Assembly (NCBI GenBank): GCA_029204225.1
Contig: CM055092.1
Location: 87,036,537 to 87,100,536, forward strand
Source of the DNA: Diphasiastrum complanatum
Lineage: Eukaryota; Streptophyta; Lycopodiopsida; Lycopodiales; Lycopodiaceae
Direction of reading: 5' to 3'
DNA: 64,000 bases
Of this stretch, positions 1 to 64,000 are shown piece by piece. The position numbers and the translations under genes are program-made. The notes below the pieces were generated by a model, which was not told the DNA's origin, ran no database searches, and saw only the letters and a program-made list of their open reading frames with translations. Every line of letters begins with the position of its first letter. Position 1 is the first letter of the stretch.

Positions 1-3000
1 GGTTGAAAATTGGATCCTATATTGGATATAGGATGGTCAAATAGTCTTTCTGATTTTCTGTTGATCAGATCTAAAAGCAAAGGACTTTCTTGGAGAGAAA
101 ACAAGTGGTATGGGACATCAGTGATTTCAAAGAGAAAATTCTTGTGTGAGAATGATCTGTAGGCCAGTGGTTAGTATTTACATTAATTGTAATGTTAACA
201 GTTGAAACCGATGGTAAAGCCTATTTAGGGTATTTGGAGTGGTTATGAGATATAGATCCGGATCCCTCAATGGTATCTCATAAATTCTAAATCGGAAATC
301 CTTAAAAGCTATTTCTCTTTTATTTTTTAAACCTCTACTTTTTAGAAATTTCTTATTTACGAGACAATTGGATTGAGATTCATATAATTCCTTCTAGTGT
401 AGAACTAGATTCTGAAGGATTGTTTAAGTTATATGAATTCATGCTTCCATTTCAGGTTTGTGAATATAGCTCAGAATCAATTGATGTTTTCAATTGATTA
501 AGTGGAATTTAGACTTCTTGAGCCCAAATTATTATCTCTATTTGATAGTCGATTATTGAAAGTAATGTTTCTATCAATTGGGATAAGATATTTTATGGAA
601 AAAGTTTGGTTTGTAATAGTATTGAATACTCATTACTGACTTTTTCGAATCCTTGATATCTTATACGTTGTCTCCTGGGAACTTTTTAATCGAAATTATG
701 AAATTTCTTTTAAAAGGGGGGGAAGAAAATGATAGGAATCAGACTTTCATGAGATTAACCGGTTACATAGATTTCTTTTGTGGAATCCAGTTTGTGTGCA
801 ATGGTGGAACTATCCAGTGTGAATAGAGAAAATCTCTAGTGATTATTTGGAATAATTTGGAACGAGAGGAGATTTAGGGGTTTTTGAGCTATGAGATATT
901 CATGAATATGGGAAGTAGTGGTAAAGATTAAATTAGGTTCACTGATTGGCTACCAAGTACCATTTAGTTATGGATTGGATCAGTGGAATAAAGCTTTAAT
1001 CTGAACCTTTTGTTTAAAGATGTCTGTATAAGTCAGCCTAATCTTAGTTGGTGCACTAAGATCTGAAGTAGGTTATTTTGGTTGAAGGAATTTTGTTGAT
1101 AAATGTATGATGGTTGGAAAACTTGTGATGTGGAATTATTCACTTCAGAGATTTCTCAAATATGTTATTTACACAAGAGAAATAGGATTTTCTGTAGCTG
1201 AGTTACAAGATTCTCAGTGACATATGTGAGTAACATACGCGGATTTTGGAGGAATCTGCCAGATAAGGATATATGTGTTTATGTACTTGGTCATAGTGAG
1301 ATTTTTTTCATATGTGCACGGTTAATCTTGTGTGGATATACTATGTATTCCTGGTTACTAAGGTTATCTGGTGCACTTAACCTAGTTGACGAACATAGAC
1401 ATATAATCAAGTATTGTGTATGACAATTACTTGTAGAGTTAACATATCTGTTCTGATAGATCTATTGGTTAACTTAAAAGTGATTTGGATATGGATCTAA
1501 ATGTGGTGTTATACTAGTATAAATAAGATCTACACCTAGACATTTAAGATTTCTAAATCATGAGCAATTAACTTGAGTAGTTGATTTACTCCTGTGGAAG
1601 TTAATTGGTAAAATGGACAGTGTGAAGAGAATTCATCGAAAACTGTTTGTTTTGTGGGTATTGCTTGTAAGACACATAAATTATGAGTCATTTGGATTCA
1701 TTAGTTAATTGTGTGTGTAGGATACTGATTTCTTGGATGAGTATTTCTCAGTTGAGAAATAGGCTTGATTCATTAGTGATAGTATCTCAGTGAGCTCAAT
1801 TGGATACCAGATTCTAATGGTGCCAAGAATGGTAAACTGAATTTTGAGAATTCAGCAGAACTTTGTAATCTCTAGATGTTGTTCTAGGTGATTGTATAAA
1901 GTTTATCTTGTTAAAGACATGTGTTATAATGGTCTTTAATTATTTGGATGATTGTAGAATTTGGAACTCATAATCAGATAAGAATCGATTTGAAAGAATA
2001 TTCTTGGAATCCAATTAATTTCCTTGTGGAAAAGATTTCAGAATGATTCTTATATTTCCTGAGTTGTATGTTGTACATATACTCCACTATCTTCCAATGA
2101 TTAAGTGTGGTTTTGGAATTCTGTAAATTATGATTGACGAATCATAAGATTCTAAATGTTTATGATTGACGGATCATAAACTAATACTTAAAGATCATTT
2201 GAAGATTATAAGAAAATGTGAAGATTCTTAAGATAATGAGAAATTCTTGATCAATTGGGTGAGTCAAGGATTTAGATCTGTCATTTGAACTCTAAATTTC
2301 TTTACTCTAGCACATACTTGAGGTTGTGTGGATCTCACAGGCATTTCCATTAAGTATTTGCATACTTATGAGATATTTGCTTATCTTTCAGATTGTAGTC
2401 TATAAGTTCTTGTGTACAAAGTTCAGTCTAAATCTCCAGTTTTGTAGGAGACAGATAAATCTATGAAGATATGGATAGTTGCTGATTTCTTGCATTTGGT
2501 GCTAGAAATGGGGCTGTTAACTCATTAGAGTAACTGCAGTTATAATTGTCTGAGACTTGATGGATCTCCTAGAGATTTTAGATGACTGAATTGTGGTATT
2601 TTAGAATATTTGGATATTCTAAGAATATTCGTACCAAAAAGCATTATTTTTTACAGGAAATCGACATGGAATTTTTTAGTTTTTGGATTTGATTTCTGAA
2701 ATAAAGTAAAATCACCTAGTATTTCATGTAATTGGGATTACATGAAGGTGATGAGTATTTATTTTGGATAAGGTCTACCCATTTGGAGGATTTATAGCTT
2801 AGTATATCTTTTGGAATTTGAATTAGTATTCATCAGTAGAGGCAAGCAATTTAAATATGGTTGCATCTCTGAGTGCTGGTTCAGATGGAAAGATCGGACT
2901 AAGAATAATGATTCATGGGAAAGATTTGAAAGCTTAAGGAATAGTTTCATGTTTTCTTTTTCCCGTTCTGAGGACAGAACCTGTTTAAGGGAGGAATAAT

Positions 3001-3001
3001 A
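1..3001. other. no recognisable gene; decayed sequence
   Basis: No reading frame longer than about 70 codons and no protein motif that I recognise on either strand. There is a G-run within a purine tract near 710-730 and a short imperfect tandem duplication near 2125-2180 built on a 'gattgacg(a/g)atcataa' unit. The right end finishes in a purine-rich stretch (near 2986-2997) just before a possible LTR. The simplest reading is the decayed internal region of an LTR retroelement, but no coding homology supports that. Confidence 0.3.
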
Positions 3002-3004
3002 TTA

Positions 3005-3556
3005 TGGCCATATTCGGTTAAAGGACCTGGAATAGTCCTAATATGGTAGGCCGGCCCTCCAGTGTTTGAGATTATTGGTCATGCCTAGATTTTATTCCAC
3101 ATCGAGGCCTGTTGGTGACTAATAACCTTGAGAGGACCCAAACACTCTAATTGAGACATATGGAGTAGTGCATGTATATGTGACTGGTATAGGCAGAAGG
3201 TATGCATGTAGAGATGTAACCTATTTATACTTGACCTGCATGGAAACTGCATGTGCTCATGCATAGGATCCTACTCTCTATATATTGAGGTAGAGATTAT
3301 CCCATCGACGACTTGGTCTAGGTTACCTGTTGAGCTCTTCTCCTCTTGCTGTCACATTGGCATGGCTTGGGGGCTAGATCCAGGAGGATTCTCCAGGAGG
3401 GGTCTAGGTTTGGTTAGGTGGTTTTGCTCCACAGTCTCTCTTGTGTTTTCCTATCCTCATCTTAGGGGATTGTCCCTAGTGGTCTTTACAGTAAGTTTCC
3501 ATCATTGTTGTGGATCTAGTGTTAATAAATCATTTGCACATGCTAGATTATGAAAC
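3005..3556 (+). repeat. possible LTR remnant
   Basis: The block begins with TG directly after a purine-rich tract (AAGGGAGGAATAATA), as a 3' LTR would after its polypurine tract. It contains 'ccacatcgaggcc', a string type common in plant LTR promoters, and a TATA-like 'ctctatatattg' near 3273-3284, and closes near '...tgaaaca'. No second copy is visible in the window, so the boundaries and LTR status are inferred. Confidence 0.35.
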
Positions 3557-3589
3557 ATGCTATTGTTGAGCAGGGGAAGCCATATAGAT

Positions 3590-3940
3590 CACAATTCTTA
3601 AGATCCATTTGGATATGAAAAATAAGAGAAAACAAAGAAAAACATTTATTCTTGCCAATTTGGTGAAAAAGGAAGCAAAATCGCGATCAGTCTTGATAAC
3701 TCTTTGCTCCCTAGCAAAGAACCTTCGTCGAGTTGCAGACAACACCACCTTCATACAAAGAATCTTCAGTTTGAAGGGCGAAGGTTAATTCCCAGCAGAT
3801 AAATAGAAACAGAACAAAAACTATCACAAAACGACCAAAAATCTTTCAATAGTAAGTGAGAGAGATTTGGCACCCTGCGTGTGTAAGTCCAATCTGATGA
3901 TCACATAGATAATTGATTGATTACAAGCTAATAAAAGGAT
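3590..3940 (+). repeat. inverted fragment of the neighbouring gypsy element (leader plus LTR start)
   Basis: Positions about 3597-3850 are the reverse complement of the leader of the element at 3941-7592 (its 6500-6645). Shared landmarks are 'cttaagatccatttggat', 'cgtcgagttgca' and 'tttgaagggcga'. Positions about 3850-3915 are the reverse complement of the first part of its LTR ('tcacttac', 'cgtgtgtaagtcc', 'gatgatcacatag'). The copy therefore lies in opposite orientation, directly against the LTR at 3941. It joins leader to LTR with everything between missing. Confidence 0.6.
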
Positions 3941-4698
3941 TGTAGCTGTTTTCTTTTCTAGCCTATCCTCAACCCAAGATCTAAGCATTTTAGCATCAAG
4001 GAGATGAAGTTAGTTGTCACGCGTAGGTTCGTTCCCATGAGAGCAATAGCATATCCCAAAATTTAGCATGAATGGAGGATCCACATCTAATTCTAACATC
4101 CATTAACACTACCAGTTAACACTACAATCACTAATACAATGAAGATAGCTTACTCTTTCTCTCTCTCCCTTTCTCTCTCACAAAAAGCATCAATCCCAAT
4201 AATAATCAGATCCAACAATTAGCAAATACAACAAAAGCATGACAGATAAAGGAAAAGTGATAGATAGCAAGGACATTCACAAATCCATTCCATAAGAGAA
4301 CCAATCTGCATGCATGGAAATGAGGATATGAACATCTGCAGCAAATTCAAGTTTGCCCTTATTTATAGTAGAGAGGAGGACCCTGGCCTCCAAATCCTAT
4401 TAGTCCATTTCTACCTCCCTAACTATTCATATTTAAAAAAGAGTGGGAACCATTCAATAATTGGAGGGAACCAATCTGAATTTGAATTTGAACCAATTTT
4501 GGTGGGAGTCCCAACTTTATTCACTAACTTGACATTTAGGCAACATTAAAAGTCCCGCAAAAAGGCCTAAAGTCCTTTTATTGACTTTTTAATTATCAAA
4601 TAACTATGTGATCATCGAGTTACACACGCAGAGTGCCAAATCCCTCTCACTTATTAACTAGGATTAGGGTTGCCTTGGGATCCACAAACCCTCCAACA
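3941..4698 (-). repeat. 3' LTR of the gypsy element
   Basis: Begins TGTAG and ends CTCCAACA on the plus strand (TGTTGGAG...CTACA on the element's own strand). It aligns end to end with 6860-7592, including the pyrimidine tract 'tactctttctctctctccct', 'gttcccatgagagcaat' and 'aactatgtgatcatcg'. Confidence 0.8.
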
Positions 4699-4714
4699 GT
4701 GTCCCCCACCAAAA
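4699..4714 (-). other. polypurine tract of the gypsy element
   Basis: On the minus strand the bases just before the 3' LTR read TTGGTGGGGGACAC, a G-rich primer tract ending directly at TGTTGG. The upstream ORF runs through it. Confidence 0.65.
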
Positions 4715-5434
4715 CTGGTGGTGGTCCCACGACACCTCGCGGAATTATTCATTTTGGGCTCTAGTTCTGCTCGCATTGTACCTTGATGAGATGGTACTGC
4801 ACCTTCTCCATGAATTTCAGGCACTTCGTATGCTCGTTTGAGCATCCCGAAGACGGTTTTGAACCAGTTATATGGCTTTAGAGGGGCCTTGGCTATCTTG
4901 GTTTGGGACTCAACTATCCTATGCAAAATCTGTGAGGAGATGTGCTCTTTCCTGAGGTTCCCAACCATCAGGAAATTATTGAGGAGTCGAGCATCGACAT
5001 GGATAGCAGGGTCAGTAATGGCCTCTAGAAGATAGCTGTCATTTGTCTAATACAAATCATTGGTAAGTATCAATATAAGGCTTAATAGTCTGTTTGACTT
5101 GTTTATGGTTCGGTGAGGCTTGGTTTCCAAGCACTATCCCTATGGCAGCAAGGGCGGCTTCAGTTACGCGCACCTTGTGTGTGGCTCTTTGAAAGGGAAT
5201 ATAAAATTTGGATTTCTCCTCTTTCCAAGTACTGAAGGCAGGAGTAATAAAATTCATGTTAATTTTCCCTTAGAAGGCTCTCTCATAAATACCCATTGTA
5301 GTGAGCAGAGGCTCCGCAAGGGTCATCCATTGAGTGACCATGTTTGTGCCAGGAAGGATCATGATGTTCATTGCAAATGGGACATCACGATGGATAGTAT
5401 AGTGAGGAGACTGAGACGTATCTGTGGAAGACAT
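4699..5434 (-). pseudogene. unrecognised retroelement 3' ORF, copy 1 (N-terminal part)
   Basis: I do not recognise this family. Reading starts at an ATG at 5434 (MSSTDTSQSPHYT...), passes one in-frame TAA near 5271, continues in the same frame to about 5057 (...STWKEEKSKFYIPFQ...AIGIVLGNQ), then shifts frame near 5045 and runs through the PPT into the 3' LTR. It is clearly homologous to the start of the long ORF at 36435-39229. Aligned landmarks are TW(K/E)E, FYxxxQxxTxKV, IGIxxGxxxxxxHxKxxIKP, ITxPxIxxxxxLLxNFL and QxLxxIV. The copy lacks the Ser/Thr/Pro-rich and coiled-coil parts of the longer copy. Its place between an RNase H/integrase scrap and the PPT suggests an extra ORF downstream of pol. 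Confidence 0.6.
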
Positions 5435-5454
5435 GGTGAAACAAGGCCAGAAAC

Positions 5455-6130
5455 TAAAAGTAATGAGCGCGAGTGTATATTCCATCATGTGAAAACATGA
5501 TTAAATCAGGTACTTCATGCGGTAAAACACATATTTGAAGAATATCATCCATTCCGCGATGATACAATTGTCCTGCAATCAATTGATAAGGTCGAGCCTT
5601 ACGAATCAATTGCCTCTTTTGTACTTTTGTCAAGGAGTCATTAGGTTGACCTAGCATCAGATAGTCAACAATATCTGCTGCCCACTCAGTAACTGCTTCT
5701 ATATAGAATAACGTAGCATCTGGAAGTTCATCATTCCCTTCAGTATTAACTGGTGTAGATTCAATTTGTGAAACATGGTCGACGAGATAATGTTGTTTAC
5801 CATTCAAAGCATGACTCAAAAGTCAAATTCGGTCAATAATAGTAACCATCTTGCAATAGGCCCTGTATTACATGTTTTGTTTACCAAGTAAAGTAACGGT
5901 TGGTGATCCGTATAAAATGCAAAGTGCATTTTCATAAGATAATGTCAAAATTTCTTTACAAAGCAAATCATTGATAATGCTTCACGTTCTGTTGTCGAAT
6001 AGTTTTTCTCTGAATCCGTAAGTTGTCTGCTTGCAAATCATATGAGATAGTCTTTCTTGTATTCACTCGGCTGCATCAAAACTAATCCAATAGCATATTT
6101 TGAGGCATCGAACATGAAATTCAATCATCT
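5455..6130 (-). pseudogene. Ty3/gypsy RNase H and integrase zinc-finger fragment
   Basis: Minus-strand translation gives the RNase H segment FDASKYAIGLVLMQPSEY, FASRQLTD, EKNYSTTEREAL, then TDHQPLLYLVNK, ARWLLLLTEFDF and a linker. It ends in the H2C2 zinc-binding start of integrase (LIAGQLYHRGMDDIL...SHDGIY...H), where it stops abruptly near 5470. The same family, in the same order, is found at 43083-45248 on the plus strand. Several in-frame stops and frameshifts are present. RNase H would remove the RNA template during reverse transcription, but this copy is broken and lacks RT and the integrase core. Confidence 0.75.
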
Positions 6131-6837
6131 GGCACATAAAAAACACAGTTTCTGTAGTTTGGCGAGGGTAAAAATAAAGATTTTCTATGATCTGGATAGG
6201 ATGAATGTTCGTCGAACTCAAAATAGTAATTTACTATAAATAGAATGACCTGAAAATTTGACGAAGGTTCTGGCGAAGAATCAAGAATAATACCGGTATT
6301 TTTACAAAAAAGAGACTTTTTGACAAAAATATGATAATATGAGAAGTGATCCCCTAAGAAACCTTCTATTTCTGATATTATTCTTTGCCGACCTGGCAGC
6401 AAATAGATCTGAATCACACCTATGCACAGTGAATCAGACGAAGGTTTTTTTTTGTATTTTAAGGGTTTTGGTGATTTTTGGTGTTTTTTGATGGTTTTTC
6501 TGATGTTTTTGGAAATCTGCTAGAAAGGATTGTTCGCCCTTCAAATTGAAGGTTCCATGATCAAAACCAAAGGTTCTTGCAACTCGACGAATATTTTCTG
6601 AAAGAGAGCAAAAAGTTATCAGCTCTATCCAAATGGATCTTAAGATTGCTGATCTGAATAGCTTTTTCTATTCCACAATCAGATTAGATTTCAAACAAGC
6701 AAATCCACTCAAATCAGGACAAAATCACTCCCAAACTAACCTTAAATGTAGATTTAACACTATTCGTGCCACGACAAGATGCCTAATGCAAGCTATCCAT
6801 CCAACAGACATGTTGCAAATTGAAAAATTGGCGTAGC
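6131..6837 (-). other. untranslated leader of the gypsy element
   Basis: Lies between the PBS and the RNase H scrap and carries no supported coding sequence. Part of it (6500-6645) reappears inverted at about 3597-3850. It has several copies of a 'cgaaggtt' motif and a T/G-rich tract at 6440-6510. Confidence 0.5.
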
Positions 6838-6855
6838 TCCCCAGCAACGGTGCCA
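6838..6855 (-). other. primer-binding site, tRNA-Asp-like
   Basis: On the minus strand, TGGCACCGTTGCTGGGGA sits four bases inside the 5' LTR. It differs at two positions from the tRNA-Asp-type PBS (TGGCGCCGTTGCCGGGGA) known from several plant Ty3/gypsy lineages. This fixes the element's orientation. Confidence 0.75.
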
Positions 6856-6859
6856 AAAT

Positions 6860-7592
6860 TGTAGTGGGTTTTTTTCCTTGCCTATCCTCAACTCAAGATC
6901 TAATCAATCTAGCATCGAGGAGATGAAGTTAGTTGTCACGCGTAGATTTGTTCCCATGAGAGCAATAACATAGTTCAGATTTCAGCATGAATGGAAGATT
7001 CACATCTAACTCTACCATCCACTAATCCTAAGCATTAATACCAAATCCACAATGAAGATAGCTTACTCTTTCTCTCTCTCCCTTTTTCTCTCATAAAAAG
7101 TATAAAAACATGCAATCTCAATAACAATCAGATCCAACAATTAACAAACACAATAAAAAGCATAAGAGATGGAGGAAAAGTGATAGAGAGCAAGGACATT
7201 CATAATCCATTTCACAAGAGAACCAATCTGCTTTATTGAAATAAAGATATGTACATGCGTAGGAACTCGAGTTGGTTCCTTTTTATAGTAGAGAGGAGGA
7301 CCCTGGCCTCTGAATCCTATTGGTCCATTTCTGCCTCCCTAATTATTCAAATTTAAAAAAGAGTGGGAACCATCCAAATTGGAGAGAAACCCAACTTTAT
7401 TCACTAACTTGACATTTAGGCCCTGCGACATTAAAAGTCTCGCAAAAAAGGCTTGAAAGTCCTTTTATTGACTTTCTAATTAATCAAATAACTATGTGAT
7501 CATCGGGTTGGACTTACACACGCAGGGTCTCTAATCCCTCTCACTTATTAACTAGAGTTAGAGTTGCCTTGGGATCTGCAAACCCTCCAACA
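6860..7592 (-). repeat. 5' LTR of the gypsy element
   Basis: Begins TGTAGTGGG and ends CTCCAACA on the plus strand. It matches 3941-4698 with scattered substitutions and small indels. A further fragment of the same LTR family lies at 61174-61376. Confidence 0.8.
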
Positions 7593-7929
7593 TCACGGAC
7601 GTTTACGACTCTTTCTTCAATTTCTGATCAGATGATGGCTATCTTTGATGCCTGAGGAACTCGCGATATCATACTACACTTCCATTTATTTCAGAACTAT
7701 ACCTCACATTGAATCTGATTTTAGTAGTACCACACACAAACTATCTATAATCTCTTCGGTGGACTGTACTCTCGTTTTAGAGTATGAATTAATTTTTAAG
7801 ATCCTGTTGGGCAATCAGAACACATAAAGCTGTGATTATCTTTAGCATAAGATGTCTATTAGACTGTTTTTGCACCTAGTAGCCGATTAGAATGGGAAAC
7901 CTGTTCCGCAAAATTCTTGCTCTCTTCTC
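7593..7929. other. no gene seen
   Basis: Short stretch between the gypsy LTR and the telomere-like array. A 60-codon open frame at 7645-7827 has no recognisable motif. Confidence 0.4.
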
Positions 7930-9850
7930 CATTCTTGTTCTTCCTTCTAACTTGCCCCCATCATTAGCCCTTGTCCCTTAACTTCTAACCTTTGGCGCTT
8001 GGGGCCTTAACCCTTGACTCTTGGTTCTTAGTTCATAGCTTGTGGACCCTAACATTTGGCCCTTAGCCATTGGCCCTTGGCCCTTGGCCTTTCATCCTTT
8101 GTCCGAGCCCTTGGCCTTTCACCATTGGCCCTTAGTGCTTCGCCCTTGGCCCTTAACCCTTGGACCTTAACACAAAACCTAACATCCAAAACTTTAAACC
8201 CTAAATCCTAAATCCTAAACCCTTAGTCCTAACTTTAAATCCTAGATCCTAGACCCTTAACGCTAAAACCTAAATTTTGAACTCTAACCATTGGCACTTA
8301 GCCCTAAGTCCTAAATCCTAAACACTAAATCATAAATCCTAAATTCTAAATCCTAAGCCCTTAGCCCTAAACCCTAAACCATAGATCCTAAGCCATTAGT
8401 CCTAAGCCATAAACCCTAGATCCTAAACCCTAAACCCTAGACCCTAAACCCTAGACCCTAAACAATTAGCCCTAAATCCTAATCCTTAAAATATTGACCC
8501 TAAATTTTAAACTCTAAACTCTTAGCCCTAGATCCTAAACTCTAAACCCTAGATTCTAGACCTTAGCCTTACACCTTAAACTCTAAACCCTAAGTTTGAA
8601 ATCCTAAACCCGAAATCCTAAAATTTAAACCGTCGATCTTTGGTCCTTGGACCTTAATTCTTAGCCCTTGGCCCTTAACCCTAATTTCTAAACTCTAAAC
8701 TTTAAACTCTTAGTCCTAACCCAAACCCTAGATCCTAGACCCTAAACCCTAAACTCTAAACCCTAAATCCTAAACTGTAAAACCTAAATCCTAAACTCTA
8801 AACCCATGGCTCTAAACCCTAAACTCTAAACCCTAAACACTAAATCGTAAACCCTAAGCCCTTAGCCCTAAATTCTATACTCTAAACTCCAAGCCCTTAG
8901 TCCGAAATCCTAAATCCTAAATCCCAAACACTAAACCATAAGCCTTTGGCCCTCGTACCTAAACTTTAAACTGAAAACCAAAAACTGAAAACTCTAAATC
9001 CTAAATCCTAAACCTAAATCCCTTAGCCCTATCTCCTAAACCCCTAGCTCTAAACCCTAAACCCTAAACCCTAAACTATAAGCCCTGAGCCCTAAATAAA
9101 TAATAAACTTTAAATTTTAAATTCTAAATTCTAAATCCTATACCCTAAATCCTAAACCCTAAACCCTTGATCCTTGGACCTTGGACCTTAATTCTTAGCC
9201 CTTGGCCCTTAACCCTAAATCCTAAACCCTAAATCCAAAAAAATAAATTCTAAACCCTTAGCCCTAACCCTGAACATGAAATCCTAAACCCTAAACCCTA
9301 ACACCTAAACTCTAAATCCTTGGCCCTTAAATCTAAACCTTAAACTTTAAACCCTAAACACTAAATCCCAAATCCAAAGCCCTTAGCCCTAAATCCTAAA
9401 TCCTAAACTCTAACCCCTAAGCCCTAGACCCTAAACCCTTAGCCCAAAATCCTAAACCTTAAACTCCAATCCTAAAACCCTAAATCCTAAACCCTAAACC
9501 CTATTCTAAATCTTAAAATCTTAGCCCTAAACCCTAAATCCCTAGCCCTAAGCCCTTAATCCTTAATTCTAAACCCTTAGCCCTGCACTCTAAACCCTAA
9601 GTCATAAACTCTAAATCTGAAATCCTAAACTCTAAACCCTTGATCCTTGGTCCTTGGATCTTAACTCAACCCTAAACCCTAAATCCTAAATTCTAAACCC
9701 TTGGCCCTAAATCCTTAGCCCTAATCCTTGTCCCTAAACCCTAAACTCTTAGCCTTCTAACCCTAAATACTAAACCCTAAATGCTAGAATCTAAATCTTG
9801 AACCCTAAACTATTGGCTCTTAACACTAGACCCTAAATCCTAAACACTAA
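7930..9850 (+). repeat. degenerate interstitial telomere-like heptamer array
   Basis: About 1.9 kb of imperfect 7-base units based on CCCTAAA (plant telomeric repeat TTTAGGG on the other strand). Variants include CCTAAAT, CCCTAGA, CTCTAAA and CCCTTAG. The first 230 bp and a later patch (8630-8690) use a related CCCTTGG/CCTTGGC series. Short perfect runs occur (for example 8420-8460 and 9055-9075), but most units differ by one or two bases. The C-rich strand is the plus strand. The array carries no gene. Confidence 0.85.
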
Positions 9851-10165
9851 ATCTTATTCATAGTAGGCTTCAAATGAAGTCTTTGAGTCGACTGCTTTAG
9901 TGCTTGAATAATTTTGCAGATCCCATGGAGTAGATATTGCTTCAACCCAAAATTTCTAGGGTAACTGAGCATTTGATAACATTGATTGTGCAACATTGAG
10001 TAAAGATCGGATCGGTTCTTCCTTTCAGCTATTCCATTCTGTTGTGGAGTGTAGCTGGTGGTGAATTGATGATGAATGTCGCATGATGATAGATAGTCTG
10101 ACATATATGCTCCTCCACTATTAGTGCATAGGGTCTTGAGTTTTTGACCAGTCTGTCTTTGTGCA
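9848..10165 (-). pseudogene. Ty1/copia integrase fragment, inverted
   Basis: Minus-strand translation reads TGQKLKTLCTNSGGAYMS, then TTSYTPQQNGIAERKNR, the conserved region around the third acidic residue (E) of the copia integrase core. It ends at the telomere-like array. About 45 bp (10118-10162) are the reverse complement of 11095-11140, where the plus-strand copia fragment breaks off. These two pieces therefore look like one element whose downstream half was inverted. Confidence 0.75.
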
Positions 10166-10199
10166 TTACTACAATGAAGCAAAAAAACAAAGAAGAAAA

Positions 10200-11142
10200 T
10201 GAAACACGATGGAGGATCTGATTTGGTCATAACCTCTCAAGAAGATCCAACACTGCTAATGGTACAAGATAAACCCATTAGAGATGTCTTGTAATGGTAT
10301 CTTGATTCTGGAGCTTCTCAAAACATGACTCCATGCAAGTTCCTATTCAAAGAACTCAAGTTAGCAGATTCAAAGTATGTTTACTTTGGTGACTCAAGCA
10401 CACTAAGAATAGAAGGCCAAGGTTTGATATGTCTCTATCTTCTAGATGGTAACCTAACATTGTTTGATGATGTACTCCATGTACCCAAATTGACAAAGAA
10501 CCTAGTATTTGTCAACACTGAAGGCTTTATGGAAGTGAAGGCTACAGGTTGCATGCAAGCCACACCTTCCCGTTTTAAGTACACAGATCAAGGCTTTAGA
10601 GCCTTATTCAATTCAAAACAATGAAGCATTGTTCTAGATAAAGATTGCAATGAAATTCTCTCTACAAATGAAGAAGGTAATCTATATATCTTGGGTCATG
10701 AGTATTCATTTACCACCAATATGAGTACTGCAAAGCATTATTATGGCATCAAAGACTAGGACATTTAAACATGATCTTGTACATGCATCGTAATAGCATG
10801 GTCAAAGACTTAAACATTTACGTTGTCTCTATTGACATTCGACATGTATGTGAGATGTGCCTACTAAGCAAACAAACCAGATCAAGATTCTCGAAAGGAC
10901 AAGTACAGAGCTAAGTCAATCTTAAAATTGATACACAGTGATTTGTGTGGCCCTATAAGTACTCCCTCTCTAGGATCAACACTATATTTTATCACATTTA
11001 TCGATGACTATTCAAGATTTACCAGTATTATATTCATCAAGAACAAGTCCTAGGCATTCAACTGTTTCCAAGAATTCAAGCAGTTTGCTGAGACACAGAC
11101 TGGTCAAAAACTCAAGACCCAATGCACTAATAGTGGGGGAGC
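10200..11142 (+). pseudogene. Ty1/copia protease - GAG-pre-integrase - integrase N-terminal half
   Basis: Read in order: the aspartic protease motif WYLDSGASQNMT (10293-10328), then VYFGDSS, VLHVPKLTKNL; the GAG-pre-integrase zinc region (LLWHQRLGHLN... CEMCLLSKQTRSRF); and the integrase core start LIHSDLCGP, FITFIDDYSRF, TGQKLKTQCTNSGG. Frameshifts separate the parts, with a stop just before the protease motif and others in the integrase. There is no LTR, gag, RT or RNase H. It sits between two blocks of telomere-like heptamers. Confidence 0.75.
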
Positions 11143-11145
11143 ACT

Positions 11146-11302
11146 AAATTGATACACAGTGATTTGTGTGGCCCTATAAGTACTCCCTCTCTTGGATCAG
11201 CACTATATTTTTATCACATTTATCGATGACTATTCAAGATTTACCAGTATTATATTCATCAAGAACAAGTCCGAGGCATTCAACTGTTTCCAAGAATTCA
11301 AG
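11146..11302 (+). repeat. direct duplication of part of the copia integrase
   Basis: About 157 bp repeating 10925-11080 with a handful of substitutions, offset 221 bp, including the LIHSDLCGP and DYSRFTSIIFI coding segments. It ends at 'caagaattcaag', after which the sequence is unrelated. Confidence 0.85.
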
Positions 11303-11811
11303 TTGTGATCCTACTAACAGATTGAATAATATCTCTACTTCTTGAATAACTTTCACTCTCTCTAAATATCTCTGATTCTAAGGAATCAGATAGTTTGATA
11401 TATTGGAGTTTGTGGAAGAACTCTATCACTCATATGTTTTTCTCTCACTTGATCGTCACTCTACTCTTCATGCCACTCTAATCTTTTATATATATGCATG
11501 TGTCAGTTGCGGTGGTCATGAAGATTTCAAACTGTAGCATTTAATATAAACTGTACATATAACAATCATAAGATAATGCAGTTACTAGCATAGTGAATGA
11601 TGACGTAGTCTGTACTTGATAGGATAGAGTATGGGGCTTTGTTTGAATAATAATAGTCGATGAATGTCGAAAGAGTCATGTTGACTGTTTGCCCCTGAGT
11701 TGAACTCGATGAAGTCAGAGTTGGGTATGTCGAGTCAATTATGCCTCATAGTAGTGTAAATACAGACTGTTCGAGACTTGTGCGACTTATGCCATTAAAA
11801 TTTACTTTTCT
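11303..11811. other. no gene seen; possible LTR or flank
   Basis: AT-rich, with a TATA-like 'tatatatatgc' near 11490-11502, but no second copy in the window. Confidence 0.3.
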
Positions 11812-11965
11812 CTTAGCCCTTAGCCCCTAGCTCTTGGCTCTTCATTTTGGCCCTTGGCCCTTAGTCCTTTGTGCTTAATCCTTGGCCCTGAGCCCTTGAT
11901 CCTTGACCCTTGTCCCTTAGCTCTTATTCCTTAGCGCTTAGCCCTTGGTCCTTAACCCTTGGTGG
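11812..11965 (+). repeat. second block of telomere-like variant heptamers
   Basis: Units such as CCCTTAG, CCCTTGG and CTCTTGG in 7-base phase, like the start of the array at 7930-8160. The block resumes the array after the copia fragment. Confidence 0.7.
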
Positions 11966-12261
11966 GCCTTGGCATTTTGTGAGTAAGTTTGTTGTGAGTT
12001 TTGTCGGAAACAACTTTTCTAAAATGATAGCAAATGGTTTGCTATCTTTTTTGTGATAGAAAATAGTGTATAGAGTGAGATCCAACATGAAGTGGAAGAG
12101 TTGTTGCTCAAGAAGGAAGTGACTTTGAAGCCTGACCACAAGCACAAAATAGAAATGGAGTTCAGGGTAAAAAAAAGAATATGGGAATCGAATGAGCACG
12201 TTATTGGGTGTTGTTGATCCCAGACATGGTGAACAATGGTTCAAACTGATTACCACCAAGA

Positions 12262-13273
12262 CGCTTGATGAGAAAGGATTCTCAATGGGTTTGGAAAGTT
12301 GAACACCTTGAGACTTTCAGATGTTCTAATGAGAAAAGGTACCAATGGTTGACGATGTGCCTTGGTGGTGCAATTGCTAAAGACCAATTTTCAATTCCCA
12401 TTGGTAATAAGCTCTTTCGAGCTTGGGTGGGGAAAGAAGTATTCTATAAAGCCTTGCAAATAGAGGCCCAAAAGATTTTTGAGTTGTGTGAGGGATATGG
12501 AGGTATGCAATAACTTGAAAGAATTTTTTGTCAGCCTTGTCACCTTCCACCATGTTTTTTTATGTCAACTCAAATAAATGAAAAATGCAAGCTTCGATTT
12601 AATTGACGCGGACTCTTTTCCAAAATACTTTGCTTCTCTAAAGCTATGTTATCGTGACTTCTTATTCTTTTCATTATCTTCCTTGATGGAGCCTCAACTG
12701 TCAATTGAGACAAAGCAGGAGGTCAAACTTGCAGCTAAGCATCACTTGGAGGTAATTATTCTACGTGTTGCATTTTTCAATCAAAAACATATACTTCTTT
12801 TTGCTTTTGTAATATCATAAGCTCCTACTTCAAAATCGCATACTTGTATCGCTAGGTATCTGTTTCATCTGAAAGTCAAGAAAATTCTGAAGGAAATATC
12901 TTCATTCATGGAGATGTGGAATCAGCTTTCCATAAAACCTAAAGTCACTATGTACTCCAAAAGGGCAAATCTGGATAGGAAAGATGGCATGAGTGAGTGG
13001 GAGGTTAAGTATTGTCTCTGGTGGATTGATTTTAAAGAAGATGAATGCCCTCCTTCTGAGATTTCACAATATCAACTGCATGAGAAGGGGAGGCTAGCTC
13101 TTGAGGAGGGTGGAGAGGCAATGGCCACAGAGATGGCATCAAGATCTGTTCTTGACAATGCTCTAGAGAAGCTCAACATTGTTCCGATTAACAAAGGCAA
13201 GAAAAAGGTGCCATGTGAACCAGAGGAGGAGGATGCGAGCATAGCTATATTTTTTAGCAATGGAATACCGTAA
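12262..13273 (+). pseudogene. unrecognised intron-containing gene remnant
   Basis: I do not recognise the product. Three open segments look like exons: about 12265-12502 (QWVWKVEHLETF...QIEAQKIFELCEGYG), followed by a GT donor at 12503; about 12590-12751 (FDLIDADSFPKYFASLKLCY...KLAAKHHLE), followed by GTAATT; and, after an intron ending in TAG near 12856, 12858-13273 (YLFHLKVKKILKEI... WEVKYCLWWIDFKEDE... to a stop after SNGIP). The last segment is acidic and Lys-rich at its C-terminus (KKKVPCEPEEEDAS). It does not resemble the transposon polyproteins here. No promoter or true start codon is visible, so it may be a truncated host gene or a gene fragment carried by a transposon. Confidence 0.4.
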
Positions 13274-13327
13274 CTTACATAAGTGTTCTTCAATTTGTTC
13301 CTTTGATGCGCCATTTTTAACGGAGGT

Positions 13328-13505
13328 GAGTAATTGACTTTCTATTTTTAGAAAGTTTTTGAAAATAGTAAGCACGAGGAATAGGACGAGTAATAGACTT
13401 GTTATTTTTAGAAAGTTTCCAAAATAGTAGGTGCAAAAAATAGGGCAAATAATAGACTTTCTATGTTTAGAAAGTTTTCAAAAATACTATGGGCAAGAAT
13501 AGGGC
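13328..13505 (+). repeat. three tandem copies of a ~60-bp unit
   Basis: Units at 13328-13387, 13388-13446 and 13447-13505 share 'taatagact', 'tatttttagaaagttt', 'aaaatagta' and a closing 'aatagggc'. Confidence 0.8.
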
Positions 13506-14250
13506 GATAATATCTTGCTAAAAATAAAAATTTCAAAAAAAACACTAAAACTTCATTATGAAGGCCGCGAAAGAATTTTGCAAAGAAATACAACTTCATA
13601 ATGAAAAAAAGTGAAGTGCTTCTCTTCACTTGTAAAACTTTTTTCCAAAATTCTAGCTAGTCTGACCCATCTCCACTAATTTGATCATAACTTCGTTAAT
13701 ATTGATCCAAATTACACAAACTTGATACCTCTAAAAAGCTAACATCAAGTTTTATCAGGCTATAGCATCAGATCAAAGATTGAATGTGATTTGATAGGTA
13801 AAATTTACAAACAGGCCTGAAAATTTTGAAAGAAGAAAATTAGCAAAACTAGAGCTAGGAAACAAGATTTGTCATAACCTTTTGGATACTAATCCAAATG
13901 ACCTGCCATATGGATCAGATCAAAGCTAAGACAATGCTCTATAATCTAAGTAAAGAAAATTGAATCAAAAATTCAAATCAAATCTAAAAAGTTCAAACCA
14001 AGTGAAGGGAGATTATAATCACCCATTTTAATAGCTTTTGAAAAAAGTGCATAACTTTTGCATCACTTACCCAAATGGCTTGCAAATTGGTGAAAATGAA
14101 AGCTAAAACAAAGCTCTACAAATCTATGGAATGAAATTAGAAATTAAAAATGAAACTGAATGCTCAAAATTTGTCTGTAATAGAATTAAAATTTCAAAGT
14201 TAGAAATTAGCAAAAAGAAAGCTACAAAGACAATAAACTAATGGCAAATC
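13506..14250. other. no gene seen; AT-rich with an internal imperfect repeat
   Basis: Two imperfect copies of a segment containing 'caaagctaagacaatgctct' (near 13920-13950) and 'gaaagctaaaacaaagctct' (near 14098-14117). No open frame of note. Confidence 0.4.
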
Positions 14251-14255
14251 TAATG

Positions 14256-14540
14256 GGCTAAAAGCATGGTTTGGTGGTACAACATGGACTGCCGAGGACA
14301 CTACCTTTTTTGGGTAGAAATGTATTTATGTATTTTATTGGAGGAGAGAGAGTAGGCCCACCACTTACCCCCAACACTCCAAGAGGATAGGCCCATCATT
14401 ACTAGGGACACTTCATTGCATTAACTCGTGGATAGCATCTATCAAGCTCCCTTCCAAATCCCCAAAAAGTGAAATGTATTACCAAAAGGTACAATGAAAA
14501 ATGGGTTCATTTTTTCTACCACCAAACCATGCTTTTAGCC
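14256..14540. mobile_element. MITE-like element with 24-bp terminal inverted repeats
   Basis: Starts GGCTAAAAGCATGG..., ends ...CCATGCTTTTAGCC. The two 24-bp ends are perfect inverted repeats. AATG flanks each end directly (14252-14255 and 14541-14544), a possible 4-bp target duplication. The 285-bp body has no coding capacity. The superfamily cannot be assigned from this copy. Confidence 0.7.
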
Positions 14541-14580
14541 AATGAAATTCACATATAATCATCATGAATGTAGGATCTAT

Positions 14581-14592
14581 GCTCTGATACCA
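14581..14592 (-). other. copia primer-binding-site remnant (initiator Met tRNA)
   Basis: Reverse complement reads TGGTATCAGAGC, the canonical plant copia PBS. A minus-strand LTR would lie to its right from 14593, but no partner LTR is visible and its far end is undefined. Confidence 0.5.
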
Positions 14593-17030
14593 AGAAATGT
14601 CATGTGCCAAATCCCAAGCAAATAGCAATCACAATATAAGTAAAGCTAGAAGCAAGAAGAGTACAAAACAATCATGATAGCATATCCATAGTAAGCTAGA
14701 AACATGGAGATCACAATGGAATCACATTAGGAATGAGAAGAAGAGTACAAGCCATGAATTTGAGCATTGATTCATGTGGATAGGGCACATGAGATCTAGC
14801 AAAGGAGATCCCCATAGCTCCATTCACAAGGAGGAAACAAGAAGCTCTCACTTGCAAATGAGCCAAAAGATCCACAAATTGATGTCTCTTGCCTAGTTAT
14901 AGACAATGCTCTTACTTAAGTAAACATAACTATCTTGAGGGATAGTTAGCCTTTGTTAAGTATTATTTAAACTACATTGGGCCCTTATTGGCCTGTTATT
15001 CTTATTAGTTACTTTAGAGGGCCTAAAGAGGGAACCGCCTTGTTCTTAAGGCTAAAGCTCCTTTTGGCCTACAAAGCTTACATTGGATATTATCTTGCAT
15101 GTATAAGCATGGATGTACTAAAAGTACATGACATAGCAAAAACTATAGTAGTGGCCATAAAGGCATTGTCTTATTTTTTTGATGGACACAGATATCCCAA
15201 CAGTACATATAAATCATTTTCATTAAGAGGGATATAACTATAAAGATATTGGGTTATCTTCTTGAAAATGCACCCAAAAGGTAATTTGTTTTAGCTGTTG
15301 TACGCAAGTTACTTAGATTTGAACAACAGAAGATCGATTGAGCATCTGGATCCATATGAGAGGTGACAATTTTTTCATGACCATACTGCTCTACTGGCCT
15401 TGGTTACTGATGAGAATATGTAACTTTTATATTGTACATGAATTTTTTGCTATGATGATGATGAAGTTGTACTATTTCTCCTCAAATGTTGAGATGTCTT
15501 TTTGAATGAAATAGGATTTGTTGAATATTTGATTTGATATCTAAATTGCGATCTTCTCTAGAACCATTGAAATAATTGATATAAATAACATCTTTTTGAA
15601 TTACATCCTCCATGATTGGTTGCCCAATTAAAAGCTCCTCTTGCTTGCCAATGCGATATCTCCATACCTTCGGAAGACCATATGCTCGTAGCTCCATATT
15701 CTTTTGCAAAAAAAATTGTGTGACATAATAGAGTATGTTGCAACCAAGAAATAGCCAATACTATGAAACTAGAGACGAATGTAATACTTGTGTAGGAATG
15801 CTATCTTAATACTAAAGTAGAGTATGGATTGTCTCTTGTTACAAAGATTTCTGCCAGTGGGAAAGATCCAATTTTATCCTACCATTGTCATATTGAATCA
15901 TTAGTATATAAGGAAAATGTGTTGCCTACTTGTTGGAGGATGGGTAGTCCTCAAGAGATCTCTTCACCACGTATATAGGTATGAAGCAATGCAAAACTTC
16001 GCATTGAACACCAGTAATGTTTGCTTACATAAACCTATGTTTAGGGTTCTTTACAAGAGGATGTGTTGATTACGATATGCATAACTATATGGAATGATAT
16101 TGCCTTCACGATGCAAAATAGATGTGTTATTGTTTTATTAGATAAGTACATCAATAAAAACATGATGTGGAATACCAATTACAATTCTCCTTGTATGGAC
16201 CAGATGGTCTACCAAAGAGTCGGGCACTACTATCTGTCAACCAGATCTTTATTGCTTTCACTTGCCATCCTCCAACCCACACTCCTATTCTCTCTAGAAC
16301 CTTTCCATCCGTACCTCCCAAGATACTTTCTGCCGTTCCACCCTTGCCACCAATTGTGTGAACCAGAGCATAGATGCTACCCATGATTGTCGCACAGCTA
16401 CGCACAAAGGCACACAAGAACAACAATATACACAATCGCTCACTCGAGAATGAATGATTGCAATACGAGAGAGTGATCTATATGTAGGAGCTAGTGTGCC
16501 AGTCCTGAGCGAAATTGGCATAGTAGGATTTTAAAGTTTTACCTTTGGATACAATTACCTTGTTTGTAGTGTATAATTGTTTTATGGCTAGTAAGATATA
16601 TGCATGATTCTAAAGTTTTACTTTGGAATACACAGGATTCAGTGAATAGACAATAATTGAGGAAACCACTTCAAATCTGAAATGCAAAAGTACCACCTTT
16701 GTGGGTAAAGTGTCATGATAGGTTGAAATTTTAAAAAATTGACTCGAGAAAATAGTTGAATGCTAACAGTCTTGGAAAACTTTGCAAATTCTTAAAGATG
16801 ATGGGCACGATCTAGCAAATTGAAATAGTTTGATGTTTTAATCTTCCAGTTCAAAAGGCTAGCTACTACACTCAACAACAACCTTTCAAAGTTCCAGAAT
16901 TTGAGAATGCAACATTATTTAGTTTAAGGTTTTATAAGGCATCAAATTTCAAAAACCGACATCCCTTGAAAGATGTAGGATATAAAAGTGAAACTTGAGG
17001 GAGGTTTTTCTAGCACCATCTACTGCTATC
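14593..17030. other. no supported gene; mixed decayed sequence
   Basis: The left part (to about 15240) may be a minus-strand copia LTR judged by the PBS at 14581. Overlapping minus-strand open frames at 15482-15758 have no motif that I recognise. Frames at 16063-16521 on both strands are short and overlap each other. AT-rich, with no TSDs or TIRs found. Confidence 0.3.
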
Positions 17031-17200
17031 ATAATTTTCCTCATTGTTATCATGTTATACTTCAACTAGTTAATTAATAGAAGGACTATTGTTCATCCTA
17101 TCATCAACAATTGCAGCTAGCATAATTTATTTCACCACTCTCATGTCATACTGCAACTAGTTAATTAAAATAAAGATTATTGTTCATCTTATTATAAGCA
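17030..17200 (+). repeat. imperfect tandem duplication (~95 bp)
   Basis: Two copies sharing 'caactagttaatta', 'gactattgttcat' or 'gattattgttcat' and a following 'caattg' stretch, near 17063-17118 and 17155-17205. Confidence 0.6.
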
Positions 17201-17320
17201 ATTGTGTTGCATGGGTTATTGCCTTGTGTACTATTCTAATGAATTTGGTCCTTCTTAAACAGTTTGTGGGCCACAATATGTACAATAATTTTTTCATGTG
17301 CATGATCTAAATTCTAAAAA

Positions 17321-18310
17321 AGAGAGTTTGTAATTATGTTGGGCGAATTTGCATACAATAAAAATTGGACAATCAAGAATAGGCTTAGGATCCACACATG
17401 TCTATTCTCATTAGCATAGCCATGTCTCTATTCTCATTAGTGTGGCCATGTGCATTTTGATAAAGTTTCACTATACCATACATAGTACATTTGTACTTGT
17501 AGATAGTGTGGCATTCAAACATGTGTCTATTCTCATCATGTGCATTTTGATAAGGTTTCACTATACCACATAAAGTGCATTTGTGCTTGTAGATGGTGTG
17601 GCATTATGACATGAGTACAATGTGTGGTGTGGCATTATGACATGAGTACAATGTGTAGTGTGGCAATATGCATTGTGATATAATCAACCATTTAGGATGG
17701 TGGCATGGACATGAGTCCATTCTCATTAGTGTGGCCATGTGCAATATTGTGATATAGTTTCACTATATTGTAGTGCATTTGTACATGTTGGTGGTGTTGT
17801 GTCCATGTGATATAGAAAAAAGAGGGTTTGTAACTATGTTGGGCAATTTGCATACAATAAAATTTGGATGATCAAGAATAGGCCCACGTGTCTATTCTCT
17901 AGAGCATTGCCATGTCTTTATTCTCAATAGTGTGGCCATGTGCATTTTGATAAAGTTTCACTATACCACAGTGTGCATTTGTACTTGTAGATGGTGTGGC
18001 GTTCGGACATGTGTACAATGTGTAGTGTGGCCATATGCATTGTTATATAGTTAGTCATATAGGTCGATGGCATGGACACGAGTCTATTCTCATTACTATG
18101 GCCATGTGCAATATTATGATATAGTTTCCCTATATTAATGTAGTGCAATCATACATGTCAGTGGTGGTGTGTCCTTGTGATATAGAAAAAAAAACGTTTG
18201 TAATTATTTTGGGCAAATTTGCATACAATAAAATTTGGATGATCAAGAATAGGCTTAGGCCCCACACGTGTCTATTCTCATTACTGCACAAGTATCCATA
18301 TGCAAATTTC
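17321..18310 (+). repeat. long-period tandem repeat with nested sub-repeats
   Basis: The landmark 'tttgtaa(t/c)tatgttgggc', followed by 'aatttgcatacaataaaa', 'gatcaagaatagg' and 'gtgtctattct', begins units at about 17321, 17821 and 18191. That gives one unit near 500 bp, one near 370 bp and a partial third. Inside are repeated copies of 'gtgtggccatgtgcattttg' and 'tagtttcactatatt'. The longer unit carries an extra internal duplication ('gtgtggcattatgacatgag' twice, near 17600-17645). No coding content. Confidence 0.8.
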
Positions 18311-18512
18311 TGAGTATTGATTCACAACAATACAGAGTAAGCTTTAGGATGTGTAAGTCCGAATATACGTCAACGTAATGTAATAGTGATTCCAAATGTT
18401 AACATCACCAGTCGAGTATGACAGTATCAAGTCTAAGGAAGTGTCTCACCAGAGTTACAATCACAAGCACATCTGACAAGGTGAGGCTTACCAACTATCA
18501 TAAATAGAAGCA

Positions 18513-19164
18513 CTCAGCAAGTAGTTCAACTAGTTTGATCATATTTGTTTTATTTCCATATTTGGCATATTGAGGCCAACTTTGTTTTTAGACTTAGAGA
18601 TTGACTTTTCAAAGTTCATTAGTCTAAATTTCATTTGAATAGACACTTTTTGAAAGTGTGGGAAAGTTAGAAGGCGAGTTTGAGTAGCTTCAGATTTGAA
18701 TGTTGGGTACTTTGAATCTAGACCCAAAAATAATAGGGTTAGCATTTTGGAGGGAAATCCAAGTGGCCAATTAGGGTTTAAACCTGTTATAAAAGAATGC
18801 AACTCATGGAGAGATTGATCTTCTCTCTTCTCTATCTCATTTCATGCTTATACATGGTTCTCTTGGGTTCTACTATCCATTGGTGCACTATACTTGTGAT
18901 TGCATGCAATTTTATGTGTAGAATGATCTATATTTGTTATTTTTGGATCCACACGTGTGATATACAGTAGCTTGTTGGTTTTGTACGGATAGAAATAGTA
19001 CTTTATCATTTCATTCAAGTTTGATATAGTTCTATTATTGTTTGCATCTCATTTTGTGTGCAGATGCTGATTTTTTCTACATTGGTGAGATTGGTAGTGT
19101 ATTTCTCTTTCTAACCAAAGATCTTTCAAGTGGATTGGATCTTAATGATCTGAAATCTTTCACG
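18513..19164 (+). repeat. copia LTR, left arm (plus orientation)
   Basis: About 650 bp matching, in opposite orientation, both the solo LTR at 44406-45055 and the LTR at 21368-22126. Shared strings are 'caactagttt', 'catattgaggcca', 'cacacgtgtg' and 'ttggtgagattgg'. It ends in TCTTTCACG directly before a degenerate PBS. Its left edge is eroded. Confidence 0.75.
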
Positions 19165-19176
19165 TGGTATTTGAGC
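19165..19176 (+). other. copia PBS, degenerate
   Basis: TGGTATTTGAGC, two or three changes from TGGTATCAGAGC, directly after the LTR. Confidence 0.65.
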
Positions 19177-19606
19177 TTGTCTTTCAGGTTATGAAGGAAG
19201 AAATCAGATCTATCAATAAGTTGGTGAAGATATCAAGGCTAGAGCATCCTAGAGGGGATTCTACACCAAAATCGAGTTTTTTGCTTTTGTAGATTGGATT
19301 TTTTGTAGATCAAAACCCTATATAGGTCTATAAACTTGATCAATTCCGATTTTTGATTTCACATACTGGATTTGGCCGATTTTTGGATCATTAGATTAGC
19401 CTAAGTGGTGGCTATTAGATTGCATAATCAAAATTTTAGCATTTGCATGTAAATTTGGAAAAGTCGATCTTTTGTGATTTTGACAAAACCCTAATTTTGA
19501 TTGGATCTCTAGATAGAGAAGTTGCTAGACTTCATTTGAGTTTGTTGCAATCTTAGGAAGTGGCAAAAGTCATTAGATTGAGGATAGATCATAGGTTGAT
19601 CAAGGT
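19177..19606 (+). other. copia leader, left arm
   Basis: Reverse-complement match to 20925-21355, sharing 'atcaataa', 'gatatcaa', 'aaaatcgag', 'agtggcaaaagtcattagat' (closely) and 'cataggttgatcaag'. Where gag should follow, unrelated gypsy protease sequence begins. Confidence 0.7.
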
Positions 19607-20098
19607 TCCATGATTCTATACAAATCTTACCCATCTATGCAAGCCATTCTCGATAGTGGGTCTGGCGTGAATATTATCACCCTGTCCTTATCTAAGGCAT
19701 GGGGAATATCCACATTGGAAAAGCCTAATTACAAGTTACGTATGGCTGACCAACTATTGACGACACCTGCCGGTCACATAAGCAATTTTTCGATCAAAAT
19801 TGTTGATTTGATTTTCACCATAGAGTGTGTAGTACTCGATTTTCCTGATGAACCGCACACCTATCAATTTCTTCTTGGAACGCCTTGGTTAGAAATGGAC
19901 AAAGTGATTCAAGATTAGAAGAAAAACAAAATAGTTTCTTTCAACAGAAATAGAAGAATCTCTGTTGATGCTACTCGGAAGATAAAGCCTGCACAAATTG
20001 AAGATGATTGGTCTTCAACTATCTATGATGACTCGACAGTATCGATTCTCTTTGTGAACGTGAGGTTCAAGAAGAGGCTCCAATCAAAATCACCATAA
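19607..20098 (+). pseudogene. Ty3/gypsy aspartic protease fragment
   Basis: Translation contains the catalytic motif ILDSGSGVNII (residues about 13-23), then ISTLEKPNYKLRMADQ, a hydrophobic stretch with IECVVLDFP and the C-terminal LLGTPWLEMD, the second conserved region of retroelement proteases. The enzyme would cleave the Gag-Pol polyprotein. A stop follows WLEMDKVIQD, and the frame continues in a weaker form to about 20098. The downstream 20099-20355 has no recognisable domain. It is wedged between two copia arms that point at each other. Confidence 0.75.
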
Positions 20099-20359
20099 AC
20101 TCCACGAATATCAACACTCCCATCCTGCCCTTGTACATGATAGATGCACTCCCTATTGAGTGGATGTCTAAACCTGGTTTTATTACTGAAGTATCCTATA
20201 ATGCCCTATTACATGCATATTTTTCTTGAATTACTATTTTGTGATGCAAAACCCCAATCAACCTACTCAACTGATGAAGATAACCACCGAATATTAAAAA
20301 AATATCTAATGATCGCGACAATGAGAAGTTATTCAAAGATATATCAAAGATAAAGAGGC

Positions 20360-20836
20360 CTAAATAAATGTGACTAAAGGAAGGACTATAGCTTGAAGGG
20401 CAGTTATGAAACGACTACTCTTAAAACAAGAAAAGATTTGTCTTCTTAGAGTCAACATTCTAGAAGTAGACTTGGATTCATAAAGCTTCTTTAATGAATC
20501 CCAAACATCCTTTGATGAAGTACTCTTACCAACTTCCTTGAGAAGCTCATTGGTAACATTCATTTTTATTATGTGTAGAGACCTTTTGGTCCTCTTGTCA
20601 TACCTCAAATGATCTTGTTGTGTTGCTGGTCTCTCTTCCAAACCTACAACAATATCCAAAACATCATTCATCTCAAGAAGTGATTCCATCCTCACTTTCC
20701 TCAATGAATAGCTACTTGAGGCCCAGCCTATCACTGGCTTCCAACATGACTCCACTTGATGTAGCCATGTAACAATGATCTGATTCTCTTTTTCAACCTG
20801 TTTCAATGCACAAATCAATCTTTTGAACAACAACAA
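20360..20836 (-). pseudogene. Ty1/copia gag, right arm
   Basis: Minus-strand frame of 158 codons: LKQVEKENQIIVTWLHQVES, YSLRKVRMESLLEMNDVLDI, then LRYDKRTKRSLHIIKMNVTN, KDVWDSLKKLYESKSTSRML. This is the copia UBN2-type Gag capsid region. The homologous gag at 60515-61125 has the same order. It is truncated on its 3' side (near 20360) before the zinc knuckle. Gag would form the virus-like particle that packages element RNA. Confidence 0.75.
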
Positions 20837-21355
20837 ATATTTTCAAAAGGAAATCACAAAAATATGAAACTAGTCAATTCTCTTCTAGCACTTATACTAA
20901 GTAAATCAACACATAGAATAGTGAAATCTTGATCAACCTATGATCTATCCTCAATCTAATGACTCTTGCCACTTCCTATGATTGAAACACACTCAAATGA
21001 AGTTCAGTAACCTCACTATCTAGAGATCCAATCAAAATTAGGGTTTAGACAAAATCACAAAAAATTGATTATTTCAAAATCTACATGCAAATGCCAAAAA
21101 CTTGATATGCAATCTATTAGCCACTACTTAGGCTTTTCCAATGCTCTTAAAATTGGCCAAATCCAACATGTAATGTGAGAAATCGGAATTGATCAAGATT
21201 ATAACTCTATACAGAGTTTTGATCTACAAAATATCCAATCTACATATGCAAAAAACTCGATTTTGGTGTAGAATCCAATCTAGCATGCTCTAGCTTTGAT
21301 ATCTTCTCCAAATTATTAATAGATGTGATTGCTTTCTTCATAACTTGAAACACAA
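20837..21355 (-). other. copia leader, right arm
   Basis: Lies between the gag start and the PBS. Inverted match to 19177-19606. Confidence 0.7.
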
Positions 21356-21367
21356 GCTCTGATACCA
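21356..21367 (-). other. copia PBS (initiator Met tRNA)
   Basis: Reverse complement TGGTATCAGAGC, directly beside the LTR edge at 21368. Confidence 0.85.
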
Positions 21368-22126
<759 letters not shown>

Positions 22127-23335
22127 GTCGATACATGTATTGTCAGTCAATTCCAACCCATGTCATGATCAGAAGGACGACATTGACAGTCCACCTACTT
22201 GTACATAGTTTTGCATCTACAACGATGGCTATCTACTATAGGACAGATCTAGTAAATTAAGTAGATTCAAACTTATACTCTCAAGTATTGATCATTGAAC
22301 TACAATCATCAACAAGTCAAATGAATCTAAAATAAAGTTTGCACTTTTAGCAGTCAATGATGATTCGATTTCTTTTTAGTGTGCTTGTTTTTGTAGATAG
22401 AAAGGAAGCTCTGCATTTTTTCACCTCAACAGACTATTGATTACAAAGAGTGCAATTTTGTCCACACACGGCCTTTTGTTCATTTGTGCATTATCACAAA
22501 CTGTATACATCTTAATTCTTGCTGCTTCCTAATTATGGAGAGATTGACACGTGGTTTTTCATTTGTTAGGGGATTAAAATCTAATGTGATGCTTCCACAT
22601 GCATGTTTTAGAGCTTTCACAATACACCGTGTTTTTAGTCTACCATGGCGACGCTTCTGCATGTGAATGTGGCCTGCTCTGGCCGTCTCACAGTCTCTAC
22701 ACACAGTAGTTTATCCTTCGCGTTGGCACTGCCATGCAATAGAGACTCCTCTGGAACGTCCATGGTGGCTTTTGCACGTGAAGATGGCTTGTCCAGGCAC
22801 AAATATGAGTGTTTCCGATGTATTGGTTAGTGGACGGCGAGAATTGAGAGTCTTGTTGCAGAAGGTTGGTGGACCTTGAAGGTAGCCGGATCGCTCGAGT
22901 GTGCGTGTGAAGCAACAAGTGGAGATGCATTGATTCCTTGAGAGGATAGAGACACCGTAAATTGATCTCATATCCAAAGCATGGATGCTCTACCTACACC
23001 TGAAATTGCTAGATTCGATTATATACATCACTTTTGCTAAGATTCTGTTGAAAGAAGATCATTGTGCTTTTGTTTTTGAACTGTTTTTGTCAAGATTTTG
23101 GGTCCAGTGATGCGAGCTCTGACTTAAGCGACCATCATAAATTGTTTTGTGATTTTTCTGTTGTGGATTTGATTGTCTTGAAGCCCAATTCATGATCCTA
23201 TGTGCAAGATATAATCATATTTACTACTGGAAGCGGATAGGTTTCAGATTGTGCGAGATGTAGAGTTTCAAGTTGAGGAAGCAAATCGTGATAATAATGT
23301 TGTTGTCTCAGGGGAAACATAGTGAAGCGAGAGCA
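22127..23335. other. intergenic; upstream region of the RPB4 fragment
   Basis: No transposon motif recognised. Overlapping 60-90 codon frames on both strands at 22480-22977 lack motifs. The last ~100 bp would hold the 5' UTR of the downstream gene, but no TATA box is convincing. Confidence 0.35.
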
Positions 23336-24679
23336 ATGGCATCCACAGGCGGGGAGGAACAGGACGCTAGCGAGCTAAAGTTGGGTAAAGGTAAGTAAGT
23401 CCCTTTCTCGCTGGCTCGGTCGGGTTTCAGGTGGCTGGTACTGACCACTCATCTCTTTTTCTTACCTTGCCTATTTTGTCAATGCATCTTCATGAAAAAT
23501 TTCCTTACTCAAGGTCTTCACTTTCACTTAGCTTTTGCAGTATGTCTCCTGTTATTATTTAAATTCTCAGATAAGATTATTTTATGAGATGTGAGCTTTT
23601 TCTAGATGAAATGATCGGCTCATAGGAGGTCGGCAGTGCAACTAGTAGGCAAGCTTGGAAACAATAGTTTCTTATCTTTGTTATCCTGGGGAATCGGGAT
23701 GTTTTGTTGAGATGCTTATACACGAGACATCGTTACTGTTTGGCTGTCAGATCCTTGCTTTTGTAAATTTTGCACCAACTTGTTCATTTCTTCACCAATA
23801 ATAAAGTTGGCTAAAGGACAAGTTTGCTACGCTTATGGTTTTCTTCTTTATCATTGTAGGTATAGTCTGTCTATTGTCTGAGGTTCTTGCAGATACAAAA
23901 GCTTTTTTCCTAATGCAATCTCCATCATGTCAGTGCATAGCTGATGGAGGTTTACTTTTTAGAATGTGTTGTTGTTTTTTGATATTTTTGTTATTCCTCC
24001 TTAATTTACGAAGTTTTGTTTTTTTTCTTTTGTTTAACGATAGCATCATCTTTCCTATCTCATGCCTTATTTCTTGAAATAACTTCTTGTATGAGTCCTT
24101 TTCTGGCGAAATCATGTCTCCAATCTAAGCTGCATGTATATCCTAAGATATGTTTTCTTTATCTACCTTTTTAACTGCATTCAGTTTCTGGCATTTGAAA
24201 ATCATCGGTTTTGTGCTGGTTGGATAAGTATACCCCAAGTACCTAAGTAGTATGTTGCAATTTTGGTTCATGGCTTATTCTTGCTAGAACAAATTTGTCG
24301 TTTGGCAGATTTTCTAAAAGCAAAGTGCCTAATGAATGCTTAGGTAGCGTTGATATCGGAAAAGAGGTTTGAGGCATTGTACCAAGTTTTTGAAGATGCA
24401 TCATCTCAAGTCTCTCAGTAAGTTAAATCCGTAACTTGTATGTTCTGACTACATGTATCTGCAACCTGGATAGGATAGTTAAAGTTTCATTCCCTAACAC
24501 TTGAACTAGTTAGGTAGTTATTCAATGAATGAACATTTATGAGATTGGTTGATTGAATGGAATATTCATTGCGTTCAGCTCCTGCAATGTTTTGTTTATA
24601 GAGTTTTTGAAAAATCACTTCAGTATGTCAAGCGGTTCAGCAGATATCAAAATCCAGTAGCTGTGAAGCAAGTTCGAGA
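23336..24679 (+). pseudogene. NRPB4: RNA polymerase II subunit RPB4 homologue, first three exons
   Basis: Subunit 4 forms with subunit 7 the stalk of Pol II, which contacts nascent RNA in the nucleus. Exon 1 is 23336-23390 (ATG, MASTGGEEQDASELKLGK, donor AAG/GTAAGT). Exon 2 is 24309-24417 (FLKAKCLMNA, then EKRFEALYQVFEDASSQVSQ after the stop; donor GTAAGT). Exon 3 is 24602-24679 (VFEKSLQYVKRFSRYQNP, AVKQVRE; donor GTATCT). The phases join exactly, and the order matches the plant RPB4 core. The codon after LMNA is TAG (24341-24343), where the family usually has Glu. The last ~55 residues (the LSRHQL..., LGNLCPE-type region) are not found before the copia LTR near 26 kb. So this is a nonsense-bearing, 3'-truncated copy, or a gene whose last exons lie far away behind transposon-filled introns. 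Confidence 0.75.
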
Positions 24680-26040
24680 GTATCTTTGGACTGTTTTTGT
24701 TTCCTTCAGAATTTTAAATGACGACATGTTAATTTTGTGCTATATTTTTTTCTCACTGTTGTTTTTTGTACCATTTATATCGTTACTAACGAAAGTGCTT
24801 TTCATCAGTTATAAGCAAAATAATACCAAAAGCAGAAAATAGAGAAATATTACGAGTATAAAGGCCAATGATCATTCATAATCTCCTGAGAATTATGACC
24901 ATAGCAAGCTGATCTTTAGAAATGATAGTTTAAGCTGACTATGCTGAGCTAAACTGAATTAAGCTAAGAACTATTCTCCAATTTAATAAAGACTTAGTAT
25001 AAAATGATGTAGAATGACACCTATTTATAGTTGCTAGAGGGTCTGCAAATTAGGGTTAGAGGAGTGTCTAAAGCATTAACTACAATTTCTAATAGTAGCC
25101 CGTGTGTACTATTTAAAGGGCCCTAAGTACTGCGCATATTATGAGATCCTATGCCAACCTAATAGATCTAGAATGTCTCATGAAGGCATCAAAAGTTGCA
25201 AGGTCAAATAAGTATTATGTAATACTTTTGTTGCATAAAAGTGGATACCAGACTATGTAGAAAGTAGAAAATAGAAAATAATATCATGGCACTATATTGT
25301 CAATCGAACCGTAAGTCAACTTGGTAGACTATGTATCCTCCAGGTAATATGGTAGAAGGCACATAAGAAACAAATGACCGTCAACCATCAACTAGAACAC
25401 TATGGGTGATCTCAAGCTATCCAAAGGAACCATCAACTTTTGAATATAGATGTGACAAATGGCTCAAAGAAGGGCCATATATGTGTCACAACCATTGATA
25501 GTCAAATAGAAGTCTAGCCATGACACTTGTCTTCCTCACATACTAACTCGCGCAGTTTTGTGTTGTGGGATGGTGGCAAGTACTAGCTGGATGTCTGGAA
25601 TGAGTTTTGCTTTACGAATCTATAGTGTGTTTTACTTTTCAGCTTTATAGTACCTTGTTGGCTTATGAATAAAAGTTTCAAAGGGTTTGGTCTTGCTTAA
25701 GCAAGAGAAACTATGTGTATGCTTTTAACTCTCTCTTTGCATCCTCGGGATGTAAATCTGACTATCCTTTGGTTGGAGTAGTATCAAACTTGTACCTTTT
25801 ATTTTGATTAATTGACCAACATAAGGTCTTTTTCTATTCAGTACTCAGGTTGCTTTCAGAGTTGTTGTTGCTTTAGTTTATGAAGAGCCTGAAGAGTGCC
25901 TTTCTCCGCCTAACCGCTTTATTCAGACCTTGATTTGTTGCATGAAAAAGGCCGTCTCTTTGCATACATGTTGGATTATTCTCCTTATCAATTGTCTAAT
26001 CGGTTTTAATCTTCATCCATTGTTAATCCAGTTCTGCAGA
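24680..26040. other. no gene seen; possible minus-strand LTR in the RPB4 intron
   Basis: After the third RPB4 exon I find no further exon. On the minus strand there is a good TATA box (CTATAAATAGG, near 25020-25031), and a TG-start candidate at 25540 (TGTGAGGAAG), which together would fit an LTR of ~0.7 kb. No partner copy is in the window. Confidence 0.3.
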
Positions 26041-26667
26041 TTTTCCCATGTGTTTACACTACTGCAGAATTACAATGTGTTTACACAGTCTGCAGAATTA
26101 CACGGAGTTTACGACAGTGTCTCTTTTTTCGCCTGTCAGGAATCTCGTTGAGAAATGCAGTGTCGCCTTTTTCGCATTTTTCGCCTGAATAATCGTGTAA
26201 AATCACAGTGTCGCATTTTTCGCTTTTTCCAAAGAGCCTCAAATATTAAGGAATTGACTCTGGCAAAGTGTGGGACAACCCTAGATGAGATTTAAGGGTG
26301 CCTTCTCCTTTTTCGTCTTTTTTGCGAAAAACCCGACAGTGTCGTTTGTGGTTGTTTTAGTTCATTTCTGTAGAGCTACAGTTTTGGTTCATTTATGCAG
26401 ACAGAATGTTTATGGTCAATTTCATCGCTTATCAACAATCAATGACAAGGACCGGATGGACTGGCGATCTCAAAGTTAGTTACTATAAGTTCAACCGTGA
26501 TTTCTATCACTATTGTCTTGTTTGAAATTGATAGGCGTAGTCATGCATTGGAAAGATGAAGATAGTTTATTCTGCCATGAACAAAAAGTTTTCTTTTTAG
26601 ACACACGAATTATTTTCATTCGTTTCTTTTCGAACTAGACCTACCTTCTGCACACCACTTTTCGACA
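26041..26667 (+). repeat. 5' LTR (3' part) of copia element A
   Basis: Ends ...TTTTCGACA directly before the PBS at 26668. The left boundary is not determined. The U3-like part holds several short repeats of TTTTTCGC and ACAGTGTCG. A similar motif set occurs in the corresponding position of copia element C (53860-54180). Confidence 0.55.
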
Positions 26668-26679
26668 TGGTATCAGAGC
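26668..26679 (+). other. copia PBS of element A
   Basis: Perfect TGGTATCAGAGC, two bases after the end of the LTR at ...CGACA. Confidence 0.85.
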
Positions 26680-26811
26680 TAAGTCTCTAATACTTGATAT
26701 CTTTCACAATATCAAATTCTTTTCAACCTTTCAGTATCAGATAATTGATTTCCTATTGTTGGCATTACTGCATCTTAGCGTCATCGATATAATCGACAGA
26801 CTAAGTTCCAG

Positions 26812-27648
26812 ATGGATTCTCAAAGTAAAGTCGGTCTTATCACAGACAAGCTGAATGGATCCAATTATTATTTGTGAAAATTTAAGATAAAGACCTCGCT
26901 AATCGCCAGCGAATTATGGGATGTTGTTACAGATATAGAAGTAAAACCTGAAGACGACGATTCCAAGTGAAAATCGAAGGACGGTGAAGTTTTCGCGCTT
27001 ATTATTCTCAATATATCAAATACACAAAATGGACACATAGCTGAAGCTAAAACGCCAAGAGACGTTTGGGACATTTGGAACATCTGTTATCAGTAAGTAG
27101 AATCACAAATTTAGGTCATAAGGTAGAATTCGAATCTGATCAATGCAAAATTATTGATAGGAGTATTAAAAGATCCTTGCACTCGGCAAAAGGCAGGGTT
27201 ACTTATATAGATTGTTTTGAGTCTAGTCAAGTCTTGAAAACCTCTATTCTAGTCAATAAAGCATTACTATGGCATCATCGTTTAGGATAGTTGAATTATG
27301 CATCTATTTTGAACATGTCTAGACAATCCATGGTTGTTGATCTCGACTATCCTTCCGGTAAGGTCGATCTCCCTGTCTGTCATAGCTGCATCTTTGGAAA
27401 GTAGGCTAGGATCCATTTTAGATCAAACCATAGGCATGCAACAAAAGGTCTGTTAGATGTTGTTCATACAGATATATGTGGACCTATGCAAACTCCTTCA
27501 TTGCTAGATGCAAAGTATTTCATTACTTTTATTGACGAATTCTCCAGAAGAACAATTGTTTATTTCATTAAACAGAAATCAGAGGCTTTCATCAAATTTA
27601 CACAATTCAAAGAGCATGTTGAGAATCAAATTGGCAAACGAATCAAAG
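26812..27648 (+). pseudogene. copia element A: gag start joined to GAG-pre-integrase and integrase start
   Basis: Gag begins MDSQSKVGLITDKLNGSNYY and runs with two stops to TPRDVWDIW near 27080, where an internal deletion joins it to sequence just before the pre-integrase zinc region (ITNLGHKVEFESDQCK). Then come LLWHHRLG, LPVCHSCIFGK, GLLDVVHTDICGPM, FITFIDEFSRRTIVYFIK, up to the insertion point of element B at 27648. The zinc knuckle and protease are missing. Element A is closely related to element C (54723-57735), which fills in the missing parts. Confidence 0.8.
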
Positions 27649-27913
27649 TGTCAAGAATAAAAAATGCAACATCAAGCATTCACCATAAAGGATCACCAAG
27701 TAGGGAGACGGAAGAAGAACACGCAATATCACTCTATCACACTAACTTCATACTGAATATAAAATGTACATATAAACCCTGAACCCTGATAGAGAGAAAA
27801 AACCTACTAATAGACTAATAGACTAGCCTACGGCTAATTACAGTTGGTAACAGTTATCAACATTAATGTACATCGTAAACAGTACCAATGAAGTTTATCA
27901 TTGATTTCTAACA
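27649..27913 (-). repeat. 3' LTR of element B
   Basis: Plus strand TGTCAAGAATAA...TTTCTAACA. Same length as the 5' LTR, with about 16 differences by eye (~6%). Confidence 0.95.
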
Positions 27914-27922
27914 CCCTCCCTC
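27914..27922 (-). other. polypurine tract of element B
   Basis: Minus strand GAGGGAGGG directly before the 3' LTR start TGTTAG. Confidence 0.85.
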
Positions 27923-27989
27923 AATGATAAAATTACATTCTTCTATTCCTATAGAGTACAAAACCTCTCAAATTTATATCTACCTAGTA

Positions 27990-30330
27990 AAAATATCCGC
28001 CATTTTATTTGATCTTTAGATTTACAAAAAACAATATCAATGGTTCCATCAACTCTCCAATAAAATGATAGTGTATTTCGATGTGCTTGGTTCGAGCATG
28101 TAAAACTGGATTTTTGGCAAGGTAAATGCAGCTTTGATTGTCGCAAGATATAGTAGTTGCATCTATCTGTGGCTGACCTAAATCCATAAGCAATTTTGTA
28201 ACCATACCGCTTCTTGTGTAGCATTGTTGAGTGCTCGATATTCAACTTCCATTGATGATAAAGCTATTGTAGGTTGTTTTTTGCTGCTCCATGAAATTGC
28301 AACTGTACCATAACTGAATGTATGACCACTGGTAGATCTTCTGTCATCAATATTACCTGCCCAATCGACATCTGTATAATCTACCAACACTGGCGCTTCA
28401 GGTTGATCATACTTCAAACCAAAATTCAATGTCTCTCGAATGTATCTGAGAATACGTTTAGCGGACTTCCAGTGTGCTTGACTAGGATCTTGCATAAATT
28501 GACTAACAACACCAACAGCAAAAGAAATATCAGGTCGTGTGTGTGTCAAATACATCAAACTACCCACCAGCTGTCTATACAAATAAGCATCCACTTTCTC
28601 AAATTCATCATATGTAGTAAGCTTCAAGTTGACATCCATAGGTGTACTCAAGGGCTTACAATCCTGCATATTGAACTTATAAAGCAAATCTCGTGCATAT
28701 TTGCTTTGTATAAGAAAGACCATGTCTTCTTTTTGCCATACTTCAATGCCAAGACAGTAGTGCATCAATCCTAAATCACTCATGTCAAAAGCATTGGAAA
28801 GACTTGATTTGATTTCATTAATTAACCTCTCATTACTTCTTGTAATAATCAAATCATCCACGTACAACACAATAAACACTATATATGAATCTTGCCTTAG
28901 AATGTAAAGATTAGGATCAGCATCACTCTTTACCATTCCCCTTCGCTTGAAGTGCTCATCAATGCAAGAGTACCATGCTCGTGGTGCTTGTTTCAATCCA
29001 TATATGGCTTTGTTGAGTTTACAAACCAAATGATCTCTTGCTGGCTCAACAAACTCTTGAGGTTGTTCTAAATATACCTCTTCATCCAATATTCCATTAA
29101 GAAAAACAGATTTGATGTCCATTTGCTGGATTTTCCAATCATAGAAAGCAGAAATTGCAATGATAGAACAAATAGTTAACATTTTGGCTACAGGTGCGAA
29201 GGTCTCCTCAAAGTCTATACCTTCCTGCTGCTCAAAACCTCTTGCAACTAATCGTGCCTTGTATTTGTTGAGTTGCCCATCCGCTCCATACTTCATCTTG
29301 TAGATCCACTTACATGTGATAGGCGTCTTACCATCAGATAGCTCAACCAAGTCCCACATTTTGTTCTTCGATATAGCCTCCATTTCTGTTTCCATAGCTA
29401 CACACCACTCCTTGTGTTCCTTTGCTTCGTTGAAAGTTTTAGGTTCTTGAGCCGTTAAGATGGATCCCATTAGGGCTAGATTCATCTCTAATCTTGCAGG
29501 AGGTTTTTGATTTCTACTTGATCTTCTAAGCTCTCCCTACTCACTAGATTCGAGAGTATCTCCCTTCTTTGCACCATCTGTGACTGATAAGTACCATTTA
29601 GGTACTCTCTTGGGAATTTCAGCATCAGACTTGCCTTTGTCCAATGGATTTCTATATCAAAATCCACTGCCTTTTTGACCTATACTTTCACTCCCTCATC
29701 AAAAGGTTCAGTGATTACTTCAGATTGTCTATCTTGGTCTATCTCGTCAAACGTAGAATCTCTAGAAATTACAAGCTTCTGTGCATTTGTGTCATATATC
29801 CTGTATGCCTTGGCCTTCTCATCATATCCAAGGAAAATACACTTGATAGCTTTTACATCCAATTTCCTTCGTTTCTCATCAGGAATATGAGCATAAGCAT
29901 CACAACCAAATACTCTCAAGTGAGAAATATTAGGTTTCTTTCCAGTAACAGCTTCATGACGTGTCTTACCTTCCACGGATTTTGTAGGACATCGATTCAG
30001 GATGTGCGTAGCTGTGCTACAAGCTTCTACTTAAAAGGTGTTTGGCAGACCCTTGCTTTTGAGCATCGCTCTGGCCATCTCAACAATAGATCTGTTCTTT
30101 CGTTCTGCAACTCCATTTTGTTGTGGTAAATAAGCTATTGTAGTCTGCCTCTTGATCCCTTGATCTTTGCAAAAATCAATAAATTCTGTCGAAAAACGTA
30201 TCCCATGTTTCTTCTGGTCCTTCTGAATCCGAAATGTAGGGAATAATTGCATCTCTAACTGATAAGTTGATGACATTCTGTGCTTTCCGTTTTCTCTTGT
30301 CAAATGTCCGTTGATCTTCTTCAATCAATG
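27990..30330 (-). pseudogene. copia element B integrase - reverse transcriptase - RNase H
   Basis: In order on the minus strand: integrase end (30324-30031: STEFIDFC, PQQNGVAERKNRS), the linker CDAYAHIPDEKRR with KCIFLGYDEKAKAYRIYD (29976-29680), then a 435-codon frame (29485-28178). That frame holds the RT (KWIYKMKYGADGQL, ARLVARGFEQ, QMDIKSVFLNG, YGLKQAPRAWY, active site YVDD near 28860) and RNase H (DWAGNIDDRRSTSGHTF, WSSKKQPTIALSSMEVEYRA). A frameshift near 28190 separates the RNase H tail (SCDNQSCIYLAKNPVLHART, KHIEIHYHFI). The RT itself is open and has its active-site residues. Stops and frameshifts in the linker and tail make the polyprotein non-functional as a whole. Confidence 0.9.
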
Positions 30331-31407
30331 GCCTTGTCTCTTCACCTGTCATGATCTCCCATAGCTCGTTTTCCATCAAAATGTTCTTTAGTTTGAATTT
30401 CTAAACTGCATACTTGCCGGCTCCTTTCAATTTGCTTGACACATTGAGGACACTCTCGCTTAGAGTTGCCATTACTGAATAGATGAGTCCAGATCAAGTA
30501 ATTTATCACACCACAAAACTGTATATTTTTCTGGTTATACACCTGATATCGAAATGGAGCGCGGAAGTACGGCTGCTCAGGATCCTCTTCAACTTGTGCG
30601 CTTGGATCCGATATTGGAGCATGCGATATTGGACTGGAGCACGGATGTACAACTGCTAAGAATTCTCTTTAGCTCGTGCGCTTGGATCTGATATCGGTAC
30701 GGACATGCGATATTGGACTAGAGCGCAGATGTACGGCTGCTCAGGTTTTCCTTCAGCTAGCGTGCTTGGATCCGATATTGGTAAAAAACGAGAATATAAG
30801 AACTTTCAAAGAGAATATTTCAGATTTCCTACTTCGGCGCGGCAACTACGCCGCCTCCTCTTTGCTTAGATTTCGAAACGAGTGATCATTCAAACAAACA
30901 GATATCAGTAATGTGAAAGGGATGAAGCCTCAAAGCTCTAAATGGCAGTACTAGACACTGTCTAGTGTGATTTGCAGTACTCCAAACAAACAAATGAGAG
31001 ATTTCTTGGCACAACTCTAACAAATGATACTTTTCACAAAGACTAAAAAAGATATTGTAAGACTTTTTTCACTCAACAGATTTTCAATCTGTCTGATGCT
31101 GCCCTGGCCTTTTGGATGTCTCCGGGACTGCGCTTTTCACAACAACTAGGAAGTATTGTAAAAATCTCCCCACTCAATAGATTTTCAACTTGTTTGATGT
31201 TGCCATGGCCTTTCTTATGCCTCCGGGACTGTGTCTTTGTTCCCCACTGATGATTCTGAGCTCCAAACCTGCAAAATACACCAAAGAAGGATTTTTTCCA
31301 GCCGTTTTGATCTCTCCAAGCTTTCACCTCCCGTGAAGGACTTTCTCACTTCGTTGCGGAGCTTGTGACAAGTTGTATCCACTGATCAGGCACGCAGGAC
31401 TATTGCC
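30331..31407 (-). pseudogene. element B leader and reduced gag
   Basis: Only scraps are recognisable: TRPLIEEDQRTFDKRKRK and CPQCVKQIERS, which could be the Gag middle and knuckle. Integrase N-terminal parts and protease are missing. Positions 30540-30780 contain three imperfect copies of a ~80-100 bp segment around 'gcgcttggatc(c/t)gatatt' and 'gtacggctgctcagg'. Confidence 0.5.
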
Positions 31408-31419
31408 GCTCTGATACCA
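31408..31419 (-). other. PBS of element B
   Basis: Reverse complement TGGTATCAGAGC, immediately inside the 5' LTR. Confidence 0.9.
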
Positions 31420-31684
31420 TGTCAAGAATAAAAAATACAACATCAAGCATTCACCATAAACAATCACCAAGTAGGGAGACAGAAAAAGAACACGCAATAT
31501 CACTCTATCACACTAACTACATACTGAATATAAAATGTACATATAAACCCTGAACCTTGATAGAGAGAGAAAACCTACATATAGACTAATAGACTAGCCT
31601 ATGGCTAATTACAACTGGTAACAGGTGTCAACATTAATGTACATCGTAAACAGTAACAATGAAGTTTATCATTGATTTCTAACA
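31420..31684 (-). repeat. 5' LTR of element B
   Basis: 265 bp. Same TGTCAAG/CTAACA ends as the 3' LTR, followed by the CAAAG duplication. Confidence 0.95.
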
Positions 31685-31689
31685 CAAAG

Positions 31690-32578
31690 CACTGAGGTCA
31701 GATAACGTGGGAGAATACATCTCCACCGAATTCAAAGAGTATTCCCTTAACAACGGCATTGAGAAACAATACATTATCTCCTATTCGCTTCAGTCAAATG
31801 GTCTTGCTGAGAGAAAGAATAGAACCTTAGTTGAATCGGCAAAGTGCATGTTATCACATGCGACACTTCTAGTCCTTCTGGGTTGAAGTTGTTTCAACAG
31901 CAAACTATATTTACAATAGATGTCTCACTAAAGATCTCTCAGACAAAATACCATTCGAAGTTTGAACAGGTACCAAACCTTCTTTATCAAACTTACGAGT
32001 TTTTGGATGTACTGCTTTTGCGTAGATTCCTCGTGATCTCAAGAAGAAGCTCGACTTCCAGAGTATCAAATGTATTTTCATCAGCTACACTACTTCAGAT
32101 CAAGCTTGTGGAAAATCAGAAGATGATGATGTTGCAGTTCAACATCTACAGTATGATGGAAACAATCAACCTCTATTACCCAGAAGATCATCAAGAACTA
32201 GCAGACCACCTCACAGGTATATCGATAAGTCTGCAGCCTACCTTGTTCAAGAACCGACATCTATCCAAGAGGCACTCAGTCAACCAGATTCAGATCTCTG
32301 GAAAGAAGTTATGGATAAAGAATATTCATCTCTTATCAAGAACGAGACATGGACAATTGTCGAATTACTTGCCAGCATAGAAACGTAGTTGATTGCAAAT
32401 GGATTCTCAAAGTCAAATACAATGCAGATGGAAGCATCACCAAGAGAAAGGCATAACTAGTCGCCAGAGGATTTTCTCAGGTATACTGAATCAGAGTATA
32501 CCGCAGCTTCTCAAACTACAAAGGAAGCAATTTGGTTGAGAAATTTACTCTCAGATATCGGTCTGAATCAATAGTAAG
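31690..32578 (+). pseudogene. copia element A, downstream part: integrase end, linker, RT/RNase H scrap
   Basis: Continues element A after the nested insertion: ALRSDNVGEYISTEFKEY, QSNGLAERKNRTLVESAKCM, NLRVFGCTAFA, KKKLDFQSIKCIF, a Ser/Arg-rich linker (LLPRRSSRTSRPPHRY), EALSQPDSDLWKEVMDKEY, then the RT start KWILKVKYNADGSI and ARGFSQ. It then jumps straight to the end of RNase H (ESEYTAASQTTKEAIWLRN). The whole RT palm, including YVDD, has been deleted. No 3' LTR follows. Confidence 0.8.
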
Positions 32579-32735
32579 TTCAATCTGTTTTGCATGCAAC
32601 AAAATTTGAGTATTAGTTATCTTTTTATGCTTAGCATGGGTATGGATTCTTTGTAATTACTTTATTTATTTATTTTCAAACATTGAAAGTTGCGATACAG
32701 ATGACTGTTGAAGCTCTAGAAAAGAAGAGAACCAT

Positions 32736-33625
32736 GTGCTTGCTAAATCTGTGAGATCAGTATCCTCTCGCAAGAGCTTGTCTTCCTCTACCCAAAAAGA
32801 CACCCAAACATCTGATTCTACCACGGGATCAAGATTAATGTCAACTTTAAAGAGAAAACATAGTGGTTTGAAAAAAACAAAAAAAACATCCTCCCCACCT
32901 AAATCGAGAGGATTTAAAGCAAAGCTTGCTAAAGGAGTACATCCTAGCCTTCAGCCCCAGACCTCTAATTTAAATTCACCTGGGGCTAGAATTAATCTAG
33001 AGCCGGCTAGCAGGGATGTTGCCAAGATGCGCCAAATAATTCATGAAACTAAAAAAATCCAAGCCACAACGTTCATTCTTGACATTGAACAATGTGATAG
33101 GCCCCCAATTGACCCAGTCATCGGTGATAGGCCCATGGAGGTGAGAAAGCCTAATTTCTCTCATGTATGTAATTTAAAAATAAAATTTAAAGACCACACC
33201 CAAGCCATTGTTATCCCATTCATTGTCCTTGTGGACCCTGCTGATTGTTCGACAGTAGCAAATTTTGATGTCCAAATTATAGACACTTGTAAATTTTTTG
33301 TTTTGGGTGGAATCCATAGTTTGCAAGCCAGAAAGGAGCTCTCCATAGAGTATCCTCATGTACAGTCATTTAGACAAGTTAGTGCTATAATTTTTGTTGA
33401 GTTGATAGTTGAGGAAGCCAAGCTCCTTGCTTGGGATCATATTATCGACCAGGATTACAAGCTCAAGATGATTGTTATTCACAGCACAAAGAAGGAAACA
33501 AAACTAATATACAATTGAATTGTCTTTGTGCACAAGAGACTGGACTTCCATTTGATGAGAAAAGTCCAGCCTCCTCACTTACGAAATATGACAATTTTTT
33601 TCAGTTGGCCTTCTGAAGAAGGCAG
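32736..33625 (+). pseudogene. ParB-like domain exon of a ParB/DNA-methylase-type gene
   Basis: A 260-codon open segment. The first ~95 residues are Ser/Lys-rich and basic (LKRKHSGLKKTKKTSSPPKS), like a nuclear, disordered N-terminus. From residue ~135 the fold-like part begins: VCNLKIKFKDHTQAIVIPFI, VDPADCSTVANFDVQIIDTC, FFVLGGIHSLQARKELSIEY (residues ~186-205) and EEAKLLAWDHIIDQDYKLKM. The GG-x-H-S/R-x-x-A motif and the following L-A-x-x-H-N-like helix are typical of ParB/sulfiredoxin-like nuclease domains. A frameshift near 33518 would continue to a donor at 33626. No ATG heads the frame (its first triplet is GTG, not credible here), so a 5' exon is missing. An acceptor-like CTCTAG ends near 32720. 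It lies directly downstream of copia element A. Confidence 0.5.
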
Positions 33626-33710
33626 GTAGTTTTTGTTCTTAGGAATTTTTTTGTTATTTCATTTTCTCAAATCAAATTATAGTCCTTTAAGAAATTATTT
33701 TTTGTTTCAG

Positions 33711-34604
33711 ATTTGGGACCTTGTCGATAAAATTTTTGACAAGTGGGACAAATTTGAGATAAAATGACAACTTTCAAAAGGGGCGTCCTCCCAAAAAAAA
33801 AAATCCACACAATCCACTCTTGCCACCATCCTTCAAGATATGGGAATATCGGAGTGGAAGGATATGCAAGGCATCCCATCAAAGGATGTGGTTGTGAGTG
33901 TCTTGTCGAGAGTTGTTGACGGACAACTCAGCCTTACTGAGATGGGGAAATAATTTCAAAGGTAATTTTGATTTTCTAAAACAAGATTCTTATTTTAACT
34001 CAGTTGCAAAAACTTGGATCTATCATTGTTTTTGTTCAGATACAAGCTTTTCATAAAAGTGCAAGAGGCTATGGTAAAGAGCCTGAATTGCAAGGATTGG
34101 GAGGAATGCCAACGGCTGCACCCAAGCAGCTCAAAAGATGAAGAGTTGCAAAGATTTCTTATTTTTATAGAGATATGGTAAGCTTTTTTACATAAATTGA
34201 CTTTAATTTGCCAATTTGCGAATATTGTTTATGCTAAGCATGGGTGTTTGTTGTTAACTATTTTGTAGATTGTTAGTTTGACATCGTTATTCATGCTTAG
34301 CATAAGTTTTTATCACTTTTAATTTTATGTTGTGCATTTAAGAGCCCATGCTTATCATAGGTGCACCTCTGATACCCTTACTTTTCTTTAGTTAATTGTT
34401 TTTAAGATTGTCATTCATGTTTAGCATAAGTGTATTTTTAATGTTTATTATTTTCTTTTGTATTGCTGTTTTTTAAGATTATCACTCATGCTTAGCATAA
34501 ATTTATGTCACTAGAAACAATTTTTATATTTGAATGTCATGCTTAGCATAAGTGGATTTCTACTCTTGTCAAGTTTGCAATGCAGGGATAGAGAACACGA
34601 TTTG
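33711..34604 (+). pseudogene. middle exons of the ParB/DNA-methylase-type gene
   Basis: Three exon-like pieces with good splice signals. The first is 33711-33961 (after TTTGTTTCAG; IWDLVDKIFDKWDKFEIK, stop, then LATILQDMGISEWKDMQGIP, VVVSVLSRVVDGQLSL; donor GTAATT). The second is 34040-34177 (after TTTGTTCAG; KLFIKVQEAMVKSLNCKDWE; donor GTAAGC). The third is a 19-bp mini-exon, 34586-34604 (AATGCAG/.../GTAAGT). In-frame TGA and TAA codons show decay. I recognise no domain. They are assigned to the same gene because they lie, in the same strand and style, between the ParB-like and methylase-like segments. Confidence 0.4.
34231..34552 (+). repeat. intronic 14-bp repeat, consensus ATGCTTAGCATAAG
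   Basis: Six copies at 34231, 34293, 34348, 34417, 34488 and 34539, spaced 51-71 bp. Another lies at 32627, in the stretch before the ParB-like exon. Each is a near-palindrome (ATGCT-TA-AGCAT type) at the 3' side of a T-rich segment. Confidence 0.8.
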
Positions 34605-34710
34605 GTAAGTACTATTTTTAATTAAACATATATATTTACAAGTCTTTTTAATATTTTTAATCATGTTACATTATTTGGTTTTTTAATTATTTGCTTTCAA
34701 CGTTTGTAAG

Positions 34711-35262
34711 TACAAGCCAAATGTGTGCAATTTTGGTGGTGCACGTCTTTGTAATGAGATCGAATATCTCAGCATCGGTTATTTCTCTACCGATGAAAAG
34801 AGATCCATGTTGCACTACAACATTGTAGGAAACACGAAATTTTGGAAATCATTTTGATTTTCCTTCAGTGACAGAAAATTAAAAAATCCAATGACTGGTT
34901 CTGTGGCTTGTCCATATCAAAAGCCACAACAACTTGTAAATAAATTAATTGAAATGTTTTCTCATCCCACAGACTGAATTTTAGATTTATTTAGTGGTAG
35001 TGGCACTACTAGTGCATGTGCTGTCCAAAAGGAGAGACATGTTGCGGCCGTAGAATTAGATGAGAGTTTATCAAGTATGAGACTAGCTGGTATTCTAGTT
35101 TTGCCTGATGAATTTCAAGAGGTTGGTAAATTAGACCCCTCTGAAGACAATATCGTTCAATTTGTTAAGGAGCCTCAACCACCTGCTAGTGGTGTAGTTG
35201 GTAACGAAGGAGAACTGGCTGAGGTGGTTGAGCAAAGATACAATGTGGTAGAAGAATTGTAA
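34711..35262 (+). pseudogene. DNA N4-cytosine/N6-adenine methyltransferase, C-terminal half
   Basis: Translation from an acceptor-like TTTGTAAG: EIEYLSIGYFSTDEKRS, then PMTGSVACPYQKPQQLVNKL, IEMFSHPTD, ILDLFSGSGTTSACAVQKER, HVAAVELDESLSSM. The KP-x-x-L-x-x-x-L-I segment followed by the DLFSGSGTT motif (SAM-binding motif I, at about 34984-35010) and a xxVELD end is the C-terminal signature of beta-class amino-methyltransferases (N6_N4_Mtase family), where motif I follows the catalytic D/N/S-PP-Y/W motif. That catalytic motif should lie upstream and is not visible. Two in-frame TGA codons (in KSF*FSFSD near 34855 and PTD*ILDLF near 34976) are each one G-to-A change from Trp. An acidic tail ends at TAA 35262. 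Enzymes of this class methylate the exocyclic amino group of A or C in DNA. Confidence 0.6.
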
Positions 35263-35755
35263 TTTAGAACGATACAGCACCTCCAACAGACATAGGGGTT
35301 GGAAGGGTTGCTATTCCAGATCTTGATGATTTGGTTGAGAATTTTTGAGATTGTGTAATTAAAAATATTTATTTATTAAAAAATTTCTTTTATTCGAAAG
35401 ATTACTATATTTTTTGTACAAAATATTTATTTATTAGATGTTTTTAATTTTCTTTTTGGTAGATAATTTTGTTAAATAATATTTGTTATAAATTTAGCAT
35501 ATTTTTTTGGATACTGTATTTGTTTAGTTTACTTGATTGTTAACATACAAATATCAAATTTTAAACAGGTTGTCTCTGTTGTCAAAGTATTTTTGTTGTT
35601 TTTTTAGTAAAAAGAATAATTTTAACAATGTTACAATCACTTACTTAATTTAACAACTATTTTTCATAATAACCAATTCAAATATTTGCTAAATATACAA
35701 TTTTGCAAAATAATGAAATCATTTACAAATTTGGGGTTAAAAAACTACTTGAATT
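35263..35755. other. AT-rich 3' flank of the methylase-like gene
   Basis: Very AT-rich, no open frame. Probably contains the former 3' UTR. Confidence 0.4.
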
Positions 35756-35965
35756 TCAAAAAATTATAAATTCACACAAAAAATTGGGTCTTGTGCCATT
35801 TCTCATTTCATAGGATTTCTTGTTTTTGGTAAAAGGTGTTTGTGAGATCTTGCCTTTGTTGCATGCATCGCAAGGTGTCAGTTTTGCATCTTTGATGCTT
35901 ACTCCTATAAATGTCCCATTTTGACTTGCCTTGTATAGTGCTATTGGGTTCATGTACAAAAACAA
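35756..35965 (-). pseudogene. Ty1/copia GAG-pre-integrase fragment
   Basis: Minus-strand YKASQNGTFIGVSIKDAKLT, then PCDACNKGKISQTPFTKN, the CxxC(x)GK zinc region that precedes copia integrase. Isolated, 70 codons. Confidence 0.55.
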
Positions 35966-36434
35966 GTTGTGCGAGAGATCACTTCCTGCGAGAGTTGAAC
36001 CCCCGCAGACAGTCTGAACTCTCGCAGAACCTTCGCATGGCAGTCAAATCACCTTTTGAACTCTCGCAGACTTCCCTAAGATCTTAGAATTTTGTGAAGA
36101 AGGTCGCTGCCAAAATGTGGGTGGAACTGAGCAAGGGAAAGTGGATTTCACCTAATACGCACGCTAAATTCCGCTATATAAGGGCTGAATTCGAGTCATT
36201 TGTCACCTTTGCTAGCGAAGCTCTACCGAAATTTACACTGAAATTACCAAGTTCTCTGTTTGCGATCAAACTTCCTACCAGCTATCATCTGCTCATATTG
36301 AACACTGATCTGTACTCTGAACTACAATTCTTGTCATTCAACACTCGTTATCCACAGTTTTCTGTCGTTTCCACACCTTTTTATCTTTTCCACCATTTTT
36401 TCTACTTTTTCGTCCTTTAATCATCACCGCTAAT
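35966..36434 (+). promoter_or_regulatory. promoter-like region with TATA box upstream of the long ORF
   Basis: Contains TATATAAG at 36175-36182 and a pyrimidine-rich leader running to an ATG at 36435 (253 bp after the TATA box, context TAATATGGCC). Upstream, 35966-36075 holds repeated GCGAGAG/CTCTCGCAG motifs (at least four, on both strands). It could be a cellular promoter or the promoter part of an LTR. No second copy is in the window to decide. Confidence 0.45.
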
Positions 36435-39229
36435 ATGGCCTCCTCATCCTCTGAAGACTCTGCCGCCAAACAGGTGATTCAGTGTGAAATCCACGAGGCC
36501 ACGCAGATTTGGCCTTTACCCTCTAACGCTCTAATCCAACCATGGCTACAGACAGTCGGCCCACTTCTTGAGGCAATGGAATTTTTCTCGGCGCTTTTTC
36601 AATTTGATATTAACATGGGCCTCGCCCTTCATGCTTACGCCACCTGGGAAGACACGTTTCTACTTCCTCTACCAAGGTACCACGTACAAGGTCAAGATTA
36701 ACGCCAACTCGATGGTCACCATTGGCATTATGTCCGGTGACCGTCAGCCCATCTCCCATAGCCATGCCAAAACTCTGATCAAACCTTTCGTCACCCAAAC
36801 TACACCAAAAAACCTAATCCACACTAACAATGGTTACTTGATAGATGCTATCACGGAACCCGTCATTCAGACGATTGCGCATCTGTTGAGTAACTTTTTG
36901 GTTATTTCAACAGTTTGCAAGGACAGAATCCAGTCCAAGCTGCTGAATCAGATAGTGACATTCTTTCTGGAATTCCCTGGCCCTTCAGTTGTGCCATACT
37001 ACTGGCATAGCTTCCTCATTCGTGAACTAACCATCTCCATTAAACCCAACAACTGTGACCGTATCGCAGTAGGTCCCCTGTTGTGTAACTTTGTCTGCGC
37101 ACTTCTGGAGACGAAAGTGTGCGGTTTCCACCGCTCATCCCTTTTGTCTTCTACCATGCCGCACACTAACCTCTAGCCGCCATCTCAAGCATCCACCTCC
37201 TCCCAACCTGCAGTTACTGATACAATGGCCAGCAAATGAATGCGTGAGACGCACCACCACCACCACACTAACGACTCCATTAACCATCGCCACTTCTTCT
37301 TCCGTGCAACCATCCCCTTCCATCTCTATTGTCACTACCCCTCTTCATGTTCCATCCACAACTGTTTCTGTGTCCATTCTCGTTTCCTCCGGTGATACCA
37401 CTTCCATTTCAGTTCCATTATCCACTACTTTTTCCATCACCATCGAAGCCTCCATCACTTCTGCCGCCACTGTTGCTTCCATCCCATTTAGTCTGTCTGA
37501 TTCCCAGTTGTCTCCCGACACTCTGACGTGGATGCAAGTCATCAATTTTTCACCCCCACGCCAGACCCTTTCTGCTCCATCCTCGCCTTCCTCCATACTC
37601 CACACCACCCTTCAGTTCTCCTCTGTTCCTCCCATTCTCTCATTCGGAAAAACCGTCCTCACCCCCCTTTCCACAATTGTTTCTCAAACCCCACCTGCTT
37701 CGCCATCAAAGGTTGCCGAGGGCAACCAACCGTTGCCGAATGACGCATTTGTCCAAATAGTTTTCATACCATCACCAGATCGGACTGATCCTACCGCCCC
37801 AGATGGCATCAGCTCCAACAAGAACCTGATTGAAGATGATGACGACGGAACTCCACAAGTCATCGGGGCCTATACAATACAAGCCCCTAGCAATGCCAGT
37901 GTACCGGTTGCTCCCACCGACCTAATGACGGCGTACCAGATTCTGGACAAATACATCCTGGAGGCGGTAGTGGCCAAAGCTATCTTGGAAAGCAGGGTAT
38001 TACACTTGGCCACAAGCAACACACAGCTACGAGCGGCACTCACGAAGCTGCAGCATGAGCTAATTTTAGCTCAGCAACATGAACAAGAAGGGCACCGGGA
38101 GATTGCCAAACTGCAGCAGAAGGAGGAGGGCCTCAATCTGTACATCCAAAGACTCTCCAAAGCGCTGACAGAGGCCTCCACAAAGGTGCAGGAGCTTCAA
38201 TCTAAAGTGTCCCAATGGCTTGCTCCCATCCAGGCGCAACTAAACATTTTGGAAGCAGAGAATACGCGCTTGGGGGCGGAGGTCAACGTCCTACAAAATG
38301 AAAAACTCGCCTGGTTAGCTCAACCTGCACCAGACTCAAGGCCGCTATTTGAATCAAAAATGAATCTCTTTTGGCGTCAGGTGCAGGTCTATAGCCAAAT
38401 CTTAAACAGCTACCAGGCAGAGTTCAATAAATATCGGACAAGTGCAACTCACGAGCTCGTCCAGGCCAAACAAGCCCTCAAGGCCCAGCCCACCCCCGTG
38501 GTGATTCCACCGCCACATGTTTTTGATGCTGCATAGGCCAGTACAAGCCAGGACCAAAGCCAACAAGCAGCAGGGGGATTTAGTCAAGACCAAGGGTCCG
38601 AAAGCCAAGACCAAGTACCAACAGATACGGGTGCTGAGACATGAGACCAGGGCCAAGGCACAGGTACCAGCCAAATCCAAGAGGAAGGACAAGCCACATC
38701 GTCCAGAGGTTCGCACACTATATCTGCCGGCCGGGCCTTCCGAAGACCATTTTCCGTGGAGGAGAAAATAAATGAATTCCTATCAAAGTATCCCCACGAG
38801 TCATCACGAGGCGGCTGGCAGATATCGTTTTCATCTCAAACAATAAAGAGCAAGGAGCTGCAAGCATAACTCGCCTTCCAACCACAACCAGAGTGGCATC
38901 AGCAATTGTTCAAAAGAGACCCTGTGGCCATCAGGACCTACGTGACAAGTTCGCAACAATTACGGGTGAACGCGCACTTCGTGCCATGTACACGACGATC
39001 CAAATGGGCACAATGCGGCATCCCACTAGACAAGATCACACTTCAAAACTTCAATTGGCCGATCATTTCATCAGAGTACGGCTGGACTATGGATGTAGAT
39101 GCCAAAAGTGCTCTCACCACATTCGCGAATCACTATATCAACTGCCCTGATCAAACAGTCCGCGCTGCAGCCACTTACGCCCGAGACTTAGAACATTTAA
39201 TGGGCATTGAAACCTGTGAAGGTTATTAA
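36435..39229 (+). pseudogene. unrecognised long ORF (~930 codons), copy 2 of the 3' ORF family
   Basis: I do not recognise this family. Three frames join into one decayed protein. 36435-36655: MASSSSEDSAAKQVIQCEIH... to ATWEDT. 36655-37250: FYFLYQGTTYKVKINANSMV, ITEPVIQTIAHLLSNFLVIS, a region matching copy 1 at 4699-5434. 37250-39229: a Ser/Thr/Pro-rich segment of ~170 residues, an acidic patch (EDDDDGTPQ), a long coiled coil (about 37920-38320, Leu/Ala/Gln/Glu heptads such as LRAALTKLQHELILAQQHEQ), a Gln-rich linker and a C-terminal domain (SKWAQCGIPLDKITLQNFNW, MDVDAKSALTTFANHYINCP, ATYARDLEHLMGIETCEGY). In the last frame the stops are TAG 38534, TGA near 38640 and TAA near 38868. The frame shift at ~37250 lies in a CAC-repeat. 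A G-rich tract (GTTTGGGGTCA, 39251-39261) follows the stop, like a PPT. Likely a structural, coiled-coil protein of a retroelement. Confidence 0.55.
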
Positions 39230-41378
39230 AATATTATCTTCCTATCTCGAGTTTGGGGTCATGTCCATGGTGATTTCCACTAAAATTCATGTTGTACATA
39301 AAAGGAGTGTGAATTGAGCACATATCCTTCTAGTGTAGTTCGAATTTGAGTTAGACAGGTTCAATTATGATGACATGCAGATGTTTAGATAGCATGCAAA
39401 GTCATACTGTATGCATGCAAGCCACATGCAATCAGTGCATGCAACATGCAAAGTAGTTTCTGTGATCTACACATGTCTAGGCAGTTTTATGAGTTGACAT
39501 GCAGTACATGCAACATACATGCATGCAGTTACACATGTGGATCTTTGGTAGGTGAATTAGTTCAGTTAAGTGGACTTTCCATGCAACTCCACTGTAGGAA
39601 TTCGAGTCTCTCTAATGTAGGAAAAGCTGGGCATGTTTTGCCACATTGTGAATATTGAGATTTTGGTGTTTTGGACTCATTCTCTCTCTACCCGAGTTTT
39701 CTATGCTTGAGAGAAAAAAACGTCATTAACCTTTCTGTGACATCATCCAAGGTCAACGGGTAAAAAATTACGTTCCAAGAAATCACAAGAAAACTGATTA
39801 ATTAAAGTTTAAGAAATTCACCAATATATCTTTTACAAAGAAATAGCTTATCAGGTTTTCGGTTTTGTAAATTTGAGATATCCAAAAAGGGGTCATGACC
39901 AATATCTCAAATTTTCGACAAAACACCTGTTTTATGACCGATAGTATTTGGCATCACTAAGACTTACGGCCTTACTTCGATCAACTGATCCAATTAGTTT
40001 CAAATTTTTATTTTGGAATCGCTTGCGTCCCATACCACAGGTTCTTCCTCCATGAAGGCCCTCCACTTTTTGATCAGAGTGTCAGAAAAAAACAGATTAC
40101 AAGTATATGAAGTTTCGACAATTATCAATAAATTCCAACTTCATAAACAATTTCCAATTCATACATTCTTTCGTCCCTTTTCACAATCTTTGCGGTCAAT
40201 GAAAGGATAATAGTCCTAATATGCTTTGAGTGACAGATTTAGAATTGGAGAAGAATGAACCGGCTTTTTCTTGTTCTTAACAACAAACAGTGTTGGTACG
40301 CCCCCAACTTCAAGCACATCAAGAAACAACTTTTTTGTTCCATTTTAGTTTTTCCATCCTTGGCTTATGGGCCGTTTTTGGTCGTGTCTGTTTCCAAAAA
40401 AATGACACCTTGGTCCAAAAAAATCCAAGAATTACTGTTCTCGGTTGCCCATTGTAGTTAATAAAGCGAATATACATTTCATCAATTGTGATCCAAAAAT
40501 CCAGCTTAATCACAATTCTATGGGTTGCATCCCCTACCACTGGGAGGCCTTACCCAAAGCGAAAACAAGAACCGACAAATTTCGCTTTCGTATATTGGGA
40601 CGTTGCGCAAGCTAAAGTAGCTCGACCAACGATTTATTCAGTTAACAACAACTTTCGGGCTTTACTCACCAGAAAAATTTCCGTTTTTAAGCCCAAGTTG
40701 TATATCATAATGGCTAATTATCGATTAGATTGATTTTGCATTGGGTTTTTTCTATTTATTGCATAGATGAAATTTCAAGACACCATGGTCCAAAATTATA
40801 ACCATGTGTTTAATATTTTAGGGGGTCATCATTGTCAAGTGATGCCGGATGAATTTTCATTAGCCTCCCCTTACTAGAATTTCACTCCATCTATCTGCAT
40901 ATGAAAATCGAAAAAAATTGAAAAATTTACGTTCGGTTGAACTCATTACGAGTATAAATTTCCTAATAGAGCAATGTCCAAAAAAAAACGTAGTTTTATC
41001 GGACCATAACGTGCTTATAGGATTATACCAATGAGTATTTGCAAAATGGATCTGTGCAACAAATTTGCGAGAAAAAACATAGTGTGCATCAAAATCTAAT
41101 TCACACCAAATTTTTAAGCCATTATGATTTGCGAGTACCTTAACTGCATTCACAAAAACATAGTCTAAGAAAAGCCCATGGAATTTCTAAAAAAACAAAA
41201 AACAAAAAACCTCACCAGGCCCACCCCTCCTCCCTACCTACTATGCCACCAACTCACAGTTTCAAAAATAACTTAAAGAAAGTTCACTAGAGCCCCCCCA
41301 CCCCCCTTCTTTTCCCTCCACATCAGCCTCCTGCTGCTCGCGAGCAGAAAGAGGAGAGGCCCGAGCAGCCTGAACAGC

Positions 41379-41380
<2 letters not shown>
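39230..41380. other. no gene seen; possible LTR downstream of the long ORF
   Basis: If the G-rich tract at 39251-39261 is a PPT, an LTR would start TGTCCATGG at 39262. Its end and partner are not found. 39360-39540 is rich in 'catgca' motifs. Short open frames at 40013-41153 on both strands have no motif. Confidence 0.3.
39870..39913. repeat. 12-bp perfect inverted repeat
   Basis: AATTTGAGATAT and ATATCTCAAATT separated by 20 bases. Confidence 0.7.

Positions 41381-41468
<88 letters not shown>
41381..41468. repeat. (GA)44 microsatellite
   Basis: 88 bp of uninterrupted GA. The Leu/Ser frames across it are artefacts. Confidence 0.95.
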
Positions 41469-41472
<4 letters not shown>

Positions 41473-42290
41473 CCGAAAGCAGGGAGAAGTCGCTTTTCTC
41501 TTTTCACACAACTATTGCAGGTTTGGAATGGAGGGGCGCACTAGCTGAGCGCGGATTTTGAGCCTAAATCTGTAGTTTTTCTCCAGAACCACAGTTTAAT
41601 TAGTTTTTTCTTGATGCTTAAAGCCTTTCTTGCATTCCTTTTGCTGTTTTTGCAGATTCAAGAAGCATTTTTGGCCGTTTTACAGTGCTTTGCTTTGCCA
41701 CAAGCCTAAGCATCCTCTTTTGTGAAAAAATTAGAGCTTAAGACTTGTACTAGCTTTCGTTTGAAGCTATTTACCCTTCTTACTGCAATTCTTACAAATA
41801 ATAGGCGCAAACAGTATGCATTTTCAGTTGCAATACTTTCACCAAAGCAAAAGCATGTTTCTTTTACAGATTACAGATTTCTTTATGGCTCAAAAATAGG
41901 ATAGATGCTGTCCAAATTTTTTCAAAAACTAAGATTTGCAGATTGTCTTTCCTTAACCACAGGATAGGCGTTCCTGTAACCCATACCATTCAAAGAATGG
42001 CCTTATCGGCTTGCACTAACTTGCAAAACACTGTTAGTTTGTTGGAAAATACAGCATGAACCAGTAACTCCAAAAGAAACCACCCTGAAAACCCTGTAAA
42101 AAGCCACCAACACTCACAACCAATGATTAGTCTTTTTTGTGCTTCTTTTCCTGCTTTATCTCTGATTTAAGCCAAAACTGGCTCAATAAAAAGCAAAAGA
42201 CAGCCAACAAAACCACTTAAATCACTGTTAAATGAACAAAAAGCCATAAAAACCAGCGTTTCCTCTAATTGATCTTATTAAGAAGGAACA
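41469..42290. other. no gene seen
   Basis: Possibly leader or LTR sequence of the following gypsy element. No PBS of Met, Asp, Arg or Lys type recognised. Confidence 0.3.
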
Positions 42291-42291
42291 T

Positions 42292-42708
42292 AAGGTGGGT
42301 TTTAGAAAAAGAGTTGCAAGAGAAATCAAGAATATTATTGATAGGGTAAATCACATGAATATTGATTTTGGATCATCATTGACCTTACATGATGCTGTTG
42401 TTGATGATGACCCCCTGCATGATATAATTAGTTCATCAATGCCTTGTGATTCACTCCATGTCTCCAAATCTCCAAAATATTCTTACCACCCAACCACACC
42501 TATCCTAGACGTTGCACATGAGTCCTCCACAATACTCCACGTGGATTCCACAAACTTGACCACTCCTTTAAAAAAGAGAACACATCTTGGACGTATTATA
42601 ACTAGTTTGAAAGATAATTGCAAATTACTACGCATTGTTGATGTGTCAAAAGACATTCCTCTTCCACCTAGCTTGCAACCATTAGTAAAAAGTTTTGTTT
42701 CTCATTAG
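42292..42708 (+). CDS. unrecognised 137-codon ORF upstream of gypsy RT
   Basis: Continuous frame (FRKRVAREIKNIIDRVNHMN, DDDPLHDIISSSMPCDSLHV, LKDNCKLLRIVDVSKDIPLP) ending at TAG. It lies ahead of the gypsy RT on the same strand, in the place expected for the protease-RT linker, but no protease motif is visible. It may be the spacer of the polyprotein, now isolated by stops. Confidence 0.4.
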   Translation, partial: KVGFRKRVAREIKNIIDRVNHMNIDFGSSLTLHDAVVDDDPLHDIISSSMPCDSLHVSKSPKYSYHPTTPILDVAHESSTILHVDSTNLTTPLKKRTHLGRIITSLKDNCKLLRIVDVSKDIPLPPSLQPLVKSFVSH

Positions 42709-43082
42709 AAGTAGATATTCGTGTTGGCCACTCCAATCACCATTACCATTAAATGGAATACCATTTACGTATTGGGGTCAAATGTACATGATCATGCCTA
42801 GTGAACACTTTCATGAGGTTGATTTGGGCCTTTTTGCATTGAGTAGTATTGAGGTCCCTTTAAATAGTGTTGCGACATTGATGCTCATTGTCTGATTGAC
42901 ATAATTTGGGATTATGGCTGAACAAGGAGGACTATTGAACCCACTGCCAATTATTGTTAGAAGGTCTCCTCGCCAATTATAGTCATATTGTCATATATCA
43001 AAATACAATGGGTTATCTGATTCCATTAGAAGTATCAAGATTGCTTTGTTTGGACTTATAAAGATTTCAAAGGGATTCTGAC

Positions 43083-44400
43083 ATCAATTATTGAGCATAC
43101 CATACCCTTAATGCCTGATGCAGTTTCAAAGGTCACAAGATTCTATCGTTGTAAACCTAATGTTACGGATTTGATAAAGAAAGAGTTACAGAGATTGCTT
43201 GAAGCCGATTTCATTTATGAGATCGAGCACACTGAATGGGTTTCACTAATTGTCATTATTTCTAAGAAGAATGAAAAATTGAGATTTTGTGTGAATCTCA
43301 AGGTCTTGAACAAAGTGATGCGAAAGGATCACTTTCCGTTACCTTTTACTGAAAGCATTTTGGATCGCCTTGCTAGAGCAGAAGCTTACAGTTTTTTAGA
43401 TGGATTCAGTGGTTACAACCAGGTCAAGATTGCACCTGCAGATCACCACAAAACAGCTTTTGCAACAGAGTGGAGAACTTATGCTTATAAAGTAATGTTG
43501 TTTGGACTCTATAATGCACCAAGGTCATTTCAAAGAGTAATGCAGTTTTCTTTTAAAGATTATCTACAGAAATTTCTTGAAATATACTTGGATGACTTCG
43601 GAGTCCATAGCATGGATACAGACCATCTGGATCGATTGGAAAAAAAATTTGAACATTGTCATAAGTACCAAATTTTCTTAAATCCAGAGAAGTGTCAGAT
43701 TTGGATTTCTCACGGAGTTGTTTTGGGACATGTGGTATCAAGACATGGCATAGCTACAGATTATTCCAAAATCAAAGTTATTGTGGAATTACCACCGCCA
43801 GCAACAATTTGTGGAGTTTATGTGTTTATGGGTCATGCGAATTATTATCGAATTTTCATTATATTTTGACTATTGTTCCTATTTGGACAGTTGAGGCGTT
43901 AGAAGCCTTTGAAAAATTAAAAAAAACTTTAGCTTCGGCACCGATACTACATTCTCCAGATTGGACAATTGAATTTCATGTTCACACTGATGCCTCAAAA
44001 TATGCAATTGAATCAGTTTTGACGCAGCCAAGTGAATACAAGAAGGACTATCTAATACGATTTGCAAGCAGACAGCTTACAGATCTAGAGAAGAACTATT
44101 CAACAACATAACGTGAAGCGTTAGCCATGATTTTTTCTGTACGAGAAATTTTGACATTACCTCCTGGAAACGCACTTTGAATTTTATACAGATCATCGAC
44201 CGTTGCTTTATTTGGTAAACAAGACGTGCAATATAGGGTGTATTGCAAGATGGTTACTTTTACTGACCGAGTTTGATTTTTGAGTTGTGATTCGTAAGGG
44301 AAAACAACATTATCTCATTGACCATGTTTCACGAATTGAATCTGCACCAGTTAATACTGAAGTGGATGATGAACATGCTACGTTATTATATGTAGAAGCA
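43083..44400 (+). pseudogene. Ty3/gypsy reverse transcriptase and RNase H
   Basis: RT frame of 252 codons from HTIPLMPDAVSKVTRFYR: KKELQRLLEADFIYEIEHTE, SKKNEKLRFCVNLKVLNKVM, FSGYNQVKIAPADHHKTAFA, the active site YLDD (43585-43596, in place of the usual YVDD/YIDD), NPEKCQIWISHGVVLGHVVS. A frameshift near 43865 leads to RNase H: ALEAFEKLKKTLASAPILHS, FHVHTDASKYAIESVLTQPS, FASRQLTDLEKNYSTT, stop, REALAMIFSVREI, then HYLIDHVSRIES and TLLYVEA, where a solo LTR interrupts it. RT and RNase H copy the element RNA into DNA. Same family as the fragment at 5455-6130. Confidence 0.9.
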
Positions 44401-44405
44401 GTACC

Positions 44406-45055
44406 GGTGAAAGATTGCAGATCATTATGATCCAATCTACTTGAATGATCTTTGGTTAGAAAGAGAAATACGCTACCAATCTCACCAATGTAAAAAAATC
44501 AGCATCTACACACAAAATGAGATGCAAACACTAATAGAACTTGATCAAACTTGAATGAAATGAAAAACTATTGTTGCTTTCCATACAAAACCAGCAAGCT
44601 ACTGTATTTCACACGTGTGGATCCAAAAATAACAAATATAGATGATTCTACACATAGAATTGCAAGCAATCACCAAGATAGTGCACCAATGGATAGTAGA
44701 ATCCAAGAGAACCATGTATAAGCATGAAATGAGATAGAGAAGAGAGAAAATCACTCTCTCCACAAGTTACATCCTTTTATAACAGGTCCAAACCCTATTT
44801 GGCCACTTGGATTTCTCACCAAAATGCTAACCCTACTAATTTTGGGTCTAGATTCAATGTACCCAACTATTCAAATTTGAATCTACTCAAACTCACATTC
44901 TAACTTTTCCACACTTTCAAAAAGTGTTTATTCAAATGAAATTTAGACTAATGAACTTTGAAAAGTCAATCTCTAATTCTAAAACAAGTTTTGGCCTCAA
45001 TATGTCAAATATGAAAATATAGCAAAATGTGATGAAACTAGTTGAATCTTTCACA
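44406..45055 (-). mobile_element. solo copia LTR inserted in the gypsy RNase H-integrase linker
   Basis: 650 bp, plus strand (G)GTGAAAGATT...AATCTTTCACA, homologous to the LTRs at 18513-19164 and 21368-22126. It is flanked by the perfect 5-bp duplication GTACC (44401-44405 and 45056-45060). The first base of the expected TG end is mutated to G. No internal region remains, as expected after LTR-LTR recombination. Removal restores the gypsy reading YVEAVPEWVADIVEYLML. Confidence 0.95.
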
Positions 45056-45249
45056 GTACCTGAGTGGGTAGCGGATATTGTTGAGTACCTGATGCTAGGG
45101 AAACCTCATGACTCCTTGGCAGAAGTATAGAAGAGACAATTAATTCATAAGACACAACCTTATTAATTGATTGCTGGACAATTGTATCATCGCGAAATGG
45201 ATAATATTCTTCGTAGATGTGTTTTACCGCATGAAATGCCTGATTTGAA
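45056..45249 (+). pseudogene. gypsy integrase H2C2 zinc-binding start (continuation)
   Basis: PEWVADIVEYLMLGKPHDSL, then LIAGQLYHREMDNILRRCVL, PHEMPDL. It continues the element split by the solo LTR and ends abruptly at about 45248, where RNase H of another gypsy family begins in the same open frame. Confidence 0.85.
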
Positions 45250-45720
45250 GGAATTAAAAGTAGCTTTGTCTAACGCTCCAATATTGAAAGCACCTATGTA
45301 TGACAGGGAGTTCTTTGTTTTTACAAGCACCACGGACACGTGCATAAACTGTTGTCTGGCCCAGATTTGGGACAAAAAATATCACCCTATTATTTTTACA
45401 GGGAGAAAACTAAACAAAGTCGAACTTAATTATAGTAAATCTAAGAAAATTTGTTTGGGAATAGCTTACACTGCCGCCAAACTAAGGCATTACCTATTGC
45501 ATCGGAAAGTGACTTTCTTTACCAAGAGTACTGCAGTCACCTTGATGATGAATAAACTAGAACCTCCTAAGCGCTTAATGAAGTGGATAATCTCCCTTCA
45601 GTAGTTTGACTACACCCTCCAAAGCAAGCCGCCTAAACTGCAGGGGTTAAACGATTGTATTTACGAGCTGGGAGGGGTTACTGAAACAGACAATGAATAG
45701 GAGACTGATCACTTAAGAGA
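45250..45720 (+). pseudogene. Tat-like gypsy: first RNase H domain
   Basis: LKVALSNAPILKAPMYDREF, FVFTSTTDTCINCCLAQIWD, YHPIIFTGRKLNKVELNYSK, LRHYLLHRKVTFFTKSTAVT, KRLMKWIISLQ, then (after a stop) FDYTLQSKPPKLQGLNDCIY. This is the pol-type RNase H found after gypsy RT. The RT itself is absent because this piece starts at the chimeric junction. Confidence 0.8.
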
Positions 45721-46998
45721 ACTTTTGAGGGTAGATGTTAAGACAATTCCTGAGTGGTATACAGCTTTAGCAACCTACCTATCCACACTAGAGACACCCA
45801 ATAGTACGACGATTCCAGAAAAAACGAAAGCTATGTCTACAAGCCCTAAAGTTCGCTTTAATAAGGGGCACACTATATAGACGAGGTGTAGAAGGGTTGT
45901 ATCGAAGATGCGTCACTCCTGAAGAAGCCAAATTTATACTAGAGGAGTGCCACGATTCTGCCTATGGGGGCCTCTTTGCCAACCAACTCACATGGCAGAA
46001 AATTCTGAGGGCGGGTTATTGGTGGCCGACACTATTCCAAGATGCCCATTTACATGCCCGGAACTGTGACACCTGTCAACGAGTTGACAAGACGGATAAC
46101 AGGGTGCGATCGTTAGTTCCAATACAAGCCTATCTCCCCTTTGAAAAAAGGGCATCGACTTCGTTGGCCCAATACACCCAGCTTCATCTAGCCGAAAACA
46201 TTATATCATAGTGGCCACTGACTATTTCACAAAGTGGGCTGAGGCACGGGCTGTGGCCAAAGACAATGCAAAAAAAACCGCCTAGTTCTTACTAGAACAG
46301 GTGATAGGCCGGTTTGGTACACCCAGAGAACTCATCTCTGACAGGGGTAGTCATTTTCGGAACAAAACTATCAAGGCCTTGACCGATCAGTTGACGATCA
46401 AGCATCGGAAAAGCACACCCTACCACCCGCAAGCCAACGGTCAGGCTGAAAGCATGAACAAACAACTGGTAGGGGTCCTAAGGAAAACCGTATTAGATCG
46501 ACAAAGGGATTGGGACAAAAAATTGTATTCGGCATTGTGGGCATATAATGCCACCTATAAGACCAGTACCAACCACATGCCCTTTTTTCTAGTGTATGGC
46601 CAAGAATGTGTACTGCCAATAGAAATAGAGCTCCCATCCTTGCGGTTTGCCATGAAGCATGACCTAGGAGAGAAAGAATCAATACAGCACCGACTGGACA
46701 CTTTACAAGACCTGGACGAGCACCGGATAGCTGCTTTAAATCACCAAGAAACTCACAAAAGATGCATGAAGGAGATTCATGATAGGAACATGCGCGATTA
46801 CCAGTTCAGGCAGGGGCAGTTAGTGTTGTCCTACAACGCTAGACACGAGCTGATGCCTCAAACGTAGGGGCCACACTGGAACGGTCCGTATGATATAGTG
46901 AAGTTGTATGAAAATAACACGGTTAAGCTAGCGGAGTTGAACGGTGAAATTTTTAAGCATCAAACCAACATAAATAAGATAAAAGCTTACCGTACTTA
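45721..46998 (+). pseudogene. Tat-like gypsy: integrase
   Basis: Zinc-binding region YRRCVTPEEAKFILEECHDS...YGG and HARNCDTCQRVDKT. Core: WGIDFVGPIHP (after a frameshift), VATDYFTKWAEARAVAKDNA, ELISDRGSHFRNKTIKALTD, STPYHPQANGQAESMNKQLV. All three catalytic acids (D, D, E) can be seen. Then ALWAYNATYKTSTNHMPFFL, VYGQECVLPIEIELPS and, after a TAG at 46865, the C-terminal GPHWNGPYDIVKLYENNTVK. Frameshifts near 46150 and 46285 and stops make it inactive. Confidence 0.9.
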
Positions 46999-47204
46999 AA
47001 AAAAAAAGGGCCAAAGTCACCTATACAGTATGTAACACCTTTTCATGTTCACCTTTTTAGGTATCAGAGTGAACGACCTAGAAGCATCACGAGTCTATGA
47101 ACACTCAGAAGTAGCCTTAGTGACCTTGTACATATACGCTGAACAGAAGGGTGCCAAAAATCCATACAAAAATTCATAAAATCGAGAAAAATACAAAAAG
47201 ATTA

Positions 47205-47890
47205 TTGTTGTGATATGGAACTCACCTAGGAACTTGGGACATATACGTTGAAGGTAGACGGAGCCTGTAGACATTCGAATAGAGAAGGTGCCATAGGAGC
47301 AGTATTGTAGAATCCCAATGGGACTGAACTAGCCAGTATAGGAGTCCTATTAAGGAAAGGATTCACGAACAACACTGCCAAATACAAAGCCCTTCTAATC
47401 GGTCTACAAATGACCATGCGAGTTGCGCAAACTATAGGCAACCTCCGAATTATGGGAGATTCAAAACTCCTACTCCGAGGTATGACCGGCGTATATCGAC
47501 TCAAAAGCAGGACCTTACAGGCCTATGCAAGTGCCATCAACAAATACACTAGATAGTTTTCCCATGTCGAATGGATGTATATTCCACGAGCACAGAACAA
47601 CGTGCTGATAGTCTAGCTGTGATAGCCTACGACCACGATCATTATTGGCAATGTGAGCCAGGTAGGGTAGCCATTTCGCCCATAACCATTGCTGCGGAGC
47701 TATGGACAATCCTAAAAGCCCAAGCATGGTATGAATTTCGGTGGATCAGAAGTCTGATAAACCAAGTAGGTCTAGAGAATCCCCAACTCCTAGCCCAATT
47801 ACATCAGTTAATGAGCCATAAACTATCTAGAACTTGTTTTAGGTCACACCATAGTAGCATAACCCATGGGTCACACGGCCTAAGTACATA
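47205..47890 (+). pseudogene. Tat-like gypsy: second (archaeal-type) RNase H downstream of integrase
   Basis: LGTYTLKVDGACRHSNREGA, IGVLLRKGFTNNTAKYKALL, IGLQMTMRVAQTIGNLRIMG, DSKLLLRGMTGVY, FSHVEWMYIPRAQNN, then (frameshift at ~47600) ADSLAVIAYDHDHYWQCEPG and RWIRSLINQVGLENPQLLAQ. The VDGA, xxExxALxxGL-like (here K replaces the Glu), GDS and RAxxxADxLA landmarks fit a full RNase H fold distinct from the one at 45250. A second RNase H after integrase is a known hallmark of the Tat lineage of Ty3/gypsy. Stops are present at several places. Confidence 0.75.
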
Positions 47891-47990
47891 GTAAAACCCC
47901 TACCCTAGCATGAACCTGATAGATACACACGGAAGGGGAGAGGGGTCTACAGCTTAAAGATTTTTTGTACATTCAACACATTGTATATTC

Positions 47991-49025
47991 ATGTACTTAA
48001 ATGCTAAAACACAGGTGATGGAATTCATTGCTGAAAAGAGTATGGAAGACCCACAGAGCCGTGATCAGCCCGACCAACGCCATAGAAAACTGATGAGGTT
48101 CATACTGAAGGAAGGACAGAGGACCGACATAGAAATCCAACGTTTGAAAGAAGAATTGAAGAAACAAAAGAACCTACAAATCAGAGCCACTAACGAGTTG
48201 GTTAGCACCAATAAGGAGCGAGATACCTGGAAGCAGAAGTACAATGACCTCAAGGAGGCTAATGACAGACGACAGATAAGCCATAGGGAGGGGTATAAAG
48301 GGTAGGAAAAGATCCTAGCCAACACCAAGGTGGAACTAGCTGCAACCGAAACTACCGTAGCCATGCTAGCTAGGCAGTTACATGAGTATCAAAGAAAAGA
48401 AGCTGCAAGAGGACCAATCAGGCATCAGAGTTCCTGCAACCCTTTACCCACTTACCCTGTGCACCGCAAGAAAATTTTGTCAGACAGTCTGTTTTACAAA
48501 AACTTCGATGCTTATAGTTTATATCTACCACCCATGGAGTTTCCGCTAGATGTCTAGGTTTTTGAGCTACGGCCATCCACGAGTTCCGCCCTCAGATTCA
48601 CATGGCCACTCATCCCAGGTAGTTTTAAAAACTACAAAGATTCCTGCGAAAGCTTATGTAGGTTATCAGTTGTTGTCGCGCACCAAAAAGATGATATCAT
48701 TAGATTGGCCGGCAACTATGCCTACTGCCTGGAGAATTGGTTACTACAACCTTGGGGCGCTAAGACTAAACCCACTAGGATTCACCTTACCAGATGGTGG
48801 TACAACCCCAATCCCAATGAGTCCATGGAGTCAGGAGTGGACCTAGCATTGTACCTGCAGATGCATGACAGAACTTCCAAGGAATGCAAAATCCTAAATG
48901 AGATGTTTTATTTTAAGTTCCTGGAAGGTGCCGATCCAGCCCTTGTGGATGTGGCAGAAGTGGACCACAATTACACTGGGGACTTGAAGAACCAACGGAC
49001 GGAAATGTGCAGGAATGCATTGTAA
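47991..49025 (+). pseudogene. Tat-like gypsy: unrecognised 3' ORF with coiled coil
   Basis: Follows the second RNase H on the same strand. First part (47991-48305): MEFIAEKSMEDPQSRDQPDQ, then a highly charged coiled coil (LKEELKKQKNLQIRATNELV, KERDTWKQKYNDLKEANDRR). It continues past a TAG (48303) as LANTKVELAATETTVAMLAR and QLHEYQRKEAARG. After a frameshift, YAYCLENWLLQPWGAKTKPT, HLTRWWYNPNPNESMESGVD, LKNQRTEMCRNAL to a TAA at 49023. I do not recognise the C-terminal domain. It may be Gag-like. Its order (coiled coil, then a globular C-terminus) recalls the ORF at 36435-39229, but I see no sequence match. Confidence 0.55.
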
Positions 49026-50016
49026 CCACCCACCTCACTATTATGCATCATACACTAGACACGGTATGGTGAGCATCTGTTGCAAGTCTCAGTTTTCTAT
49101 GCATATATATTTATTGCATCTCTATAAAAACTCTGAGCTGCATTTGGGCATTTGCTAACTTCTATGGACATAAATGACTGTATAGACGCATAGTTGAGGG
49201 GGGGGTTGAGAAAGGAAAAAGTGGGAACAGAAACAGTAAGGCACAGAAGAAAAACATATAAAAAAAAACAGAAAAAGAGAGAGAAAGAAAGACTGAGAGA
49301 AAAAAAAAAAAAAAAAGACTTCAACCATCTCTATCGGATCCTGAACCAATTTGTGACGATGAGTGACGCCTCACACATCCATAGGAGGTGAGGACGATTC
49401 TCCTAATCGATTCCATAGACTAGCGGAAAACCAGCGCTTCCTACTATCTGGTGTATTGGATCTTAGGACAGTAAGTTGTCCTACATGGACTACTATCGGA
49501 ATATAGGGCTTGAGAGAAGAGTCAGTACAGAGAGGAGAAGTGGTTATTCCCTGTCGAATTGATTCTTAGAGAATTTAAGTTGAATGTCTAAACAAAAAAA
49601 GAGCTGGTAATCACCAGTCTGGACCAGTTTCAGAGTTGGGGAACTAAAGCCTCATCATGCATACATTCACACACACATCAATGACACGGTGTTAGACACA
49701 ATACTGTTGACTTGCATCCATATCATCCTATCTCCAATCCTGAGATTTGATGGGTTTTTGCAGGTATGAAAACACCAAATTGTTCAAAGATGATGCGGTC
49801 AAATCCAATCCGATTGCAGATAGATTCTAAGGGCTAAATCGATGGCCTTTGGGTAGGAAGCTGTTGAAGCCATCTCATCAACTCATTGTGGTTAGCATCA
49901 CCTAGCAAGGGTGCTAAGCCCACTAAACTTGATCCACCACCAGGAGCCGATCTGCGAAACCAGAGACTCTGGGTCTGCCATATGGGGACCATACTACCCA
50001 GTGGTAGCCACCAATG
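49026..50016. other. no gene seen; long purine tract
   Basis: 49194-49317 is a nearly pure purine tract (A/G, 124 bp, ending in A16). The rest has no recognisable element. Confidence 0.4.
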
Positions 50017-52010
50017 TTAGCCGATATTTTCACACGGAAAATCGGACTAATATTGAAGTTTAAGTTTGCAATAATTGAAAAAATCGACATGTAAAACCCG
50101 GTTATTAGAGAAAAATAGGCACAAATTTGTCTTAGGTCTAGGTCCCAACCCGTCCCTAAAGTGGCTAGACACAGTTTAAAAGTAAGAAATTGACTTTTCA
50201 AAAAAACCATCAAAAATATTTTGTGGTCAAATTTTGTAAGACCGAGTCGTGTCGGTCCACCTAGAATTGGGTCCCAGCCCGTCCTAAATGAGGCTAGAGC
50301 AAATTCTGCGGCCTTAGAAATGGCCGGTAAATATTTTACGACTTTTCAAAAAAAATGGCCAATTGTCAAAAAATAGCCCGTATGACCGTGCTAAAATCTC
50401 ACCATGTACTGAGCCCAATTTTACTAATATATGATCACTCAGTGTATTTTTCAGAGAAATCGTGTTGTCGTGGGAGCCCTAGTCATGAATGCTGAAAAAG
50501 TCAACCACATAAGAAAAAAAATCGAAAAAGAAATTTTCGGGTAAAAACGGGACCTGGAAACATGGATTCAGTATCAAGGAGTCACAGAAACCCTAACGGC
50601 AAAGTTTAGGCAATTTACGGACAATTAACGAAATGTGTGGGCCAAGTGGTTACCCAACAGGCCAAAAACCTAGACAAATGAGCAGTAGGCGCACGGCCCT
50701 TGAAAAATCGAAGAAAGGCCGAAAACACAGGTACCCAAAGAAAAACGAAAGCCACCTACTAAAAATAGGGGTTGAAAAAGGGCCTCACCCAAAATTTGGA
50801 TAATAAATGCCAAAACACCTTGGAAGCTATAAACGTTGGGAGGTACACCCTCTAGCCATTGACATTTTGGGCTTCTAGGGTGTACAAAAGGGAAAACTTG
50901 AATGGCCTCCCTAGCCTTTGACAGAAATGGCATCTTGGCTAGTTTTGGAATAGAGTCTTGAATGCACCACTCCCCCACTCTCTTATGGAGGCCATTAGGT
51001 GTACTATCTAATGGGTTGGGGACAAATGGAAAAGAGGGCTTGAAGGGCATGAAGAATGACAAGATGGCATTGTGAAGGGGATGCATTGGATTTTCCTATA
51101 AGAAGGAGCCAACTCCTTGTATTTCAAATGTTAATGCTTTTGTATGTTAGTGCTTTTGTGAGTTAGTAGTTTTGGATTCTTGTTGTCTTGCCTCATATGA
51201 GTGGAGAGCTTTGTGAGGTTTGCTTTGTCTTGTAGTTGTTTGGTGAGGCCATAGTCTTTCTTGGATTCTTATATCTTGTTGTTCGATATGGAGGTGTTGT
51301 ATGCTTTGGCTTATGTTGCTCTATGCTAGTGCTGTGTGTGGAATGTGGGAGGTGAAATTCACTTTGTGTATCTTGTAGTCTCATTACTTCCCATGCTAGT
51401 ATTGTCATTTGAGAGAGTAGTATGCTAAATTTTGAGTGATGATTGTTCAATGTAAATTGTTTGAGAATGGGAGAGGTTACTAATTTCCATGATTTATTGG
51501 TTAAGGGTTGCTTGATCCTCACTAACATGCTTGTATTGTGGTTAATGGTTGAGGAGCTAAATGATTAGGATCATCGTAAGTTGTAGGGGAAGTGTGTTGG
51601 TTGTTGGTAATGCAAGGTTGTGATGATATGTTGGGTGTGAGAGCATCGTGTGTTTGAGAAATATTTGTGGAAGTTGTAAGTTATACGTGATAAGCAGAGA
51701 GAGAGTTATGTTCAATGAGCTTAGCCTAAATACTCTTTTCGGATTCCTTCCATGGACAACTCTTCTATGATGAGCTTGAGAGGAATTCTTGTACTAGAAG
51801 CTCCTTGGAAGCTCCACCCTCATCTTTAGGACATTGTTTTGTTGAGAGCATGTCGAAAATCACATTTAGAGGAGAGCTTGGAGTGTCTTGATTGAGCTCG
51901 TAATTGAGTTTTCGAGATGACTTCAGCTATTCATCACTTCACTTTCACGAAAGGTATTCATTGATGTTGTGGTAAGGCCATTCTCTATCATTAGTATCAT
52001 TGACACACAT
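50017..52010 (+). repeat. possible long LTR of the Tat-like element
   Basis: Starts TGTTAGCCGATATTTT after the 3' ORF. It contains a TATA-like 'cctataagaagg' near 51096-51107, followed by an unstructured leader-like region with many 'ttgtg' and 'gtgaggtt' motifs. There is no second copy in the window and no clear end, so this is a positional inference. No gene: minus-strand frames at 50670-51528 have no motif. Confidence 0.3.
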
Positions 52011-52319
52011 GCTGTTAGTTTATGTCAAATCAGTGTTGATAGGAGGATGAATGATTACATATTCTATTCTATTTTCCATCACTGCAAGAAGTGATTGAAT
52101 CCAATTCTGGTTCTGTGATTTGGTACTGACACAAAATGCATTGAGTAAGGGTTCCCTTCTGCTGCCCATCATTGTCCACATACGAAAATCAGACCTACGA
52201 TGGTTTGAAAGTGCCAGTTGTAGCCAGTTGTAGCCTAGCAGACATGTTGTAGCCTTCAACCACTATCCGTCGGGAGAAATCAAGAATTGCGGCTTGTCCA
52301 TCTTTGGTTATAGAAGAAA
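52011..52319. other. no gene seen
   Basis: No motif recognised on either strand. Confidence 0.35.
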
Positions 52320-52680
52320 AAACAGGCTCTCAGCCCTGTCTGCGGCCAACCAGGCCTCCATCAGATCAGTCGGTTGGCAACCTTCCGAACGACATCCACA
52401 GAGAAAAAGCAGTATACCAGGCCTGCCACAGCCTGCTTACACTTGTCAGAGGCCTGATCCACCTATCTGCGGGCTGTGTACATGTTATGTGGACTGTATG
52501 TGACCTGCCTACTAGCCATCCTACCTGTCTACGGCCAATCAGGGCCTGCCACATGGCCTGCGGCCTTGTATTAGTTGTCCACGGTCTTGCATCAGCTGTC
52601 TGAGGCCTGTGCAACTTGTCTGAGGTCTGTGCGGCCTGCCTGCAACCTGCCATGAGCCGTTGGTGACCTGTGCCAGGGGT
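52320..52680 (+). repeat. GC-rich degenerate short-unit repeat
   Basis: Repeated variants of GCCTG(C/T)C, TGCGGCCT, CTGTCTGCGG and CGGCCAA(C/T)CAGG about every 15-25 bp. Far richer in G+C than the surroundings. Open frames through it on both strands are a by-product of the repeat. Confidence 0.65.
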
Positions 52681-53279
52681 TTTTCAGTGGCTAATCCTCT
52701 GATACATCACTGCAGAGAACATAGCTATTTAGAGGTATAAGAGCTTGTAAATGATGGGTATTGGCATCTGACAAATGTCACCTCCACTCGATACGCAGAA
52801 ATATCACAATCTCTTACACAAACCCCAATCTTTGAGCCACCAGTACACATCTGTAGCATCTAACAGTGACAGCAAAAATCTAGTGAATAATCCTAGAAGA
52901 GCATGGTTTCAACACCCTGAATTACTTTCCCAATCGGCATAACATTATTAATGTAAAATAAGATTAATATGAGTTAAAAAATATAGTTCCTAATTGAAAG
53001 TTTCTTTAAGATAACTCAATACGTTCACTACTCTCTAATGACATTATTTTGTACTTATCACACTAAACACATAAGAAATGGCAAAATGTGTGACGATGAT
53101 CATAAAGATGGGACTTCCAATCAATAGTCTAAATAGTGTTTTGCTGCACTTTCATCACCAAGGCTAGTCAACTTGAGTTTTGATTCCATTGTGCAAATTC
53201 ATATTTACAATTAGACCATTTCAACAATCCTTTGATCTACGTTGTTTGAGTAAGAAATAAACTATTTTGTTGATGCTAA
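52681..53279. other. no gene seen
   Basis: AT-rich, no motif. Confidence 0.35.
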
Positions 53280-53800
53280 ACTTTAGATCCTTCCATGACA
53301 TAAATGAAATTTGCCAAGACCTTTCACATCAAATTCAAAATTAAAACCTCGATTGTCCAAAAAAACAAAGTGCCATCCTCATGCATGATTTAAAGGTTAG
53401 TTTCATATGCACTTCTCAAAAGACCAAATCTCAAAAATATTCATCAATACATGAGTAACATGCGCTTGGAAAATGCTTTGACCCATAAAATGTTATATTG
53501 AAGCTAGATGTTATTTACCTATAACAAAGAAGCCTTAAACTTGAAAAATGTGAACTTCTTCATTAAGAATACCACTCAAAAAATGCACTTTTAGCTGTCA
53601 CTTGAGCAATACACCAATTAAAATGAAATGTTATAGTGAATACACAATAAATTGTATTCATCTTAACAACAAGAGCAAAAGTTTCTTCATAATTGAGACC
53701 TTTTTTGTTTAACATAGCCTCTCACTATGAGACATGCTTTATGCTTCTAAAGAGAACCATCGAATTTATACTTTAAATCATAAATCCATAGGCTTTTTGC
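53280..53800 (-). pseudogene. Ty1/copia reverse transcriptase fragment, heavily decayed
   Basis: Minus-strand pieces in several frames: KKGLNYEETFA, a VVKMNTI-like piece, KSAFL-like, NGIL-EEVH-like, then a piece resembling RIDEYF-DL-F-KC. These are successive landmarks of the copia RT fingers and palm upstream of the YVDD. No frame stays open for more than a few dozen codons. Confidence 0.55.
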
Positions 53801-53859
53801 CTTGAGGAAGCTATATTGGATTTATCTCCTCTACTCTCTTAAATCCTAGATTAATCTGC

Positions 53860-54722
53860 CTCCATTCATGCTGCTGCATTTTTACTTGTGTTGTCCCACA
53901 GTTTGCATATTTGAACTGTTTGTCGCTACAGTCTGCATTTTTACTCAAGAATTTCCACAGGCAAAAAACCCTACACTGTTGCTGAAAAACCCGACATTGT
54001 CGCCTTTTCACCTTCGGGCCATCCTGAGCAACTAAGTGTTTTGCGACACTTCCAGAAAAGCGACAGTTGCACAGTCTACATAAATACAAGTAAATTTAAA
54101 CAGGCGAAAAATGCGACAGTCTGCATTTCACCAGCATCAATTTTAGCGCAACCGACATCGCGGCCTCCTCACACTCGTTCTATGCACTGTGCAATCAGAT
54201 TTGACAATGACAGCAACCACCCACGATCTCCTACAGATAGCACAACCACTTTTGTACCTTCTTCATCTGCACACCTGTAAAATTTGTGTATATAGTGAAT
54301 ACCTTTTATGTATTCAATACATAGAACGAAGCATGATTTGTAATATGTGAGACAGACATTGTAGATGGTTTTACACATCGATTCTTTCTTTCAAACAGAT
54401 TGTCAGTAATAGGTTTATAACCTTCATAGATTGTGATTAGCTTTGTGAAGCACGCGGTTATGTCTGCTATTGTTCTGTGCTCACTTGCATTATTGACTTG
54501 TGTATTTCATTATACTTAATCTGATTATAGCTCTGTTTGTTCCATGTTCTATCTGACTATCTAATTGATTTGTTTGGTTGTCTGCTCATCGCTTCCGCTA
54601 CCGCCGCGCATTAGAAGCTCTAAGATTATTATATTCTTGTCTTCACCTGCTAAGTCACCAATAGTGCACGCACCGAGAGAATTGAAGGGACTGATCTATC
54701 TTATCCTCCAATTTCTCCGACA
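53860..54722 (+). repeat. 5' LTR (3' part) of copia element C
   Basis: Ends ...TTTCTCCGACA directly before the PBS. The upstream part holds CGACA(G/T)T, GCATTTTTAC and TGTCGCC motifs like those before element A. The left edge is not defined. Confidence 0.5.
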
Positions 54723-54734
54723 TGGTATCAAAGC
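54723..54734 (+). other. PBS of copia element C
   Basis: TGGTATCAAAGC, one base from the consensus, after an LTR ending ...CGACA as in element A. Confidence 0.8.
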
Positions 54735-54926
54735 CAAAGATATCATAACCTATCTGATTCTTTAAGCGGTTTCATTTCAAAGCTATTTCTATAGCCTGAT
54801 AAGCTTCCACAAAAACAAGACTCTACTAGTCGATAGAGTGATTGTCTTCTTGTTCTGTAATTTAGCAACACATTTTCATACTTAAGTCATTGATAGTTAC
54901 TCCTATCACCTGGACTAATCTTTCAC

Positions 54927-55764
54927 ATGGATTCCCAAGGGAAAGCCAGTCCTATCATGGACAAGCTTGATGGAGCCAATTACCATTTGTGAAAATTCAA
55001 GATAAGAACCGTGCTAATGGCTAAGGAGTTGTATGACGTTGTTACAGGTGTAGAGGGAATACCTGAAGTTGATGACGTAGCAATCTCCAGATGGAAGCTG
55101 AAGGATGGCAAAGCATTTGTGTTGATCATCCTCAACATTTCGGATACTCAGATCGGCCATGTGTTCGAAGACATCAAAGAAAGTCTGGGACACCTTGAGC
55201 ACATTATACGAAGTGCGAGATATAGCTTCCAAGCTACATCTCAAAAAGAAACTTTACTCTCTCAAGATGGCAAATGGTAATTCCCTGCAGATTCATATCA
55301 ACCAGTTCAAGAACCTACTGAAGCAAATGGCCACTGTTGGATCTGTCATAGACGATCAAGATGCAGTAATGCAACTGCTTACAAGCTTGCCAAGCTCATA
55401 CGACAGCTGGGTGATGTTCATCATGACGCATCCAGAGCTTACTCTTTCAAGAGTCATTGCAATGTTGTTGCAAGAAGACACACGGAAGGAATGAAGCCTC
55501 CAGTTCCTCAGCCGATTCTCATGCCTTGTACACCAACAAAGGCACCATTAAGCAGAAAAAGAAGAAAGGCCCGAAGCAATCAAAGCAAGACCAAAAACCA
55601 ACACAGTGCAAAGAATAGTCAAACCCGCAGACTAAGAAAGAAGTTGTTCTGCAGATACTGCAAGAGAAACAACCACGAGATTCAAGATTGTCGAATACTA
55701 CAAGCAAAGAACAACATCAAGGGACAGTCAAATCAAGTGGCCAATGCAGCTACAGAAATTCCAT
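54927..55764 (+). pseudogene. copia element C gag with zinc knuckle
   Basis: MDSQGKASPIMDKLDGANYH, KELYDVVTGVEGIPEVDDVA, FVLIILNISDTQIGHVFEDI, a frameshift near 55190 into KKVWDTLSTLYEVRDIASKL, INQFKNLLKQMATVGSVIDD, LLTSLPSSYDSWV, SRVIAMLLQEDTRKE, stop. After another frameshift comes the CCHC knuckle FCRYCKRNNHEIQDCRILQA. One stop lies in the first 20 codons (NYHL*KFKI), in the same position as in element A, so A and C inherited it from a common, already defective copy or share a mutation hotspot. Confidence 0.85.
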
Positions 55765-55796
55765 AGCCCATTCAAGAAGCGGATCATGATGCTTTC

Positions 55797-56420
55797 ATGA
55801 CCAGCCATCAAGGAGCATCCAACGACAGTTCTTGGTTCTTGGATTCCAGTGCCACTCAGCATATGACCAGTCCCATTGGTTGTTTCGAGTCCTATACACC
55901 CTACAATACCAACAAATATGTTCACCTTGGCGATAATAGCACACAAGCTATTAAAGGTGAAGGTATTGAAAGATTAAGCTTTGCAAATGATCAGTCTAAG
56001 CTACTTTCTAAAGTCTTGTATGTACCCAATCTGTCTACAAATATGTCTACTACTTCTGTCTACAAAGCATAATTACAAATCTAGGACATAAAGTAGAACT
56101 CGAATGTGATCAATGCAAAGTAATTGATAGGACAGGCAAGAACCTAGCACTCAGAAAGAGGCATGGATACTTGTATAGATTAAGTCATTGTTTTTCTACC
56201 TCTAGTCAGACGCTCAGTACTTCTATTCAAGCAAATAAAAGTTTACTTTGGCATTATAGACTTGGTCACTTGAATCACGCTTCTATACAGCAAATGTTTA
56301 AACATTCTATTGTTCTTGATCTAGACTATCCATATACTAAAGTCAAATTACCTTTCTGTCAAGACTGTTTAGTTGGTAAACAAACTAGGAAACCATTTAG
56401 ATCAAGCCATCAGCACACTA
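55797..56420 (+). pseudogene. copia element C protease and GAG-pre-integrase
   Basis: Protease motif SWFLDSSATQHMT (the usual D-S-G-A triad has Gly replaced by Ser), then VHLGDNSTQAIKGEG, VLYVPNLSTNM. After a stop and frameshift: VELECDQCKVIDRT, LLWHYRLGHLNHASIQQMFK, LPFCQDCLVGKQTRKPF, RSSHQHTT, where a foldback element is inserted. Confidence 0.85.
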
Positions 56421-57150
56421 CATTAGAGAAAATTTGGACTTGGAAAGGGCCCTATAAGGATTGCCACGTAGGATGACAATTTTTTGGCAATGTAAAATAC
56501 TAAAATAAAATCTTTTTATGCCCACACAATCTTCGATGATTAGCTATTATGTGGGTAGTATAGTCTGTGACTAAAAAAATCATAACTTTTAAACGACAAC
56601 TCGGATTGAAACGATTATGGTGCCATTAGAAAGCCCTTGACGAGAGCTTTTCAACGACACCCAACATGACCCAGTTTCGAGCTACGGTGAAGAAGTTATG
56701 GCCAGTCAAAGTTTTGGTCAGTCAACACTTGGTTAACCCGATATCGCTTTCAAGCGCAGTTGACCAGTTTGACCGACCAAAATTTGACTGGCCATAACTT
56801 CTTCACCGTAGCTCGGAACTAGGTCATGTTGGGTGTCATTGAAAAGCTCTCGTCGAGGGCTTTCTAATGGCACCATAATCATCTCAATCCGAGTTGTCGT
56901 TCAAAAGTTACATTGTTTTTTTTGCTGAGTTGCATACTATGCTACAAATAAAATGGCTTATTTACGGGCTGCCCCCGACGCAAAATTACATTTCTTTTAG
57001 TAAGAAATGTAAATCAATTTGAAGGAGCTACATTACGTAGATTTCAAATTTGATTGTTTTGATTGGACCATGTGGAAGAAAATTTTGAGAAAAAAAAAAT
57101 AAAAGGTATCTTTTTGAAAGGCCCCTGTTGTACTCAAATTTTCTCTAATG
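56421..57150. mobile_element. 730-bp foldback/MITE-like element with TSD CTA
   Basis: Ends are the 16-bp perfect inverted repeat CATTAGAGAAAATTTG, flanked by CTA at 56418-56420 and 57151-57153. The interior carries a long inverted repeat of ~145 bp arms (about 56581-56727 and 56772-56914, around 90% alike), so single strands can fold into a large hairpin. Removing the element with one CTA restores the copia frame QHTRGLLDVVH, as seen in element A (TKGLLDVVHTD). No transposase is encoded. The 3-bp TSD fits PIF/Harbinger- or CACTA-like transposition, but the TIR sequence does not decide. Confidence 0.85.
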
Positions 57151-57153
57151 CTA

Positions 57154-57735
57154 GAGGATTGTTAGACGTTGTACATACATACATTTGTGGCCTAATGCAG
57201 AATCCTTCTCTGAAGGATGCAGAGTATTTCATAACTTTTATTGATGAATTTTCCAAAAGAACTATGGTGTATTTTATCAAGAAGAAATCAGAAGCTTTCA
57301 ATTGCTTCGGAATTTTCAAAGAGCATGTAGAAAAAGAGACTGCAAGGATGATCAAAGCCCCGAGGTCTGACAATGGTGGAGAGTACATCTCTACCGAATT
57401 TAAGGAGTACTGCCAAAGCCAAGGCGTTGAGCATCAATTTATCACTCCTTATTCTCCTCAGTCAAATGGCTTGGCCTAGAGGAAGAACCGTACCATGTTT
57501 GAGTCAGCTAAATGTATGTTGGAGCATGCATCACTGCCCAAGAGCTTCTGGGTCGAGGCTGTCTCCACTGCAGCTTACGTTCAGAACAGATGTTCAACCA
57601 AGGCCCTCTCAGACGGACAAGCTCTAAGCCTTCTGTGAAGAACCTACGAGTGTTCGGATGCATGGCCTACGTGCAGATCCCAAAAGAGACGAGGAAGAAA
57701 TTTGATTTCCAAGGTCTCAATACCATCCTGAAGTG
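57154..57735 (+). pseudogene. copia element C integrase
   Basis: GLLDVVHTYICGLMQNPSLK, FITFIDEFSKRTMVYFIKKK, SDNGGEYISTEFKEYCQSQG, FITPYSPQSNGLA, stop (TAG in place of E of the AERKNR motif), RKNRTMFESAKCML, LPKSFWVEAVSTAAY, NRCSTKA, LRVFGCMAYVQIPKETRKKF. The catalytic Glu codon of the SNGLAERKNR block has become TAG, inactivating the enzyme. Confidence 0.85.
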
Positions 57736-57745
57736 AAAGCATCAC

Positions 57746-57900
57746 ACCTTTCAAATCTCTGTATGGTAAGAAGCCAAATCTCAAAGATTTGAAAGTTTTT
57801 GGTTTCACTTGTTATGTTCATAGGCCTTTGAATACAAAGAGGAAGGATGATGCCACATTCATCAAGGGAATCTTTGTAGGCTATGGTGAGTCAAGCAAGG
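57746..57900 (+). pseudogene. second copia fragment (post-integrase linker)
   Basis: TPFKSLYGKKPNLKDLKVFG, FTCYVHRPLNTKRKDDATFI, KGIFVGYGESSKG. It repeats the region already covered at 57640-57735 but from a different copia family, so two elements are abutted here. Confidence 0.75.
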
Positions 57901-58885
57901 GGATGTTATTCTTCTCAGCTTGTTGCCCCTTGTTAAAGCATGTGAGCATTAGTGGATCCATCTTTGCTCTTCAAGACATACTTGAAGCTCTTTGATTTTG
58001 AGGTATTTGAGCATAACTCAAGAAAGCAATGGCAGTATCTACTTGATCGTATTCATCCAGAATGCGTTGTTTTTCCATGAAGCGTAGAACTAATTTTGGA
58101 AAGTTCATACATTGTTCATTTTCATAGAATGAAGAGAAATACTATCATGTAGACAGCAAAAAACCAATCAAATAAGACTAATAATTCACATATCTTTCTC
58201 ATTGGAAGTGCACCATATTATACATGATTTTTCAACAAGTTTAGGTCAAGTACATACCTATGAAATACAAGTCCAGCCCACTTCTACTAGCTATTTTTTG
58301 TGTCCAAACAACAATATGTATGTTGTCTCAATTAATCCATTATATTGAGTGATCAGAGACTAAGTAATGATTGTGTACGATTGCTACATATCAGCATATC
58401 AATCAACAAAAATATCATGTAACGTGTTGCTACAGTTGCCCACAACCAGTAGGCTGATCGCGGCCCTGTAGAAAATGATTTACCTGAAAAATGTAAGCAA
58501 TTTGCTTCCAATTGTGGAGTAGTAGATTGGTAGTTCACAACGCTGATCTGTGGAAAAGGCCACATCGTATCCTTGCATAAGGCGCTATATGGTAGGATGA
58601 ATGAAACACTTATGAGAGTGAGAGAGATGAAGAGAACAAGAGAGAAAGAGAGAGAAGAAGAGTGGTGTGAAGAAGTTTGATTCACCACCATTTAATTTAT
58701 AGCTTTCTTGGGTAGAAGATAGGGTTAGCCTCCCATCGTTGGATTATGCTCTTGCTAGGTGTCATGATCTTATCGTTCTATGGATAGCTTGTAAAACAAG
58801 TCTTCACAAAAAATGAGAAGGCCCTTCATGTAAAAGTTATTACTAAGCTTGCAAAAGTTGTATTGATGTGTATGGCGGTCACACA
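57901..58885. other. no gene seen
   Basis: No retroelement motif recognised. Short GA-rich patch at 58610-58660. Confidence 0.35.
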
Positions 58886-59335
58886 AACTAATATGACTTT
58901 GTCTAGATTAATTCCAATGCTACTTCAAGAGTAGATCAGAAGAGGTGGAGCATCGACCTCTCAAGATACACTAGCATTGGCTATGAAAAAATGGAATTTG
59001 TCCGACAAATTCAAGAAGCTGACTAATGAGAGTCAAGATTTAGAGTTGTAGAAATCCAAGTCTTCTAAATTGAATATCATATGCCTTGGTTTTAAAAAGA
59101 AGGGTCATGTGATCAGGGATTGTAGGACCTTGAAGAGAAGGAAAGAAGCTCAGGCCCACATCGCTACTAAAGGACCAAAGGTTCAAGGTCCTAAAGCTAA
59201 GGAAAGTGCATTTATGGCAAAAGTTGAAAAATCTTAAGCTTTTGATTGTTGTTGCCTAGATTCAAGTGCCACACAACATATGTCGTGCAATTTTGATTGG
59301 TTCACTGATCTCCAGCATATAATAAAAAAAGACTT
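58886..59335 (+). pseudogene. copia gag end, zinc knuckle and protease start
   Basis: TLSRLIPMLLQE, KWNLSDKFKKLTNESQDLEL, knuckle-like CLGFKKKGHVIRDCRTLK (second Cys replaced by Phe), ESAFMAKVEKS, stop, CCCLDSSATQHMSCNFDWF. The protease triad again has Ser for Gly. Confidence 0.7.
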
Positions 59336-59755
59336 GTGCATTTACAAGATTCTAGTGCCCATCAAATTAGTGGTGAAGTTAGTAAGGAACTTTTTATGTC
59401 AACTACATTGAGTGATAATTGTAAGCTAGGCAATTCAAACTACAAGCCCAAAGTTCTTGTAGATAGTCCAAATTGCAATTCATCTGACTTTTCTAAGATC
59501 TTCACTTTACTTGAGCATAATAGATCTCCCATTCAATCTTGCATTTCAAAGTCTAGAGTACTTTTTTATTTGTTACAAGTAGATTTGAACAGCCCGTTAA
59601 AAATAAGACTTCAACAATTTCTTGTTAAAAGATCTACTTGCACAAGGGAGCCTTGCTAGTCCTTGGAAGAACATTCAAAACTAGATTGTAATGCAAGATT
59701 AAGTATTAGAAATGCATATGCATATCCAATTCCTTGGGAAAAACATGTTGCAGTT
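59336..59755 (+). other. open but unrecognised segment
   Basis: A 107-codon frame (59336-59659) with no motif I recognise. It follows the copia protease and precedes an LTR. Confidence 0.3.
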
Positions 59756-60514
59756 TGTGAGAAATAGTCAACTAGTTTGAGATTTATCATGTTAAGTTTA
59801 TTTGGCAATTTTGGCCAATATGCATTTTAAACTTAGAGAGAAACTTTACAAGTTAATAAGGCCTAAGAATAGTTGATGTACTATTTTCGGTAACTTAAGC
59901 ATGTTGATAAGGTCGCATGTAGACCTACTCTAATTGGTTGTTATAGATGCATTGAATATCTAGGGTTTGTTGGAAGAGATCTAGAACCTCCCATAAGTTG
60001 ATAAGCTTGGGAAAGGGCTTTGTTGCAGGATATTTTTGAGGATGATCCATTTCTAGTGAGTGATTTGGAGGTGTCACCATTTCTAGAGCATGCTAGAGTG
60101 ATTACTAGTCAAATTCAAGCATTTTCATGTGTAAAATGGGGATTTTTGTAATCCAAAACTCAATTTAGGGCAAATTACTTGTAGTAGGCCGATTTTTCAC
60201 TATACTTGTTGGATTGTGGAGAGTTTTGATGCATAAGAAAGGTCTTAGGACCTTCTCCAAGATTCTATATGAAGTTTCTAGCTTTTGCATGTAGAATGTG
60301 AATGATTCAATTTGTGTACTTTTGTGGAAATCCTAAAATTGATTGGATCTCTTGTGTTTGAAGTTTGTGTTTCAATCTTATAAAGCGCAAAGGTCATAAT
60401 ATTGTAGGGTGATCATGTGTTGATAAAGTGTCATCAATTCTCTGTGTTAGATTTGAAATGTTTTGTGCAAGATAGAGATTTGAGAGGTTTATATCTTTGC
60501 GATTTCTTCTTGAA
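59756..60514 (+). repeat. copia LTR remnant and leader, element D
   Basis: Starts TGTGAGAAATAGTCAACTAG, the same start as the LTR family at 18513 and 21368. From about 60180 it matches the leader of that family ('ggccgattttt', 'gcatgtagaa', 'attgattggatct'). The LTR end and the PBS have been lost between. Confidence 0.6.
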
Positions 60515-61125
60515 TTCATTTGTTGACTTTCAAGAGAGTGCTAAGTGCATTAAAACAGTTTGAAAGAGAAGATCAAATCATTGCAACATGGCTACAAATG
60601 GAGTCATGTTGGAGAGCAATGAGACTTACCTCAAGCAAGTATTCAACTTGGAACGTAAGAATGGAGTCTCTCCTTGAGATGAATGAGTTGATGGATATTG
60701 TTGTAGGTGTGGAGTAAATACCTTTGGCACCTCAAGAACAATTGAGGTATGATAGGAGGGCAAAGAAAGCTCTTCATGCTATAAAGATAAATGTGACTAA
60801 TAAACTTCTCAAGGAAGTTGGTGAGTGCACTACATCTAGTGAGGCTTGGGAAGCTTTTCTTTTGAGGGTTAAAGCATTCAAGGATGAGTTAGCATGTATT
60901 GATGAAAGCATTAAGGAGGTATAACGTGTTCAAGTAGTTCTTAAATGCTTGTTGGATGATCATGCTAATCTCGTTCAAAGTTTTTCTATTCAAAAGACTT
61001 TGCCAAGTATGGAGGACTTGCAAGAAATCTTGGTGAATGAGGAGTATAGGCTTCTATCAAGAGGAGGATCAACTTCCATATCTCAAGTTGGAGAGGAGGA
61101 GGTTTGTCGTAAAACGTGGGGATGA
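60515..61125 (+). pseudogene. copia element D gag
   Basis: MLTFKRVLSALKQFEREDQI, YSTWNVRMESLLEMNELMDI, stop, LRYDRRAKKALHAIKINVTN, LKEVGECTTSSEAWEA, then an internal deletion to FLLRVKAFKDELACIDES, stop, LLDDHANLVQSFSIQKTLPS, MEDLQEILVNEEYRLL. Homologous to the inverted gag at 20360-20836. The deletion removes ~35 residues including the LKKLYESKSTSR part. The remainder is cut off by gypsy LTR sequence. Confidence 0.8.
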
Positions 61126-61173
61126 TTGGTAGCGGAAGCTTGAGCGTAGGCATGCAAGAATGGAAACACAACA

Positions 61174-61376
61174 AAATTTGGGAGAAACCCTTTTTTATTC
61201 CCTAACTTGACTTTTTGGCCCTGTGACATTTCATTCCCGCACTTTTACTTAATCAAATAACTATATGATCATCGGACTAGACTTACACACATAGGGTGCC
61301 AAATCCCTCTCACTTATTGACTGCTAATAAATGAATAACTAATTAGGTTTGTCTCGATATTGATAAACCCTCCAAC
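61174..61376 (-). repeat. fragment of the gypsy LTR family
   Basis: Matches the right-hand ~215 bp of the LTRs at 3941-4698 and 6860-7592: 'ctaacttgac', 'aataactatatgatcatcgg', 'gacttacacaca', 'ccaaatccctctcactta' and the terminal CCCTCCAACA. Confidence 0.8.
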
Positions 61377-61442
61377 AAATTGGTATGATGAACCTCCAAG
61401 TAATTCTCTTTCATGCACATAGTCAATGAACCGATATAAGAG

Positions 61443-61499
61443 TATATATATATATATATATTGCTACTACCTCCAAAGGTAAGCACGATAGACTACACG

Positions 61500-61549
<50 letters not shown>
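61443..61549. repeat. two (TA)n microsatellites
   Basis: 61443-61461 and 61502-61549, pure TA, separated by 40 bp of unique sequence. Confidence 0.9.
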
Positions 61550-61552
<3 letters not shown>

Positions 61553-63690
61553 AGACAGTAGCGATAATCCTTTATTATAACTTCGCTTCCACTCAATCCT
61601 AAAGCAATCAATTTATAATTCGAATTAGCCCAAGAAGCCATGATCGTTTCTTGTAGATCCGCTTTTATTACTTTAAAAGATATATAAAGAGCCCATGATG
61701 GCTTCAAATTGGATAATGTTACAAGTTTAACACAATTTGTAAAAAACCAAACATTCAAATTTTGTAAATAGATTTCCATCAAACAATAATCTTCTCAAGA
61801 ATTTCTAGTTAGTGATGTTATAGAGGAAATTTTGTAAGCTTATAACAAAAGACACAATTTCAACCTTTATTATGCTAAAGTATAACTAACTACAACTAGT
61901 TAAGGGCATGTAACTTATATATATATCAATACAAATATCTCATTAAAGGCTAATAACTTAGTTATATCACTTTTTTAATCATCGTGTAAGCGAATACATT
62001 ATTAGCAAACACATCCTCTTACTGGACTTGGTTTTCCAATGATCTTGTTGCAAAAGACAATACATTTAAGAGCAAAATCCATCAATCATTTTTCAATTTT
62101 TGTTGGAAATGATAAAAGGGTACACTTGGCATATAAAGAGCTACAGTTATCATATTGCATTTTAATAAGTCAAATTCAACATCCACACATTTTGCTCTAT
62201 AATTGATTAGCAAAAACATGCTTGCAATTTTGACCTTTTGGTGAATTGAAAACTACAATTCATTTTCTAATTATTAAAAATCGATATAAATGAGAATTTG
62301 GATTCTTATTCATAACAACTACATATGTATAAATGAGACTTTGGATTCTTGTTCATAACAACTACATACCTCGCTTTAAAGGTACTCATGATGAGCTTAT
62401 TTTTAAAATAAGGACGTATATTTATCTCAAAAGTGACCCACACAAGGAGTTTCAAAGTATTATCCAAAGGGACCTTAAGCTTATCAAATACGAGGTAATT
62501 AGATAATGATTGAAATAATGCCATTGAAACAAACTAGAATGAGTAATACTACAAATATAGGATATCAAGGTCATCCAATTTTGGTCAATTTATGATTTGA
62601 ACCTACGATAGTATGTGCCCCATATATATACATGTATATTAAAGGTGAATATAGAAAAAAAATTCATGATTTGAAGCTCAATTCATTATAATAAATAAAA
62701 GTGAAAATAACTTCTGAATCTTATGAATAGTTGTATGTGCTAAAATGAACAAAAAAATATTTGCTGACTTATATAAACACTAAGGCTAACTAAATGGTTA
62801 CCAGTTGATGATTATATAAGTAAGCATATAATGGTAGTGGTAAACATTGTTTTATGTGCTTCACATATCATAATTTTTAAGGTTACCTTGAAAAGAATTC
62901 AATAATCTCCAAATTCAATTGCATTTAAACATTGAGGCCTCTACCTTGATATTTAAGATCAGCTCAATTTTTTTCTTTTTAAGGTCACATAGAGGAGGTT
63001 TATGTTTGCTTTATAGCCCACATAGAAGAAGGTATTTTGTGTTCAAGTCCAAATAAAACCCGTCTTACATAACTTGTAATTGGTTGCGACATTCCAAAAA
63101 AACTATATGGTTCTGTCTTCCATATTCAAGTATAATTCCAACCACCACCTTTTCCCAAGGTAGAGGCCTCATGGAAGATTTTGTCCAGATTTTTTTTTTC
63201 AAGTGGGTTTGTTTTCAAACTTCAGAGCAAAGACACTTATATCACCATTTTTTCCTAGAATCACCTTGTGAACTATCTTATGAACATTTTTGACTTAGAT
63301 AGGAGTTTTGACCTTGGTATCTATGCACACATGTCATTGACATAGTTCAACACCACCCTAAATAAAATTCCATATTTAGACACTCAAAATATAAAAACAT
63401 TCCTGCTTGTTTCAAACTGTCAAGTATAGTCGAGTAAAACGAAGAATCTACAAAAATTACAAAGCCTTCTGCATTAAATGGAATAAGTAACCATGCAACG
63501 GAGGTAAAGAGCATCACTAACAAAGAACAGAAAACTTTTGGTTACTTATATTCCACAAAATTCATCTCCCTTGCACCTCCATGAGATGGTATCAAATTGA
63601 TTGACCATGTAAAAAGTTTGTGGTGACCAATCTTTGATTGACCATGTAAAGAGTTTTTGGTGATCATCTTTTCCTACGAATTCAAAAGCA

Positions 63691-63693
<3 letters not shown>

Positions 63694-63735
<42 letters not shown>
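63694..63735. repeat. (TA)n microsatellite
   Basis: About 42 bp of uninterrupted TA. Confidence 0.9.
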
Positions 63736-63738
<3 letters not shown>

Positions 63739-64000
63739 TTAAACTTTGTTCCACTTTTGCGCATGGGTATGGGTGCACCATGCATGCTCCTCTCCTCACC
63801 CATGCATGAGCTTTTTCTAACTAAAAAACTTGGGGAGGAGGATGCATGTATGGGGAAAAGGATGCATGGCCCTCCTCCCCATGCATGCATGCAAGGGGTC
63901 GACTCCAAATTCAAATTATCCTTTACCAACACACATAGTGTTTTGAAGTGCATGTACATACTTTCATGAAGAAAGGTGTTAAACAAATGAGACTTTCATT

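Follow-up and report, generated by a model that had tools for sequence, protein, structure and literature searches.

We asked what kind of gene has been left behind in a stretch of damaged coding DNA in the lycophyte Diphasiastrum complanatum, where a sequence-only reading of 64,000 nucleotides (hereafter, the window) had proposed a ParB-type domain joined to an amino-methyltransferase in one decaying multi-exon plant gene, possibly a domesticated or transposon-carried methylase. The open frame at 32712-33518 has 268 aa. When 2.8-kb sequences of matched composition were simulated in two sets of 1000, their longest frames were shorter (208 and 199), as was the maximum of 252 from 60 simulations of 64 kb. 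It lies in a plus-strand ParB-like exon (32712..33625) with a Ser/Lys-rich N part, a GGIHSLQA box and LAWDH, which is damaged by a frameshift near 33483-33495, after which the frame carries on as 33413-33616, and by a TGA at 33614-33616. On the same strand follow a predicted GT..AG intron (33626..33710; absent in the fern-like copies described below, where the flanking exons are a single frame), an exon 'IWDLVDKIF...LSRVVDGQLSLTEMG' with stops inside (33711..33961), which stands between the ParB-like part and the methylase, a second predicted GT..AG intron (33962..34039), and an exon 'YKLFIKVQEAMVKSL...' (34040..34177). A donor is present at 34178, and the segment 34178..34569 combines what is left of an intron with a deletion in which the motif-IV exon was mostly lost. 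The tail of this catalytic exon (34570..34604; QVCNAGIENTI plus two bases, about the last 12 codons) was weak in tblastn by itself (E 1.2), and was assigned because of its position and its likeness to L035, the copy of the nearest subfamily, which retains the motif-IV exon at 5267-5731. A donor GT at 34605 opens the third predicted GT..AG intron (34605..34710), and the C-terminal methylase exon (34711..35262) carries QKPQQL and DLFSGSGTT, is interrupted by two TGA codons, and ends with a TAA at 35260. The GT/AG pairs found (33626/33711, 33962/34040 and 34605/34711), together with relatives that keep the same exons in the same order, confirmed the exon-like pieces noted earlier; with its introns predicted, the structure is that of one intron-containing gene.

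The interval proposed for the remnant, 32627..35262, held at its end, which is the end of the C-terminal exon, whereas its start is a family palindrome, ATGCTTAGCAT (32627..32637, strandless), in the remnant of intron 1. As context outside the methylase element, a minus-strand Copia element (27649..31685, with 266-bp ends 94% alike) is nested inside a Copia fragment that adjoins the remnant at about 32610. The decay claimed earlier was borne out by the frameshift, the stops and the largely deleted catalytic exon. The remnant is a dead copy: exon 1 is missing, the catalytic exon is gone except for its tail, and no copy of the DUF7869 gene found in its relatives was detected in the window.

With X placed at the two stops, the Pfam profile PF01555 (N6_N4_Mtase) matched 34702-35259 at E 5.6e-13 and 49.8 bits against a cut-off of 26.7, so that the assignment of KPQQLVNKLIE and DLFSGSGTT to an amino-methyltransferase stood, both being in one exon. 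The stop-free part of this exon by itself gave 19.5 bits, the fern-like locus L063 gave 33.9 bits, and PDB matches of the exon were RsrI, CcrM and MboIIA. The methyltransferase half is real, and is a putative amino-methyltransferase of beta-class type. Consistent with the C-terminal motif I expected of that class, the DIPY exon lies upstream of the exon with QKP and DLFSG in the relatives; we take DIPY, QKPQQL and DLFSGSGTT to be motifs IV, X and I, respectively. The textbook form of motif IV is D/N/S-PP-Y/F/W. All 11 aligned relatives (5 from the same genome, chosen by likeness to the motif, and 6 fern-like, chosen by homology) read DIPY at this place, which falls outside that form; relatives with a catalytic exon between the two halves exist, but with a variant motif, and catalysis on a DNA amino group is therefore attributed to the methylase by analogy. 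Neither the catalytic exon nor the C-terminal part had relatives in viral contigs, and the C-terminal part matched 373 phage records, each at less than 60% identity. A search for Rubisco yielded just 3 short fragments.

The ParB half of the proposed pair did not fare equally well, as the ParB_N profile (PF02195) gave no match. No ParB match to this part, relatives included, was obtained in Pfam, PHROGs or PDB, and no relatives of it were found in phages, plasmids or viral contigs. In hhalign against phage reference domains, the probability was 4-6% (E 0.007-0.01) and the alignment covered the GG-x-H box only, with a reference set that is weak because, of its six members, one was scanned (and fell below the cut-off) and one is annotated as ParB-like. 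Ten copies were scored with a ParB HMM, and the top two, at 5.1 and 4.4 bits, each outscored all of their 300 shuffles. However, three of the 92 unrelated pieces of the window reached 4.1, 4.6 and 6.4 bits, and two real copies scored below 0. A fold search with a ParB-like model gave nothing at E <0.001, but the AlphaFold2 models, this one included, were of too poor quality for use. Neither profiles, profile-profile comparison, shuffles nor structure gave proof of ParB identity, and the label is an unproven resemblance seen by eye. A known likeness is to phage methylases with an N-terminal ParB-like domain such as M.PhiCh1-I (L002), in which a G-x-H-box domain also precedes an N6_N4 methylase; however, ParB_N is weak there (23.7 bits against a cut-off of 26.3, E 5e-5) and was not found by Pfam in the plant protein, and the plant gene differs in its introns, extra exons and DIPY.

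Relatives were predicted elsewhere in the genome, and these were numerous: in 1.74 Gb, scored matches numbered 143 of 2287 candidates for the ParB-like exon, 150 of 2472 for the catalytic exon and 150 of 3095 for the C-terminal exon, and the scored copies are spread over contigs C1 to C23. The window remnant is one member of a large dispersed family. Of the 143 ParB-like matches, 16 were followed downstream by a C-terminal match of the same orientation at a distance of up to 4 kb, against 0.025 expected, indicating that the two halves are one gene, as had been claimed. Around the catalytic-exon places, 34 C-terminal matches were found downstream and 26 ParB-like matches upstream on the same strand. 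This comparison set all 150 places against partner places that had been selected by eye (35, 35 and 15), a sample in which the zeros for the other orientations are weak.

Four observations go beyond the sequence-only reading, namely the lost catalytic exon, the high copy number, a DUF7869 gene on the opposite strand and an iterated palindrome. In the relatives, DUF7869 (PF25273) was matched at E 1e-45 and 156.2 bits against a cut-off of 26, in a gene upstream of the methylase gene and on the opposite strand. This arrangement was seen within 12 kb for 5 of 6 pairs with ParB-like matches and 8 of 10 pairs with C-terminal matches. The genome holds 150 scored DUF7869 matches of 2953 candidates, and none of 14 control genomes had one. 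The DUF7869 protein is probably a transposase; the domain, of which no mention was found in the literature searched, is now tied to a repeated element.

The palindrome CCTATGCTNAGCATAGG has 2141 exact copies in the genome and none in the control. Five exact copies of ATGCTNAGCAT occur in the window, where 0.12 are expected, and all are inside the methylase element; within the segment 34178..34569, exact copies are at 34231, 34293, 34488 and 34539, and copies with one change at 34348 and 34417. At several relative loci, one palindrome also separates exon 1 from the ParB-like exon. Exact palindromes numbered 150 in 15 of 20 loci, and all but one of them, 149, were in non-coding element parts (108 intergenic, between the two genes, and 9 and 32 in two introns); outside these arrays, the same loci had none in 34.5 kb of gene spans and one in 88.5 kb elsewhere. 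The palindromes cluster where the two genes share their promoter region and in two introns, and the intron directly 5' of the catalytic exon is a dense array (13 per kb). In the fern-like loci, where there is little intergenic DNA, no palindrome was detected.

Seven of 12 loci inspected share a common right end, GGTCATCATGTT (or ATATT), with six different flanks, and the remaining five terminate elsewhere. A 20-mer of this right end occurs at 885 genome places with up to two changes, against 21 for the control. No inverted pair was seen by eye among 100 places listed of the 885, and neither truncated copies nor the motif of the right end led to a pair when the left end was sought. By eye, no reverse transcriptase was noticed in the frames listed within the element spans of five loci, which do not cover the left part. 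Seven of 12 loci thus show what is expected of a DNA transposon, dispersed copies that end alike but lie in unrelated flanks, and of the two origins suggested earlier, domesticated or transposon-carried, the latter gained support. Omega was 0.12-0.24 for the C-terminal exon where dS >1 (0.35 in one comparison) and 0.10-0.13 for the ParB-like exon, values being obtained for 25 of 28 and 14 of 28 pairs, respectively; the remaining pairs were saturated, too close or too short, as were those of the catalytic exon that gave no value. These two exons are under purifying selection between subfamilies and decay within them. Selection on the other two parts is not demonstrated. For the catalytic exon, omega could be estimated in 6 of 10 pairs, which all belong to one subfamily, and was 0.47-1.36; for the DUF7869 gene it was 0.66-0.87 in the four meaningful like-with-like pairs, the other 6 of 10 comparing differing regions. 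A host gene fusion or a lone pseudogene was ruled out by copy number and decay pattern. That the copies are a high-copy host gene family or dispersed duplications draws some support from the left end not being reached in the copies examined, the absence of a visible target-site duplication, and segmental duplicates that are 99% alike (L033/L034 and L037/L038). We consider it very improbable, however, given the spread over contigs C1 to C23, the common right end with unrelated flanks, the selection and decay pattern, the fixed layout with a DUF7869 partner, and the recurrence of that layout in contigs resembling another plant.

Those fern-like contigs carry the same gene and layout as the Diphasiastrum family. 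The ParB-like part at 4 of their 6 loci lies within a single frame of 549-559 aa directly 5' of the methylase exons, again joining the two halves, and DUF7869 frames of 529, 873 and 888 aa lie upstream and opposite on three contigs, which were matched by number. As the records are titled uncultured Trichormus, the gene could be bacterial and the plant copies later transfers. This is highly unlikely in our judgement, since the fern-like gene shows the same division into exon-like frames that the plant gene has, and a frame on one contig resembles a Gypsy retroelement to the eye (L063, 3790-4239). Trichormus azollae lives in Azolla, and six of the seven loci come from one Trichormus MAG, so that it is simpler to suppose that the bin contains host DNA; the contigs look like fern DNA, possibly from Azolla.

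We favor, with moderate confidence, the explanation that a plant DNA element present in many copies left this dead one in the window, and that the element's methylase was aimed at its own palindromes as an anti-silencing device. The element consists of a DUF7869 gene pointing left, a palindrome array, and a gene for the ParB-like part and the beta-class-type amino-methyltransferase pointing right. The DUF7869 protein would act as the transposase. Less surely, the methylase protein would target the arrays through its N-terminal part or its own site preference, and would methylate an amino group there (N6-A or N4-C), whereby the divergent promoter might be kept active, or self-regulated, against plant 5mC silencing, in analogy to what VANC proteins do for the VANDAL elements of Arabidopsis, though here by means of an enzyme. 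With exon 1, the DUF7869 gene and all but the tail of the catalytic exon missing, the window copy is incapable of such action. Iterated internal transposase sites are common in DNA transposons, and the palindromes may instead be what the DUF7869 transposase binds, much as En/Spm or Mutator elements have subterminal repeats for this purpose, with the methylase acting elsewhere, genome-wide or on excision or repair intermediates. The arrays sit between both genes, so that either product may bind them; a dense array deep in the methylase gene fits this alternative less well, although transposase binding is still compatible with it, and we hold it to be possible yet clearly less probable than methylation of the arrays.

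The proposed anti-silencing element resembles VANDAL/VANC, in which a transposase gene is accompanied by an accessory gene with anti-silencing function (PMC5735166, PMC10398659), and in which, as PMC5735166 describes, the VANC motif is arrayed in non-coding DNA, both in introns and ahead of the transposase gene; the two systems share an accessory gene plus many copies of a short motif in non-coding parts. According to these sources, however, VANC binds DNA and contains DUF1985 and DUF287, and its motif, YAGTATTAY, is arrayed in one orientation, whereas the present accessory gene encodes a methylase domain, with a palindrome as the arrayed motif. DUF1985 and DUF287 were absent among the Pfam matches of the methylase gene's parts, so the methylase element may work like VANC yet is none. 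VANA belongs to a transposase family different from DUF7869.

Retrotransposons that carry their own DNA methylase are described in PMC6338049 (DAM in DIRS, and C5 methylases in Ty3/Gypsy and DIRS). The present element shares this property; however, those are retroelements, whereas the present enzyme is of the N6_N4_Mtase kind, stands beside DUF7869 and occurs in a vascular plant. MpDN4MT1 of Marchantia and N4CMT of rotifers are likewise bacterial-type amino-methylases in eukaryotes, but are described as host enzymes (PMC8566409, PMC8885841), whereas the present one is in a putative transposon. Vascular plants are without transposon-encoded methylases according to PMC6338049, and a 2019 paper describes methylase-carrying transposons as absent from land plants.

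The element is probably mobile, and its methylase may aid self-control or escape from silencing; if the family is mobile, it contradicts the claimed absence of methylase-carrying transposons in land plants. Since selection has preserved two parts of the gene from one subfamily to another (and across plant lineages too, if the fern-like contigs are Azolla), the methylase protein would belong to the element's way of life. A bolder extension, which we regard as tentative and rather doubtful, is that hundreds to thousands of transposon copies in a vascular plant write 6mA or 4mC at their own palindromes, as a mark of self-recognition and anti-silencing that the plant's 5mC machinery neither makes nor removes. 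For the question of non-5mC DNA methylation in plants, the family provides a candidate enzyme together with a candidate target site.

The remnant is flanked in the window by two retroelements. On its left lies a Copia fragment that ends at about 32610 and carries a nested Copia (27649-31685, ends 94% identical) with parts of the host copy on both sides, and on its right another element, of LTR type by eye, starts near 36000. None of the frames in two sets of 1000 composition-matched simulations was as long as the 268-amino-acid frame at 32712-33518. The sequence-only reading had proposed a multi-exon gene with a methyltransferase half; indeed, inspection of the sequence located GT/AG pairs at 33626/33711, 33962/34040 and 34605/34711, and the C-terminal exon (34711-35262), translated with X at its two stops, matched the Pfam N6_N4_Mtase profile at 49.8 bits (cut-off 26.7) as well as PHROG methylases and the solved enzymes RsrI, CcrM and MboIIA. 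A tail of about 12 codons (34570-34604) is the sole part of the catalytic exon left. The copy was also described as decaying, and we regard it as dead because it carries a frameshift and several stops and lacks the catalytic core, exon 1 and the DUF7869 gene. Note that a small contig of the same genome, C4240, is nearly identical to this locus at 3479-6027, with one TAA in its ParB-like exon, and is probably its alternative haplotype. Elsewhere, the window contains a satellite-like array at 8056-9856 (repeats 68-75% similar; strong GC skew, -0.57 over 8001-10000), and repeat blocks 84-91% alike and unrelated to the remnant at 5503-6125, 18525-19163 and 43968-45246.

We then looked across the genome (1,744,706,496 bases), where relatives proved abundant. 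Copia and Gypsy elements, together with a few Rubisco fragments, mark this genome as that of a plant. Scored matches numbered at least 143 for the ParB-like exon (2287 candidates) and at least 150 each for the C-terminal exon (3095), the catalytic exon (2472) and DUF7869 (2953); these are lower bounds since scoring was limited to the best candidates, the remainder being unproven. DUF7869 matches extend to 40.9 Mb on contig C23 and 7.96 Mb on C24, indicating that some two dozen contigs are chromosome-sized. No account of the present family was found in the literature examined, mostly titles and the beginnings of abstracts.

That both halves belong to one gene was borne out by a pairing test on all 143 ParB-like and 150 C-terminal scored places. 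Downstream and on the same strand, a C-terminal place lay within 4 kb at 16 of the 143 ParB-like places (0.025 expected by chance) and within 12 kb at 18, compared with none downstream on the opposite strand, none upstream on the same strand and one upstream on the opposite strand. Twenty ten-kb loci were fetched, 11 having both parts listed and nine a stop-free ParB-like frame; among these nine, five had the C-terminal exon downstream. The catalytic exon and the first exon (MSRISFK...) were each present in 17/20 loci, and pieces of the opposite-strand upstream gene in 12/20. In relatives, the second middle exon is followed by an exon with ADIPYGF, or close to it, and then by the C-terminal exon; where the sequence-only reading sought D/N/S-PP-Y, this catalytic exon reads DIPY. 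D-I-P-Y was identical in all 11 aligned catalytic frames; those from the window's genome had been found by likeness to the motif, and the six fern-like ones were chosen independently of it.

Selection was assessed as omega from Nei-Gojobori counts, with dS partly saturated. In the C-terminal exon, omega was 0.12-0.24, with one pair at 0.35, where dS exceeded 1, and 0.48-1.25 in close pairs (dS below 0.33); the median was 0.16 (25/28 pairs with a value). In the ParB-like exon, distant pairs (dS above 1.6) gave 0.10-0.13 and close pairs 0.27-1.19, with a single intermediate pair at 0.21; the median was 0.36 (14/28 pairs). These two exons show the pattern expected if the moving lineage of the element depends on the protein while individual copies decay after insertion. 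Selection on the catalytic exon and on DUF7869 is not demonstrated, since the former gave values (0.47-1.36) in 6/10 pairs, all inside one subfamily, and the latter 0.66-0.87 in four usable pairs.

In relatives, the opposite-strand upstream gene contains DUF7869 (E 1e-45). In the scored genome-wide lists, DUF7869 lay within 12 kb of six ParB-like and ten C-terminal places, upstream and opposite in five and eight of them, respectively; the exceptions had it downstream on the same strand. One of them, locus L042, has near the element, at 9256-9899 (gene orientation), a second and divergent family of DUF7869 (33% identity). By eye, the boxes LDN..ENKN and GHTHDQID resemble a DDE transposase, the structure model being too poor for comparison; no paper on DUF7869 was found in the literature searched. 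At the right end, similarity stopped at ...GGTCATCATGTT (or ATATT) in seven of the 12 loci inspected and elsewhere in five; beyond it the seven had six different sequences, since loci L037 and L038 are a duplicated pair. The right-end 20-mer occurred at 885 genome places with up to two changes versus 21 for the reversed control, a count that its A-rich half may inflate by chance. Leftward, 400 further bases still resemble DUF7869-gene coding sequence by eye, and the left end probably lies beyond them.

The palindrome ATGCTNAGCAT occurs five times in the window, always within the remnant (0.12 expected; 0/100 shuffles reached five). This short form was found in 19/20 loci, and the longer form, CCTATGCTNAGCATAGG, at 2141 exact genome places versus none for the control. 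Placement was mapped in 15 loci, with part borders set from BLAST hits (L035, L042, L043, L046 and L048 were left out). The intergenic region held 108 palindromes (6.65 per kb), intron 1 held nine and the intron before the catalytic exon 32 (13 per kb), compared with none in 34.5 kb of gene spans, including three other introns, and one in 88.5 kb elsewhere, DUF7869 gene and right tail included. This layout is much like the one reported for the VANC21 motif of VANDAL21 (PMC5735166). Locus L032 additionally carries telomere-like TTAGGG repeats at 1885-1928, within the element's divergent promoter region.

A C-terminal alignment scan of prokaryote genomes returned seven loci, one being a Chloroflexi methylase matched over 55 residues and six coming from one MAG titled uncultured Trichormus (CAKZGI01, L058-L063). 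These six carry the same gene, the ParB-like part at 41-43% identity. That part lies in a single 549-559 aa frame in L058, L061, L062 and L063, has one stop in L059 and is cut short in L060; catalytic exon and C-terminal pieces occupy separate frames in 6/6. One locus has a Gypsy-like frame by eye. Among eight DUF7869 matches in the MAG, seven lie within open frames of 873-924 aa, and three share a contig with L060, L062 or L063 (matched by contig number), upstream and opposite. L060 itself has an N-terminal piece of the partner gene (31.7% identity, E 5e-25), again upstream and on the opposite strand, that abuts the ParB-like exon directly, as a deletion would leave it. Despite their Trichormus titles, the six loci seem to be fern host DNA in the bin; a MAG in a prokaryote collection apparently includes fern host DNA with transposons.

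The ParB label fared less well, the ParB-like part having no ParB match in Pfam, PHROGs or the PDB. When both lineages were aligned, the H of the GG-x-H box was invariant, but the next residue, which is R in ParB, was R in a single copy (L046) and in most copies S. Comparison with the N-terminal domains of six phage proteins by Hhalign gave E 0.007-0.01 (probability 4-6%), and a weak DUF6551 match covering the box (E 0.07-0.08) appeared in 2/4 fern-like frames. This part may be distantly related to ParB/sulfiredoxin domains.

We have demonstrated the architecture of the element, its abundance, selection on two of its exons and its palindrome arrays. DUF7869 would mobilise the element, and one of the two proteins would recognise the palindromes, where amino-methylation might occur and affect silencing. 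The VANC system provides a precedent in that arrayed motifs, together with an accessory protein, can reverse silencing there (PMC10398659); unlike the VANC accessory protein, the one here would be an enzyme.
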